DNA from: Actinomyces sp. AC-20-1
GTDB taxonomy: Bacteria > Actinomycetota > Actinomycetes > Actinomycetales > Actinomycetaceae
Direction of reading: 5' to 3'
Length of the DNA: 64,000 nt
NCBI RefSeq assembly: GCF_023369555.1
Contig: NZ_JACJVC010000003.1
Span: 1-64,000, forward strand
The first letter of the stretch is position 1; each line of letters begins with the position of its first letter. Shown here piece after piece: positions 1 through 64,000 of the stretch. Made by a program: the position numbers and the translations under genes. The notes beneath the pieces are model-generated. The model saw nothing but the letters and a program-made list of their open reading frames with translations, searched no databases and had not been told where the DNA came from.

Positions 1-224
1 GGCACGCGCAGGACGGTCTCGAGGGCCCGGGCGAGCTCCCCCTCGACGGTGCGCAGGCCGGGCTGGGCGGCCCAGCCACTGAAGCCGGCGCCGTCGTAGG
101 CGAGGTCGAGCCTGAGGCGCACGGCCGCCGAGGACGGCCCGGCCGGCCCGTCCTCGGGCGCGACCTGCCCGGCCGCGGGGCCCGAGCGGGGCGGCGCGCC
201 GTCCGGCTTCGCATCGGTGAGCAT
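1..224 (-). CDS. truA: tRNA pseudouridine synthase A, N-terminal part (cut by window edge)
   Basis: From an ATG at 224 the reverse strand reads a disordered leader of about 38 residues rich in Pro, Gly and Ala, then LDLAYDGAGFSGWAAQ and TVEGELARALETVL. This is the first strand and helix of TruA, the enzyme that makes pseudouridine at positions 38-40 of tRNA anticodon arms. The catalytic Asp lies beyond the window edge and cannot be checked. truA commonly follows rplQ. Here it has the same orientation as rplQ, but about 5.8 kb of plus-strand genes separate them. The start could also be a later codon, because the leader is not conserved in the family. Confidence 0.85.
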   Translation of the reverse strand, partial: MLTDAKPDGAPPRSGPAAGQVAPEDGPAGPSSAAVRLRLDLAYDGAGFSGWAAQPGLRTVEGELARALETVLRV

Positions 225-260
225 GGCGCTATTCGACCACGCCCGCCGCCGGCCCGCCGG

Positions 261-266
261 TAGCCT
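261..266 (+). promoter_or_regulatory. -10 element of a probable leaderless transcript (ROK gene)
   Basis: TAGCCT fits the actinobacterial TANNNT -10 pattern and ends six bases before the ATG at 273. Transcription would start at or next to the start codon, and no Shine-Dalgarno sequence is visible. The same spacing is seen before lysX and the DUF192 gene. No convincing -35 is visible. Confidence 0.5.
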
Positions 267-272
267 GCCGCC

Positions 273-1031
273 ATGAGCAGCCCCACGACCCTGTCCGTCG
301 ACTGCGGCGGCGGCGGCATCAAGGCCTCCGTGCTGTCCCCCGAGGGCGCGATGACCTCCCGGGCCGTGCGGACCCCGACGCCCTACCCCCTGCCGCCAAT
401 GACACTGGTCGACACCATCGCCGAGCTCGCCGCCCAGCTGCCGCAGGCGGACCGCGTGACGGTGGGGATGCCGGGCATGATCCGCCACGGCGTCGTCGTC
501 GCCACCCCCCACTACATCACCCGTGACGGCCCGCGCTCGCGCGTGCTGCCCGAGCTGGTCGAGCTGTGGCGGCGCTTCGACATGGGGGCGGCGCTCACCC
601 GGCGCCTGGAGCGGCCCGTTCTCGTCCTCAACGACGCGGAGGTCGCCGCCGCCGGGGTCGTCACCGGCCACGGCCACGAGATGATCGTCACGCTCGGCAC
701 CGGGCTGGGCAACGCGGTCTTCGACAACGGCGTGCTGGCGCCCCACGTGGAGGTCTCCCAGGGACCGATCCGCTGGGGCCTGACCTATGACGACTACATC
801 GGTGAGCACGAGCGCCTGCGCCTGGGCGACGCCCACTGGTCGCGGCGGGTGCGGCGCGTCGTCGACGCCCTGCGGCCCATGTACCTGTGGGACCGCCTCT
901 ACCTCGGGGGCGGCAACTCCCGGCGGATCCTCGCCTCCCAGCTCGCGGCCATGGGTGACGACGTCGTCGTCGTGCCCAACGAGGCCGGGATGACCGGCGG
1001 GGCCCGCTGCTGGGACCTGGCCCGCCCCTGA
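273..1031 (+). CDS. ROK-family sugar kinase-like protein (polyphosphate glucokinase-like)
   Basis: A 252-residue protein with the ASKHA sugar-kinase layout. The first phosphate loop is DCGGGGIKASV near residue 10, followed by a GMPGMIRHGVV strand, NDAEVAAAG with the putative catalytic Asp, and a second phosphate loop TLGTGLGNAVFDNG. The order and the short length resemble actinobacterial polyphosphate glucokinases, which phosphorylate glucose with polyphosphate or ATP. The Cys-rich zinc motif of ROK repressors is absent and there is no DNA-binding domain, so a regulator is unlikely. The substrate is inferred only. It is the first gene of a plus-strand group that points towards the ribosomal block, and its mRNA is probably leaderless. 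Confidence 0.7.
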   Translation: MSSPTTLSVDCGGGGIKASVLSPEGAMTSRAVRTPTPYPLPPMTLVDTIAELAAQLPQADRVTVGMPGMIRHGVVVATPHYITRDGPRSRVLPELVELWRRFDMGAALTRRLERPVLVLNDAEVAAAGVVTGHGHEMIVTLGTGLGNAVFDNGVLAPHVEVSQGPIRWGLTYDDYIGEHERLRLGDAHWSRRVRRVVDALRPMYLWDRLYLGGGNSRRILASQLAAMGDDVVVVPNEAGMTGGARCWDLARP

Positions 1032-1123
1032 GAGGCACCCTGGCTCCCACCCTGAGCGGACCCCGACCTTGGGAGGAGCCGATCTCCTCTCAGCGGGGGA
1101 TTCGCCCGCCCACAGGCGGCTGT

Positions 1124-1129
1124 CAGGAT
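1124..1129 (+). promoter_or_regulatory. -10-like element directly before lysX
   Basis: CAGGAT ends six bases before the ATG at 1136, the same geometry as the TAGCCT element before the ROK gene. It is one base away from TANNNT. No Shine-Dalgarno sequence precedes the ATG, so a leaderless lysX mRNA is plausible. Confidence 0.4.
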
Positions 1130-1135
1130 GCGCCC

Positions 1136-4377
<3,242 letters not shown>

Positions 4378-4381
<4 letters not shown>

Positions 4382-5028
4382 GGCGGCTGCTGGCGGCCGG
4401 TGTGCTGCTGTCCTACAACACGTGGGTCCTGGCGCCCCTGCTGTGGGGCGGGGACGTGCCGCCCGGCTACCTGTCCGAGCTGGCGGCGGACGACCAGCCC
4501 TGGCAGTGGGTCTTCCGCGGGGGCGACCTGCTCGCCGGTGCCCTGCTGCTGGCCATCGCGGCCCTGGGGGTGCGCGGGTGGCGGGCCCGGCTCGGCGACT
4601 GGTCCGCGGCCGTGTCCCTGGCCCTGGCGGCCAGCGGGGTGGGGACGGTGGCGGACGCGCTGGGCAACATGCCCTGCGCCCCGACGACGGACGCCATGTG
4701 CCGGGACACGGCGACGGTCTCCGGCGTCGTCCACGTCATCGCCTCGGGAACGGTGGGTGCCGGCTTCCTCATGGTCCTGGGGCTGCTGGTGCTGGGGCTA
4801 CGGGACCGGGGGGCGCCGCGCGCGCAGGTGCGCGCGGTCCTCGTGGCCGCGGGAGCGCTCGGCGCCGTCGACGTCCTCACCCTGGTGGTGGCGGCCCTGG
4901 CCCCCGGCAGCCAGGTCTGGCCGCAGGTGGGGCAGGTGCTCCTGTCCTCCCTGCTGGCGGCCGCCCTCACCCTCGGTCTTGAGAGGGGGGCCGACGGCGG
5001 TGCCCGCCTTCCAGCACGAACCTGCTGA
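4378..5028 (+). CDS. DUF998-type integral membrane protein
   Basis: A 216-residue hydrophobic protein with about six membrane segments. The ends are recognisable as the DUF998 family, for example VLLSYNTWVLAPLLWG near the N-terminus and WPQVGQVLLSSLLAAALTLG near the C-terminus. The function of the family is unknown. The start overlaps the lysX stop by four bases (ATGA), so translation is probably coupled to lysX. It also overlaps the next gene. The link to lysX suggests a role at the membrane, but that is inference. Confidence 0.65.
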
Positions 5029-5962
5029 GCCCGGGGACGGCGCCTCCGGGGGTGCCCCGGCGCCCGCTGGCGGGCGGGTACCAGCCCCCGCCGCCGGGCA
5101 CCCGGGGCACTGGGCGCGCCGGGCCGGCACCACGGCCCGGCGTCTGGCCCCCGCCGCCCCCGGGCGCCCCATGCTCGTCCTCCTGGCGGGCGCGGGCCTG
5201 GGCTCCGCCTTCTGGGAGCCGGTGCTGGCGCTGGCGCCCGGCGCCCACGTCGTCGTCGACCGGCAGGGGCGCCTGGGCACCCACTGCCCGGGGCCGCCGG
5301 CGCTCCACGCCCAGGCGGCCGTCCTCGCCCGGCTCATGGAGGACCTGGCGGTGGCCGACGGGGCCCCGACCGTCCTCGTGGCCCACTCGATGGCGGCCTT
5401 CGAGGCCGAGCTCCTGGCACGCCGTCGTCCCGACCTCGTGGACGGGATCGTCCTCGTCGACCCCTCCCTCGCCCTGCGGCCAGCGCTGACGCCCCCGCTG
5501 GCGGCAGGCGCCGTCGGGGGCCGTGCGCCCCTGGCCGCGCTCGCCCTGACGGTGGTGCGCGGCCTGCTGGGGGCGCCGGCCGTCCACCGGGCCGTGTCCG
5601 CCGTGGTGCGCGCCGGCATGCGCGGGCAGGTGTCGCAGCCGCGGGCCCTGGGCTCGCCCGCCTGGGCGGACACCTGGACCGCCGCCTCGCTCACGGGCGG
5701 TGCGGCGGAGTCCCTGGCCTACTCGGCCCAGCAGGACGACCTCCTGCGGGCACGGGAGCGCGACCGCCTGCCGGTGTGGGTGCCCACGCTCCTGCTCCAG
5801 GCGCCGCCCTACGCCTCGCGCCGACGCCTCGCCGCGGCACACCGGGCCTTCTCCCGGCTGGTGGTGCGCCGGGTGCCCGGCTCCGGGCACCTCATGGCGG
5901 TGGACGCCCCGCAGGAGGTGGCCCGGGCCGTCCGTGAGGTCCTGGGGATGGTGGGCGGCTGA
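5000..5962 (+). CDS. Alpha/beta hydrolase fold protein
   Basis: A GTG at 5000 follows a GAGAGGGGG purine run about ten bases upstream and gives 320 residues. It overlaps the DUF998 gene by 29 bases. After a Pro/Ala-rich leader of about 55 residues the fold begins at MLVLLAGAGLGSAFWEP. The nucleophile elbow is AHSMAAF, a variant of GxSxG with Ala in place of both Gly. The late histidine lies in GSGHLMAVDAPQ. Hydrolysis of an ester or amide is likely, but the substrate cannot be guessed. An alternative start is the ATG at 5171, at the beginning of the conserved fold. Confidence 0.65.
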   Translation: MPAFQHEPAEPGDGASGGAPAPAGGRVPAPAAGHPGHWARRAGTTARRLAPAAPGRPMLVLLAGAGLGSAFWEPVLALAPGAHVVVDRQGRLGTHCPGPPALHAQAAVLARLMEDLAVADGAPTVLVAHSMAAFEAELLARRRPDLVDGIVLVDPSLALRPALTPPLAAGAVGGRAPLAALALTVVRGLLGAPAVHRAVSAVVRAGMRGQVSQPRALGSPAWADTWTAASLTGGAAESLAYSAQQDDLLRARERDRLPVWVPTLLLQAPPYASRRRLAAAHRAFSRLVVRRVPGSGHLMAVDAPQEVARAVREVLGMVGG

Positions 5963-5989
5963 GGCAGCCGCAGCACGCGCGCAACGGCC

Positions 5990-6023
5990 GCGGGGCCCGT
6001 CACCGTGTGGTGGCGGGCCCCGC
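5990..6023. terminator. Bidirectional hairpin between convergent genes
   Basis: GCGGGGCCCG at 5990-5999 pairs with CGGGCCCCGC at 6014-6023, and most of the bases between them also pair around a GTGT loop. It lies between the hydrolase (plus) and rplQ (minus), so it can end transcription from both sides. There is no U-tract, as is usual at this GC content. Confidence 0.7.
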
Positions 6024-6051
6024 GGGCGTGCGTGTCAGACCTGGAGCAGGC

Positions 6052-6735
6052 TCAGTCCTCGACCTTCTGGGCGGCGGCACCGCCGGCGGGGGCGAAGCCG
6101 GCGGCCTCGGCGTCCTCGGCGGAGGCGAACCAGACCTCGGCGACGGTGGCGTCGTACCAGCGCGAGCCGGGGACGTGGTACTTCATGGAGTCCTCGTTGC
6201 CCTTGACATGGTGGTCGGCGTCGGGGGCCTTAGCGGAGCCCTCGGCGAGGCGGACGGCACCGGCGTACTCGACGGCGGTGGTCTCCTCGGCCGGGGCCTC
6301 GGCGGGGGTCTCGACGGCCTTCTCGGCGGCCCGCTTGGCGGTGGCGACGGCGTCGGCCACGACCTCCTTCTTGGCGACGGGCTCGAGCACGAGGGAGATG
6401 ACGGCCATGGGAGCGTTGTCACCCTTGCGGGGGGCCACCTTGACGATGCGGGTGTAACCGCCCTCGCGGCCCTCGAGCTGGGGGGCGATCTCCTCGAAGA
6501 GGCGGTAGACGGCGAACTTGTCTGTCACCTTGCGCAGGACCGTGCGGCGGGCGTGCAGGTCGCCGCGCTTGCCCTTGGTGATGAGCTTCTCGGCGTAGGG
6601 GCGCAGGCGGCGGGCGCGGGCCTCCGTCGTCGTGATGGACTCGTGGATGAAGAGCTGCGTGGCCAGGTTGGCCAGCATGTGGCGCTCGTGCTGGGCGGAG
6701 CCGCCCAGGCGGGGTCCCTTGGTGGGGCGAGGCAT
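6052..6735 (-). CDS. rplQ: 50S ribosomal protein L17 with a long C-terminal extension
   Basis: Residues 1 to about 120 are ordinary bacterial L17 ([20 protein letters not shown], then [17 protein letters not shown]), a 23S rRNA-binding protein near the tunnel exit. At 227 residues it is about 100 longer than usual L17. The extra part is an Ala/Glu-rich linker (about 120-175) and a compact module at about 177-217 containing [31 protein letters not shown] and AAGFAPAG. This module looks like a small domain found at the ends of unrelated bacterial proteins. It is the last gene of the infA-rpoA operon. The start follows AGGAG. See findings. Confidence 0.93.
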
Positions 6736-6774
6736 TGTTGTCTCCTAGGTGAATGGCGAGCGGGGGCGCGCGGC

Positions 6775-7773
6775 TCAGGCCTGCTCGTCGCTGAACGTGG
6801 GGTTGGTGTAGTCGTCGTCCGCGATGTAGTCGACCGGGGAGCCCTTGAGGGACAGACCCAGCTCGGCCAGCTTCTCCTTGATCTCGGAGATCGACTTGGC
6901 ACCGAAGTTGCGGATGTCGAGGAGGTCCGCCTCGCTGCGCGCGACGAGCTCACCGACGGTGTGGATGCCCTCGCGCTTGAGCGCGTTGGAGGAGCGGGCC
7001 TGGAGGTCGAGCTCGTCGATCATGAGGGCGAGGTCCTGCTGGAGGGCCTGGTCCATCGGCGAGGGGCCGACCTCGATGCCCTCGGCCTCGACATTGAGCT
7101 CACGGGCCAGGCCGAAGAGCTCGACGAGCGTCTTGCCGGCGGAGGCGAGCGCGTCACGAGGGGTGATCGAGGCCTTGGTCTCGACGTCCACCACGAGGCG
7201 GTCGAAGTCCGTGCGCTGCTCGACACGGGTGGCCTCGACCGCGTAGGAGACCTTCTTGACGGGCGAGTAGATGGAGTCCACGGGGATGCGGGAGATCTCC
7301 GCGTTCGGGTCCTTGTTCTGGGCCGCGGAGACGTAGCCGCGTCCGCGCTCGACCGTCAGCTCGATCTCGAGCTTGCCCTTCTCGTTGAGGGTGGCGATGA
7401 CGAGCTCGGGGTTGTGGATCTCCACGCCGGCGGGCGGGGTGATGTCACCGGCGGTGACGACACCCGGGCCGGACTTGCGCAGGTACATGACGACCGGCTC
7501 GTCGTTCTCGCTCGAGAGCACGATCTCCTTGATGTTGAGGATGATCTGGGCGACATCCTCCTTGACCCCGGCGATGGTGCGGAACTCGTGGGGCACCCCG
7601 TCGATGCGCACGCTGGTGACGGCGGCGCCCGGGATGGACGACAGCAGCGTGCGGCGCAGGGAGTTGCCGAGCGTGTAGCCGAAGCCGGGCTCGAGGGGCT
7701 CCAGGACGAACCGCGAGCGGCGGTCCTCCTCGATGACCTCCTCGGAGAGCGTGGGTCGCTGTGCAATGAGCAC
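6775..7773 (-). CDS. rpoA: DNA-directed RNA polymerase subunit alpha
   Basis: A 332-residue alpha subunit, the scaffold on which beta and beta-prime assemble. The N-terminal dimerisation domain contains [20 protein letters not shown], and [16 protein letters not shown] lies further on. The C-terminal domain, which contacts promoter UP elements and activators, contains [20 protein letters not shown] and [13 protein letters not shown]. The start is GTG, preceded by AAAGGAAAC. rplQ follows after 39 bases. Upstream, the gene is separated from rpsK by 164 bases with a strong hairpin. The rpsD gene often found at that place is missing. Confidence 0.97.
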
Positions 7774-7886
7774 GTGGTTTCCTTTCGTGGCGGCGCCCGC
7801 TATATGACGCCGATCCTGCGGGATGTGGACGGCGCGCGAGTGATCTCGGCCCGTCCGCGTCCGCCCTTCAGGGGCGGGCGCGAGGA

Positions 7887-7927
7887 GCCGACGGCGTCAT
7901 GGGCCCGGGGGGCCGGACGCCGTCGGC
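7887..7927 (-). terminator. Strong hairpin between rpsK and rpoA
   Basis: GCCGACGGCGTC at 7887-7898 pairs perfectly with GACGCCGTCGGC at 7916-7927. It begins 11 bases after the rpsK stop. It may attenuate or process the transcript before rpoA, or mark a separate rpoA-rplQ unit. No clear promoter was found between it and rpoA. Confidence 0.5.
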
Positions 7928-7937
7928 CTCGGTCGTC

Positions 7938-8339
7938 TCAGACGTGGCGGCGCTTGGGCGGGCGGCAGCCGTTGTGGGCCTGGGGCGTGACGTCGGAGAT
8001 GGAGCCGACCTCGAGGCCGGCGGCCTGGAGGGAGCGGATCGCGGTCTCACGGCCCGGGCCGGGGCCCTTGACGAAGACGTCGATCTTCTTCATGCCGTGC
8101 TCCTGCGCGCGGCGGGCGGCGGCCTCGGCGGCGAGCTGGGCGGCGTAGGGGGTCGACTTGCGCGAGCCCTTGAAGCCGACCTGGCCGGAGGAGGCCCAGG
8201 CGATGACGGCGCCGTTCGGGTCCGTGAGGGACACGATGGTGTTGTTGAAGGTGGACTTGATGTAGGCGTGGCCGTGGGTGACGTTCTTGCGGTCCTTGCG
8301 ACGCGTCTTGCGCACGGCGGTGCGGCTCTTGGGAGGCAT
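7938..8339 (-). CDS. rpsK: 30S ribosomal protein S11
   Basis: A 133-residue S11, which sits on the platform of the small subunit and helps form the mRNA exit path near the Shine-Dalgarno helix. The diagnostic stretches are [38 protein letters not shown] and the C-terminal [18 protein letters not shown]. Length is typical for actinobacteria. It follows rpsM after 67 bases in the infA-rpmJ-rpsM-rpsK order. GAAGGAAAC precedes the ATG. Confidence 0.97.
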
Positions 8340-8406
8340 GTTTCCTTCTTCGATCTAGGTCGTCGTTCCATGGCGGGCAGCCGTGCCCGCGCTCATGGAC
8401 TGCTGC

Positions 8407-8781
8407 TTACTTGGCCTTCTTCTTACCGGCCACAGTGCGCTTGGGACCCTTGCGGGTGCGCGCGTTGGTCTTGGTGCGCTGGCCGTGCACCGGCAGGTGA
8501 CGGCGGTGGCGCAGGCCCTGGTAGCAGCCGATCTCGATCTTGCGGCGGATGTCCGCCTGGACCTCGCGGCGCAGGTCGCCCTCCACCTGGTAATTCGTGT
8601 CGATGTGGTTGCGAAGCAGGACGAGCTCGTCCTCGGTGAGGTCCTTGACGCGGGTGTCGGGGTTGACGCCCGTCGCCGCGAGGGTCTCGTCCGCACGGGT
8701 GCGGCCGATCCCGAAGATGTATGTGAGGGCGACCTCGACTCGCTTCTCGCGAGGCAGGTCGACACCGGAAATACGTGCCAC
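8407..8781 (-). CDS. rpsM: 30S ribosomal protein S13
   Basis: A 124-residue S13, the head protein that contacts 23S rRNA and L5 across the subunit bridge. It starts [34 protein letters not shown] is the helix-hairpin-helix segment, and [20 protein letters not shown] is the conserved basic tail that reaches the P-site tRNA. It lies between rpmJ and rpsK. The 159-base gap upstream (8782-8940) holds no gene and no clear promoter. Confidence 0.97.
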
Positions 8782-8940
8782 GGTGTGGTTCTCCTGTGTG
8801 CTCCCGGAGGTCGTCGCCCACCTCCCCCGCCGTCTGTCGCGGCGGCCCCGGCCTCCAGGAACCGAGGGTTGCTCACCGGTGGTGAGCTGGGGTGGGTGCT
8901 TGTGAGTGGCCGCCTGGTCGGCGGCCGTCAGCGTCCGGGG

Positions 8941-9054
8941 TCAGCCCTGGCGCTGCTTGTGCCGCGGGTTCTCGCAGATGACCATGACGCGGCCGTGGCG
9001 ACGAATCACCTTGCAGCTGTCACAGATCTTCTTGACGCTCGGCTTGACCTTCAT
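8941..9054 (-). CDS. rpmJ: 50S ribosomal protein L36
   Basis: A 37-residue protein read from an ATG at 9054: [20 protein letters not shown], then [17 protein letters not shown]. The Cys-x2-Cys, the later Cys and the His make the zinc site of the C-plus (zinc-binding) form of L36. It lies directly after infA, as in most bacteria, and is short enough to be missed by simple open-frame searches. Confidence 0.95.
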
Positions 9055-9089
9055 GATGTTCCTCCGTCATCCCCGTCAGGGGAGGACTG

Positions 9090-9311
9090 TCACTTGTACC
9101 GGTAGACGATGCGACCGCGTGTGAGGTCGTAGGGGCTCAGCTCCACGACCACGCGGTCCTCGGGGAGGATGCGGATGTAGTGCTGCCGCATCTTGCCGGA
9201 GATGTGCGCGAGCACGACGTGCCCGTTGCTCAGCTCCACCCGGAACATCGCGTTCGGAAGGGCCTCGACGACCGATCCCTCGACCTCGATGACGCCATCC
9301 TTCTTAGCCAT
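9090..9311 (-). CDS. infA: Translation initiation factor IF-1
   Basis: A 73-residue OB-fold protein starting [20 protein letters not shown] and ending with [17 protein letters not shown]-1 binds the ribosomal A site during initiation and assists IF-2 and IF-3. The ATG at 9311 is preceded by GGAGG. The reading frame stays open upstream, but nothing there resembles the family. It is the first gene of the infA-rpmJ-rpsM-rpsK-rpoA-rplQ operon. Confidence 0.96.
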
Positions 9312-9432
9312 GTTCCTCCGTCGGTGCTTGCTCGCTCGAGTTCCTCCGACGACGTCGCCGTCGGACGACGCGCCCCTTGCCCCCACCCCCAGCTGGTGCT
9401 GCGCGTGGGACCGTAGGGCGCACCGGCCCTTA

Positions 9433-9438
9433 ACAATA
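9433..9438 (-). promoter_or_regulatory. Candidate -10 of the infA operon
   Basis: On the minus strand TATTGT fits TANNNT and stands in a short AT-rich patch within GC-rich DNA, about 120 bases before the infA ATG. The -35 region (GTGGGG at 17 bp) is poor. The rest of the gap 9312-9547 shows no other feature. Confidence 0.4.
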
Positions 9439-9547
9439 CGGCAGGGCCGCCGGGCCCCACCACGCGAGATCGGGCACAGTGACGGTGTTTCCGACCACAG
9501 GACGCGGCCGGCACGGCCTCGGCTCTGCCCGGACGGCCCTGACCGGT

Positions 9548-11302
9548 TCAGGACCGGGCGCGGCGCGCGGCCTCCTGCTCGGCGATGACCTGCGCGTACC
9601 GAGGGCCGGCCTCGCGCCACGGCACCCCGGGCACGAGCACGAAGTGTGTCCCCGCGGCGCGCATGCGCGCGCCGTGGGCGGCGCAGCGGCGCATGAAGCC
9701 GTCCAGGGCCCGGGCGCGCCCGTCCGGGCCCTCGGGCAGGGCCCGGCACCAGCCGACCTCGGCCGTGCCCAACAGGCGCGGCAGCAGCAGCGCCTCGACG
9801 TCCTCGACGCCGCGGGCGGTCTCCGCCCACAGGGTCGCCTCGACGCCCTCGATGCCGGGCTCCCCCACGCCCTCGAGGAGGCCGGCGGGGTCCCAGTCGC
9901 GGGCCGCACCAAGGTCCAGCACCCCGGCCCAGTCGAGGCCCAGCGGCGCCTGGGCGTCCCAGGCCATGTCGAGGTAGGCGTGCTTGCAGGGGGACATGAT
10001 GAGGCGCGCCCCCTGCTGGACGGCCAGGCGCTGGCCCTCAGCGGCCTCCTGGCCGCGCACGTCCCACACCTGCAGCTGCGGGGGCGTGCCGGCCTCCTCG
10101 GGCGCCGGGCCGACGGGCTGGGCGGACCAGGCCTCGTTCCAGCCCACGGGCACGCGCCCGCGCTCGCGCACGACCTCGCAGGCCCAGGTCAGCAGCTCGG
10201 CGTAGGCCGAGCCCGGCCCGATGCCGTAGCGCTCGGCCATCGCCCAGGGCTCGTCGCCGCCGAGGTGGACGCGCCTGCCCTCGGGGTCGAGGTCCATCAC
10301 CTGGGTGAGGACGTGGCGCAGGAAGGCGCGGGTGGCCGGGGCGCGGGGGTCGAGGTAGGAGAAGCCGACGATGATGCTGCCGTCCGCCGGGGCGGCGGGC
10401 GCCCCGGGGGTGGAGACGTGGGAGCTGCCCGGGGTGCACAGGCCGGGCAGGGCGTGCATGGCGGCGCCCACGTGGCCGGGCACGTCGATCTCGGGGACGA
10501 CCTCCACGCCGCGGGAGCGGCAGAAGGCCAGGATCCGCCGGTAGTCCTCCTGGGTGTACCAGCCCGGGCGGCCCGGGCGGCCGGACCAGGCGGGCAGGGT
10601 GACGGCCGTGCGCCCGGAGACCTCGGTCAGCCGCCTGTAGTCGTGGGGGTCGTCCTCGGCGCGGCCCTCGTTGGTGATCTCCAGGCGCCAGCCCTGGTCG
10701 TCGGCCAGGTGCAGGTGCAGGACGTTGATCTTGAGGAGGCTGACGGCCTCGACGACGCGCAGCAGGTCCTCGACGGGCAGGAAGCTGCGGGCGATGTCGA
10801 TCATGACGCCGCGGTGGGCCCAGCGCGGGGCGTCCTCGACCCGGGTGCCGGGCACGAGGGCGAGGACGTCGTCGTCACCCCTCCCCCACGCCGTGCCCTC
10901 GGGGTCCATGACGCGCGGCGGCAGCAGCTGCAGGAGGGTGCGCACGGCGTGGAGCACGCCGAGGCGGGTGGCCGCGCGCAGCACGACGCCCTCGGGCCCG
11001 GACTCGAGCGTGTAACCCTCGCTGCCGAGGTCCTGGTCCTCGTCGAGCAGGAGCGTGAGGGCCCCGGCGACCGGTGCGGGCGCCCGGTCCTCCGCCAGGG
11101 GCAGGAGGTCGGCGCTGCCGGACCAGCCCAGGCCGGCGCGCAGCCTCTCGGCCAGGATCTCGGCGGGCTCCTCGGTGCCGGCCTGGCACAGGAGCGGGGT
11201 GGTCCTCATCAGCGTGAAGCCGGCGGCGCGCGCCTCGAGGCTCCGCGGGGCGGGCAGGACGTGGACGGGTGGGCTCAGGGGGGCGACGGCGTTGTCCTCC
11301 AT
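9548..11302 (-). CDS. Beta-N-acetylhexosaminidase, glycoside hydrolase family 20
   Basis: A 584-residue GH20 enzyme. Residues about 10-150 form the GH20b-like N-terminal domain. The catalytic barrel follows with [12 protein letters not shown] (about 164), [17 protein letters not shown] (about 193), EIDVPGH (about 271) and HLGGDE with the catalytic pair Asp350-Glu351. GH20 enzymes remove terminal N-acetylglucosamine or N-acetylgalactosamine by substrate-assisted catalysis. No signal peptide or anchor is visible, so it is probably cytoplasmic and acts on imported or recycled amino sugar oligomers. It is an unusual passenger between map and infA, 52 bases after map in the same direction. Confidence 0.88.
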
Positions 11303-11354
11303 GGGCCGAAGCGTAGCGGTGCGCGGCTAGGGCGGCTGCCGGCCGCACCGGGGC

Positions 11355-12236
11355 TCAGCGCAGCGGCCTGGGCTCGATGCCGTAGGGGCTCAGGCCCTCG
11401 ACACCGCCGTCGGGCGCGGTGAGGACCCACACGCCGCCGGGGACGATGGCGACCGTGTGCTCCCACTGGGCGGCCCGTGAGCCGTCCTCGGTGACGACGG
11501 TCCAGCCGTCGTCGAGCTCGCGCACCCGCGGTGAGCCAGCGGTGAGCATCGGCTCGATGGCCAGGACCATGCCCGGGCGCAGGCGCGGCCCCTTGCGCCT
11601 GACGGAGTAGTTGAGGACGTCGGGCGCCATGTGCATGGCCGTGCCGATGCCGTGGCCGACGTACTCCTCGAGGATGCCCAGGCGCTGGCCGTGCTCCTGC
11701 GCGGCGGCGTCCACGACCTCCTCGACGGCGTCGCCGATGGCGTTGAGGCGCGTCCCGCGTCCCGTCGCCTCACCGGCGGCCGCGCGGGCGACGGCGGCGA
11801 TGGCGGCCCACAGGGCGTGGCGGGTGGTGGTGTCCAGGAGCCGGTCGGAGTCACAGGCGTAGCGGCCGCCGACGACGGTGGTGAAGGCCGCGTCGCCGTG
11901 CCACTGGGTGCCCTCCTCGTCCAGGACGTAGGCGCCGCAGTCGAAGGTGATGAGGTCGCCCTCGGCGAGGACCCGCTCGCCCGGGATGCCGTGGACCACC
12001 TCGTCGTTGACGGAGGTGCACACGGTGGCCGGGTAGTCGTAGTAGCCGAGAAAGCTCGAGTGCGCCCCGGCGCGGGAGATGACCTCGGCGCAGACGGCGT
12101 CGAGCTCGCCGGTGGTCACACCGGGGCGGACGGCCTCGCGCAGGGCTGCGTGGATGTCGGCGACGACGAGCCCGGCGCGGCGCATGTGGCGCACCTGGTC
12201 CGGGGTCTTGATCTGGATCTGCTCGTGTCCGATCAC
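11355..12236 (-). CDS. map: Methionine aminopeptidase, type I
   Basis: A 293-residue enzyme that removes the initiator methionine from new proteins. The metal ligands are visible in order: Asp in LITFDCGAY, Asp in WHGDAAFT, His in GHGIGTAMH, Glu in LAIEPML and Glu in QWEHTVAI. It begins MIGHEQIQIKTPDQVRHMRR, and the C-terminus is somewhat longer than in E. coli. The position after secY and adk is classic. A hairpin at 12280-12321 separates it from adk. Confidence 0.95.
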   Translation of the reverse strand: MIGHEQIQIKTPDQVRHMRRAGLVVADIHAALREAVRPGVTTGELDAVCAEVISRAGAHSSFLGYYDYPATVCTSVNDEVVHGIPGERVLAEGDLITFDCGAYVLDEEGTQWHGDAAFTTVVGGRYACDSDRLLDTTTRHALWAAIAAVARAAAGEATGRGTRLNAIGDAVEEVVDAAAQEHGQRLGILEEYVGHGIGTAMHMAPDVLNYSVRRKGPRLRPGMVLAIEPMLTAGSPRVRELDDGWTVVTEDGSRAAQWEHTVAIVPGGVWVLTAPDGGVEGLSPYGIEPRPLR

Positions 12237-12279
12237 GGTGGGGTCCTTCCAGCGGGTGGGCTGCCGGGTGGCCAGGACG

Positions 12280-12321
12280 ACGACGGCGGGCCGCCCGTGC
12301 GTGGGGGTGACCCGCCGTCGT
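12280..12321 (-). terminator. Hairpin between adk and map
   Basis: ACGACGGCGGG at 12280-12290 pairs with CCCGCCGTCGT at 12311-12321, just past the adk stop. The outer arm plus five more bases (ACGACGGCGGGCCGCC) is identical to the arm of the rpoC terminator. It may reduce read-through into map. Confidence 0.5.
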
Positions 12322-12327
12322 GCTGCC

Positions 12328-12912
12328 TCAGGCGCTCACGCCGGCCTCGGCGAGAGCGGCCATGACGCGGTCGGTGACCTGGTCGAGCCCGCCGATGCCG
12401 TCGACGGACACGAGTAGGCCCTTGTCGGCGTAGATGGCGGCGAGGGGCGCGGTCTGCTCGGCGTAGACCTCGAGGCGGCGGCGGATGACGTCCTCGGTGT
12501 CGTCGGCGCGGTTCTGCTCGGTGGCGCGCTTGAGGAGCCGGGCGACGACCACCTCGGCGTCCGCGGTGATCTCGAGGACGACGTCGAGGGCGAGGCCGCT
12601 GTGGGCGAGCATGGCGTCGAGCTCGTGGACCTGGGCCTCGGTGCGAGGGTATCCGTCCAGGAGGAAGCCCTCGGCGGCGTCGGGCTGGCTCAGGCGGTCC
12701 TTGACCATGGCGTTGGTGACCAAGTCCGGGACGTACTCGCCCTTGTCCATGTAGGACTTGGCGAGGGTGCCGAGCTCGGTGGCGCCGGCGACGTTGGCGC
12801 GGAAGATGTCCCCGGTGGAGATGGCGGGGATGCCGAGCCGCTCGGACACGCGGGCGGCCTGGGTGCCCTTGCCGGCCCCGGGAGGGCCGAGGAGGACCAT
12901 ACGTGCGCTCAT
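12328..12912 (-). CDS. adk: Adenylate kinase
   Basis: A 194-residue enzyme that converts ATP and AMP to two ADP. The P-loop GPPGAGKGTQ lies at residues 8-17, the AMP-binding loop STGDIFRANV follows, and the DGYPRT motif is near residue 84. The lid is the short, non-zinc form usual in actinobacteria. The ATG at 12912 overlaps the secY stop by four bases (ATGA). A second in-frame ATG at 12900 lacks this coupling. Confidence 0.95.
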   Translation of the reverse strand: MSARMVLLGPPGAGKGTQAARVSERLGIPAISTGDIFRANVAGATELGTLAKSYMDKGEYVPDLVTNAMVKDRLSQPDAAEGFLLDGYPRTEAQVHELDAMLAHSGLALDVVLEITADAEVVVARLLKRATEQNRADDTEDVIRRRLEVYAEQTAPLAAIYADKGLLVSVDGIGGLDQVTDRVMAALAEAGVSA

Positions 12913-14201
12913 GAGAGGAACCCTTCGTAGTGGCGCTGCTGGAGCTGGGAGTTGATCTCCTTGACCGTCTGGAGACCGACTCCCACCATGATGAGGATCG
13001 TCGTGCCGCCGAACGGCAGGTTCTGGGACAGGCCGAGCCAGATGACCGCGGCGGTCGGCAGCAGGGCCAGGGCGAGCAGGTAGACGGAGCCCGCGGTGGT
13101 CACCCGGTTGATGACGTGCGTGAGGTAGCGCACGGTCGGCTCCCCCGCCCGGATGCCGGGGATGAAGCCCCCGTACTTCTTCATGTTGTCCGCGATCTCC
13201 TCCGGGTTGAAGGTGATGGCCGTGTAGAAGAAGGCGAAGAAGAGGATGAGCAGGCCGTAGCCGACGAGGTAGACGGTGTCCGTCTGGGAGAAGTTGTCCA
13301 TGATCCAGCGCACCCAGCGCGACTGCTGGTTGCCGAACTGCGCGATGAGCTGGGGCATGGCCAGGATGGAGGAGGCGAAGATGACGGGGATGACGCCCGC
13401 GGTGTTGATCTTGATCGGGATGTAGGTGGTGGACCCGCCGTACTGGCGGCGCCCGACCATGCGCTTGGCGTACTGCACGGGGATGCGGCGGGTGGCCTGC
13501 TCGATGAAGACGACGGCGAGGGTGGCCGCGAGGATGACGACGAGCACCGTGAGGAACTTGGTGACGCCGTTGTTCGTGCCCACGATGGAGAACAGGTTCT
13601 GCGGCATGCGGGCGACGATGGAGGTGAAGATGAGCAGCGACATGCCGTTGCCGATGCCGCGCTCGGTGATGAGCTCGCCCAGCCACATGATGAGGCCGGT
13701 GCCGGCCGTCATCGTGAGGATCATGAGGGCGAGGTCGAGGGGGGAGGCGTTGGGGACGACGGAGACCGTGCAGGTGGGGAAGAGGGTGCCGGAGGCGGCG
13801 GTGGCCACGATGGTCGAGGACTGCAGGACGCCCAGGCCGATGGTGAGGTAGCGGGTGTACTGCGTGAGCGTGGCGTTGCCCGACTGGCCCTCCTTGTGCA
13901 GCTCCTCGAAGCGCGGGATGACCACGCGCAGGAGCTGGATGATGATGGAGGCCGTGATGTAGGGCATGATGCCCAGCGCGAAGACGCTCAGCTGGAGCAG
14001 GGCGCCGCCGGAGAAGACGTTGATGAGGCCCAGCAGGCCCGCGTCCTCGGTCTGGCCGACGCACACCTGGACGTTGCCGATGTCCACCCCGGGGGTCGGC
14101 AGCACGGAGCCGAACCGGAACAGGGCCATGATGCCCAGGGTGAAGAGGAGCTTTCCCCTGAGGTCGGGCGTGCGGAACGCCTGCATGAACGCAGTGAGCA
14201 C
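12909..14201 (-). CDS. secY: Protein translocase subunit SecY
   Basis: A 430-residue channel protein of the Sec translocon with ten predicted membrane segments. It starts with a GTG at 14201 after AGGAG with five bases of spacing, giving MLTAFMQAFRTPDLRGKLLF. Recognisable stretches are PGVDIGN near the N-terminus, ITERGIGNGMSLLIF, and FTFNPEEIADNMKKYGG-like sequence in the second half (here AITFNPEEIADNMKKYGGF). The frame stays open upstream of this GTG, but that part is unlike SecY. It is the first gene of a secY-adk-map unit with its own promoter, downstream of the rplO terminator. Confidence 0.95.
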   Translation of the reverse strand: MLTAFMQAFRTPDLRGKLLFTLGIMALFRFGSVLPTPGVDIGNVQVCVGQTEDAGLLGLINVFSGGALLQLSVFALGIMPYITASIIIQLLRVVIPRFEELHKEGQSGNATLTQYTRYLTIGLGVLQSSTIVATAASGTLFPTCTVSVVPNASPLDLALMILTMTAGTGLIMWLGELITERGIGNGMSLLIFTSIVARMPQNLFSIVGTNNGVTKFLTVLVVILAATLAVVFIEQATRRIPVQYAKRMVGRRQYGGSTTYIPIKINTAGVIPVIFASSILAMPQLIAQFGNQQSRWVRWIMDNFSQTDTVYLVGYGLLILFFAFFYTAITFNPEEIADNMKKYGGFIPGIRAGEPTVRYLTHVINRVTTAGSVYLLALALLPTAAVIWLGLSQNLPFGGTTILIMVGVGLQTVKEINSQLQQRHYEGFLS

Positions 14202-14306
14202 TCGTACTCCTGTTGTCGCTGCTGGGCACGGACACCGCCGTCGGGCCTGGGGCACAAGGTGCGCGGGGCCGCGGTGGGGTCCGGTGCCCGGTGGGCACCG
14301 GGGGCC

Positions 14307-14335
14307 ACCCTACCGCTCGTGGCCTTCGCCCTGAA
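14307..14335 (-). promoter_or_regulatory. Promoter of the secY-adk-map unit
   Basis: On the minus strand a -35 TTCAGG (14330-14335) and a -10 TAGGGT (14307-14312) are separated by 17 bases, about 106 bases upstream of the secY GTG. It lies just after the rplO terminator. A small hairpin, GGTGCCC with GGGCACC (14283-14299), begins the leader. Confidence 0.6.
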
Positions 14336-14391
14336 CAGGCAGGAGCCCCGGCGGGGGCGGGGATCGGTCACGTTGTGGCGGTCAGAGGCCA

Positions 14392-14424
14392 CGGGCCCCT
14401 GTCACCGGTGGTGACAGGGGCCCG
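14392..14424 (-). terminator. Terminator after rplO
   Basis: A perfect 15-bp stem, CGGGCCCCTGTCACC at 14392-14406 with GGTGACAGGGGCCCG at 14410-14424, and a three-base loop. It starts 25 bases after the rplO stop on the minus strand and ends the rplN-to-rplO unit. Confidence 0.8.
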
Positions 14425-14448
14425 CGGTCAGTGCGTGGCGCCGGTGGC

Positions 14449-14922
14449 TCAGCGGGTGCTGAGGGTGCCGCCGGCGGCCTCGATCTTCTCCTTGGCGGAG
14501 CCGGACCAGGCGTCGACGGTGAGGTCGAGCTTGACCGCGACGTCGCCGGTGCCCAGGACCTTGACGAGCTGGCCGCCGCGCACGGCGCCCTTGGCGACGA
14601 GGTCCTCGACCGTGACGGCGCCGCCCTGCGGGAACAGCTCGGCGATGCGGCCAACGTTCACGGGCTGGAACTCCACACGGTTGGGGTTGCGGAAGCCGCG
14701 GAGCTTGGGCAGGCGCATGTGCAGGGGCATCTGGCCGCCCTCGAAGCCGGCCTTGACCTGGTAGCGGGCCTTGGTGCCCTTGGTACCGCGGCCGGCGGTC
14801 TTGCCCTTGGAGCCCTCACCGCGTCCGACGCGGGTCTTGGCCTTCTTGGAGCCGGGGGCCGGACGGAGGTGGTGCAGCTTGACGACCTGCACCTTCTCCT
14901 CGGTCTTCTTGGTGTCAGCCAT
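14449..14922 (-). CDS. rplO: 50S ribosomal protein L15
   Basis: A 157-residue L15, an early assembly protein of the large subunit. After a short charged leader it shows [37 protein letters not shown] and [24 protein letters not shown] at 14922 is chosen as the start because six preceding in-frame residues (MRRPEK) have no parallel. It follows rpmD by four bases and is the last gene before a strong terminator. Confidence 0.95.
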
Positions 14923-14926
14923 CTTC

Positions 14927-15121
14927 TCAGGCCTCCTCAACGGTGACGAGGTGCGCCACCGTGGCGATCATGCCGCGCACGGAGGGGCTGTCCTCGCGCA
15001 CGACGGACTGGCGGATCTTGCGCAGGCCGAGGGAGCGCAGGGTCTCGCGCTGGCGGTGGGTTCCACCGATGCCGGAGCGGACCTGGGTCACCTTGAGCTG
15101 CTTGGTGGCGGTCTCAGCCAT
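14927..15121 (-). CDS. rpmD: 50S ribosomal protein L30
   Basis: A 64-residue L30 containing [20 protein letters not shown] and [20 protein letters not shown], typical of the single-domain bacterial form. The ATG at 15121 overlaps the rpsE stop codon (TGATG), which indicates translational coupling. A GTG one codon upstream is possible. It sits between rpsE and rplO, as in other spc operons. Confidence 0.94.
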
Positions 15122-15828
15122 CACGCCTCAACTCCTTCAGCGGCCTTCTCGGCCTCCTTCTTCTCGGCCTCGGCGCGCCGGTCGGCCTCGCCCTCGGCAC
15201 GGGCGCGCAGCATGGACTGCGGCGCGACGTCCTCGAGGGGCAGGCCACGGCGGGCGGCGACGCCCTCGGGCTGCTCGAGCTTCTTGAGCGCGTCGACCGT
15301 CGCGTGGACGATGTTGATCGCGTTCGAGGAGCCGAGGGACTTCGACAGGATGTCGTGGATGCCGGCGCAGTCCAGCACGGCGCGCACCGGGCCACCGGCG
15401 ATGACACCGGTACCGGGGGACGCGGGGCGCAGGAGGACGACTCCGGCGGAGTCCTCGCCCTGGACCAGGTGCGGGATGGTGCGGCGGATCATCGGGACGT
15501 GGAAGAAGCTCTTCTTCGCGACCTCGACGGCCTTGGCGATGGCGGCGGGGACTTCCTTCGCCTTGCCGTAGCCCACGCCGACCGTGCCCTCGCCGTCACC
15601 GACGACGACGAGCGCCGTGAAGGTGAAGCGGCGGCCGCCCTTGACGACCTTGGACACGCGGTTGATGGTGACGACGCGCTCGATGTACTTGTCGTCGTTG
15701 CCGCGGCCGTTGTTGCGGTCGCGGCGGTCGTTGTTGCGGTCACGACGCCCGCGGCCCTCGCCGCGGTTCTCACCGTTGCGGGCCGAGCCGTCGGACGACG
15801 CGGACCTGTCTCGCTGCGGTGCAGCCAT
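15121..15828 (-). CDS. rpsE: 30S ribosomal protein S5 with extended N-terminus
   Basis: A 235-residue S5, clearly longer than the roughly 166 residues of E. coli. The core has [20 protein letters not shown] (double-stranded RNA-binding fold), [16 protein letters not shown] and [21 protein letters not shown]5 lies at the mRNA entry and affects accuracy. The first 50 residues are a hydrophilic Arg/Asp/Asn-rich segment ([18 protein letters not shown]), and the C-terminus is an acidic Ala/Glu tail. The ATG at 15828 follows AAGGAG with six bases of spacing. Confidence 0.95.
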
Positions 15829-15854
15829 CAGATTCTCCTTAGCTTTCGTCCGGG

Positions 15855-16229
15855 TCAGAGCGTCAGGCCGCCCTCGCGGGCGCCCTCCGCGACGGCCGCG
15901 ACACGGCCGTGGTACTTGTTGCCGCCGCGGTCGAAGACGACCGCCTCGATGCCCAGGGCCCTGGCGCGCTCGGCGACGAGCTCGCCGACCTTGTGGGCGG
16001 CCCCGACCTTGTGGCCCTCGACGCCCTTGACGGCCTCCTCGAGGGTGCTGGCCGAGCACAGGGTGTGACCGATGGTGTCGTCGATGACCTGCGCCACCAT
16101 GTGGCGGTTGGAGCGGGTGACGACGAGACGGGGGCGCTCGGGAGTGCCGTTGACGCGCTTGCGCACGCGCTGGTGGCGGATCTTGCGGGCGATGGTCTTG
16201 GACTTGCCCCTCTTGATCGCGTAAGCCAT
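15855..16229 (-). CDS. rplR: 50S ribosomal protein L18
   Basis: A 124-residue L18, one of the 5S rRNA-binding proteins of the central protuberance. It shows [34 protein letters not shown] and the C-terminal [20 protein letters not shown]. The ATG at 16229 comes two bases after the rplF stop; a GTG two codons earlier would overlap that stop. The order rplF-rplR-rpsE is standard. Confidence 0.96.
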
Positions 16230-16231
16230 GG

Positions 16232-16771
16232 TCACTTACCAGCCTTTCCGACCTTGCGGCGCACGTTCTCGCCGGCGTAGCGCACGCCCTTGCCCTTGTA
16301 GGGCTCCGGCGGACGGATCTTGCGGATGTTCGCGGCGACCTCGCCGACCTGCTCCTTGGAGATGCCGGAGACGGCGATCTTCAGGTTGCCGTTCACGGTG
16401 AGCGTGATGCCCTCGGGGGCCTCGACGAGGACCGTGTGCGAGAAGCCGAGGGACAGCTCGATGCCAGTGCCCTTCTGGGCGGCGCGGTAACCGGTGCCGA
16501 CGATCTCGAGGTTCTTCGTGTAGCCCTCGGTGACGCCGACGACCATGTTGTTGATGAGCGTGCGCGACAGGCCGTGCAGGGAGCGCGACTGGCGCTCGTC
16601 GTCGGGACGGGTGACGAGGATGGAGCCATCCTCCTCACGGGTCACGCTCAGGGGCTCGGCGATGGTGCGCGTCAGGGTGCCCTTGGGGCCCTTGACGGTC
16701 ACGTCGTTGCCGTCAATGATGACGTCCACTCCGGCGGGAACCGGAACGGGGAGACGTCCAATACGAGACAT
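16232..16771 (-). CDS. rplF: 50S ribosomal protein L6
   Basis: A 179-residue L6 made of two similar RNA-binding domains, located near the sarcin-ricin loop and the factor-binding site. It begins [20 protein letters not shown]. The conserved C-terminal signature [20 protein letters not shown] is present, followed by [23 protein letters not shown] stands before the ATG. It follows rpsH by 22 bases in the spc order. Confidence 0.97.
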
Positions 16772-16793
16772 TGCTATTCCTCCGTTCCTGTGC

Positions 16794-17192
16794 TCACCAG
16801 ACGTAGGCGAGGACTTCGCCGCCCACGCCCTTGGACTCGGCCTGCCGGTCGGTCAGCAGACCGGAGGAGGTGGACAGGATCGCCACCCCGAGGCCGCCGA
16901 GGACCTTCGGCAGGTTGTTGGACTTGGCGTAGACGCGCAGGCCGGGCTTGGAGACGCGCTTGAGGCCCTGGATGGCCCGCCGGCGGTTGGCTCCGTACTT
17001 GAGGTTCAGCGTGAGCGTCTTGCCGACCTCGGCGTCCGTCACCTCGTAACCGGCGATGTAGCCCTCGGCCTTGAGCATCGAGGCGATGTTGACCTTGAGC
17101 TTGCTCGACGGCATGGAGACGGCGTCGTGGTAGGCGTTGTTGGCGTTGCGCAGACGGGTCAGCATGTCTGCGATGGGGTCTGTCATAGTCAT
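16794..17192 (-). CDS. rpsH: 30S ribosomal protein S8
   Basis: A 132-residue S8 that binds helix 21 of 16S rRNA and in enteric bacteria also represses the spc operon. It contains [19 protein letters not shown], and the C-terminal signature is [17 protein letters not shown] followed by GEVLAYVW. Two in-frame ATGs (17192 and 17186) are possible starts. The first has GAGG seven bases upstream and is used here. Confidence 0.96.
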
Positions 17193-17249
17193 GAGTGGGC
17201 CTCAGCCCTTCCTCGTCGTGGTTTCCTCGCGGACCTGCGACGTAAGTTC

Positions 17250-17435
17250 TTACCAGCTGGACTTGCTCACGCCCGGGAGCTGGCCGGTGAGGGCCATCTC
17301 GCGCAGGCAGATACGGCACAGGCCGAACTTGCGGTACACGGAGTGCGGGCGGCCGCAGCGCTGGCAGCGCGTGTAGGCGCGGACACCGAACTTCGGCTTG
17401 CGGTTCGCCTTCTCGATGAGAGCGGTCTTGGCCAT
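17250..17435 (-). CDS. rpsN: 30S ribosomal protein S14, zinc-binding type
   Basis: A 61-residue S14 of the short, zinc-containing type with two Cys-x2-Cys pairs (CQRC near residue 24 and CRIC near residue 40). It begins [20 protein letters not shown] and ends [12 protein letters not shown]14 lies in the head of the small subunit. Actinobacteria often carry a second, zinc-free S14 elsewhere for zinc limitation; none is in this window. It starts one base after the rplE stop. Confidence 0.96.
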
Positions 17436-17436
17436 G

Positions 17437-17994
17437 TCACTTCTCCTTGAAGGGGAAGCCGAGCTGCTTGAGCAGCGAGCGGGCCTCCTCGTCGGTCTTG
17501 GCGGTGGTCACCACGGTGATGTCCATGCCGCGCACGCGGTCGATGGAGTCGGCGTCGATCTCGTGGAACACGGACTGCTCGGTCAGACCGAAGGTGTAGT
17601 TGCCGTTGCCGTCGAACTGCTTGGGGGACAGTCCGCGGAAGTCGCGGATGCGCGGCAGCGAGATCGAGATGAGGCGGTCGAGGAACTCCCACATGCGGTC
17701 GCCGCGCAGCGTGACGTGCGCGCCGATAGGCATGCCCTCACGCAGCTTGAACTGCGCGATGGACCTGCGGGCCTTGGTGACCTGCGGCTTCTGGCCGGTG
17801 ATCGCGGTGAGGTCGCGCACGGCGCCCTCGATCATCTTGGAGTCGTGAGCGGCCTCGCCGACACCCATGTTGACGACGACCTTGACGACGCGGGCGACCT
17901 CCATCACGTTGCCGTGCTGGAACTCGGTGCGCAGGGCGGGCTGCACCTTCTCGGTGTAGGTCGCCTTGAGGCGGGGGGTGGTGCTCTCAGACAT
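17437..17994 (-). CDS. rplE: 50S ribosomal protein L5
   Basis: A 185-residue L5, a 5S rRNA-binding protein that touches the P-site tRNA and S13. It includes [57 protein letters not shown] and [15 protein letters not shown]. The ATG at 17994 lies two bases after the rplX stop; a GTG two codons earlier would overlap it. rpsN follows directly. Confidence 0.96.
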
Positions 17995-17996
17995 GG

Positions 17997-18344
17997 TCAC
18001 AGGTCCTCCCCGGACTTCTTCGCGTAGCGCACGCGGACGGTCCGCTTGGCGCCGTTGGGGCGGGTGCCCTCCTCGACGCGGAAGCCCACGCGGGTGCGCT
18101 TACCCTTGGCGTTGGCGTCGTAGATCATGACGTTGGACACGTGGATCGGGGCCTCGACGGTCTCGATGCCACCGGTGCGGGCGCCCTGGGCGGACTGGCC
18201 CACCTTGGTGTGCTTGGTGACGCGCTGGACGCCCTCGACGATGACGCGGTCCTCCGTGGGACGGACCTCGAGGACGCGACCGACCTTGCCCTTGTCCTTG
18301 CCGGCGATGACGATGACCTGGTCGCCCTTCTTGATGCGTGCCAT
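17997..18344 (-). CDS. rplX: 50S ribosomal protein L24
   Basis: A 115-residue L24 with the KOW motif [20 protein letters not shown], an assembly initiator at the base of the large subunit. [14 protein letters not shown] and the C-terminal [20 protein letters not shown] are typical. It is two bases from rplN and two from rplE, a tightly packed operon. Confidence 0.96.
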
Positions 18345-18346
18345 GT

Positions 18347-18718
18347 TCAGATCACCTCCGGGGCGAGAGAGACGATGCGCATGAACTTCTTCTCGCGAAG
18401 CTCACGGCCGACGGGGCCGAAGATGCGCGTGCCGCGCGGCTCGCCGTCGGCGTTCTTGAGGATGACGGCGGCGTTCTCGTCGAAGCGGATGTACGAGCCG
18501 TCCGGGCGGCGGCGCTCCTTGCGGGTGCGCACGACGACCGCCTTGACGACGTCGCCCTTCTTGACGTTGCCGCCGGGGATGGCGTCCTTGACGGTAGCGA
18601 CGATCGTGTCGCCGATACCCGCATAGCGACGACCAGAGCCACCGAGAACACGGATGCAAAGGATCTCCTTGGCACCGGTGTTGTCGGCGACCTTGAGTCG
18701 CGACTCCTGCTGGATCAT
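18347..18718 (-). CDS. rplN: 50S ribosomal protein L14
   Basis: A 123-residue L14 starting [20 protein letters not shown]. It also has [20 protein letters not shown] and the C-terminal [12 protein letters not shown]14 forms an inter-subunit bridge with 16S rRNA and is the binding place of the silencing factor RsfS. The ATG at 18718 is the family start; the frame remains open upstream without homologous sequence. It is the first gene of the spc group here and has its own promoter and a long leader. Confidence 0.97.
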
Positions 18719-18907
18719 TGAGTGTTCTCCTGTCGTCGAGCCGGTTCTCGGCATCCCGGTGCGGGGCGCGAGCCTGGCCGAACGTTCTTTCGGTCTTGCG
18801 TGCTCCTGCCCCGTCCTGGGGCGAGGGGTCCTCGGTACGCGGGTCCCGCCAGACACAGGCGCAGGGAGCGCGAGGTCTCTGGTGGGCGCACCTTCGGCGC
18901 ACGCAAC
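18719..18907 (-). promoter_or_regulatory. Long 5-prime leader of rplN
   Basis: About 190 bases lie between the likely transcription start and the rplN ATG. They include short inverted segments (GCGCCGAAGGTGCGC near the start) and GACAGGAG just before the ATG, but no open frame. Such a leader before the spc genes could be a ribosomal-protein feedback site. No described leader motif was recognised with confidence. Confidence 0.4.
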
Positions 18908-18913
18908 TCCCAT

Positions 18914-18942
18914 AGCCTAGTCGAGGCCGTGATCGCGCGGAA
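18914..18942 (-). promoter_or_regulatory. Promoter of the rplN-to-rplO unit
   Basis: On the minus strand -10 TAGGCT (18914-18919) and a weak -35 TTCCGC (18937-18942) are 17 bases apart. The pair lies in the 394-base gap between rpsQ and rplN, past the rpsQ terminator. The same TAGGCT hexamer occurs before the OmpA-like lipoprotein gene. Confidence 0.55.
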
Positions 18943-19040
18943 CCTGAGGCGGTGGCCGCCTCCTGTGCCCTTGCTCACCGGGCCGGACGGCTGTGCGCCG
19001 GGAGGGTGGCAGGGGCGCACGACGGCGAGGGGACGGCCGG

Positions 19041-19082
19041 GTGGACGGCGACGCCGTCGCCGTCCACGGGGGACGGCGACGG
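19041..19082 (-). terminator. Double hairpin after rpsQ (two mutually exclusive stems)
   Basis: Two perfect 12-bp stems share one arm. GTGGACGGCGAC (19041-19052) pairs with GTCGCCGTCCAC (19056-19067), while CCGTCGCCGTCC (19054-19065) pairs with GGACGGCGACGG (19071-19082). They start about 30 bases past the rpsQ stop on the minus strand and probably terminate the S10 operon. The remainder of 18943-19040 shows nothing else. Confidence 0.7.
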
Positions 19083-19112
19083 CGTCGCGGGGGTGCTGAG
19101 GTCAGCGTCGGG

Positions 19113-19400
19113 TCACTTGGCCCGCTCGGCGATCTCGACCAGGCGCCAGTGCTTGGTGGCGCTCAGCGGCCGGGTCTCCATGATGACGACGAGGTCACCG
19201 GGGTGCGCCTCGTTGTTCTCGTCGTGGACCTTGACCTTCTTGGAACGACGGAGGACCTTGCCGTAGAGGGAGTGCTTGTAGCGCTCCTCGAGCTCGACGA
19301 CGATGGTCTTGTCCATCTTGTCCGACACGACGTAGCCGCGACGGACCTTGCGCTGAGGACGCTCGTCCTCGACGACGGGGGTGGTGTTCTGCTCGCTCAC
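19113..19400 (-). CDS. rpsQ: 30S ribosomal protein S17
   Basis: A 95-residue S17, an OB-fold primary 16S rRNA-binding protein. It shows [40 protein letters not shown] and [19 protein letters not shown]. The start is a GTG overlapping the rpmC stop by four bases (GTGA). It is the last gene of the S10 operon here, followed by a terminator. In many bacteria the operon continues into rplN without a break. Confidence 0.95.
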
Positions 19401-19642
19401 TTGGACTCCTCCGTGCTCGGAGCGGTACGGATGCCGAGCTCACGCTCGCGCACGATGGTGTGGATGCGGGCGATGTCGCGGCGCACGGCCTTGAGACGGC
19501 CGTGGTCCTCGAGCTGTCCGGTCGCCGAGGCGAACCGGAGGCTGAAGAGCTCGGCCTTGGCCTTGGAGAGCTCCTCGGAGAGGCGCTCGTTATCCATGGC
19601 GTCGAGGTCGGTGGGGGTCAGCCCCTGGGAACCGATTGCCAT
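19397..19642 (-). CDS. rpmC: 50S ribosomal protein L29
   Basis: An 81-residue L29 from the rim of the exit tunnel. The helical hairpin contains [40 protein letters not shown] and [11 protein letters not shown]. It overlaps the rplP stop by one base (TGATG) and the rpsQ start by four bases, so the three genes are translationally coupled. Confidence 0.95.
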
Positions 19643-20061
19643 CAGACGTCACCACCCTCACGTGTCACGAAACGGGTCTTCATCGGAAGCTTGTGCTGTG
19701 CGCGGCGCATGGCCTCGCGGGCGAGGGCCTCGTCGACGCCGCCGAGCTCGAACAGGATGCGTCCGGGCTTGACGTTGGCGATCCACCACTCGGGGGCGCC
19801 CTTACCGGAGCCCATGCGGGTCTCGGCGGGCTTCTTGGTCAGCGGGCGGTCCGGGAAGATGTTGATCCACACCTTGCCGCCGCGCTTGATGTGGCGGGTC
19901 ATGGCGATACGGGCCGCCTCGATCTGGCGGTTGGTGATGTAGGCGGGCTCGAGGGCCTGGATGCCGTAGTCACCGAAGGCGATGCGGTTGCCGCCCTTGG
20001 ACATGCCCGAGCGGTGCGGGCGGTGCTGCTTGCGGAACTTGGTCCGGCGGGGGATGAGCAC
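19642..20061 (-). CDS. rplP: 50S ribosomal protein L16
   Basis: A 139-residue L16, which lies close to the A-site tRNA elbow and is needed late in assembly. It starts at GTG ([19 protein letters not shown]) and carries [37 protein letters not shown] and [19 protein letters not shown]. The length is typical. It follows rpsC by three bases. Confidence 0.97.
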
Positions 20062-20064
20062 GGC

Positions 20065-20877
20065 TCAGGCCTCCGTTCCCTGGTCTGCGGCAGCGTTCTC
20101 GGCGACCGGCGCCTGCTCGGCCTGCTGCTCGTTCTGACGCGGGGCTCGCTCGCCGCGGCGCTCACCACGGCCACCGCGGCGGTCGTTGCGCCCGCCGCGG
20201 CGCTGGCCGGCCTCGGCCTGCTGACGGGCGAACTCGCGCTCCGTCATGTCGCCCTTGTAGATCCAGACCTTGACGCCGAGACGTCCGAAGGTGGTCTTGG
20301 CCTCGTAGAAGCCGTAGTCGATGTTCGCGCGCAGGGTGTGCAGCGGCACACGGCCCTCGCGGTAGAACTCGCTGCGGCTCATCTCGGCGCCGCCGAGGCG
20401 GCCGGAGCACTGGACACGGACGCCCTTGGCGCCGGCGCGCATGGCGGACTGCATGCCCTTGCGCATGGCGCGGCGGAAGGAGACTCGGCTGGCGAGCTGC
20501 TCCGCGATGCCCTGGGCGACGAGCTGCGCGTCGAGGTCGGGGTTCTTGACCTCGAGGATGTTGAGCTGGACCTGCTTGCCGGTGAGCTTCTCGAGCTGGC
20601 CGCGCAGGCGCTCGGCCTCGGCGCCGCGACGTCCGATGACGATGCCCGGGCGGGCGGTGTGCAGGTCGACGCGGACGCGGTCACGCGTGCGCTCGATGTC
20701 CACCTTGGAGATGCCGGCGCGCTCCATGCCGTCCTCCATGAGGCGGCGGATCTTGACGTCCTCCTCGACGAAGTCGCGGTAGCGCTGACCCGGCTTCGTG
20801 GAGTCGGCGAACCAGCGCGAGCGGTGGTCCGTCGTGATGCCCAGGCGGAACCCGGTCGGGTTGACCTTGTGCCCCAT
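20065..20877 (-). CDS. rpsC: 30S ribosomal protein S3 with long basic and Gln-rich tail
   Basis: A 270-residue S3. The KH domain and mRNA-entry region contain [38 protein letters not shown] and [20 protein letters not shown]. The C-terminal 50 residues form a low-complexity tail of Arg/Gly ([19 protein letters not shown]) followed by Gln/Ala/Glu. The ATG overlaps the rplV stop (TAATG). Confidence 0.96.
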
Positions 20878-21254
20878 TACCGGGCTCCTTCCTTCTTCGC
20901 GGTGTCGGCCTTGGGGCCGACGATGACGGTGATGTGGCTGGTGCGCTTGAGGATCCGACCGGCGCGCCCCTGGGCGCGGGGGCGGAAACGCTTGAGGGTG
21001 GGGCCCTCGTCAGCGAACGCCTCGGTGATGTAGAGCGTGCTCTCGTCGAACCGCTCGCCGTCACGCTCGGCCTTGACCCGGGCGTTGGCGATGGCGGACT
21101 CGATGACCTTGCGCACCGGCACCGCAGCGGCCTGCGGGGCGAAACGGAGCACGTTGATGGCCTCGAGGGCGTTCTTGCCGCGGACGACGTCCACGACGCG
21201 ACGGGCCTTCATCGGCGTGCAGCGCACGTACTTGGCCTGCGCCTTGGCTTCCAT
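20877..21254 (-). CDS. rplV: 50S ribosomal protein L22
   Basis: A 125-residue L22. The globular part has [20 protein letters not shown] and the C-terminal signature [20 protein letters not shown]. The beta-hairpin loop reaches into the exit tunnel, where some macrolide-resistance changes occur. No deletion is visible in the loop, but no reference alignment was done. It shares one base with rpsC. Confidence 0.96.
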
Positions 21255-21283
21255 GTTCTCTGCCTCTCTGACTTCCGTCGGCG

Positions 21284-21562
21284 TCAGCGACGCGACTTGC
21301 GGTCGTCCTTGACGTGCCCGCGGAAGGTACGGGTCGGAGCGAACTCGCCGAGCTTGTGGCCCACCATGGACTCGGTGACGAAGACCGGGACGTGCTTGCG
21401 ACCGTCGTGGACGGCGAAGGTGTGTCCGAGGAAGTCCGGCGTGATGACCGAACGACGGGACCAGGTCTTGATGACGTTCTTGGTGCCCTTCTCGTTCTGG
21501 GCGTCCACCTTCTTCATGAGGTGGTCGTCGACGAAGGGACCCTTCTTCAGGCTGCGCGGCAT
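21284..21562 (-). CDS. rpsS: 30S ribosomal protein S19
   Basis: A 92-residue S19 of the small-subunit head, partner of S13. [20 protein letters not shown], the [20 protein letters not shown] segment and [20 protein letters not shown] are diagnostic. It lies between rplB (12 bases) and rplV (29 bases). Confidence 0.97.
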
Positions 21563-21574
21563 ATCAGGCTCCTA

Positions 21575-22411
<837 letters not shown>

Positions 22412-22432
22412 GTCGTTTCTTTACCTTCCGTG

Positions 22433-22738
22433 TCACTTAGCCACGTCGCCAAAGATGTCGATGGTCCCCTCACGCAGCGTGACGATCGCGCGCTTGGTGG
22501 CCTTCGTCCTGCCCAGGCCGGTACGGGTCCGGCGGGTCTTGCCGGGACGGTTCTGGGTGTTCACGGACTCGACCTTGACACCGAAGATGGCCTCGACGGC
22601 CTGCTTGATCTCGGTCTTGTTCGAGCCCGGCGCGACGAGGAACGTGTACTGGCCACGGTCCATGCAGGCGTAGGACTTCTCGGAGACGACCGGCGCGACG
22701 ATGACGTCGCGGGGGTTCTTGCTCTTCTCGAGGCTCAC
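22433..22738 (-). CDS. rplW: 50S ribosomal protein L23
   Basis: A 101-residue L23 at the tunnel exit, the docking site for trigger factor and signal recognition particle. It contains [39 protein letters not shown] and the basic loop [20 protein letters not shown]. It begins with GTG, overlapping the rplD stop by four bases (GTGA). Confidence 0.96.
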
Positions 22739-23379
22739 TTGGACTCCTCCTCGCCCTTGCCGAGGAAGGTGTCCAGGGCGGCGGCAGTGAAGACGATGTC
22801 GTCGTTGACGAGCACGTCGTAGGTGTTGAGCTGGTCGGCCCAGGTCACGAGGACGTCGGGCAGGTTGCGCAGGCTCAGGACGGACAGGGTGTCCGTGCGC
22901 TCCACGACCACGAGGGCCTTGCGGTCCGTGAGGTTGCGCAGGCCGGCGAGGGCGCCCTTGGTGGAGGGGGTCTCGGAGGCCAGGAACTCGGTGATGACGT
23001 GGACGCGGCCGTTGCGGGCGCGGTCGGACAGGGCGCTGCGCAGGGCGGCGGCCTTCATCTTCTTGGGAGTGCGCTGGGAGTAGTCGCGCGGCTGCGGGCC
23101 GTGCACGACGCCACCGCCGACGAACTGCGGGGCGCGGGTCGAGCCCTGGCGGGCGCGGCCGGTGCCCTTCTGGCGGTAGGGCTTGCGGCCACCGCCGCGG
23201 ACGGCGCCGCGGTTCTTGGTGGCGTGGGTGCCCTGGCGCGCAGCGGCGAGCTGGGCGACGACGACCTGGTGCATGAGCGGGATGTTGAGCTCGGCGTCGA
23301 AGATCTCGGCGGGCAGCTCGGCGGTGCCGGTCTTCTTGCCCTTCGAGTCGACGATGTCGACGGAGAGAACGTCAGCCAT
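22735..23379 (-). CDS. rplD: 50S ribosomal protein L4
   Basis: A 214-residue L4, whose loop lines the exit tunnel. The loop region has [20 protein letters not shown] and [19 protein letters not shown]. In enteric bacteria L4 also represses the S10 operon. Whether that occurs here is unknown, though a long leader precedes rpsJ. It is four bases downstream of rplC. Confidence 0.96.
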
Positions 23380-23383
23380 GGTG

Positions 23384-24052
23384 TCAGGCTCCCTTCACCG
23401 CGGTGCGGACGACGACGACCGAGCCCTTGGGGCCCGGGATGGCGCCGTTGACGAGCAGGAAGCCCTTGTCGGCGTCCACGCCGCGAACCTTGAGGTTCTG
23501 GACGGTGGTGGTCTCGTTGCCCATGCGTCCGGCCATGCGCAGACCCTTGAAGATGCGACCCGGGGTGGCGCAGGCGCCGACGGAGCCGGGCTTGCGGTGG
23601 TTGCGGTGCGCACCGTGCGAGGCGGAGACGCCCTTGAAGCCGTGGCGCTTCATGACACCCGCGAAGCCCTTGCCCTTGGAGGTGCCCTGGACGTCCACGA
23701 GCTGGCCGACCTCGAAGAGGTCGGCGGTGAGCTCCTGGCCGGGGGTGAACTCGGAGGCGAGGGAGGTGCGGACCTCGGCGACGTGGCGGCGCGGGGCGAC
23801 GCCCGCCTTGGCGAAGTGGCCCTGCAGGGGCCTGGTGACCTTGCGCTCGTCGATCTCGCCGAAGGCGAGCTGGACGGCCTCGTAGCCATCGGTCTCGACG
23901 TTGCGGACCTGGGTCACGACGTTGGTGTCGACGCGGACGACGGTGACGGGGCGCATGACGCCGTTCTCGTCCCAGATCTGCGTCATGCCGAGCTTGGTGC
24001 CGAGCAGCGCCTTGGCAGGCGCGGCCGGAGCCGGCGGGTTAAGCGTAGTCAT
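23384..24052 (-). CDS. rplC: 50S ribosomal protein L3
   Basis: A 222-residue L3, an assembly initiator whose loop reaches the peptidyl transferase centre. [39 protein letters not shown] and [20 protein letters not shown] are conserved family segments. It begins [15 protein letters not shown], a short leader not conserved in the family. rpsJ lies 11 bases upstream. Confidence 0.97.
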
Positions 24053-24063
24053 GGCTTCAGTCC

Positions 24064-24372
24064 TCAGAGCTTGATCTCGATGTTGACGTCCGCGGGCAGG
24101 TCGAGTCGCATGAGCGAGTCGACGGCCTTGGGGGTCGGGTCGATGATGTCGATCAGCCGCTTGTGCGTGCGCATCTCGAAGTGCTCACGGCTGTCCTTGT
24201 ACTTGTGGGGCGACCGGATGACGCAGAACACGTTCTTCTCGGTCGGCAGCGGCACCGGGCCCACGACCGTCGCACCTGCGCGGGTCACGACGTCGACGAT
24301 CTTGCGCGCCGAGCTGTCGATGACCTCGTGGTCGTAGGACTTGAGCCGGATGCGGATCTTCTGTCCCGCCAT
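24064..24372 (-). CDS. rpsJ: 30S ribosomal protein S10 (NusE)
   Basis: A 102-residue S10 that also works as NusE in antitermination and transcription-translation coupling. [40 protein letters not shown] and [17 protein letters not shown] identify it. It is the first gene of the S10 operon. Its promoter lies right at the end of srtC, followed by a leader of about 195 bases. Confidence 0.97.
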
Positions 24373-24567
24373 GGCGCCTAACCTCTCTTGCTTTCGGTGA
24401 CCGGTCCACGCGCTCGGGCGTGTCGCTCACGCGACCTGCTCACACGCAACTCGCTGTTGAGGATGAGGGACCGGTCTGGACACACGGAAACCCGGTGGGT
24501 ACCGGGTCCGTCAGACTGGTTCCCGGGTCGACCCCGGGAGGTGGTCGGCGCGCTCTCGCGCACCGGC
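24373..24567 (-). promoter_or_regulatory. 5-prime leader of the S10 operon
   Basis: About 195 bases without a convincing gene. Inverted repeats include CCCGGG (24522-24527) with CCCGGG (24533-24538) and CCCGGT (24491-24496) with ACCGGG (24501-24506). Before the rpsJ start stands AAGAGAGG. A long structured leader would suit ribosomal-protein feedback, and the hairpins could also stop read-through from the pilus operon. Confidence 0.4.
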
Positions 24568-24573
24568 CAGGCA

Positions 24574-24602
24574 ACGCTATCAGCGCTGCGACTCGTGCGG
24601 GA
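24574..24602 (-). promoter_or_regulatory. Promoter of the S10 operon, overlapping the 3-prime end of srtC
   Basis: On the minus strand -10 TAGCGT (24574-24579) lies directly after the srtC stop. A weak -35 TCCCGC (24597-24602) lies inside the srtC coding region, 17 bases away. No separate terminator stands between srtC and this promoter. Confidence 0.45.
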
Positions 24603-25632
24603 AGCCGAGGGGGCGCTCCACTCCTGTGAGACCGCCCACCCGGTCCACGTGCTCGGGCGTGTCGCCCGGGCCGGTGGTGCGGGGCGGGGCGCCGTCGTCT
24701 CCCTTCTCCCCCGCGGCACCCGTCCGCCCCGGGCGGCCCGCGCACCGACGGCGGGGCGGGCGGCCGGCGTGCCAGATGTACAGGGCCACCATGGCCAGGC
24801 CGACGGCGAGCCGCACGGCCCACCAGGGGAAGCCGGGCACGTCGGGGGCGGCCCCGGCGGCGGCGACGTCTTGGGCGGGTGTGGGCAGGATGCGCTCACC
24901 GGTGACGAGGATGCGGTGGCTGTTGATGCCCAGCGGGGTGCAGGTGACGAGGGTGACGAGGTCCTTGCCCTCGACGGGGCGCAGGGCCTCGGTCTCGTCG
25001 GGCTCGACGACCTTCGTGCCGGTGACGCGGTAGGTGAGGACCTCACCGAGGACCTCGAGGGTGAAGGTGTCACCCACCTCGACCCGGTCGAGGTGGGTGA
25101 ACATCGTCGCGCTGGCCAGGCCGCGGTGGCCGGTGATGACGGAGCGCGTGCCCTCGCCGCCGACGGGCAGGGAGGTGCCCTGCAGGTGGCCGAGGCCGGA
25201 CAGGAGGGTGGCGTCGGAGGTGCCGTGGTAGACGGGCAGGTCGAGGTCGATGGCGGGGATCCTCAGACGCGCCATGAGGCCGCTGCCGTTGGCATCGAGG
25301 AGGGCGTTGTAGTCGAGGCTCGTGCCGGCGCTCGTGCCGTCTCCTGTGGGAATGTTGGTGCCCGCCTCGAGGACGGCGCCGGAGGCGAGGGCGTCGTTGT
25401 AGGCGCGGGCCTGGGCGAGCTGGGTGGGGGCGTCGGGGCTGGCGTCCTCGACGGCGCTGGCGTAGGAGACGACGACCTGGGACTGGTTGTACTGGCTGAG
25501 CCAGGCGGCGGCGGCGGGATAGGTGAGCAGGAGCATCCCGGCAGTGGCGAGCGCGGCGGGGACGAGCGAGAGCAGGTTGAGGCGCCAGCGGCTCCGGCGG
25601 GCTCGCGCATGGCGGATGCGGTGGGTGCGCAC
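24580..25632 (-). CDS. srtC: Class C (pilin-specific) sortase
   Basis: A 350-residue membrane transpeptidase. The start is a GTG at 25632 with AGGAG six bases upstream; the frame continues upstream without homology. There is one membrane segment near residues 20-45 and another near 285-305, the usual class C topology. The active site shows His169 (ITGHR), Cys231 in TLVTCTPLG and Arg240 in NSHRILVTG. It would cut LPxTG after Thr and join pilin subunits through a Lys side chain. It is the last gene of the tip / shaft / sortase operon, after a hairpin that probably lowers its expression. The classic lid motif was not identified. A low-complexity charged tail follows the last membrane segment. 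Confidence 0.93.
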   Translation of the reverse strand: MRTHRIRHARARRSRWRLNLLSLVPAALATAGMLLLTYPAAAAWLSQYNQSQVVVSYASAVEDASPDAPTQLAQARAYNDALASGAVLEAGTNIPTGDGTSAGTSLDYNALLDANGSGLMARLRIPAIDLDLPVYHGTSDATLLSGLGHLQGTSLPVGGEGTRSVITGHRGLASATMFTHLDRVEVGDTFTLEVLGEVLTYRVTGTKVVEPDETEALRPVEGKDLVTLVTCTPLGINSHRILVTGERILPTPAQDVAAAGAAPDVPGFPWWAVRLAVGLAMVALYIWHAGRPPRRRCAGRPGRTGAAGEKGDDGAPPRTTGPGDTPEHVDRVGGLTGVERPLGFPHESQR

Positions 25633-25689
25633 GTGGGGCTCCTGTCGGGGGTGGCTGGAGTGCCAGCGTAGGCGAGTGGCCGGGTGCGC

Positions 25690-25723
25690 GTCGGCGGGGG
25701 AGGCCGAGACCTCCCCCGCCGAC
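25690..25723 (-). terminator. Hairpin between shaft pilin gene and srtC
   Basis: A perfect 14-bp stem, GTCGGCGGGGGAGG (25690-25703) with CCTCCCCCGCCGAC (25710-25723), and a six-base loop. It starts 28 bases past the pilin stop. It probably acts as a partial terminator, giving much pilin and little sortase from one promoter. Confidence 0.65.
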
Positions 25724-25750
25724 GTCCCGGTGCTCCGGGAGGGGCAGTCG

Positions 25751-27196
25751 TCAGTCCTCGGAGCGACGACGGTTGCGGATGACGAGCACGGAGCCGCCCG
25801 CGACGAGGACGAGGGCCGCTCCCCCGGCCACCATGAGCACCTGGCCTGCAGCACCGGTGACAGGCAGGTTCGGAACCTTCTGCTTGGTGTTGTCGATGTC
25901 GTAGGCCTTAGTGAGGTCAGCCGTGGTGGTCTGGTTGTCCGTGAACTCGAAGGTGCGCACCTGTTCGTCAAGGACGTAGCCGGCAGGTGCCTGGGTCTCG
26001 ACGAGGACGTACTTGCCGGGCACACGGAGCTGGTCAAGGCTGGCGGTGCCGTCGTCGCCGGTCGTCAGGGTGCCGATCGCCACGCAGTCCTTGGTCGCGT
26101 CGCCGTTGGTGTTGTCGCAGACCTTGAAGGTGGCGCCCCTGAGGACGTTGGCGTTGTCCTTGTCCTTCTTCGTGACGGTGACCTTGCCGAGGTAGTCCTT
26201 AACCGTCGCCGTGCCAACCTCGTTCGTCGTCTCGTTGATGTAGGTCTTGACCTCATTGGTGTACTCACCGACCTGTCCGACCGTCGTGTACTCGGCGACG
26301 ACGGCGCCGCCGGAGGTGAGCTTGGTCAGGTCCGTGACAGTGATCGTGAGGACCTTCGTCGCGGTGTCAAGGGCGACCGTGTAGTCAGTGTCCTTCACCA
26401 GGGCGGCCCCATCAACCTTGAGGACCAGGCTGTCCACGGTGCCACTCGTGTCACCGGCTGCGGACAGGTCGTCCTTGAGCACGAAGTGGGTCAGCGGGCT
26501 AGCGGTGTCGTAGGTAGGGATGGCCTGCGTGACGGTCCATGTGAGGACACCGTCGGCGATGTTCTTGGTGTCCACCGTCTTGGTCGGTCCGGTGGAGACG
26601 ACATTCTTGGGGTAGACATGGGCGGTGCTGCTCCAGCTGCCGTTGTCCTTGATGGGCAGGACGACGAAGAAGGGCTTCGCCTTCGTGACGATGTTGTTGT
26701 CGCCGGTGTCCGCGCCCTCGGCGACGACGTAGAGGCCCGGGTGCAGCCCGGTGAAGGCGGCGATGCCGGTGGCACCTGTCGTGGCTTCCGTTCCGGATCC
26801 GAGCGCGTGGTCCGCTCCGTCGATGGTGACCTTCGTGGGACTGGTCGCGTTGTCGAGAACAGGCTCAACGGGGGCGGAGCCGGAGATCTTCTGGACCACG
26901 TCCCAGCCGGCGTTGCCGCTCACAAGGTCGACGTCGGTGACCTTGTAGAGGGTGAAGGTCACGCCGGCCAGCGGCTCGGCCCCCTGGGGAACGGTCGTCT
27001 CGGTGCCGTCGCTCGGCGTGAGTGTGCCACCGGGGTTGGAGTACTTGTGGACGTTGATGACACCGTCACTGAAGTCAGTGATGTTGCCGGGGACGGCGGC
27101 CGCGGTGCTGGCGAGGCCGAGGCCGGTGAGGCTCAGGGCGAGCACGCCTGCGGCGGCGACCAGGCGACTCCTCAAAGTGCGCTTGGGTGTTGTCAT
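25751..27196 (-). CDS. Shaft pilin of a sortase-assembled pilus (FimA/FimP-like)
   Basis: A 481-residue secreted protein. The ATG at 27196 follows AGAGG and gives a signal peptide to about Ala34. The pilin motif VYPKN lies at 194-198; its Lys197 is the likely attachment point for the next subunit. The E-box has Glu400 in YVLVETQAPAGY, used for an internal isopeptide bond. A Cys pair (about 360 and 371) may form a disulphide. The sorting signal LPVTG is at 444-448, followed by a membrane segment and a basic tail. Gene order and motifs match the major fimbrial subunits of Actinomyces. Which of the two known fimbrial types it resembles cannot be decided from motifs alone. Confidence 0.9.
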   Translation of the reverse strand: MTTPKRTLRSRLVAAAGVLALSLTGLGLASTAAAVPGNITDFSDGVINVHKYSNPGGTLTPSDGTETTVPQGAEPLAGVTFTLYKVTDVDLVSGNAGWDVVQKISGSAPVEPVLDNATSPTKVTIDGADHALGSGTEATTGATGIAAFTGLHPGLYVVAEGADTGDNNIVTKAKPFFVVLPIKDNGSWSSTAHVYPKNVVSTGPTKTVDTKNIADGVLTWTVTQAIPTYDTASPLTHFVLKDDLSAAGDTSGTVDSLVLKVDGAALVKDTDYTVALDTATKVLTITVTDLTKLTSGGAVVAEYTTVGQVGEYTNEVKTYINETTNEVGTATVKDYLGKVTVTKKDKDNANVLRGATFKVCDNTNGDATKDCVAIGTLTTGDDGTASLDQLRVPGKYVLVETQAPAGYVLDEQVRTFEFTDNQTTTADLTKAYDIDNTKQKVPNLPVTGAAGQVLMVAGGAALVLVAGGSVLVIRNRRRSED

Positions 27197-27272
27197 GTCG
27201 GGATTCCTCTCATGGCGCGGCGTCCGTCGAGGCGTCGCGTGGGAACGGGTCGGGGGGCGAAAGACAAGGGCG

Positions 27273-27295
27273 AGGCTACCGGGTTGTGTCATGAC
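27273..27295 (-). promoter_or_regulatory. Candidate promoter and operator before the shaft pilin gene
   Basis: On the minus strand -10 TAGCCT (27273-27278) is preceded by GTCATGACACA (27285-27295), an 11-mer that also occurs upstream of the tip gene in the opposite orientation. No good -35 is present, so an activator bound at the 11-mer is conceivable. The gap 27197-27322 holds nothing else. Confidence 0.45.
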
Positions 27296-27322
27296 CGGGC
27301 CACGCTGCGGCCGTGGGGCCGG

Positions 27323-30300
27323 TTACTGCGACGTCGTCTGCTGGCGGCGCCTCCTCATGGCCTCGGCTGCGAGGGCGGCCGCGATCAGCAGACCGCTGCC
27401 CACGAGCAGCATGTCGGTGCCGAGCCCACCGGTGAGCGGCAGGGTCGGGACATCTCGCTTGGTGTTCGTCACCTTCGCCGGCAGGCCGGAGACCGTGCCG
27501 TCCGCGGACACCGTGAAGGTGATGTCGCCGGCCTTGGTGTAGCCGACCGGCGCCTTGGTCTCCGTGAGGGTGTAGGTGCCGATGGGCAGGCCCTCGACAC
27601 CGTAGCTGCCGTTAGAGGAGGGTAGATCGACGCTGGCATCGTTCATTCCGGTGCGGGTGATGGTCCACTCGGCCCCGGTGAGGGGCGCGCCGGACTCATC
27701 GACCTTCTCCCAGGCGATGGGGAATGCCTTGAGCGTGTTGGTGATGGTGCAGGCGACGTCACGTCCCCGCGGCACGGTGACCGTGGTGCCGTTGAGGGCG
27801 ACCTCTCCCCCGGCGCCGTCGGTGTAGGAGCACTGCCAGGTCCCGGCCGCGTAGGCCTCGGCCGGCAGCGCCAGCGTCGCCTGAGCGGACTCGGCGAGAG
27901 TGTAGTCGCCGGCCGCGACCTGCGTCGGCTCGACGGAGCCCGTGCCGTTGAGGGCCGGGGTGCTGCCGGTGGTGGCGGTGAGTGTCCAGTCCTCGGGCAT
28001 CGCCTGCGTGGCCCATGGGTGCACCGAGGCGCTGTTGTCCACCTTCTTGTCCAGGCTCAGCGTCTGCGTGCAGGTGACGGTGTTGGTGAGCGTGTAGCTG
28101 TTGGACTCGGCAGTGAGCGTCACGGTGGCCTCCGGCTTGGCCAGGTCGAGATCGATGACCTGGTCCAGGCCCGTACCACTGAGGCTCGAGCCCGTGAGCT
28201 CGCACCCGGGCATGTCCTTGATCACCGTGGCCTCGGCAATGGTGAGCGTGTCGTCCACGTGATGTCCCGTGCTGGTCTCTCCCCAGGTGGTGTCCGCGTC
28301 GTTGACCTTGAGGGAGGCGGTCATGCCGAGCCCCTCCGGGACGCCACCGATGTACTCCTGGCCGTCGACCATCCACTTCTTGCTCACTGTGACCGTGGCG
28401 ACAGGCGCCGGCTCGCGGTTGATGACGTAGCAGGAGATCTGGTTCTGGGCAGAGACAGGGATCGTGAAGCCACCGTCCGCAGCGTCAGTCACTGAGATAG
28501 GCACCCGTGAGCCGTCGTCGGACAGCTTGTAGCAAGCCGCGTTGGCACCACCCTGCTGGACGAGGCTGTAGCCGGGCTGCTGGGTCTCAGTGAGCGTCAT
28601 CGTGCCGGTGGCGCTTGCCCAGGGGACCTCGAAGCGGAACTCGGTGGCGCCGGTGCCGGTCTGGCTCTCGGCGGCCCCAGTAACGCCGGTCGCGTTGGTG
28701 GTGCCGTCCGCGAAGGTCGCGCCGCCCGCCGTCGTCGCCTCGAAGGTCCAGCCATCGGCGAGGGCCGGGGAGGTGCTGGCGTCATACGTGTAGGGGACGG
28801 TCTGCTTGACAACTGTCACGGTCTGCCGGCATGCGCCCGAGGCGAGCGCCTTGAGCTGCTCGGCCGCCACGGCGTAGTCAGTGGTCTGGAAATAGTCCGA
28901 GCCCGCGCTCTGACCGGAGATGGCCCGGAGGTTGGCCGCCGCCGCGGTGCTGCTCACGCCGCTGCCGACACCGAAGGCGACAACTCTCGCACCCTCGGAC
29001 TTCAGCGCGTTGGCAGAGGCGATGGCCTCCTCCGTGACGTCAAACCGCGTGGTGTTGCCCTGGGCGTACGGTCTGGTTCCATAGAACGTGGGAAGGCCGT
29101 CCGTGATGAACATTACGACGGAGTAGCCCTGGCCCTGCAGCTGTGACAGTCCCCGGTCCCAGTTCGTGCCCTGGGTCAGGTGCGTCCAGCTCGCGATGGA
29201 CTGCTTGACCCTCTGAGCCCCCTCGGGAGTAGAGACCGCAGTGGCGGAAAGGTTGGTCATGCCAGCCGCCGGAGCAACACTCCCGAAGGTGTAGACGCCA
29301 ATGGAGGAGGGCGTGCCGGTCAGCACGTCAACGAAGCTGTTGGCAGCCCTCTTGGCCTGCTCGACATGCTCGGGCCTCACTGAGGAGGACAGGTCCATGA
29401 CAATGGCGACTTTGAGCCCACACTGCTGCGGAAAGGAGGGATTGCCAATGGAGGCCTGCCAGCCACCGGTGGTCGTCGGCAGGCCGCTGCCTGTAAAGCC
29501 ACTGGCACCGCTTCGGTAGGTGCGGCCGCCTTCCAGTCGCGGAGTCGTCATCCGGTACTGCACGCTTTGCACCGGGCTCCAGTCCCCCCGACCTTTGACT
29601 GCGAGGCGCGTGTTGGCGTACCAGCCGGCCGGAACATCGTCCTCGGTGTAGGTGACCGTCATCACCTGGTTCCGATTGGGCTGCCGCGACCCGGTGCTCG
29701 GCACCGTGAAGGCGCAGTCGCCCTCGGCGTCTGAGGTGCAGTAGAAGACCGATCCATTTCCGAGTGTGCCCGTGAGGCGGACCCCCGGGAGCGGCAACTT
29801 CGTGCCGTTCGCAGCACGTGCACCGACAACGCTCACGACGACAACCGATTCCGAATAACCTGCCTGCGGGGCCGCACGCAGTGCGGTAGCCGGCTCCGCC
29901 ACGGCCTCTTTGTCGGCCTCGGCACCGTCCTGCGCTACGGCCTCCTCGCTCTGCGTCACGGTCCAGGTGACGTCACCGACCTCCTCGGCGACCGCGTCTC
30001 CATCGCCGGACGCAGATCCCGGCTCCGCGCCCACCTCGGGCTGCGGCTCAGCAGCACCTCCGATGTCGGCTGTCCCAGGGGCCGGGTCCGTGGCGACCAG
30101 CTCCACAGCAGCCTCCCCGACCACAGCGCCAGCGCCGTCGGACTCGTCCTCACCGAGGGCGAGGGGCGCGGCAGCCAGGGCGAGCCCGCCGGTTCCGAGT
30201 GCAACGGCGAGAGCAACCATAGAAGCCAGGCCGCGGGCGGCACCCGCGCGCCACGGCCGGGAGGCGGCCGCGTGCCGCCTGGTGCCGCTCGTGCTGGGGC

Positions 30301-30331
30301 GCCCGGAGGCGATGGGGTTGAGGTGACTCAT
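27323..30331 (-). CDS. Pilus tip surface protein with von Willebrand factor A domain (FimB/FimQ-like)
   Basis: A 1002-residue cell-surface protein. The ATG at 30331 has GGAGG seven bases upstream and gives a long signal peptide (hydrophobic part about 35-55). An acidic Ala/Glu/Asp-rich stretch follows to about 155. A vWA domain at about 305-470 has an intact metal-ion site: Asp313, Ser315, Ser317, Thr389 and Asp411. Repeated Ig-like / Cna-B-like domains follow to about 950. LPLTG lies at 964-968 with a membrane segment and a basic tail. Such proteins cap sortase pili and bind host or partner-cell ligands. It is the first gene of the pilus operon. The base composition appears less GC-rich than its neighbours, by eye only. 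Confidence 0.88.
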   Translation of the reverse strand: MSHLNPIASGRPSTSGTRRHAAASRPWRAGAARGLASMVALAVALGTGGLALAAAPLALGEDESDGAGAVVGEAAVELVATDPAPGTADIGGAAEPQPEVGAEPGSASGDGDAVAEEVGDVTWTVTQSEEAVAQDGAEADKEAVAEPATALRAAPQAGYSESVVVVSVVGARAANGTKLPLPGVRLTGTLGNGSVFYCTSDAEGDCAFTVPSTGSRQPNRNQVMTVTYTEDDVPAGWYANTRLAVKGRGDWSPVQSVQYRMTTPRLEGGRTYRSGASGFTGSGLPTTTGGWQASIGNPSFPQQCGLKVAIVMDLSSSVRPEHVEQAKRAANSFVDVLTGTPSSIGVYTFGSVAPAAGMTNLSATAVSTPEGAQRVKQSIASWTHLTQGTNWDRGLSQLQGQGYSVVMFITDGLPTFYGTRPYAQGNTTRFDVTEEAIASANALKSEGARVVAFGVGSGVSSTAAAANLRAISGQSAGSDYFQTTDYAVAAEQLKALASGACRQTVTVVKQTVPYTYDASTSPALADGWTFEATTAGGATFADGTTNATGVTGAAESQTGTGATEFRFEVPWASATGTMTLTETQQPGYSLVQQGGANAACYKLSDDGSRVPISVTDAADGGFTIPVSAQNQISCYVINREPAPVATVTVSKKWMVDGQEYIGGVPEGLGMTASLKVNDADTTWGETSTGHHVDDTLTIAEATVIKDMPGCELTGSSLSGTGLDQVIDLDLAKPEATVTLTAESNSYTLTNTVTCTQTLSLDKKVDNSASVHPWATQAMPEDWTLTATTGSTPALNGTGSVEPTQVAAGDYTLAESAQATLALPAEAYAAGTWQCSYTDGAGGEVALNGTTVTVPRGRDVACTITNTLKAFPIAWEKVDESGAPLTGAEWTITRTGMNDASVDLPSSNGSYGVEGLPIGTYTLTETKAPVGYTKAGDITFTVSADGTVSGLPAKVTNTKRDVPTLPLTGGLGTDMLLVGSGLLIAAALAAEAMRRRRQQTTSQ

Positions 30332-30538
30332 GGGGAGACCTCCGGGGAAATGAGGACCGCTCTCCACAGGGGAACGGGCTGACGGGCTCAGTGTCGCAAA
30401 ACAGCCGACATGACACAAATTCATGTCATGACACAGTTCGGACGCAGAGATTACTTAGATACACCGTCCTCATGATGGTGGGCCCCGCACTTCACACCAC
30501 AGGCCACCACGACCTCGCCGGTGACAGCCCTTGGACGC
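30332..30538 (-). promoter_or_regulatory. AT-richer upstream region of the pilus operon with repeated operator-like motif
   Basis: The gap between tuf and the tip gene contains a patch poor in GC at about 30395-30475. On the minus strand TGTGTCATGAC (30425-30435) and TGTGTCATGTC (30407-30417) are repeated 18 bases apart, and TGTCATGACA (30425-30434) is a perfect palindrome. A candidate -10 TAATCT lies at 30448-30453. A transcript from there would place the repeats just past the start, where a repressor could act. No gene was seen in the gap. Confidence 0.5.
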
Positions 30539-30576
30539 GACGATTCCCCGGCTCCTCGCGGAGCCGGGGAATCGTC
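30539..30576 (-). terminator. Terminator after tuf
   Basis: A perfect 17-bp stem, GACGATTCCCCGGCTCC (30539-30555) with GGAGCCGGGGAATCGTC (30560-30576), and a TCGC tetraloop, 38 bases past the tuf stop. It separates the str operon from the pilus operon. Confidence 0.85.
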
Positions 30577-30613
30577 GTCAGTCAGCAGCACTCACACAAG
30601 CGGCTGCGTCAGA

Positions 30614-31804
30614 TCACTTGAGGATCTTGGTGACGCGGCCGGAGCCCACGGTGCGGCCACCCTCACGGATGGCGAAGCCGAGGCCCTCCTCCATGGCGAT
30701 GGGCTGGATGAGCTCGACGGTCATCTCGGTGGTGTCACCGGGCATGACCATCTCGGTGCCCTCGGGGAGGGTGATGACACCGGTGACGTCCGTGGTACGG
30801 AAGTAGAACTGCGGACGGTAGTTCGAGTAGAACGGGTTGTGACGGCCGCCCTCGTCCTTGGTGAGGATGTAAACGTGACCCTCGAAGTCCGTGTGCGGGG
30901 TGATGGAGCCGGGCTTGACGACGACCTGGCCGCGCTCGACGTCCTCACGCTTGGTGCCACGCAGGAGCAGACCGCAGTTCTCGCCGGCCCACGCCTCGTC
31001 CATCTGCTTGTGGAACATCTCGATGCCCGTGACCGTGGTCTTCTGGGCCTCGCGGATACCGAGGATCTCGACCTCGGAGTTGATCGGGAGCTTGCCGCGC
31101 TCGACACGACCGGTGACGACGGTGCCACGACCGGTGATCGTGAAGACGTCCTCAACGGGCATGAGGAAGGGCTTGTCCATGTCGCGCTCGGGGGTCGGGA
31201 TGTACTCGTCGACCGCGTCCATGAGCTCCTTGATCTTCCCGGCCCAGGCGGGGTCGCCCTCGAGGGCCTGGAAGGCGGAGAGGCGGATGACGGGGGCGTT
31301 GTCGCCGTCGTACTCCTGGGAGGAGAGCAGCTCGCGCACCTCCATCTCGACGAGCTCGAGGAGCTCCTCGTCCTCGACCATGTCGCACTTGTTGAGGGCG
31401 ACGAGAAGGGTGGGGACGCCGACCTGACGGGCGAGCAGGACGTGCTCGCGAGTCTGAGCCATCGGGCCGTCCGTGGCGGCGACCACCAGGATGGCACCAT
31501 CCATCTGGGCGGCACCGGTGATCATGTTCTTGATGTAGTCGGCGTGGCCGGGGGCGTCGACGTGCGCGTAGTGACGCTTCTCGGTCTCGTACTCGACGTG
31601 CGCGATGTTGATCGTGATGCCGCGCTGACGCTCCTCAGGAGCCTTGTCGATCTCGTCGAAGGGCGTGAAGGGGTTGAGGTCCGGGTACAGGTCGTGCAGC
31701 GTCTTGGAGATCGCGGCGGTCAGCGTCGTCTTGCCGTGGTCGACGTGACCGATCGTTCCGATGTTGACGTGCGGCTTGGTCCGCTCGAACTTGGCCTTGG
31801 CCAC
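30614..31804 (-). CDS. tuf: Elongation factor Tu
   Basis: A 396-residue GTPase that delivers aminoacyl-tRNA. G1 is [10 protein letters not shown]3 is [15 protein letters not shown] (Ala after Asp, common in actinobacteria) and G4 is NKCDM. Domains 2 and 3 are complete to the C-terminal SGRVTKILK. The start is GTG with AGGAGG upstream. It is the last gene of the str operon but also has a probable own promoter in the 189-base gap after fusA, which would suit the high EF-Tu demand. Confidence 0.98.
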
Positions 31805-31857
31805 TTGTGTCCTCCTGGGACTCGGGGAGTTCTCTTCGTCGTGATTCGACTAGCCAC

Positions 31858-31863
31858 ATGCTA
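31858..31863 (-). promoter_or_regulatory. Candidate -10 for a tuf-specific promoter
   Basis: TAGCAT on the minus strand, about 55 bases before the tuf GTG and after the hairpin that follows fusA. The -35 region is weak. Confidence 0.4.
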
Positions 31864-31951
31864 GCCGTGCCCGAGTCGAGAATCTCTACTGATGGGTTGT
31901 TGGAAAGATTACTGGTTCCGCGGGTCCCGCGCCGGGCGGGCCCGCGGTCCC

Positions 31952-31980
31952 GGGGAGCGGACGGCCTGCGTCCGGTCCCC
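31952..31980 (-). terminator. Hairpin after fusA
   Basis: GGGGAGCGGACG (31952-31963) pairs with CGTCCGGTCCCC (31969-31980) with one internal mismatch. A second GC-rich inverted repeat stands beside it (about 31918-31947). It probably reduces read-through from fusA into tuf. Confidence 0.5.
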
Positions 31981-31993
31981 GGGAGCCGGGGGA

Positions 31994-34129
31994 CTACTCG
32001 CCCTTGGCCTTGGCGATGATCTCGTCGGCGACGTTCTTCGGGACCTCCGCGTAGGAGTCGAAGGACATCGAGTACACCGCGCGGCCCTGCGTCTTGGAGC
32101 GCAGGTCGCCGACGTAGCCGAACATCTCGGACAGCGGGACCGCCGCCTTGATGACCTTGACGCCCACGGCGTCCTCCATCGACTGGATCATGCCACGACG
32201 GGAGTTGAGGTCGCCGATGACGTCGCCCATGTACTCCTCAGGGGTGCGCACCTCGACAGCCATGACGGGCTCGAGGAGGACCGGGTTGGCCTTCTTCGCA
32301 CCCTCCTTGAAGGCCATGGAGCCGGCGATCTTGAAGGCCATCTCGGAGGAGTCGACCTCGTGGTAGCCGCCGTCGATGAGAGTCGCCTTGACGTCGACCA
32401 TCGGGTAGCCCGCGAGGACGCCCGTGAGCATGGCCTCCTGGACGCCGGCGTCGACGCTGGGGATGTACTCGCGCGGCACGCGGCCACCGGTGACGGAGTT
32501 GACGAACTCGTAGTGCTTCTTCTCCTCGCCCTCCTCGGCCTCCACGACCTCGAGGGGCTCGAAGGACATCTGCACCTTCGCGAACTGGCCGGAGCCACCC
32601 GTCTGCTTCTTGTGCGTGTAGTCGACCTTGTCGACCTTGCGCTTGATGGTCTCGCGGTAGGCGACCATCGGGTTGCCGACGTTGGCCTCGACCTTGAACT
32701 CGCGGCGCATGCGGTCGACGAAGACGTCCAGGTGCAGCTCGCCCATACCGCCGATGACGGTCTGGCCGGTCTCCTCGTCGAGCTCGACCGTGAAGGTCGG
32801 GTCCTCCTCGGAGAGCTTCTGGATGGCGACGCCCAGCTTCTCCTGGTCGCCCTTGGTCTTGGGCTCGATGGCCACATGAATGACCGGGTCCGGGAAGGTC
32901 ATGGACTCGAGGATGACCGGGGCGGACTGGGCGCACAGGGTGTCACCAGTGGTGACGTCCTTGAGGCCGATGAAGGCGTAGATGTGGCCCGCGTGGGCGA
33001 CGTCGACCGGGTTCTCCTTGTTGGAGTGCATCTGGAACATCTTCCCGATGCGCTCCTTCTTGCCCTTGGTGGCGTTGAGGACCTGCTCGCCGGAGGAGAC
33101 CTTGCCCGAGTAGACACGCACGTAGACGAGCTTGCCGTAGAACGGGTGGGTGGCCACCTTGAAGGCCAGGCCGGAGAAGGGGCCGTTCTCGTCGGAGTCG
33201 CGCACGACGACGGTCTCCTCGTCGCCGGGTGCGTGGCCCTCGACGGCCGGCACGTCCAGCGGGGACGGCAGGTAGTCGATGACCGCGTCGAGGACGGGCT
33301 GGATGCCCTTGTTCTTGAAGGCGGAGCCGGCCAGGACGGGGAAGGCCTCACCGGAGATCGTCAGCGCGCGGACGCCGCGCTTGATCTCCTCGACGGTGAG
33401 CTCACCCTCCTCGAGGTACTTCTCCATGAGCTCGTCGTCGGCCTCGGCGACCGTCTCCATGAGCTCGGCGCGCAGCTCCTCGGCACGCTCCTGGAGCTCA
33501 GCGGGGATCTCCTCGTACTCGACGACGGAGCCGCGGGTCTCGTTACCGGCGGCATCCTTCTCGGGGAAGCGCACGGCGCGCATCTCGATGACGTCGACGA
33601 CGCCGGAGAACTCGCTCTCCGCGCCGATGGGGAAGTTGACAACCATCGGGGTGGCGTGGAGGCGGTCACGGATCGTCTGGACGGAGAAGTCGAAGTTCGC
33701 GCCCAGCTTGTCCATCTTGTTGATGTAGCAGATGCGCGGGACGTTGTACTTGTCCGCCTGACGCCACACGGTCTCGGACTGGGGCTCGACGCCCTCCTTG
33801 CCGTCGAAGACCGCGACGGCGCCATCGAGCACGCGCAGGGAGCGCTCGACCTCGACCGTGAAGTCCACGTGGCCGGGGGTGTCGATGAGGTTGATCTGCG
33901 TGCCCTTCCAGAAGGTGGTGGTCGCAGCGGAGGTGATCGTGATGCCACGCTCCTGCTCCTGCTCCATCCAGTCCATCGTGGAGGCGCCGTCGTGGGTCTC
34001 ACCGATCTTGTAGTTGATGCCGGTGTAGAAGAGGATGCGCTCGGAGACGGTGGTCTTACCGGCATCGATGTGCGCCATGATGCCGATGTTGCGGACCTTG
34101 TTGAGGTCAGTCAGCACGTCAAGTGCCAC
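31994..34129 (-). CDS. fusA: Elongation factor G
   Basis: A 711-residue translocase GTPase. G1 is [10 protein letters not shown] near residue 20, the switch region has [13 protein letters not shown]3 is DTPGHVDF and G4 is NKMDK. Domains II-V are complete, with [10 protein letters not shown] and YRETI in the expected places. The start is GTG. It is upstream of tuf in the str operon; a strong hairpin separates it from rpsG. Known fusidic-acid positions were not examined residue by residue. Confidence 0.98.
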
Positions 34130-34163
34130 GTGAGAGTCCTTCGTTCAGTGGGGGGAGAGTCAG

Positions 34164-34202
34164 CGTCGGTCGGGGTCCGCCGGGGGCGGAGCCCGACCGA
34201 CG
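34164..34202 (-). terminator. Hairpin between rpsG and fusA
   Basis: CGTCGGTCGGG (34164-34174) pairs perfectly with CCCGACCGACG (34192-34202), and TCCGCC/GGCGGA extends the stem inside. It lies nine bases past the rpsG stop in an operon where read-through is expected, so it may be an attenuator, processing site or translational-control hairpin rather than a full stop. Confidence 0.5.
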
Positions 34203-34210
34203 TGTGGCTG

Positions 34211-34681
34211 TTACCAGCGGTAGTGGGCGAAGGCCTTGTTGGACTCGGCCATGCGGTGCATGTCCTCGCGGCGCTTGACAGCGGCGCCCAGACCGTTGGA
34301 GGCGTCGAGGATCTCGTTCATGAGACGCTCGGTCATCGTGTTCTCACGACGCTGGCGCGAGTAGTCCACGAGCCAGCGCAGGGCGAGCGTGGTGGCGCGG
34401 TTGGGGCGCACCTCGACGGGGACCTGGTAGGTCGCGCCGCCGACGCGGCGGGAGCGGACCTCGAGGGCCGGGCGGATGTTGTCCAGGGCGCGCTTGAGGA
34501 CGGCGACCGGGTCCTGGTCCGTCTTGGAGCGCACACCCTCGAGGGCACCGTAGACGATGCGCTCGGCGGTGGACTTCTTGCCGTCCAGGAGGACGCGGTT
34601 GACGAGCTGGGTGACGACCGGCGAGCCGTAGACGGGGTCGACGACGAGGGGGCGCTTGGGCGCGGGACCCTTACGAGGCAT
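34211..34681 (-). CDS. rpsG: 30S ribosomal protein S7
   Basis: A 156-residue S7, head assembly initiator and, in enteric bacteria, the str operon repressor. [39 protein letters not shown] and [20 protein letters not shown] are diagnostic. It shares one base with the rpsL stop, so the two are coupled. Confidence 0.97.
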
Positions 34682-35055
34682 TACTTCTTCTCCTTCTTGG
34701 CGCCGTACTTCGAGCGTGCCTGCTGGCGGCCCTTGACGCCCTGGGTGTCGAGGGAGCCGCGCACGATGTGGTAGCGGACACCGGGAAGGTCCTTCACACG
34801 ACCACCGCGGACGAGCACGATCGAGTGCTCCTGGAGGTTGTGGCCCTCGCCGGGGATGTAGGCCGTGACCTCGATGCCGGACGACAGGCGCACACGGGCG
34901 ACCTTACGCAGGGCGGAGTTCGGCTTCTTCGGGGTCGTGGTGTACACGCGGGTGCACACGCCACGACGCTGCGGGCTGGCCTTGAGCGCGGGCGTCTTGG
35001 ACGACGAGCGCTTCGAGGAGCGGCCCTTGCGGACCAGCTGCTGAATGGTAGGCAC
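34681..35055 (-). CDS. rpsL: 30S ribosomal protein S12
   Basis: A 124-residue S12, the decoding-centre protein and streptomycin target. A GTG at 35055 with GGAG eight bases upstream gives [17 protein letters not shown], the conserved beginning; the frame is open further up without homology. [19 protein letters not shown] and [17 protein letters not shown] carry lysines at the two classical streptomycin positions, that is, the sensitive form. It is the first gene of the str operon. Confidence 0.97.
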
Positions 35056-35300
35056 TACGGATTCTCCATCTAGAAGTGCGTCGGACAGTTCTGCTGCCCG
35101 CCGCCGGCCCTCGTCCTCGCTCGCGGCGCACGACGCCGCGGGGACCAGGCCGGTGCGCACACCCTCAGGGTGCGCCCGGAGCCCCGCGGAGTGGGGCCCG
35201 TCGGTTCCCGCCGCGGCAGACCCGCGTCACGGTGGCGCCGGGGCGCCCGCCGCTGGGAACGGAGTGGAGAACGGTGGCCCGCACGCGGGCACCGGTGACA

Positions 35301-35306
35301 AACATA
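35301..35306 (-). promoter_or_regulatory. Candidate -10 of the str operon
   Basis: TATGTT on the minus strand, about 245 bases before the rpsL GTG. No acceptable -35 at 16-18 bases, so this is weak. Nothing else recognisable lies in 35056-35300 beyond GC-rich inverted segments. Confidence 0.3.
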
Positions 35307-35398
35307 CCGAGCGGTCCCCTCCCCCGCCAGGCGCAAGCGGTCGCACGGGTGGTGTCATGCGACACGTCGGCACACGCCGCGGGAGCCAGGGCAGGGCG

Positions 35399-35482
35399 GG
35401 CCGGGGCTGGTCCGGACAGGCCGGGGCTGGTCCGGGCAGGGCAGGGCGGGGCTGGCACGGGCAGGCCGGGGCCGGCCCGGGC
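35399..35482. repeat. GC-rich tandem repeat, about 20-bp unit
   Basis: GGCCGGGGCTGGTCCGGACA (35399-35418) is followed by the same unit with one change (35419-35438), then by two degraded copies to about 35482. It directly precedes the GGACAAC array and lies in the non-coding gap between rpsL and rpoC. Confidence 0.7.
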
Positions 35483-35495
35483 GGTCGGCCCCCGT

Positions 35496-35640
35496 GGACC
35501 ACGCCTGCGTGCCTGGACAACGTCTGCGTGTAAGGACAACCTCCATGCGCAAGGACAACCTGTTGGCGCTCACACGGTTGTCCATCCACGCGCAGGTTGT
35601 CCTGCTGCACATAGGTTGTCCATCCACGCGCGGGTTGTCC
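35496..35640. repeat. Ordered array of eight GGACAAC units, four forward and four inverted, exact 19-bp period
   Basis: Forward units GGACAAC(C) begin at 35496 (one mismatch, GGACCAC), 35515, 35534 and 35553. Inverted units GGTTGTCC begin at 35576, 35595, 35614 and 35633. Every step within each half is 19 bases, and the centre lies near 35568. Spacers are 11 bases and often contain CACGC. In the inverted half a 38-bp double unit is duplicated: 35576-35593 and 35614-35631 are identical. It lies between the rpoC terminator and the str operon promoter region, so it is probably DNA-level structure rather than coding. See findings for possible meanings. Confidence 0.85.
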
Positions 35641-35685
35641 TGGGGAGCGACGGAGCCGCCCGGCACGAGCAGCACGAGCAGCACG

Positions 35686-35722
35686 ACGGCGGGCCGCCAC
35701 CTGCACGGTGACGGCCCGCCGT
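35686..35722 (-). terminator. Terminator after rpoC
   Basis: ACGGCGGGCCG (35686-35696) pairs with CGGCCCGCCGT (35712-35722), and CACC/GGTG inside can pair too. It lies about 93 bases past the rpoC stop. A short GCACGAGCA direct repeat adjoins it at 35663-35683. Confidence 0.7.
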
Positions 35723-35814
35723 TGTCTCAGCCTCGTCTCAGCCCACTCGCGAGCCCGGCCAGCTCCTCCGAAGCGGCCTCGGACCGGGTCCGCGCCCAGC
35801 GCCACAAGGGGCAC

Positions 35815-39771
<3,957 letters not shown>

Positions 39772-39906
39772 AGTTCCTCATTCCGATGTGTCAGCTCATC
39801 GTGTGTGTCTTGGTGGGGCTGCCTGGGCGTTGTTCCATGACGCCGCCGGCGGCCCGTGGGGCCCAGGAGGGGGCGGCCCGCCCCCTCCACCGGGTCCCGT
39901 CAGGGC

Positions 39907-43431
<3,525 letters not shown>

Positions 43432-43576
43432 AGGGGGATCCTTCCCTCATCTCGGGGATCACTCTGCGTGCACTGCGCGGTGCCGGTCGGGTCCGCCGCC
43501 GCGGGGCCAGGCCAGGGGCCTGTCCTCCGTCGGTCGATCACACTCGTGCCAGTACACACAATGGACGCAAAGCGCT

Positions 43577-43605
43577 AGCGTACACGCCGCCTCCACCCGT
43601 CTCCA
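43577..43605 (-). promoter_or_regulatory. Promoter of rpoB-rpoC
   Basis: On the minus strand -35 TGGAGA (43600-43605) and -10 TACGCT (43577-43582) are 17 bases apart. The leader to the rpoB start is about 140 bases. The gap 43432-43812 otherwise holds only this promoter and the rplL terminator. Confidence 0.55.
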
Positions 43606-43700
43606 CGTCGGGACCCCTCAGGTTCTTGCGATCCCGGACACATTCGTGGATACTGCCCGGTTCCCGTCCCCTGTGCGTCCCGACGGCGGCCGTGGGCGCC

Positions 43701-43762
43701 GGAGCGATCATCGTCGGACCCCGGCCACCAGGTGGTGGCCGGGGTCCGACGATGATCGCTCC
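43701..43762 (-). terminator. Very long perfect hairpin after rplL
   Basis: A perfect 30-bp inverted repeat, 43701-43730 against 43733-43762, with only GG at the centre. It begins about 50 bases past the rplL stop and is by far the longest perfect stem seen in the window. It should act as a terminator between rplJL and rpoBC. Confidence 0.85.
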
Positions 43763-43812
43763 GCCCCGCCGGTCGGGCCGTGCGGGCCCGGGTCACCGGC
43801 GCGGGGACGGGC

Positions 43813-44202
43813 TCACTTGAGGGTGACGGTGGCGCCGGCGCCCTCGAGCTGCTCCTTGGCCTTGTCGGCCGTCTCCTTGTTGACGCCCTCGAGGACGGCC
43901 TTGGGGGCGGAGTCCACGAGCTCCTTGGCCTCCTTCAGACCGAGGGAGGTCAGGGCGCGCACCTCCTTGATGACGCCGATCTTCTTGTCGCCGGCGGCCT
44001 CGAGGATGACGTCGAACTCGGTCTTCTCCTCCTCGGCGGCGCCGTCAGCGGCGGCACCGGGGGCGGCGGCGACGGCAACGGCGGCCGGAGCGGCAGCGGT
44101 GACGTCGAAGGTCTCCTCGAAGGCCTTGACGAACTCGGACAGCTCGATGAGGGTGAGCTCCTTGAAGGCCTCGATGAGCTCGTCGGTGGTCAGCTTCGCC
44201 AT
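43813..44202 (-). CDS. rplL: 50S ribosomal protein L7/L12
   Basis: A 129-residue stalk protein that recruits translation GTPases. The N-terminal dimerisation helix has [19 protein letters not shown], the flexible hinge is Ala-rich ([18 protein letters not shown]), and the C-terminal factor-binding domain has [20 protein letters not shown] and [20 protein letters not shown]. It is 84 bases downstream of rplJ and followed by the 30-bp hairpin. Confidence 0.98.
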
Positions 44203-44286
44203 GATGGGCGTTCCTTCCTGAAAAAGGGTCCTGCACCGTCTGTGGTCAGCACAGGGTCTGTGTGGTGTGGGGGTGACGCACGCGGC

Positions 44287-44808
44287 TCAGGCCGCGGCCT
44301 CCTGCTTCTCGCGCAGGGCGTCGACAGTGCGGACCGCCTTGGAGGCGGGCGCGACGAAGAGGTACGCGGCCTTGGACAGCGACGCCTTCATGGCGCCGGC
44401 GGCCTTGGCGAGCAGCACCTCGCGGGACTCGAGCGAAGCCAGCTTCTCGACCTCGGCGGAGTCGAGGACGTTGCCGTCCATGACACCACCCTTGACGACG
44501 AGCTTGGCGTTGTCCTTGGCGAAGTCACGCAGGGCCTTGGCGGCCTCGACCGGCTCACCGGTGACGAAGGTCAGGGCGGTGGGGCCCTTGAGGTCGTCGG
44601 CGAAGGCCTCCAGGCCGGCCTCGCGGGCGGCGATGGCGGCAAGCGTGTTCTTCACCACGGTGTACTCGGCGTGACCGGCGAGCGAACGACGCAGCTGCTT
44701 GAGCTCGGCGACGGTCAGCCCGCGGTACTCAGTCAGCAGCACGGCACCGGAGTCGCGGAACCTGCCCGCGAGCTCGGCGACAGCCGCCTCCTTGTCAGGC
44801 CTTGCCAT
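44287..44808 (-). CDS. rplJ: 50S ribosomal protein L10
   Basis: A 173-residue stalk base protein that binds 23S rRNA and L7/L12 dimers. It starts [20 protein letters not shown] at 44808 after GAAGGAGG and contains [20 protein letters not shown] and [11 protein letters not shown]. The frame is open upstream without homology. rplK and rplA are not next to it, so rplJL is a separate unit here. The leader carries the kind of hairpin expected for L10 feedback. Confidence 0.96.
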
Positions 44809-45004
44809 GGGCCCTCCTTCCGTGGTCTGCCGCAGGCGCCCGGGCCCGGGAACGGGTAGAGCCCCGCGCCGGCAAGGCACGGGGCTCTCGCTCCGCACGG
44901 GGCGGAGGGGTCTCGTTCTCACCTGCGCTGGCCTCGCCGCCCGTGGGCGCCGAACTTGGTCCTGGTCCTCGCGGACCGGGAGACCTGCGGTCTTTGGCAG
45001 GTGC
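44809..45004 (-). promoter_or_regulatory. L10 leader (rplJ leader RNA)
   Basis: The leader of about 190 bases contains a 9-bp hairpin, AGAGCCCCG (44858-44866 on the plus strand) with CGGGGCTCT (44880-44888), then a purine-rich Shine-Dalgarno region. L10 or the L10-L7/L12 complex binds such leaders and represses its own synthesis in many bacteria. Agreement with the described leader fold is by position and general shape, not by a model search. Confidence 0.5.
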
Positions 45005-45005
45005 C

Positions 45006-45036
45006 ACACTACCGGCCCCACCGCCCCGCGCCGCAA
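45006..45036 (-). promoter_or_regulatory. Candidate promoter of rplJ-rplL
   Basis: -10 TAGTGT (45006-45011) and -35 TTGCGG (45031-45036) on the minus strand, with a rather long 19-base spacer. Confidence 0.4.
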
Positions 45037-45133
45037 GCGCTGGCACGCTCCTGCGCGGTGCGATCGGTCACGTGCGGGCCCGGGCCCGCAGCCTCGGGGG
45101 CGCCCGCCCCTTCCCGCCGACGCCCCGTGCCCC

Positions 45134-45139
45134 TACGGT
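45134..45139 (+). promoter_or_regulatory. -10 element of a probable leaderless transcript (DUF192 gene)
   Basis: TACGGT ends six bases before the ATG at 45146 and no Shine-Dalgarno sequence is present. This is the third gene in the window with the same TANNNT-like to ATG spacing. Confidence 0.5.
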
Positions 45140-45145
45140 TCCGGC

Positions 45146-45538
45146 ATGCCGCAGACCACTCCCACGTGGGCCCCGTCCGTCGCCCCCGCCCAGCTCCTCG
45201 TCGACGGCGCCCCCTCCGGCGTCCCGCTGTGGGTCGCGCACAACCGCAAGGAGCGCAACGCGGGTCTGCTGGGCACCGAGGGTCTCGACGGCGCCCTGTG
45301 GATCCGCTGCTGCAACTGGGTCCACACCTTCGGCATGCGCTATGCCATCGACGTCGTCTACCTCTCGCGCTCGGGCCGGGTGCGCACCGCGCGCACCATG
45401 CGGCCCGGGCGCCTCGGGGCGCCGCGCGTGAGCGCGACCGCCGTCGTCGAGCTGCCGGCGGGGGCGGCCGCGCACGCCGGGATCACACCCGGACGCACCC
45501 TCGCCGTCGGCCCCGCCGACGAGCGCCCCACCGCCTGA
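45146..45538 (+). CDS. DUF192 family protein
   Basis: A 130-residue protein. The DUF192 pattern is visible: ERNAGLLGTEGLDGALWI, WVHTFGMRYAIDVVYLSRSG and a C-terminal AHAGITPGRTLAVGP. The biochemical role of the family is unknown. Many members are secreted, but no signal peptide is seen here. In Tad-containing genomes DUF192 genes are sometimes near the pilus locus, as is the case here; that may or may not be functional. The ATG is supported by the leaderless promoter pattern. Confidence 0.75.
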   Translation: MPQTTPTWAPSVAPAQLLVDGAPSGVPLWVAHNRKERNAGLLGTEGLDGALWIRCCNWVHTFGMRYAIDVVYLSRSGRVRTARTMRPGRLGAPRVSATAVVELPAGAAAHAGITPGRTLAVGPADERPTA

Positions 45539-45615
45539 GCCGCGGGCGGCCCACCAGGCCCCGCGCACCGGTCGCCCCGCGCAACCGGGCGGCCCTCACT
45601 CCCTCCCGCCGGGCG

Positions 45616-46626
45616 TCACACGAGGGCGAGACCCGCCTCGGCGTCGGCGCGGTTCTGCTCGAAGGCGTCGGAGTCGTCCCAGCGCAGCAGGATGACGGCC
45701 CGGTTGACGTCGCCGTCCCGCACGAGCCACAGGCAGCCGTGGTAGTCGCCCGCCCCGCTCCACAGGAAGTCGACGCGCTGGCCCTCCAACGAGCCGTTGG
45801 AGAAGGCGGACACGGCCGCCTCGCGCAGCGCGGTGACACCCGGGTCCTTGAGGAAGCCCGCCACGGCCTCCGTCAGCGAGGCGCCGGCCAGGCCGTCACC
45901 GGCCATGACCGTGCCCGGCAGGCGCGAGTCCTCGACCCGGTCGGTCCACGCCCGGGACCAGGGGGCGGCGCCGTTGCGCTCCTCAGGCTGGCCGATGTCG
46001 TTCCAGTCCTCGCCCACGAGCAGCCAGAGGCCGGCGGCCTGGCGGCGCTGCCACCCCTCGGCGGGCGCCTGCGGCTCGGGCTCGTCGGCCAGCGCCAGGC
46101 CCGCCTCGAAGGCCGAGACCATGTCGTCATCCACTGACGGGCCGAAGAGCACGACGACGGCCGTCGAGGGGGTGCCGGTGAGTGTCCACACGGCGCCGGA
46201 CCCGGTCGACGAGGTCAGCGGCTGGCGCGAGCCGCCGCGCACCTGCTGCGTCTCGCCGGTCGTGACGTCGGTGCCGACGATCTCCATGAGGCTGGCAAGG
46301 CCGAGCGCGGCGGAGGCCTTGTCCTCGGCCCCGGCGCCCCACAGGCGCGCGAGGACGAGGTCGCCCTGCGGCACGGCCGAGGTGTCGCTCGTCCAGCAGC
46401 GGTCCCAGTAGAAGTCCGTGGAGCCGCTCTCCTGGACGAACGGGCTCATGCCCGCGGGTACGGGTACGGTCAGGGGCTCCATGACCTCACGCTGCCAGCT
46501 CTCGGGCAACGGGGCCTCCTGCGGGTCCTCCGAGTCACCGGAGCAGGCGGCGAGCGCGGGGGCGCCGGCGGCGGCGAGCGCTGCCGCGCCGGTCAGCCGG
46601 AGCAGGAGGCGTCGGGAGAGTGTCAT
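45616..46626 (-). CDS. Putative lipoprotein
   Basis: A 336-residue protein with an N-terminal RR motif (MTLSRRLLLRLTGAAAL) and a lipobox LAAC with Cys28, so it is probably exported, perhaps by Tat, and lipidated. The mature part has no recognised domain. It contains a duplicated theme (VPVPAGMSPFVQ... and GWQRRQAAGLWLLVGEDW) like that of the lipoproteins at 47565-49845. It lies divergent to the prepilin peptidase gene, just outside the Tad locus, and convergent with the DUF192 gene. Function unknown. Confidence 0.6.
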   Translation of the reverse strand: MTLSRRLLLRLTGAAALAAAGAPALAACSGDSEDPQEAPLPESWQREVMEPLTVPVPAGMSPFVQESGSTDFYWDRCWTSDTSAVPQGDLVLARLWGAGAEDKASAALGLASLMEIVGTDVTTGETQQVRGGSRQPLTSSTGSGAVWTLTGTPSTAVVVLFGPSVDDDMVSAFEAGLALADEPEPQAPAEGWQRRQAAGLWLLVGEDWNDIGQPEERNGAAPWSRAWTDRVEDSRLPGTVMAGDGLAGASLTEAVAGFLKDPGVTALREAAVSAFSNGSLEGQRVDFLWSGAGDYHGCLWLVRDGDVNRAVILLRWDDSDAFEQNRADAEAGLALV

Positions 46627-46663
46627 CGTCAGGGCTCCTCGTCAGGACGTCAGGGACCACAGC

Positions 46664-46669
46664 ACGCTA
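46664..46669 (-). promoter_or_regulatory. Candidate -10 for the 45616-46626 lipoprotein gene
   Basis: TAGCGT on the minus strand in the 150-base gap between two divergent genes, about 40 bases before the ATG. No clear -35. Confidence 0.3.
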
Positions 46670-46776
46670 CCGGCCGTCTCGTGGTCCCGACCAGGGGCGT
46701 GCGCCCCACGCCGGCGCCGCACTGCGGGGCGCACGGCTCACGCCGCCGGCGCCGCGCGCGTGAGACAGTGGCGAGC

Positions 46777-47514
46777 GTGCCCCTCACGCTCCTCCTCGTC
46801 CTGGTCGTCCTCGCCGTCTGCGCCGCCACCGTCCACGGGCCCGCCTCCCGCTACGCCCGCGGCTACGTCAACGCGCTGCTCGTCGAGACCGCCGTCCAGG
46901 AGCCGGGGGCGCAGCCCCCCGCGCTGCGCGCCGCCGCACGCCGGCGCGCTCTGCTGCGCGCCGGCCGGCAGACGGCCCTCTTCCTCCTGGCGGCGCTCGG
47001 CGCCTGCACCGCCGCGCTCTGGGCCGGACGGTGGCACGAGGCCGTGCTCGTCCTACCGGTTCTCGCGGCGCTGACGGTGGCCGGGAGCACGGACGCCGTC
47101 TGTCACCGCCTGCCGAACCGTCTGCTCGGTCCGGCGGCCCTGTGGGCCGCCGTCTGCGTCGTCGTTGACGTCCTCGCACGCCTGGCGGCGGGGACCGGGC
47201 CCGCTCAGGCCCTCCTCCCCCTGGCGGGGGCGCTCGGGGCCGCCGCCGGGCTCGGGGGCGCGACGCTCCTGCTCGCCCTCGTGCCCTCCGGGATCGGCAT
47301 GGGCGACGTCAAGCTGTGCGCGATCACCGGGCTCTGGCTCGGACGGCTCGGCTGGGCCGTGCCCGTTGCCGGGGTGGTCGCCGGGTTGCTCCTCGCCGGG
47401 CTGGCGGCCATCGTCCTCATGGTGCTGCGCCGTGCGCAGCGGGACACGATGATCGCCATGGGCCCGTACCTCGTCGCCGGTGCCTGCGCCGCCTGGGTCC
47501 TCGCCGTGCTGTGA
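46777..47514 (+). CDS. Prepilin peptidase, A24 family (TadV/CpaA-like)
   Basis: A 245-residue membrane aspartic protease with six to seven membrane segments. One catalytic Asp is in GSTDAVCHRLPNRLLG, and the second is in the family motif GIGMGDVKLCAITG. The N-terminal methyltransferase domain of type IVa enzymes is absent, as usual for Tad systems. It would cut the Gly-x4-Glu signals of Flp and TadE-like proteins encoded nearby. The start is a GTG at 46777; a GTG three codons upstream is possible. It faces the Tad operon convergently, with a hairpin between them. Confidence 0.85.
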   Translation: MPLTLLLVLVVLAVCAATVHGPASRYARGYVNALLVETAVQEPGAQPPALRAAARRRALLRAGRQTALFLLAALGACTAALWAGRWHEAVLVLPVLAALTVAGSTDAVCHRLPNRLLGPAALWAAVCVVVDVLARLAAGTGPAQALLPLAGALGAAAGLGGATLLLALVPSGIGMGDVKLCAITGLWLGRLGWAVPVAGVVAGLLLAGLAAIVLMVLRRAQRDTMIAMGPYLVAGACAAWVLAVL

Positions 47515-47523
47515 GACGGCGCG

Positions 47524-47545
47524 GGGCCCGCCGCGCGCCGGGCCC
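47524..47545. terminator. Hairpin between convergent genes
   Basis: GGGCCCG (47524-47530) pairs with CGGGCCC (47539-47545) in the 50-base gap between the prepilin peptidase gene and the last gene of the Tad locus. Confidence 0.5.
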
Positions 47546-47564
47546 TGAGCCCCTGCCGGGGTGC

Positions 47565-48203
47565 TCAGTCCCGGGGCGCCGTGGTCGCTGAGCACAGCGA
47601 CATCAGCGCCGCACAGGTGTCGACCAGCGCGCCCCGGGGCACGAAGGCCGTCAGCGTGTAGGCGCGTGCGGCCTCGTCGCAGAGGAAGAGCTCGACCGCG
47701 TCGATGACCGTCGTCTCGCCCCAGCCGGGCAGGAGCGCGTCCTGCGTCCACGTCAGCTGATGGCTCTGGGCGAAGCCCTCCCAGGTCAGGGGCTGCTCGG
47801 CCGTCGTCACGGCCCCCTGCGACTGGAGCTCCTGCCTCACGGCGTGCGCGGCGCTCTGCGTGGAGCCGGTGAAGGCCGCCGGCCCCTCGACGACGAGGTA
47901 CCCCCAGGCGGTGTCGTCGGGCCACACGTAGGTCACGGACACGCGCCCCTCGCCCAGGCTCTCGGGCGTGAGGGCCCGGGCCCCCTCGCCCAGGCTCACC
48001 AGCAGGCCGGTGACCGGCTCGACCCGGGTGCCGGTGACGGCCAGCCGTGCCAGCCGGATCTGCGGCGCCTCCTGCCCGGAGGCGGGCGCACTGGGCTCGG
48101 AGGGCGGGTCGGCGGCCTGTGGGGAGGAGGCGCAGCCGGCGAGACCGGCCAGGAGCGCGCTCACCGTCACCAGGCCCGTGCGCACAGCGCTGCGGCGCCG
48201 CAC
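47565..48203 (-). CDS. Putative lipoprotein, last gene of the Tad locus
   Basis: A 212-residue protein from a GTG at 48203, chosen because it gives a compact lipoprotein signal (MRRRSAVRTGLVTVSALLAG, then LAGC with Cys24). Earlier in-frame codons run into the previous gene. The mature part has one large globular region with VTYVWPDDTAWGYLVVEG, TWEGFAQSHQLTWTQDALLP and a Cys-containing C-terminus (FLCDEAARAY, TCAALMSLC). No known domain was recognised. It lies 23 bases downstream of another lipoprotein gene. Probably a cell-envelope accessory of the pilus, by context only. Confidence 0.55.
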   Translation of the reverse strand: MRRRSAVRTGLVTVSALLAGLAGCASSPQAADPPSEPSAPASGQEAPQIRLARLAVTGTRVEPVTGLLVSLGEGARALTPESLGEGRVSVTYVWPDDTAWGYLVVEGPAAFTGSTQSAAHAVRQELQSQGAVTTAEQPLTWEGFAQSHQLTWTQDALLPGWGETTVIDAVELFLCDEAARAYTLTAFVPRGALVDTCAALMSLCSATTAPRD

Positions 48204-48226
48204 GGCCAGGACACGCGCGGTCGCGC

Positions 48227-49249
48227 TCAGTCGCTGCCGGCCAGCCACAGCCCCTCCTCGACCGTGCTCAGCAGCGCGGTGTCGAGGCCCGCGGTGAGGG
48301 TGGCGAGGACGGCGCACACGAGTGGCTCGCCGTCACCGCGCGAGCGCTGGAGGGTCCACAGGACGCCGCTGCCCCGGCCGGCGCCCTCGTCCCGGCCGCC
48401 ATAGGTGAAGGGCAGGCGCAGCGCGTCGAGGCCCTCCTCGTCGAGGGACAGCGCCTCCACGGTGCCGTCGCGCTCGAAGGCGGGCACGGAGCCCGCCACG
48501 CAGTCGGACTCGATCTGGGCCAGGGCGTCCGAGGCACTGGCCTCCCTCGTCTCGGGGCACAGGAGCACCAGGGCTCGCGCCGCGCCGTCCGCGTCGACGT
48601 CGCCCCAGCCGGCGGTCCACCGCTGTGAGCCGGCCAGGGCGCCGACGGCGCTCCAGGCCGAGGGCACGCTCAGGCTCGCGCCGCCGCGCCCGACGCGGGT
48701 CCAGCCGCCGGGGGCGCTCGGGCCGTCGTGGCGCGGGGAGATCCTCAGGGACTCCTCCACCGTGGTCCTCACGGACTCGTCGAGACGGTGGGCGCCCAGC
48801 AGGACGGCCGCGCAGGAGGCGCCTTCCTCAAGCGCCCAGAGCCTGACGGAGCCCAGCTCGGTGCGCTCGGTGGCCAGGTCGAGGCAGGCGACGGTGAGGG
48901 AGTCCTCACCGCCCTGGGCACTGGTCGTGGTCGGGCGCAGCCCGGGCACGCTGGTCCGCAGGGCGTCGAGCGCGGCGGCCAGCGCCTCCTCGGCGGTGGT
49001 GGCGCCGACGGGGCCGGCGGCCAGCAGGTGCCCGTTGCCCCCGTCCTCGCGCCAGGCGTCCGTGAACACGCCGATACCGGTGTCAACCGGGCCGTGGGAC
49101 CAGCCGGTGGGCACGCTGAGGGACAGGTCGCCGACGGCGACGCGGTCCCAGCCCCTCGGGGCGGCCGGCCCGTGAGCGCTGCAGCCGGTGGCCGCCAGCG
49201 GCACGGCGAGCGCGAGGGCGAGGAGGCTGCGGCGGGTGAGGCCGCTCAT
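48227..49249 (-). CDS. Putative lipoprotein with internal duplication
   Basis: A 340-residue protein with signal MSGLTRRSLLALALAVPLAA and lipobox ATGC (Cys23). The mature chain consists of two similar halves: APRGWDRVAVGDLSLSVPTG (about residue 29) and APGGWTRVGRGGASLSVPSA (about residue 180). Each continues with a W-rich segment, a Cys pair and a C-terminal TTVEESLRIS / STVEEGLWLA helix. Function unknown. The gene overlaps the upstream lipoprotein gene by four bases (ATGA). The repeat suggests a gene family with the neighbouring lipoproteins. Confidence 0.6.
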   Translation of the reverse strand: MSGLTRRSLLALALAVPLAATGCSAHGPAAPRGWDRVAVGDLSLSVPTGWSHGPVDTGIGVFTDAWREDGGNGHLLAAGPVGATTAEEALAAALDALRTSVPGLRPTTTSAQGGEDSLTVACLDLATERTELGSVRLWALEEGASCAAVLLGAHRLDESVRTTVEESLRISPRHDGPSAPGGWTRVGRGGASLSVPSAWSAVGALAGSQRWTAGWGDVDADGAARALVLLCPETREASASDALAQIESDCVAGSVPAFERDGTVEALSLDEEGLDALRLPFTYGGRDEGAGRGSGVLWTLQRSRGDGEPLVCAVLATLTAGLDTALLSTVEEGLWLAGSD

Positions 49250-49845
49250 GGCTGAGCGTCCTGGTCGGCGGGCGCGTCCTCGGGGGCGACGAGGGCCTGC
49301 TCGTAGGCGAGTGCGAGGGCGTCGTCAGCGCCCACGAGGGCGATGACCACCCAGCCGTCGGTCGTGGCCAGCACCCAGGCGCGCGAGGAGCCCTCGTGGC
49401 CCGTGCGGGTGAAGGCCAGGTGGATGACGCCCTCGTCCGCCTGCCCGGCGGCGACGGCGGGGCCGGGGGCCCCCGAGGTGTAGGAGCCGGTCTCCGTGTA
49501 GCCGCTGACCGCGGCACCCAACAGGGTGGTGGCGAGCATGCGGGCCTGCCCGCCGGAGCCCGCCCCCAGGGGTGTGGAGACGAGCACGTGGGCCGAGTCC
49601 TGCTCGCCGGCTCTCAGGGCCCATGCCTCCCCGTCGTCCGTGGTGGGCGCGGCGGCCCAGTCCGCGGGCAGGGGCAGCTGGATGCCGCTCACGCTCACGA
49701 CCGCCTCGGCCCGGGTGGCGGCGGGCGGCAGCGGCGAGGGCTGGACGAGGACGTCGTCGTGCGCGCAGGAGGCGACGGCCCCGGCGAGCGCGGGCACCAG
49801 CAGGAGAAGGAGGATGGGTGCGGGCATGGCGGTGCGGCGGGTCAC
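49246..49845 (-). CDS. Putative lipoprotein
   Basis: A 199-residue protein from a GTG at 49845 that overlaps the upstream stop by four bases (GTGA). The signal is MTRRTAMPAPILLLLLVPAL and the lipobox ends at Cys27 (AVASC). The mature part includes VSVSGIQLPLPADWAAAP, HVLVSTPLGAGSGGQARM and a WVVIALVGADDALALAYEQ helix. This is the same GxxxxLPxPxxW theme as one half of the 48227-49249 protein, so it may be a single-repeat paralogue. Function unknown. Confidence 0.6.
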   Translation of the reverse strand: MTRRTAMPAPILLLLLVPALAGAVASCAHDDVLVQPSPLPPAATRAEAVVSVSGIQLPLPADWAAAPTTDDGEAWALRAGEQDSAHVLVSTPLGAGSGGQARMLATTLLGAAVSGYTETGSYTSGAPGPAVAAGQADEGVIHLAFTRTGHEGSSRAWVLATTDGWVVIALVGADDALALAYEQALVAPEDAPADQDAQP

Positions 49846-50936
49846 GGGGCGGGCACCCACTCTCCCCCGGCGGGCCGTTCGGCGAGCGGCAGGCGCTCGG
49901 CGCCCTCCAGGAGGGGGTCGGCCCGCAGCCGCTCGGCCGTGGCGCTCTCGCCCTCGGGCAGGATGACGCTCTCGCGCAGGCCCTGGCCGGTCTGCGCGGC
50001 GAGACGCTCGAAGGCACTCACCGACATGTCGGCGGGGTCCGTGCCGGTGAGCGCCACGGGGTCGGGGTCGACCCGTTGCCCGGCGAGCTCGACGAGCCAG
50101 GACTCGACCGCCGCCCAGCTGGTGGGGGTGACGGGCACGACGAGCTCGGTGCGCTCGAGCCCGGTGGGGGTCTCGGCGAGGGAGCAGACGGCCAGTGCCG
50201 TCAGGGAGCCGTCGGGCAGCCGCTCGGCGCGCACCTGGATGAGGGCCCCGTCGGGGCGCTGCCACGTCCAGGTCAGGGTGGTCACCCCGGTGGCGGGTGT
50301 GAGCACGGAGCGGTGGAGCACGTCGTCGACGGCGTCGAGCCCGGCATCCGGCCTCACGCCCAGGTCCAGGTCGACGACGACGGGCTGCGCCGTGCTCGGG
50401 TCGGCGGGGTCGAGCCCGAGCAGCGGGGCCCGCAGCAGGCCGGTGGCGCGCTCGGCGAAGGGGTCGGAGGCCAGGGCGTCCCACGTGTCGCAGGATCCTG
50501 TCCCCGGTGCCCCGCAGGCGAGGTCCTCGAGCGCCACGAGGACGCCGGCGCCCTCGAAGCGGCTGGCGGGCGCGGCCTGAGGTCGGCCCTCACCCCACAT
50601 CTGGCTCCAGGCGGGGACGGCCTGGGCGAGCGTCACGGGACTCCGGCCGGCCACGGTGTCCCGGTGTCCCCCCGCCACGACGCCGGCCGCGGCGGCCGCC
50701 ACGACCACCCGCTCGTCACTCGCCGCCGGCAGCGCGACGGCGCCGGTCGGCACCGGTGCGGGGGCGGGTGCACCGCAGGCGGAGGAGTCGGCCAGGCACA
50801 GGAGGCGGTGGAAGGCCCCGGTGACGGCACCGAGGATGACGAGGCCGGTGATGACGAGCACGGCGATCATCGCCCGGTAGCCGCGCAGGCCCGGCTCCGC
50901 GCGCAGCTGTGGGCGCCTCCCTCCGCTCAGTGCCAT
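49842..50936 (-). CDS. Membrane-anchored protein of the Tad locus, unknown function
   Basis: A 364-residue protein with one membrane segment at about 23-44 (MIAVLVITGLVILGAVTGAF) and a large part predicted outside the cell. The early Cys pair (LLCLADSSACGAP) and a second (DLACGAPGTGSCDTW) may form disulphides. AAVESWLVELAGQRVDPD and the C-terminus show no known domain. It lies 12 bases downstream of the TadG-like gene and overlaps the next lipoprotein gene by four bases. The context suggests a minor part of the pilus machine; that is inference. Confidence 0.5.
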   Translation of the reverse strand: MALSGGRRPQLRAEPGLRGYRAMIAVLVITGLVILGAVTGAFHRLLCLADSSACGAPAPAPVPTGAVALPAASDERVVVAAAAAGVVAGGHRDTVAGRSPVTLAQAVPAWSQMWGEGRPQAAPASRFEGAGVLVALEDLACGAPGTGSCDTWDALASDPFAERATGLLRAPLLGLDPADPSTAQPVVVDLDLGVRPDAGLDAVDDVLHRSVLTPATGVTTLTWTWQRPDGALIQVRAERLPDGSLTALAVCSLAETPTGLERTELVVPVTPTSWAAVESWLVELAGQRVDPDPVALTGTDPADMSVSAFERLAAQTGQGLRESVILPEGESATAERLRADPLLEGAERLPLAERPAGGEWVPAP

Positions 50937-50948
50937 GCGTGCCCCGGC

Positions 50949-51656
50949 TCAGTCGGTGACGAGGCGGGTGTCGATGCGGGCCCGGGTGGTGTACGTGCGC
51001 GGCAGGGGCGGCTGGGGCGGTTCGGTCGGCGCGGCCGACTCGCTCGGCTCCGGGGAGGAGCCGCCGGGCGCGTCCTCGGCGGGCTCGACCTCCTCGGGCT
51101 CGGTGCGGCACACCCGCCCGTCCTTGACGCCCAGCAGCCCGTCGCTCACGCAGGCGCCCGAGGCCAGGTCCAGCTGGGCGGTCGCCATCGACGAGTTGTG
51201 CAGGTCCGTGCCGTAGACGGTGTCGTTGCTGCGGGCCTCCACCCTGAAGCGCAGGCCGGGCAGGACATCGATGTCGGTCACGGTGGCGTTGTTCGCCGCG
51301 GCGTAGGAGGTCACGGCGTGCTCGATGCCGCTGCGCGAGCAGTAGGTGGACACCGGCTGGCCGAGCTCGGCCCAGAACCCGGCCGGGTCCTCGGCGAGGA
51401 CCGCGCGGCGGTAGGCGTCCTCGAGCTGGTCGGCACAGTGGTCGGCGGCAGCGAGCGCAGCGGCGTCCGCGGCCGTGTTGACGCTGCGGCGCTCGGCGAC
51501 GGCGTCGCCGACCATGAGCATGACGACGACGCCCACGGACAGCAGGCCGATGGCCATGACGGCGATGAGGCCACTGACCGCGGCGCCGCGCTCGTCGCAC
51601 AGGGCGGCGGCGAGCGGGCGCAGGCGAGTGGGCACCGCCGTGCGCACAGCGCTCAT
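50949..51656 (-). CDS. TadG/TadE-like Flp pilus assembly protein
   Basis: A 235-residue protein. After a basic start, DERGAAVSGLIAVMAIGLLS leads into a membrane helix, followed by RRSVNTAADAAALAAADHCA, the typical segment after the helix of TadG-like and Tad-associated secreted proteins. The outer domain has a possible disulphide (HCADQ and YCSRSG), and the C-terminus is Pro/Glu-rich low complexity. The Glu at +5 of true prepilins is not present, so it may not be processed. The start overlaps the OmpA-like gene stop by four bases. Confidence 0.7.
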   Translation of the reverse strand: MSAVRTAVPTRLRPLAAALCDERGAAVSGLIAVMAIGLLSVGVVVMLMVGDAVAERRSVNTAADAAALAAADHCADQLEDAYRRAVLAEDPAGFWAELGQPVSTYCSRSGIEHAVTSYAAANNATVTDIDVLPGLRFRVEARSNDTVYGTDLHNSSMATAQLDLASGACVSDGLLGVKDGRVCRTEPEEVEPAEDAPGGSSPEPSESAAPTEPPQPPLPRTYTTRARIDTRLVTD

Positions 51657-53188
51657 GCCTCGATCACCGGGATGCCGGTCAGGCGCAGGGCGATGGCGTC
51701 GTCGCCGTCGCCGGGCAGGTCGAGGACAACCTCGTCCTGGCCGGTGTCCGGCCAGACGGCGGGCAGCAGGACGGGGGCGTCGGGGCCGTCGATGAGCGGG
51801 GCGCTGACGTCGGTCATGGGCGTCAGCAGCGCGTCGTCCTCCGCCTGCAGCGGCAGGTAACGGGTCGCCCCGTCCAGCAGCGACAGGGAGCAGACATTCG
51901 GTGTCACGACGCCCCAGTGGGCCTGCCAGGCGTGCGGCAGGTGGAAGGCGTCCGGGGAGAAGTAGACCGTGGCGTCGGCGCTGATGCGGACCCGCCCGAT
52001 GAGGCAGCCGTCGGCGCGGGTGACCTGGTCCAGGGACACGTGCAGCGTCGCGCCCTTGTAGTCCACGTCGACGCCGTCCTTCCCGGTGCCGACCGGGCCG
52101 GCGGGCTCCGGGAGCTCGCCCGCTGCTGCCTGCGCGAGCCCGTCCTCGCCCTCGGCGGGCTCGGCGGGGGTCAGGACCACCTCGACGCGGCGGTTGACGG
52201 CCCGGTTGGCGTCGGAGTCGTTGGGCACGCGCGGCTCCGACTCCCCCTTGCCGGTGAGCGTGACCTGCCAGGCGGACAGGTCGGTGAGCCGGCCCAGGCG
52301 GTCGCCGACCGCCTGCACCCGCCGCTCGGAGAGCTCCTGGTTGTGGGCGTCGGAGTCGACGTCGTCGGTGTGGCCGGTGACCGCCAGCGAGCCGCCGGAG
52401 GGGTAGCGCTCGATCTGCGCGGTGACGGTGGACAGGATGGTGTCCGCCTCGGCGGTCAGCTCGGCGGAGTCGGAGGCGAAGGTGACGTCGCCCGAGACGA
52501 GGACCGTCGTCGTGTCCTCGTCCTCCTGGGTCTCGGAGGAGCCGTCGGCAGCCCCGATGAGGGTCTGCAGCGGGTAGGGGCCCGCGTCGTCGAGGTCCGG
52601 GGAGGAGGCGGCGAGCACGGCGGCGGCGTCGAAGACGTCCGTGGAGCTCTCCACCGGGATGCCCGGGATGACGCCGAAGCCGGGCAGGAACAGCGCGACC
52701 TCCTCGGTGCCCTCGGCGAGCGCGGTGAACAGCGGGTGCAGCACGAGGGGCTCGTCGGCGCTCACGGTGCTCAGCACGCCCTCCGTGCTACCGCCGCTCT
52801 CCGGGTAGCAGGCGGCGCCGGCGAGGTCGAGCATGCGGATACCGCCGATGAAGTCGCCGGGGGTGTTGTAGGTGGAGAAGGTCGTCGTGCCCAGGATGGC
52901 CTCCCCCTGCGTGGGGAACAGGGTGAGGTGGACGAGGGTGGTGCCCTCGGTGACGACGGCGGGGCCCGCCGTGACCGTCCACTCGACTCCGCTCAGGCCT
53001 CCGGTGAGGGCGGGGCCGGATGCCGCGCCCTGGCCGGCCGTGGCGGAGGGGCCGCCGCTCGCGGTCGGCTCACCGGTGGAGGCGTCGACAGGCTGTGACG
53101 GCCCACAGGCCGCCAGGACGGCGGCCGTGCCGAGGACGGCCGAGCCCAGCAGGGCGGCGCGGCGGGTGACGGGCTCTGGTGACTTCAT
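51653..53188 (-). CDS. Lipoprotein with OmpA-type peptidoglycan-binding domain
   Basis: A 511-residue protein. The ATG at 53188 gives MKSPEPVTRRAALLGSAVLG and a lipobox ending at Cys28 (VLAAC). After a long unrecognised N-terminal half, an OmpA/MotB-like domain is clear: GDVTFASDSAELTAEADTIL, VTGHTDDVDSDAHNQELSER and SEPRVPNDSDANRAVNRRVE, with the Asp and Arg that bind diaminopimelate-type peptidoglycan. A further domain of about 130 residues follows. In Gram-negative Tad systems an OmpA-like protein stabilises the secretin. In a single-membrane organism it more likely links the pilus machine to the wall. Confidence 0.78.
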   Translation of the reverse strand: MKSPEPVTRRAALLGSAVLGTAAVLAACGPSQPVDASTGEPTASGGPSATAGQGAASGPALTGGLSGVEWTVTAGPAVVTEGTTLVHLTLFPTQGEAILGTTTFSTYNTPGDFIGGIRMLDLAGAACYPESGGSTEGVLSTVSADEPLVLHPLFTALAEGTEEVALFLPGFGVIPGIPVESSTDVFDAAAVLAASSPDLDDAGPYPLQTLIGAADGSSETQEDEDTTTVLVSGDVTFASDSAELTAEADTILSTVTAQIERYPSGGSLAVTGHTDDVDSDAHNQELSERRVQAVGDRLGRLTDLSAWQVTLTGKGESEPRVPNDSDANRAVNRRVEVVLTPAEPAEGEDGLAQAAAGELPEPAGPVGTGKDGVDVDYKGATLHVSLDQVTRADGCLIGRVRISADATVYFSPDAFHLPHAWQAHWGVVTPNVCSLSLLDGATRYLPLQAEDDALLTPMTDVSAPLIDGPDAPVLLPAVWPDTGQDEVVLDLPGDGDDAIALRLTGIPVIEA

Positions 53189-53263
53189 GGCGGCGGCGCT
53201 CCTCAGCACTTCCTCAGTCTGGTCAGTCGGATCGGGTGAGTCGGACGGATGGCAACCGCTGCG

Positions 53264-53269
53264 AGCCTA
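53264..53269 (-). promoter_or_regulatory. Candidate -10 for the OmpA-like gene and downstream cluster
   Basis: TAGGCT on the minus strand, 76 bases before the ATG at 53188 and past the flp terminator; identical to the rplN -10. The -35 is weak. Confidence 0.45.
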
Positions 53270-53354
53270 GCGGCGGGCGGCGCGGCCGTGGACCCGGTCG
53301 GCATGGGCCGTGCTCCCCATGCGCTGGGTGGTTCTCATGCGACGTGCGCAGCAC

Positions 53355-53389
53355 GGTGGGCTCGGGCACCGAGGGTGCCCGAGCCCACC
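53355..53389 (-). terminator. Terminator after flp
   Basis: A perfect 16-bp stem, GGTGGGCTCGGGCACC (53355-53370) with GGTGCCCGAGCCCACC (53374-53389), loop GAG, 17 bases past the flp stop. It should let flp be expressed far more than the genes that follow. Confidence 0.85.
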
Positions 53390-53405
53390 GCGTGGCACGG
53401 ACGGG

Positions 53406-53606
53406 TCAGAAGATCTTGCCGAGTGCCTCGGTGACCTTGGCGCCGATGTCGAAGCCGTTGAACGCCGTCATCACGGCGGCGGCGACGATCATGGCGACGA
53501 CGATCATGCCGGCGTACTCGGCGGCACCCTGGCCCTCCTCGCGCTCGACGAGGTTGTGGAGCCAGGTGTGGACGCGGACCTGGGAGGAGAGAACGGCGTT
53601 GGACAT
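53406..53606 (-). CDS. flp: Flp-type pilin (type IVb)
   Basis: A 66-residue prepilin from an ATG at 53606 with GGAGGT just upstream. The short leader ends in EEG, then QGAAEYAGMIVVAMIVAAAV: cleavage is expected after Gly25, leaving Glu at +5 and Tyr at +6, the Flp signature. The hydrophobic helix is followed by FNGFDIGAKVTEALGKIF. It is the major pilin candidate of the Tad system. It stands as a single transcription unit between its own promoter and a strong terminator. Confidence 0.9.
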   Translation of the reverse strand: MSNAVLSSQVRVHTWLHNLVEREEGQGAAEYAGMIVVAMIVAAAVMTAFNGFDIGAKVTEALGKIF

Positions 53607-53680
53607 GGGATGACCTCCATGGCTGGGCCGAGTCGAGGACTCGGAGTGTTCAGGGGCACCGGCCTGCCGGTGATGACGAC

Positions 53681-53686
53681 AGGCTA
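53681..53686 (-). promoter_or_regulatory. Candidate -10 of flp
   Basis: TAGCCT on the minus strand, 74 bases before the flp ATG. The leader contains a 7-bp hairpin with a two-base loop (53657-53672), which may protect the mRNA. The -35 is G-rich and weak, so an activator may be needed; the response-regulator gene lies next to it. Confidence 0.45.
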
Positions 53687-53735
53687 GGAAGGGGCACCGC
53701 CCCACCCCCAGGGGCACCCGCCCCCAAGGACGCCC

Positions 53736-53767
53736 CGTGCCCGGCGGGGCAGCGGGACCGGGGCACG
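53736..53767 (-). terminator. Possible terminator after the response-regulator gene
   Basis: CGTGCCC (53736-53742) pairs with GGGCACG (53761-53767) around an 18-base GC-rich loop. It is weaker than the flp terminator but lies at the right place between the regulator gene and the flp promoter. Confidence 0.35.
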
Positions 53768-53814
53768 CCCGGGCACCCGAGCTGCCCGCCGTGCCCGCGC
53801 CACGGGCGCCGCCC

Positions 53815-54447
53815 TCAGCGCTCGGCGGTCTCGGCGGCGCGCCAGGCGACGACCGCCTCCGCACGGTTGTGGACGTGCAGCTTGGGGTAGGCGGAGTTGA
53901 GGTAGTTCTTCACCGTCCTGGGTGAGAGGAACTGCTCCTCGGCGATCTCGGCGTTGCTCAGGCCGCGCGCGGCCGCCTCGATCACCTCGGCCTCGCGCTT
54001 GGTGAGCAGGTCCGCCAGCGGGTTGCGGCGCGCCCGGGCGGGGGTGGCGCCGACCGCCAGCAGCGCGCTCGCCTCGGGACCGAGGACGAGGCCGCCCTGG
54101 GCGCAGGTGGTGATCGCCGCCGCCACCTGCTCGACGCCGAGGCTGCCGTGGACGAGGTAGCCGCGTGCGCCCAGTGACATCGCCTCAGTGATCGTCTCGG
54201 CGTCGTCGGCGCTCGTGAGCATGACCACCTGGGCGGTCTCGGCGAGCACGGGCAGCGCCTCGAGCCCGCCCATGCGCGGCATGCGCACGTCGAGCAGGAC
54301 GACGTCGGGCCGGAAGCTGCGGGCGCGGTCGATGGCCTCCTGGCCGTCGGCGGCCTCGGCGACGGCCTCGACGGCCTCGATCTGCTCGAGGACGCGGGCG
54401 AGGCCGAGCCGGACGATGGCGTTGTCGTCGACGACGAGCACCTTCAT
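53815..54447 (-). CDS. NarL/LuxR-family response regulator
   Basis: A 210-residue regulator. The receiver has Asp7-Asp8 and the phosphoacceptor Asp53 in LLDVRMPRMGG. The conserved Lys usual in GxxGYLxK is replaced by His100 (GARGYLVHGS). The C-terminal LuxR helix-turn-helix has LTKREAEVIEAAARGLSNAE and FLSPRTVKNYLNSAYPKL. The start overlaps the kinase stop by four bases (ATGA). Lying between tadC and flp, it probably controls this locus; that is inference. The Lys to His change could alter phosphorylation signalling. Confidence 0.9.
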   Translation of the reverse strand: MKVLVVDDNAIVRLGLARVLEQIEAVEAVAEAADGQEAIDRARSFRPDVVLLDVRMPRMGGLEALPVLAETAQVVMLTSADDAETITEAMSLGARGYLVHGSLGVEQVAAAITTCAQGGLVLGPEASALLAVGATPARARRNPLADLLTKREAEVIEAAARGLSNAEIAEEQFLSPRTVKNYLNSAYPKLHVHNRAEAVVAWRAAETAER

Positions 54448-55673
54448 GGTTCCTCCTTCACGCTCACGCGGCCAGCGCGCTCGCGGGACGGTTGCGGGAC
54501 GGGGATCGTGGCGAGGACGCGGGTGCCGCCGCCCTGGCGGGGCTTGAGGGACAGGCGCCCGCCGAGCGAGGCGAGGCGCTCCTGCATGCCGCACAGCCCG
54601 TAGTGGCCGGAGCCGCGCAGGTTCGTCGGGTCCTCGAGGACGCGCCGCGGCAGGCCCACGCCGTCGTCCTCGACCTCGAGCAGCAGGCGCGGCGGAGCGT
54701 CGTCGGTGCCGGTCACGCGCACGCGCACGTGCGAGGCCCTGGCGTGCTTCTCGATGTTGGAGAGCATCTCCCCCAGCGCGCGCTGCGCCTGCCAGGTCAG
54801 CTCGCCCGAGGCCGCGAGCGAGCGGCCCTCGCACGCGGTGCGCACCTCCAGCTGGAGCCGCCGGCCCCAGGTCTCGACGTCGTGGACGAGGCGCAGGCGC
54901 AGGTCGCCCTCCGGTGCCACGCGCAGCTCGTCGAGCACGGCCCGGGACTCGGCGGACAGGGCGTCCGCCGCCTCGAGCAGGAGGGCGGCGTCCCGGGCGT
55001 GCGCGCTGCCCTCCTCGGCGAGCTCGGCGGCGAGGACCTCGGAGAGCATGCGCACACCCGCGGCGGACTTGGCCACCGTGTCGTGCAGGTCCCGGGCGAG
55101 GACGATGCGCTCCTCGCTGGAGGCCTGCAGCGCACGCACCCGGGCCAGGTCCGCCGCGACGACCTCGACGCGCGCGACCTGCTCGACCATCCTGCGCCCG
55201 AGGAGGGCCAGTCCCAGGACGGCCACGAGGACGAGCAGGTGCGGCCACGGGCCGGGCGCGCGCACGGCGAGCACGGTCAGGGCCATCAGGACGGGCACGA
55301 GCCATCCCCACAGGGCGCGGCTGCCCGAGACCACGCTGATGAGGAAGGCCGAGACCAGCGCGTAGGCGGTGACCAGGGGCGGGGTCGCACCCGTCGGCCC
55401 GGTGCCGACGGCGAGCACGCCGACGGTGACGACGGCGTCGGGCACCGTGAAGAAGGCGGTGACGAGGTAGCCGCCCTCGCGCCCCCACCGCATCAGGAGC
55501 AGGAGGTTGCCGGGGACCACGAGCAGCAGCAGGAGGCCTCCCGTGACCGGGCCCCGCCCCACCACCGCGAGCGCGCCGAGGGCGACGACGAGCACGATGC
55601 CCAGGCGCACGTCGACGAGGAGCCGGGCCGCGGGGGCGAGCGCGGCCTCGGAGACCCGGCGCGCGTCACCCAT
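54444..55673 (-). CDS. Sensor histidine kinase, NarX/DesK-type (HisKA_3)
   Basis: A 409-residue kinase. The N-terminal 160 residues form five to six membrane helices without a large outer loop, so the signal is probably sensed in the membrane. The phosphoacceptor is His197 in VLARDLHDTVAKS. The ATPase domain has ALGEMLSNIEKHARASHVRV (N box), LEVEDDGVGLP (G1) and GHYGLCGMQERLASLGG (G2). It overlaps tadC by eight bases upstream and the regulator gene downstream, so it is co-translated with the Tad machine. Confidence 0.9.
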   Translation of the reverse strand: MGDARRVSEAALAPAARLLVDVRLGIVLVVALGALAVVGRGPVTGGLLLLLVVPGNLLLLMRWGREGGYLVTAFFTVPDAVVTVGVLAVGTGPTGATPPLVTAYALVSAFLISVVSGSRALWGWLVPVLMALTVLAVRAPGPWPHLLVLVAVLGLALLGRRMVEQVARVEVVAADLARVRALQASSEERIVLARDLHDTVAKSAAGVRMLSEVLAAELAEEGSAHARDAALLLEAADALSAESRAVLDELRVAPEGDLRLRLVHDVETWGRRLQLEVRTACEGRSLAASGELTWQAQRALGEMLSNIEKHARASHVRVRVTGTDDAPPRLLLEVEDDGVGLPRRVLEDPTNLRGSGHYGLCGMQERLASLGGRLSLKPRQGGGTRVLATIPVPQPSRERAGRVSVKEEP

Positions 55674-56562
55674 CGAAGAGCCCCTGCAGCATCGGCAGGT
55701 TCATGACGATGAACGAGCCCGCGACGAGGACGATGGTGCCCGGGACGATGAGCATCGTCACCACGAGGGAGACCTTCGGCTGCGCCCGCGTCGCGGCCTG
55801 ACGCACCTGCTGGGAGCGGACCCGGCGCACCTCGCGCGCGATCTGGCGCAGCGCGTCCTCCAATGGGGTGCCCAGCTCCTCGGACTGCAGGAGCGCGGTG
55901 ACGAAGGAGGCGACACTCGGTGACTGGTTGCGCCCGCGCAGCCCCTCCAGGGCCGCGCGCCGCGGCACGCCGAGCTGCAGCTCGCGCAGCACCGTGGCGA
56001 TCTCCTCGGCGAGCGGACCGGAGTGCTCGGTGGACACGCGCCGCAGGGCGGCGCGGAAGGGCAGCCCCGCGGCGACGGTGACGGCCAGGACGTCGAGGAA
56101 GTCGGGCAGGTCCCGCTCGATCTCCCGCTGCCGGCTGCGGATGGCGGAGTACAGCCAGGTGTGCATCCACAGGCTGAAGACGGCGAAGATCACCACCCCG
56201 TACATCGGCCTGCCGTTGAGGACCCACAGGAGCATGAGCAGCGCGCCCACCGTGATGAAGCCGGCCTCGCGCTGGATGAAGGACTGGGCGGTCAACCCGA
56301 CGGGGCGGCCGGCGGCCCGCAGCTGGCGTGAGAGCCTGCGCACGCGGCTCTCCCCGTAGAGCTGGCGGAGCAGCCGCTGGGTGAAGGTCCCCATGAAGTC
56401 CGCGGTGCGCGCGAACAGTCCCGGGCGCGCCTCGTCGTCGGCCGCGCCGGTGGCCTCGAGCGCGAGCAGCTCCTCGATCTGCGGCTCGCGCACCATGCGC
56501 AGGGACTGGGCGACCAGCAGCACGATGAGGGCGGCGAGGGCCCCGAGCAGGACGGCGAGCAC
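55666..56562 (-). CDS. tadC: TadC-like type II/IV secretion F-family membrane protein
   Basis: A 298-residue platform protein. LPDFLDVLAVTVAAGLPFRA and LGVPRRAALEGLRGRNQSPS are the usual GspF/TadC segments, followed by SEELGTPLEDALRQIAREVR and a C-terminal membrane pair. With TadB it should form the inner-membrane platform turned by the TadA ATPase. It lies three bases downstream of tadB. Confidence 0.85.
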   Translation of the reverse strand: MLAVLLGALAALIVLLVAQSLRMVREPQIEELLALEATGAADDEARPGLFARTADFMGTFTQRLLRQLYGESRVRRLSRQLRAAGRPVGLTAQSFIQREAGFITVGALLMLLWVLNGRPMYGVVIFAVFSLWMHTWLYSAIRSRQREIERDLPDFLDVLAVTVAAGLPFRAALRRVSTEHSGPLAEEIATVLRELQLGVPRRAALEGLRGRNQSPSVASFVTALLQSEELGTPLEDALRQIAREVRRVRSQQVRQAATRAQPKVSLVVTMLIVPGTIVLVAGSFIVMNLPMLQGLFDG

Positions 56563-56565
56563 GGT

Positions 56566-57492
56566 TCAGACCTCCACCCGGGACACGACCCGCATGAGCA
56601 GCGCCCCGGCGGCGAAGAAGCCCAGCGCGGCGACGAGGACGACGCGCCCGGCCAGTGTCGAGGCCAGCGAGTCGAGCATGCCGGGCTGGAAGACGTTGAG
56701 CAGCACCACGGCACCCGCACCGATGCCCATGACGGCGTAGCCGCTCATCGCGGAGCCGAGGATGACGGTGCGCACCTCGCGGCGCAGCTCCTTGCGGTCC
56801 TCGAGCGTCCGAGAGATCTCCATGAGGGCGTCGGTGAGGGCGCCTCCCGTACGGGCCTGGATGACGATGGTGCGCACGAGCACGTCGAGCTCGCGCGAGG
56901 GCATCTGCTCGCCGAGCTCGCGCAGGGCCGCGTCCAGGCTCCAGCCGAGGTCGAGGTGCGCCGCCACGCGCGTCATCTCCGAGCCGGCGGGCTCGGAGAG
57001 CTCGCGTCCGGCCATCGCGACGGAGCGGCTCACGCTCAGGCCGGCGGCGTTGCCGTTGGCGATGATGCGGGCAAGCTCGGGCAGCTGGGCGGTGAAGTCC
57101 TCCCGCCGCCTGGCCGCGGCGCGGCTGAGCCACTGCAGACCGGCCCACAGCAGGATGAGGGCGATGATGACCGAGCCGATATACCCCAGGACCACCCGCC
57201 CGGCGATGAGCGTCACGCCCATCGCCGCCACCATCGCGAGGGTGACCGCCACGGGGTCCCACGACCGCCCGGCCGCGACGAGCCGGCGCTCGACGGCGGT
57301 GAAGGGCCAGTAGTGCGCGAGGCGGCCGGCCAGGTAGGCGGCGCGCTGGCCCCCGCTCGCCTGGCCGGCGCCGGTGAGCCGGACCAGGTCCCGGCGCCTG
57401 GCGGACTCGGCGGCCAGGACGCTGACGGCGGCCGTGGCCAGGACGAGGGTGAGGAGGGTGAGAGCGAGGAGGAGCCTGACGGTCGGTGTCAT
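56566..57492 (-). CDS. tadB: TadB-like type II/IV secretion F-family membrane protein
   Basis: A 308-residue protein of the same superfamily as TadC. There are membrane helices at both ends of the chain, QLPELARIIANGNAAGLSVS, a helical middle part with HLDLGWSLDAALRELGEQMP, TIVIQARTGGALTDALMEIS and the terminal FFAAGALLMRVVSRVEV. The start overlaps the tadA stop by four bases. The pairing of TadB and TadC next to TadA is the standard Tad order. Confidence 0.85.
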   Translation of the reverse strand: MTPTVRLLLALTLLTLVLATAAVSVLAAESARRRDLVRLTGAGQASGGQRAAYLAGRLAHYWPFTAVERRLVAAGRSWDPVAVTLAMVAAMGVTLIAGRVVLGYIGSVIIALILLWAGLQWLSRAAARRREDFTAQLPELARIIANGNAAGLSVSRSVAMAGRELSEPAGSEMTRVAAHLDLGWSLDAALRELGEQMPSRELDVLVRTIVIQARTGGALTDALMEISRTLEDRKELRREVRTVILGSAMSGYAVMGIGAGAVVLLNVFQPGMLDSLASTLAGRVVLVAALGFFAAGALLMRVVSRVEV

Positions 57493-58766
57493 TGCGGGCC
57501 CCCCGCTCCCCCGAAGGCCTCCGGGACCACGGCGTCCTGCTCCGTCAGCCGTTGGAGCAGCGCGTCGGGCAGGCGGTGGGGGGTGAAGGAGCCGGAGCGC
57601 TCATAGGTGAGCACGGGCACGGTCCTGAAGGGCTCGCGGTGCTCGGAGACGACCGCCTCGATCTGCCGCACGCGCCGCACGCCAGCGGCGTCGCGCTCGA
57701 GCTGGACGATGATGTCGATGGCCGAGTTGACCTGGTCGCGGATCGTGTCGACCGGCAGGTCGAGGTCGGACATGCTCGCCAGGGTCTCGACGCGGCCGAG
57801 CGCGTCGCGCGCCGAGTTGGCGTGCACCGTGGTCAGCGAGCCCTCGTGGCCGGTGCTCATGGCCTGGAGCATGTCCATCGTCTCGCCGCCGCGGACCTCG
57901 CCGACGACGATCCGGTCGGGCCTCATGCGCAGCGAGTTGCGCACGAGGTCGCGGATGGTGACCTCGCCACGGCCCTCGGAGTTGGCGGGGCGCGACTCCA
58001 GGCGCACGACGTGCTCCTGCTGGAGGGACAGCTCGGCGGAGTCCTCGATCGTGATGATGCGCTCGTGCTCGGGGATGAGCCCGGACAGCGCGTTGAGGAA
58101 GGTCGTCTTGCCCGTGCCGGTGCCCCCGGACACGAGGATGCTCAGCCGGGCACGCACCATGGCGTCGAGCAGGCGGCCGGCGTCGGGGCTCAGGGAGGCC
58201 TTCGCCACGAGGTCACTCATGCGGAAGGGCCGTGGGAAGCGGCGGATCGTCACCGTCGGCCCGTCGAGGGCCAGCGGCGGGATGATGATGTTGACGCGCT
58301 CGCCGCCGGCCAGGCGGGCGTCGACCATCGGGCGCGACTCGTCGACGCGCCGGTTGATCGAGGAGACGATGCGGTCGATGACCTGCATGAGCTCCTCCTC
58401 GGAGGTGAAGGCCGCCGGGATGCGCTCAATGCGCCCGGAGCGCTCGACGAAGAGGTCGTGGATGCCGTTGACCATGATCTCGGTGACGGACTCGTCACTG
58501 ATGAGCGGCTCGAGGACGCCGAGGCCCACGGTGTCGTCAATGACGCGCTGGATGACCCGCGCGCGCTTGCGGGTGGACATGACGGGTCCCTCGATGGACA
58601 GGATCCGGGAGAGCACGCGCTCGAGCCGGGCGCGTTTGAGGGGCATGTCGAGGTCGGCGACCTCGTCGATGTTGACCTCCTCGAGCAGCCTCGCCCGGAA
58701 GCGGGTGACGAGCTCGGTGATCTCGCCCTGGTACGCCTCGGGGACCGTCCGGTCGCGCAGCGCCAT
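57489..58766 (-). CDS. tadA: TadA/CpaF-type pilus assembly ATPase
   Basis: A 425-residue hexameric ATPase. The Walker A loop GGTGTGKTT has its Lys at 220. The Asp box and Walker B region contain ITIEDSAELSLQQEHVVRLE and RPDRIVVGEVRGGETMDMLQ, and HEGSLTTVHANSARDALGR holds the His box. ALRDR at 58766 is used as the start because the 14 residues upstream overlap the previous gene and are not conserved. It drives Flp polymerisation. It follows a small TadE-like gene by one base. Confidence 0.92.
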   Translation of the reverse strand: MALRDRTVPEAYQGEITELVTRFRARLLEEVNIDEVADLDMPLKRARLERVLSRILSIEGPVMSTRKRARVIQRVIDDTVGLGVLEPLISDESVTEIMVNGIHDLFVERSGRIERIPAAFTSEEELMQVIDRIVSSINRRVDESRPMVDARLAGGERVNIIIPPLALDGPTVTIRRFPRPFRMSDLVAKASLSPDAGRLLDAMVRARLSILVSGGTGTGKTTFLNALSGLIPEHERIITIEDSAELSLQQEHVVRLESRPANSEGRGEVTIRDLVRNSLRMRPDRIVVGEVRGGETMDMLQAMSTGHEGSLTTVHANSARDALGRVETLASMSDLDLPVDTIRDQVNSAIDIIVQLERDAAGVRRVRQIEAVVSEHREPFRTVPVLTYERSGSFTPHRLPDALLQRLTEQDAVVPEAFGGAGGPQ

Positions 58767-58767
58767 G

Positions 58768-59142
58768 TCAGGGCCTCCTCGTCGGGTAGGTCGCCTCGGC
58801 GGACACATGCAGCCGGGTGACCTCGACGACGCCGGGGATGCCGATCGGCACGGAGCCCGTCACGTGCACGCAGCCGTTGCCGCAGCCGCTGACGGACTCC
58901 AGCCGCACATGGCCGCTGACGGCTGCGGCCACCGCCGCGTGGGCGGGCCGGCCCTCCTCGAGGGCGCGGGCGCCGTCGTCGGCGGCGGCGCGCACCTGCG
59001 AGACACCGACGGCGGCGCCGAGGCCCTGGAGCACGATGAGGACGACGATGAGGAGCCAGGGCACGAGCGCGGCGGCCTCGACGGCGGACTGCCCCTCCTC
59101 GCGACGGCCGCGGGCCAGGGCTCGGGGTACTCGCAGCATCAT
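58768..59142 (-). CDS. TadE-like pseudopilin
   Basis: A 124-residue protein starting at 59142, overlapping the stop of the preceding gene by four bases (ATGA). The leader RREEG is followed by QSAVEAAALVPWLLIVVLIV: cleavage after Gly17 would leave Glu at +5. After the helix comes a segment with AAADDGARALEEGRPAHAAV and a Cys pair (GCGNGCVHV). TadE-like pseudopilins are minor parts needed for pilus assembly. It lies directly before tadA. Confidence 0.78.
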   Translation of the reverse strand: MMLRVPRALARGRREEGQSAVEAAALVPWLLIVVLIVLQGLGAAVGVSQVRAAADDGARALEEGRPAHAAVAAAVSGHVRLESVSGCGNGCVHVTGSVPIGIPGVVEVTRLHVSAEATYPTRRP

Positions 59143-60941
59143 CGCTCCCAGTCGATGCGTGAGGAGCCGGAGGCGGTGCCCATGCCGGGCACCACCGAGG
59201 GGACCGAGAGCGTCACGCGCACGGTGGAGGCGCCGGTGAGGCGGACCTCGACGCCGTCGCCCAGGGCCCCGGGGATCCGCTCGGAGACCCGGGCGGCGGC
59301 CTCGGAGGTGCTCGCTCCTGTGGCGACGATCCGCGCCGCGTCCTGGGCCGCGCTGTGGGCGACGAGGCTGGCGCTGCCCAGGATGAGTGCCTGGAGGCAG
59401 ATGAGGAACACCGCCAGGACCGCGATGGCGGCCCCGACGAACTCGACGCTCGCCTGCCCCGACTCGCCTGAGCGTCGCCGCATGCGGCTCCCGGGGGCGG
59501 TGGAGGGGGTGGGCGGGATGGATGGTGGGCCGACCCACTCGGCCGGCGGTGCCGGGGCCGGCGCCGCGGGCTGCTCCGGGGAGTACGGGGCCGAGCCGGC
59601 GGGCGCCGGGACCGGGGCGGGCACATGGGCCGGAGCCGGCGCAGCGCCCGTGGCGGTGCTGCTGACGGTGTCCTCGCCCCCGCCGGTGGCGCGCGAGCGG
59701 CGGGAGGCGGCCTGCCTCGCCCGACGTCCGCGGCGGCGGGAAGGGCGCTCCGGTGAGCGGGTCTCGTCGGCCACGAGGGCGGGGTCCGCGGCGACGGCGG
59801 GCGCCCGGGTGGCGGAGGCGGCCCCCGCGACGGCGGCGCCGACGGCGGTGAGCTCGGGCAGCGCGAGGTCGATGAGGGTGCCGGTGTTGAGCACCGGCTC
59901 GAGCTGGGCCGTGCGCTCCGGCAGGACGGCGAGCAGGTTGAGGCTCACGAGCCGCGCGGCTGCGGCGGGCTGGATCTCGTTGTGGCGCGAGGTCCGGTTG
60001 AGCACGAGCACGGGCTCGGTGCCCCGCGCCAGGTCGAGCCGGTTCATCGCCTCGGTCAGGCGACGCACGCAGCGCAGGGCCGGGACCTGCGGCGTCGCCA
60101 CGATGACCACCTGGTCCGCCAGGTCGATCGCTGCGGCGGTGGCGTCGTCGAGGTGCGAGCCGCAGTCGACGACGACGCACGCGTACCGGTAGCGCATGGC
60201 CTGGATGATCTGCCGGGCGGCGGCCTCGTTCATGATCTCGGCGAGCTCGGTCCGCTCGGGCGCGGGCAGCAGGTCGATGCCCTGGTGCAGGGGGTAGGCG
60301 ACCTCCGAGATCTCGCGTCCACCGACCTCGGCCGCGAGGGCGGCGAGGTCGGTGACGCTGTTGCGGACGGTGACCCCGCAGTAGGCGGCGAGGTCGCCCG
60401 CGCGCAGGTCGAGGTCGACGAGCGCCGCACGGTCACGGGCGGCCGCGTCACGGGCGGTGGCCAGCGCGATGAGGGAGGTGCCCACGCCGCCCTTGGCGCC
60501 GATGACGGCGATGACCGACCCGACGCTCCGGCTCATCTGCTCGCGCTCGCCCGACACCAGCCCGCGGGCGGCCCGGGTCCACGCCGACAGCGCGCTCAGG
60601 CGCTCGGCGTAGTGCCCGACCGTCGGGGGCAGCGGGAGCACACCGCGGCCCCCGGCGTCGACGGTCCTCAGGACGAGGTCGGCGTCGGTGCGCGGCGACA
60701 GCAGGCACACGGGCAGCAGCGGGTGCACCGAGGACATCTCGCGCAGGACCGAGGGGCCGTTGCCGCCGTCGAGCGCCTCGTCGACCAGGACGATGTCGAT
60801 GTCCTGGCGGCCGACCTCGATGCGGGCCTGGGACGGCGAGCTGACGGCGATGAGCTCGGCGAAGCCCTCGAGCTCGGTGATGACGGCGGCGACGGCCCGG
60901 GTGCAGGCCTGGTCGTCGGAGATGAGGAGCACCTGTGTCAC
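59139..60941 (-). CDS. CpaE/TadZ-like ATPase joined in one frame to a TadE-like pseudopilin
   Basis: A 600-codon uninterrupted frame. Residues 1-120 look like an atypical receiver domain (Asp54 in DIDIVLVDEAL). Residues 140-400 are a MinD/ParA-type ATPase with the deviant Walker A KGGVGTS (150-156), VDLDLRAGDLAAYCG and VVVDCGSHLDD. A Pro/Ala-rich linker runs to 486. Then follow MRRRSGESG and QASVEFVGAAIAVLAVFLIC, a TadE prepilin signal with cleavage expected after Gly495, and an outer domain to 600. Such parts are normally separate proteins. An internal ATG at 59483 with GGGAG upstream may allow the pseudopilin to be made alone. The start overlaps the cpaB stop by four bases. Confidence 0.85.
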   Translation of the reverse strand: MTQVLLISDDQACTRAVAAVITELEGFAELIAVSSPSQARIEVGRQDIDIVLVDEALDGGNGPSVLREMSSVHPLLPVCLLSPRTDADLVLRTVDAGGRGVLPLPPTVGHYAERLSALSAWTRAARGLVSGEREQMSRSVGSVIAVIGAKGGVGTSLIALATARDAAARDRAALVDLDLRAGDLAAYCGVTVRNSVTDLAALAAEVGGREISEVAYPLHQGIDLLPAPERTELAEIMNEAAARQIIQAMRYRYACVVVDCGSHLDDATAAAIDLADQVVIVATPQVPALRCVRRLTEAMNRLDLARGTEPVLVLNRTSRHNEIQPAAAARLVSLNLLAVLPERTAQLEPVLNTGTLIDLALPELTAVGAAVAGAASATRAPAVAADPALVADETRSPERPSRRRGRRARQAASRRSRATGGGEDTVSSTATGAAPAPAHVPAPVPAPAGSAPYSPEQPAAPAPAPPAEWVGPPSIPPTPSTAPGSRMRRRSGESGQASVEFVGAAIAVLAVFLICLQALILGSASLVAHSAAQDAARIVATGASTSEAAARVSERIPGALGDGVEVRLTGASTVRVTLSVPSVVPGMGTASGSSRIDWER

Positions 60942-61651
60942 TGTCCAGCCTCCTGTGCGGCGCCGTGGTAGACGGTCTGGTCATCGGTGAGCGGGGTGTC
61001 GTCGCCGGCGCCTCTGAGGGCGAGCCTGAGCTTGACCGAGTAGGACTCGGCGTAGGCCAGCCGCAGGGAGTCCTCACTGCTCAGGGCGAAGGTGACGGGG
61101 ATCTGGTCGGACTCGCTGAAGGCGCCCGAGGCGTCCTCCTCCTCGACGGTCGTCACGACCCCGACGTTGATGATGAGGACGTTCTGGACGACGACCTCCG
61201 AGCGCTGCTCGCCCGTCTCGTCGTTCGTGATGGTGGCCAGGATGTCGACGTGGTCGCCCGCGCGGATGCGCCCGGCGACGCCCGTCTCGGCGTCCACCAT
61301 GATCGCGACCTCGCGGTAGCCCGGTTGGAGGCCGGGCGCCTCGGTGAGCATGCCGGTCTGCAGGACCGAGCCGCTCGGGTAGGCGCCCGACGAGACGAGG
61401 CCCTCGATCTGCCCGAAGGTGCTGACGGCATTGGCCGGCGCCCACCGCTCAGGCACCTCGACGGTCTCGACGTCCGAGGCCTCGATGTGGTGCATGGCCT
61501 CGATGTCCGTGGTCAGGCGGAGCACCTCGACCATCGGGCCGACCTGCGAGGACACCGAGCTGACGTAGGCGGCGACACCGCTGAAGGTCAGCACGGCGGC
61601 GAGGATCGTCATGAGGAGCAGCAGCACTCCTCGTCTCTGTCGAGGATTCAC
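60938..61651 (-). CDS. cpaB: CpaB/RcpC-like Flp pilus assembly protein (SAF domain)
   Basis: A 237-residue protein with one N-terminal membrane segment (GVLLLLMTILAAVLTFSGV). A SAF-like domain includes VPERWAPANAVSTFGQIEGL and SGSVLQTGMLTE, followed by the RcpC/CpaB core with VAIMVDAETGVAGRIRAGDH and VDILATITND. In Gram-negative Tad systems CpaB works at the outer face with the secretin; in Gram-positives it remains although no secretin exists. It overlaps the upstream gene by four bases (ATGA-like). Confidence 0.85.
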   Translation of the reverse strand: MNPRQRRGVLLLLMTILAAVLTFSGVAAYVSSVSSQVGPMVEVLRLTTDIEAMHHIEASDVETVEVPERWAPANAVSTFGQIEGLVSSGAYPSGSVLQTGMLTEAPGLQPGYREVAIMVDAETGVAGRIRAGDHVDILATITNDETGEQRSEVVVQNVLIINVGVVTTVEEEDASGAFSESDQIPVTFALSSEDSLRLAYAESYSVKLRLALRGAGDDTPLTDDQTVYHGAAQEAGQ

Positions 61652-62430
61652 TGGGGCTGCCTCTCACGGGTCGGGATCGGGAAGGCGGAGGTCGTGCGGG
61701 CGCTGACGGCGGTGCGGCAGAAGGGGCAGCCGGAGTCGGCCACCAGACGGCCGCAGAGGCGGCACGAGACGGTGGCAGCCGAGCCCAGCGCACCGCGCAC
61801 GACTGAGGGCAGGTCGGGCAGGAGCGTGAGCTCGGCCCAGTACCGGCTCCCCCAGGGCGAGCCCTGGGCGGGGACGACGACCGGGGCCAGCGGCCCCTCG
61901 ACAGCCAGGTGCAGGCGCCCGGTGGAGGCGGAGGCGCTCCAGGCGGCGACGCCGGCCCCGGAGGTCGACCACGTCATGGTCGGGGTGGTGGTGACGGTGC
62001 CCGCGGTCAGGTCCGCCTCGAAGGAGCCTCCGACGAGGCTGCGCACGTGCTGCCACAGGCTGGGCCTGGGGCTGGTGATCCGGGCGACGGAGGACAGGGC
62101 CACGCGGGTGCGGCACGCGGCGATCAACGCGTCGGCCAGGGCCTGGGCGAGGCCGTACTGCCGGGGTGCGAGTGCGGCCAGGCCGTGCACCGCGAGAGCC
62201 CTCTGGGTCGTGGTGCCGCCCAGGCGCACGAGTGCGACGTTCTGCGAAGCCGTGACCTGGTCGGCGATCCGAGCGGGACGGTCGGCGTCGTCGTCGGTGA
62301 CGACGAGCACGGCGTCCTCGCTCAGGACGTCGAGGGCACGGGCCACTGCGGCGGCGGGGTCCGGGCCCTGGGGGACGAGGACGCCGGGCGGCGGCGGGTC
62401 CGTGCAGGGTGTTGCGGCAACAAGGATCAC
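61648..62430 (-). CDS. Unknown protein with C-terminal zinc ribbon, first gene of the Tad operon
   Basis: A 260-residue protein from a GTG at 62430 with GGAG six bases upstream (MILVAATPCTDPPPPGVLVP). The middle has a Rossmann-like feel, with AVLVVTDDDADRPARIADQV and a long helical part LAVHGLAALAPRQYGLAQAL, then a beta-rich part. It ends with two Cys-x2-Cys pairs (CRLCGRLVADSGCPFC), a zinc ribbon. No family was recognised. Being first in the operon and overlapping cpaB by four bases, it is likely to be needed for, or to regulate, the pilus machine. Confidence 0.6.
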   Translation of the reverse strand: MILVAATPCTDPPPPGVLVPQGPDPAAAVARALDVLSEDAVLVVTDDDADRPARIADQVTASQNVALVRLGGTTTQRALAVHGLAALAPRQYGLAQALADALIAACRTRVALSSVARITSPRPSLWQHVRSLVGGSFEADLTAGTVTTTPTMTWSTSGAGVAAWSASASTGRLHLAVEGPLAPVVVPAQGSPWGSRYWAELTLLPDLPSVVRGALGSAATVSCRLCGRLVADSGCPFCRTAVSARTTSAFPIPTRERQPQ

Positions 62431-62826
62431 AGAGACTCCAGGGACTCCTCTGATGGGTGACGGGGCGTGCGGTCCGGCAGGGAGGCGGACCTCACACCTC
62501 GCGGGCACCGTCAGGGCGGCGCCTCGGCAAGGACCGTACACAGCGTTCGGACCCGGCGACACGGATCGGACTCCCCATGGCTGCGGCGCACCGCGCCACC
62601 TGTGACGGCCCGCGCGGGCAGGGCCCACGCGCCGAGGACGCTACGGGGCGCACCGGCGGCCCGGAAGGGGCCGGCGCCCCACGTGCCGCCCCATGACAGG
62701 TCCCTCCGCCGGCCCCGGACGGGAGCACAGCACGGGGCGCGGGCCCCTTCTGCGCTCACCGACGGGTCCGTAACGTCGGCTCGCGTCCGGTCTCCGGCCT
62801 TGTCCCATCGCACCGTAGGGGGAACC
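62431..62826. promoter_or_regulatory. Divergent promoter region between Tad operon and large prepilin gene
   Basis: A gap of 396 bases with no gene seen. For the minus-strand Tad operon a -10 candidate TACGGT lies at 62533-62538. For the plus-strand gene TAACGT lies at 62771-62776 with TTCTGC (62748-62753) 17 bases upstream as a poor -35. Both starts are thus served by weak-looking promoters, as expected if a regulator acts here. No long inverted repeat was found. Confidence 0.4.
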
Positions 62827-64000
62827 GTGTCCCACACCTCTCAGGCGGGTTCCCGCCGTCGGCACCTCGAGTCCGGTGCCGGGGCGGCGGAGTACGCGGC
62901 CATCATCGTCGTCGTCATGGCGGTGGCGGCCGCCGTCGTGCTCGCCGTCAGCGGCGTCAACGTCGGCCGGGCGGTCACCTGCGCGGTCTCATCGGTCTTC
63001 GGCGACGGCTCCGGTTGCGCCTCGGCGGATGACGGCCTGCGCGTCGACCCGGCGGACAACGTCGTCCAGGATGAGTCGCAGACGAGCACGGGCGGCGGCT
63101 CGGTCGGCACGGACAACCCCGTCTTCAACGTCTCCGCCGGGTTCGACGACCAGGGGAAGACGACCTACGCCCAGAACGAGGACGGCTCCGGGCAGTACCG
63201 GGTCTCCGACTCCAAGCAGGGCTTCGTCAAGGGCTCGGTCGGCAAGGACGACCTTAAGGTCGGCAGTGTCGACGTCTCCCTCGAGGCCTCCGCCTCCGGC
63301 GCCCTCACGATCACCGACACCACCGTCTACGACTGCGCTGACCCGGCCTCGTGCACCCAGTTCGGTAAGGACAACGCCGAGGAGTTCGACAACCGCACCC
63401 GCCAGGGCGTGAGCCAGATCATGGGCGGCGGGGACACGGAGGTCGACGGCACCGCGAGCTCCTACGAGCACACGACCTCCGGCTCGATCGAGCTGAGCGT
63501 CAAGGCGGGTGCCGAGGTCGACGTCGACGACAGCGAGATCTCCGCCTCCGCCGAGGGCGCCGCCTCGATGACCTTCGAGCACACGACGACCTACGCGGCC
63601 GACGACAACGGCGACAAGGGCGACAAGACGGGCGAGGAGGTCTCGACGCAGTACGAGCTCAACGGATCCGTCGGGGCGGCGGCGGAGGTCGTCGAGAAGG
63701 AGGTCAACGGTCTCGAGGTCGAGGCGCACGCCGGTGTCACGCTCTCCGGTGGCATCGGCGAGGAGGTCACCTACAAGGAGGACGCCGACGGCAACCTCAC
63801 CGAGCTGACCTTCCAGACGACGAGCAACTGGTCCAGCGGGTCCACCCTGTCGGTCGGAGTCGAGGGTGAGGACGACAACGGCGATGACACCTCGCCCTTC
63901 ACCGGTGCCGGCGAGACCCAGGTCGGCTACCAGTACGAGACGACCGTGACGGTCGACGTCACCCAGCTCAGCGACACCGACCGCAAGGTGGTCGAGGGCT
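62827..64000 (+). CDS. Large Flp-like prepilin or surface protein, N-terminal part (runs off the window)
   Basis: From a GTG at 62827, with TAGGGGGA just upstream, the frame is open to the window end: 391 codons visible. The leader (MSHTSQAGSRRRHLESG) ends in Gly17, followed by AGAAEYAAIIVVVMAVAAAV, a perfect Flp-type signal with Glu at +5 and Tyr at +6. Instead of ending after the helix as Flp does, it continues with more than 330 residues of acidic, Thr/Ser/Gly/Asp-rich, beta-type sequence with few hydrophobic stretches and a Cys pair (YDCADPASCTQ). No known domain was recognised. It is probably a minor pilin or adhesin presented by the Tad pilus. The end is not in the window. Confidence 0.75.
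   Translation, partial: MSHTSQAGSRRRHLESGAGAAEYAAIIVVVMAVAAAVVLAVSGVNVGRAVTCAVSSVFGDGSGCASADDGLRVDPADNVVQDESQTSTGGGSVGTDNPVFNVSAGFDDQGKTTYAQNEDGSGQYRVSDSKQGFVKGSVGKDDLKVGSVDVSLEASASGALTITDTTVYDCADPASCTQFGKDNAEEFDNRTRQGVSQIMGGGDTEVDGTASSYEHTTSGSIELSVKAGAEVDVDDSEISASAEGAASMTFEHTTTYAADDNGDKGDKTGEEVSTQYELNGSVGAAAEVVEKEVNGLEVEAHAGVTLSGGIGEEVTYKEDADGNLTELTFQTTSNWSSGSTLSVGVEGEDDNGDDTSPFTGAGETQVGYQYETTVTVDVTQLSDTDRKVVEG

Follow-up and report, generated by a model that had tools for sequence, protein, structure and literature searches.

A phased inverted array between rpoC and rpsL of an Actinomyces genome is a copy of a dispersed repeat family, probably served by an AbiEi/PD-(D/E)XK-like protein

The gap between two genes, presumably rpoC and rpsL as recognised from their sequences, contains 7-bp units repeated in two mirrored arms, which raises the question of what such an array is and what maintains its geometry. 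In the window, that is, the whole stretch of 64,000 nucleotides analysed, it was the sole phased inverted array detected (Table 1). The 4+4 arrangement described in the initial annotation was confirmed, every step being 19 bases and the mirror axis lying at 35568 (GGACMAC versus GTTGTCC), and the 38-bp double unit noticed in the right arm is real, with 97% identity over 29 nt between 35576–35604 and 35614–35642. The gap had also been called gene-free; no credible gene overlapping the array was found with a crude gene caller, although mechanical ORFs do cross it. On base composition, an exact 2+2 array with this geometry would be expected about 1e-11 times per 2.7 Mb by chance. GC-rich short repeats spaced 20–25 bp apart (35402–35482) adjoin the array and are missing from the corresponding gap of genome G027, the closest relative at rpoC (95%). 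Elsewhere in the window, a long ORF of 1033 aa (27323–30424, minus strand) presumably encodes a product resembling a cell-wall-anchored surface protein, with what we take to be the anchoring motif, LPLTGG, close to its end.

Table 1. Array units and neighbouring features, in window positions
Feature	Position	Strand	Remark
Left arm unit 4, variant core GGACCAC	35496..35502	-	One-mismatch unit
Left arm unit 3, core GGACAAC	35515..35521	-	
Left arm unit 2, core GGACAAC	35534..35540	-	
Left arm unit 1, core GGACAAC	35553..35559	-	
Array centre	35560..35576	.	17 bp separating innermost cores; core start-to-start 24 bp
Right arm unit 1, core GTTGTCC	35577..35583	+	
Right arm unit 2, core GTTGTCC	35596..35602	+	
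Right arm unit 3, core GTTGTCC	35615..35621	+	
Right arm unit 4, core GTTGTCC	35634..35640	+	Outer array end
Terminator-like hairpin behind rpoC, distinct from array	35683..35725	-	Arms 35683-35701 / 35707-35725, 89% complementary
rpoC (presumed), upstream neighbour	35815..39771	-	
rpsL (presumed), downstream neighbour	34681..35055	-	

The genome to which the window belongs (G000; 47 contigs, 2.70 Mb) was searched for phased TTGTCC units, and 111 TTGTCC-N11..14-TTGTCC pairs were observed versus 3 in the reversed control, together with 26 centres of the form GGACAA-N17..21-TTGTCC, all of them N19, versus none. From these, 30 arrays comprising 208 units were collected, a count that may omit a few weaker arrays, and it is nearly certain that the window array is one copy among about 30 of a dispersed family. 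The mobile repeat family that had been listed initially among several options is thus borne out, and it may hold together with a protein-binding site. Abundance and random placement of the unit had been named as evidence against a specific site; the unit is indeed abundant, yet phase, symmetry and a mostly intergenic position are kept. By the crude gene caller, 29 of the 30 arrays are intergenic and the remaining one (L024) lies inside a doubtful ORF. All seven positions of GTTGTCC are 94–100% conserved in the 148 non-terminal units, while the 12 spacer positions are loose. Outermost units are more often inexact than inner ones (23/60 versus 15/148; Fisher p 6e-6), the commonest outermost variant being GTGGTCC, i.e. 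GGACCAC (14/60 versus 6/148). Beyond the outermost core the conserved signal is lost within about 2 bp, apart from slight remnants at positions 5 and 7, and among the matches listed the likeness between array copies stops at the array edge, a segmental duplication excepted, in agreement with the flank logos. In the same genome, two similar arrays with their flanks form a direct repeat some 200 bp long (87%) around a PIN-domain/FitA-like pair (L025:2751-4006, contig C2), an arrangement like an insertion with a long target duplication, and an array-bearing direct repeat of about 240 bp (L039:2967-4142, C43) surrounds a HepT-like gene (Pfam, 1e-6) and also encloses a gene that looks like a nucleotidyltransferase.

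Across 49 genomes of the genus, the GGACAAC centre was found 26 times in G000, 13 times in Actinomyces bovis (G002), 8 times in G007, where the period of the arrays is 20 bp, twice in G027, and 0–1 times in the others. Lack of phase and symmetry in related strains had initially been held to speak against a specific site; most of the 49 genomes do lack this core, yet several carry another core in the same geometry. When the rpsL-rpoC gap was compared between relatives, as had been proposed, the array was absent from G027 (gap of 409 bp), G011 (410) and G026 (449), versus 753 bp here. A clean empty site was found in none of these three genomes, the gap differences exceeding the array length, and a search with a second array locus (L044) in the same three yielded no clean junction. 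The remaining GGACAAC arrays of G027 appear, by eye, to be decayed. Of the 26 G000 loci fetched, just 1 lies in a gap also found at one of 8 G027 loci, and this same locus matches one of 10 G007 loci; for 20 array places each in G010 and G024, 2 were shared, versus about 8 expected by a rough estimate were all of them shared. In one gap, which lies between an ABC exporter gene and a holin-like gene and has flanks that match on both sides across three genomes, G000 has an array alone, G007 a gene enclosed by two arrays, and G027 a gene and arrays together with one more gene, a pattern to be expected were genes gained and lost at arrays. Nine of the 13 G007 arrays found sit within a quarter megabase (C1:2254100-2509700), and a single exact match to the array pattern was observed on a Holophagales MAG contig (L079).

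A candidate partner of the family was found in G000 as a gene with an array of the same core on either side (C45:104978-105907; L041/L122). This gene (L041:3384-4214) and an array-enclosed gene of G007 (L067:7073-8014) are homologous (51% identity, 8e-94), and each stands alone between its two arrays; at L041, the aligned protein start lies about 145 bp past the end of one array, and the second array stands after the gene. The G027 homologue also lies between two arrays, with a different core (GGACC-type, 20 bp; by eye). Among 21 homologue loci scanned (L114–L134), phased inverted arrays were observed at 13, on both sides of the gene in 11, versus 1 cluster in 109 kb of rpoC loci used as a control. 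These 13 loci exhibited about eight cores, namely GGACAAC, GGACCAC, GTTGGACC, GTTTGGAC, CGACCAC, TCGACCG, TCGACAC and CGCTATC, two of which differ little. The geometry was constant in 13/13, with 19–20 bp within an arm and 24–25 bp across the axis, the 7-mers having been registered by hand and the detector window being 18–22 for the arm and 18–39 for the axis. By eye, palindromes or arrays, mostly of other sequences, were seen on both sides at 8/8 further loci (L127–L130, L132, L133, L154 and L157), the array at L157, a second G044 copy, being of the CGACCAC kind.

The arrangement was further assessed by a flank test, in which the 700 bp on either side of the gene were compared with each other and the best similarity was scored at 55 homologue loci, a further locus, L138, being dropped for its short flank. 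Scores above 40 bits, a threshold fixed after the scores were known, were obtained at 34 of 38 loci in the genus, with loci of related species being non-independent, and at 8 of 17 in other genera, the remaining 9 failing. In the controls, random windows from 20 loci exceeded this value in 2/60 cases, the higher-scoring of which paired two similar stretches that look like ATPase-coding sequence, and combining the left flank of one locus with the right flank of another did so in 3/60. The gene has a recurrent place between two arrays, and the protein encoded on C45 is very probably the partner of the window array.

The core sequence follows the protein. For 22 proteins with cores assigned by eye, GTTTGGAC being grouped with GTTGGACC, the 19 same-core pairs average 81% identity, and the 212 different-core pairs share at most 65%. 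In G007, three paralogues that are 55–61% alike have three cores, and two of these share 80% identity with the G044 protein that has the same core. Two exceptions were noted: the G011 and G027 proteins, filed under one core, are 58% identical, and G000 and G007 share GGACAAC though their proteins are only 49% identical. Mere presence of the gene proved wrong as a marker of array carriers, homologues being found in 47 of the 49 genomes; the association of gene and array appears only once the core of each gene is read from its flanks. Cores read in this way predicted the array-carrying genomes clearly for two cores and weakly for a third. For GGTCCAA, the five predicted genomes contained 162 (G010), 227 (G024), 181 (G025), 75 (G028) and 189 (G029) pairs, versus 52 in G041, 24 in G027, 14 in G005, 12 in G033 and no more than 3 in the other 40 of the 49. 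Pairs of GAGRCGGTAT were confined, among the 49 genomes, to both predicted ones (G006, 5; G016, 15). For GTGGTCG, the three predicted genomes rank first (G044, 34; G037, 13; G007, 10), with others having up to 9 and the reversed controls up to 13.

Some carriers fit this pattern less well. In G041, with its 52 GGTCCAA pairs, the best match to the query protein was 3.5e-16, accompanied by five profile matches, and no partner was identified. The protein matches of G005 and G033 end near position 190 of 304 and are perhaps broken genes. The sole homologue at 1e-20 in A. bovis (C4:39580-40494; L154) is flanked by near-perfect palindromes GTTTGTGACGTAAACGCC, unrelated to the 13 GGACAAC arrays of that species, so that among homologues at this level no partner was identified for these arrays. 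A second, distant homologue in G000 (C47:37590-38441; L158:3141) has an element of its own, with the core TCGAGGG and a 20-bp step.

The homologues appear to comprise an N-terminal part similar to AbiEi antitoxins and a C-terminal part similar to PD-(D/E)XK proteins (MTES_1575/DUF559). For the former, the L178 protein matched AbiEi_4 over the cut-off (7.6e-7), and one PADLOC AbiEi profile matched 22 of 30 members, and the G007 protein matched PADLOC AbiEi at 6.6e-8; for the latter, the best MTES_1575 match (3.2e-6, L154) and the weak DUF559 matches were under the curated cut-offs. The G000 and G007 proteins themselves matched no Pfam model below 0.05, nuclease or AbiEi models included, and no NCBIfam model. 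In 30 homologues, the invariant residues are E198, S199, G201, E202, S203, R206, Q220, D235, E246, F247, D248, G249, K252, Y253, E269 and R272, with E198, E202, D235, E246 and K252 among them; the set may represent a PD-(D/E)XK-type domain, if an unusually spaced one, the conserved E-F-D-G-x-x-K differing from the textbook (D/E)-x-K. The homologues are under purifying selection, as judged from dN/dS values of 0.11–0.31 in eight pairs not including the G000 protein. Profile matches at E <= 1e-20 occurred in 132 of 213 Actinomycetaceae genomes and matches of 33–36% identity in 4 plasmid records; viral contigs gave none, and a sequence-profile search of the PDB returned only one unrelated chain (E 0.26).

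Taken together, the window array is read here as one dispersed copy, lacking a gene, of a repeat family that is specific to the species and served by the AbiEi/PD-(D/E)XK-like protein, a reading that is held with slightly more confidence than doubt. Since the geometry is fixed while the core changes, the protein probably binds the arrays. By analogy with AbiEi-type proteins, which recognise inverted repeats, in one case with cooperativity, the inverted core pair at the centre would bind a dimer and nucleate the array, protomers most likely sitting head-to-tail on the 7-bp cores, with each extra core at 19 or 20 bp adding one protomer. This agrees with the operator for an oligomerising DNA-binding protein suggested initially, except for the placement of units every two turns on one face: 19 bp amounts to 1.81 turns at 10.5 bp per turn, successive units are therefore not on one face, and the protomers would wind around the helix. 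Nuclease activity is rather plausible, and the nuclease-like domain could then act at arrays or their targets, host repair after cutting copying or deleting arrays between genes. Whether the protein also drives array dispersal is evenly balanced; such a role is suggested because the families are species-specific, the sites are mostly unshared and the gene-between-arrays unit exists. In its most far-reaching form, held tentatively and with more doubt than belief, the proposal is an undescribed class of repeat system, in which an AbiEi/PD-(D/E)XK-type protein would recognise phased 19/20-bp arrays, hold its own gene between two of these, spread them across intergenic DNA by cutting and repair, and co-diversify with the core to give many specificities in a single genus. 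Against the reading of the window array as a copy served by this protein stand the arrays of A. bovis and G041, for which no partner was identified, the MITE-like terminal repeats around part of the G010/G024 arrays and a covariation of spacers in G007 (both taken up below), the 9 of 17 loci in other genera that failed the flank test, and the fact that no clean insertion junction was obtained.

Among the alternatives, the one that survives best, though unlikely, is regulation: acting at the upstream array, the AbiEi-like protein would repress its own gene, and the arrays dispersed elsewhere would serve as regulon operators or as titration sites. According to PMC7319586, both AbiEi and Rv2827c bind to inverted repeats that precede the operons encoding them, and the array lying about 145 bp before the protein start at L041 would suit such a role. 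However, the second array stands after the gene, the genes adjoining the arrays are, by eye, varied and apparently unrelated housekeeping genes, and arrays avoid promoters, with 20 convergent, 24 tandem and 7 divergent gaps over G000, G002 and G007 (convergent versus divergent, p 0.019).

Two further alternatives are both improbable. Chromosome organisation, with the arrays serving a nucleoid protein, namely the AbiEi-like protein, as loading sites or boundaries, would accord with some 30 mostly intergenic sites of fixed geometry in 2.7 Mb; it is opposed by the absence of the GGACAAC core from most of the 49 genomes, by pair counts that range from 5 to 227 among species with different cores, and by array gaps that are mostly unshared between relatives (1 of 26 G000 loci being shared). 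In the other, ordinary insertion-sequence transposases move the arrays as passive passengers and the nuclease-like gene is one more cargo. MITE-like terminal repeats flank 16 of the 41 G010/G024 arrays on both sides and 13 on one side, so that an ordinary transposase may move the MITE-borne arrays of these two genomes, and in G000 VapBC-like and HepT-like modules, too, are surrounded by arrays. At the arrays of G000, G002 and G007, however, neither terminal repeats nor consistent target duplications were detected, a classical MITE being thereby rejected for G000, nor were MITE-like terminal repeats present in the 1.5-kb flanks of five GGTCCAA-type gene loci (L117, L119, L120, L121 and L125), and core-protein matching across genomes would be unexpected for random cargo. 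At four loci of G010 and G024 (L217, L223, L240 and L246), the array is contained in a MITE-like element of about 400 bp, with ends like TAGGTCSTGTTGTGTGAGT and flanking CTAG.

Still less probable is an RNA element, in which the array works as a transcribed hairpin that serves as a terminator or mRNA stabiliser. The long RNA hairpin mentioned in the initial annotation is energetically possible, the predicted folds being very stable (mean z -5.9 for the 30 G000 arrays, -7.3 for G002 and -9.6 for G007), and arrays prefer the 3' ends of genes. Complementarity of spacers across the axis was compared between the same locus and different loci, with three near-duplicate loci excluded. No covariation was detected for the G000 spacers (0.452 versus 0.426, p 0.16; 0.387 versus 0.412, p 0.84; 0.392 versus 0.389, p 0.47), nor for those of G002 (p 0.20 and 0.13) or the outer spacer of G007 (p 0.64), and the hairpin as a conserved entity is thus unsupported in G000 and G002. 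The inner spacer of G007 did covary (0.923 versus 0.791, p 0.0004), which speaks for an RNA; gene conversion between the arms is one possible cause, and the two-part reading of array and protein leaves this covariation unaccounted for. Furthermore, left and right unit numbers per array barely correlate in G000 (0.20), rpoC already has a hairpin of its own, and Rfam gave no match at the gathering score. With a conserved 7-bp core and spacing, and with spacers that do not covary, core and phase rather than pairing are maintained in G000, and a DNA-protein array is therefore likelier there than an RNA hairpin. Finally, a DnaA-titration or replication-control site, suggested at first by the TTGTCC that the core has in common with the actinobacterial DnaA box, can be dismissed, a DnaA box cluster being rejected on sequence with none of 309 units in three genomes reading TTGTCCACA and the array core varying from species to species.

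If the reading of array and partner protein is true, a protein family common in Actinomycetaceae is tied to genome-wide repeats, and about eight cores in one geometry at 13 loci, with more seen by eye, offer a natural series of protein-core pairs for reading DNA recognition. Repeat populations of the REP-RAYT kind would then have arisen more than once, by way of an unrelated enzyme as a second, independently evolved answer, and their persistence could be tested in another phylum.

Several known systems share features with the one described here. Phased protein-binding repeats near 19–22 bp occur in iterons and in the multi-site ends of the transposons Tn7 and Tn5053, from which the present arrays differ in having no terminal inverted repeat or target duplication in G000, G002 and G007. 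The conserved C-terminal motif and the weak Pfam matches under curated cut-offs liken that part of the protein to the MTES_1575/DUF559 group of PD-(D/E)XK type. AbiEi of the type IV toxin-antitoxin system AbiE resembles the N-terminal part; according to PMC7319586, AbiEi binds inverted repeats with cooperativity and bends DNA, its sites being two 23-bp repeats, and those of Rv2827c four, in one promoter. Here, in contrast, a nuclease-like C-terminal domain is present, arrays flank the gene and are spread throughout the genome, and next to the gene, alone between its arrays at L041 and L067, no AbiEii toxin gene was noticed. Among the matches listed in a search of open-licence literature, no publication linking AbiEi, DUF559 or MTES_1575 to dispersed palindromes was found, and the joining of an AbiEi/PD-(D/E)XK-like protein with dispersed arrays is called new because no such pairing was found in the families and literature searched.

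The closest parallel in arrangement is REP-RAYT, in which, according to PMC2817692, the gene lies between two cognate palindromic repeats, intergenic copies are dispersed, their abundance tracks the gene, and repeat and protein co-diversify. The gene between cognate repeats (34 of 38 genus loci, with an unrelated protein), the dispersed copies and the co-diversification of repeat and protein are found here as well. In contrast, RAYT is a Y1 (HUH) transposase and the present protein is AbiEi/PD-(D/E)XK-like; the REP unit is a short hairpin with a GT(A/G)G head, whereas phased arrays of 7-bp cores with 19/20-bp steps are found here, and such a head is absent from the unit and flank logos. RAYT as a partner was rejected, no Y1 transposase (PF01797) being detected in the 49 genus genomes, with the control positive in 5 of 14 well-known genomes. 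Since this transposase is absent and none of the models searched relates the protein to it, the system is, as judged from these comparisons, not a member of REP-RAYT but one that works like it and is built of unrelated parts; if all pairs of a gene and a dispersed repeat are counted as one kind, it belongs within that kind.
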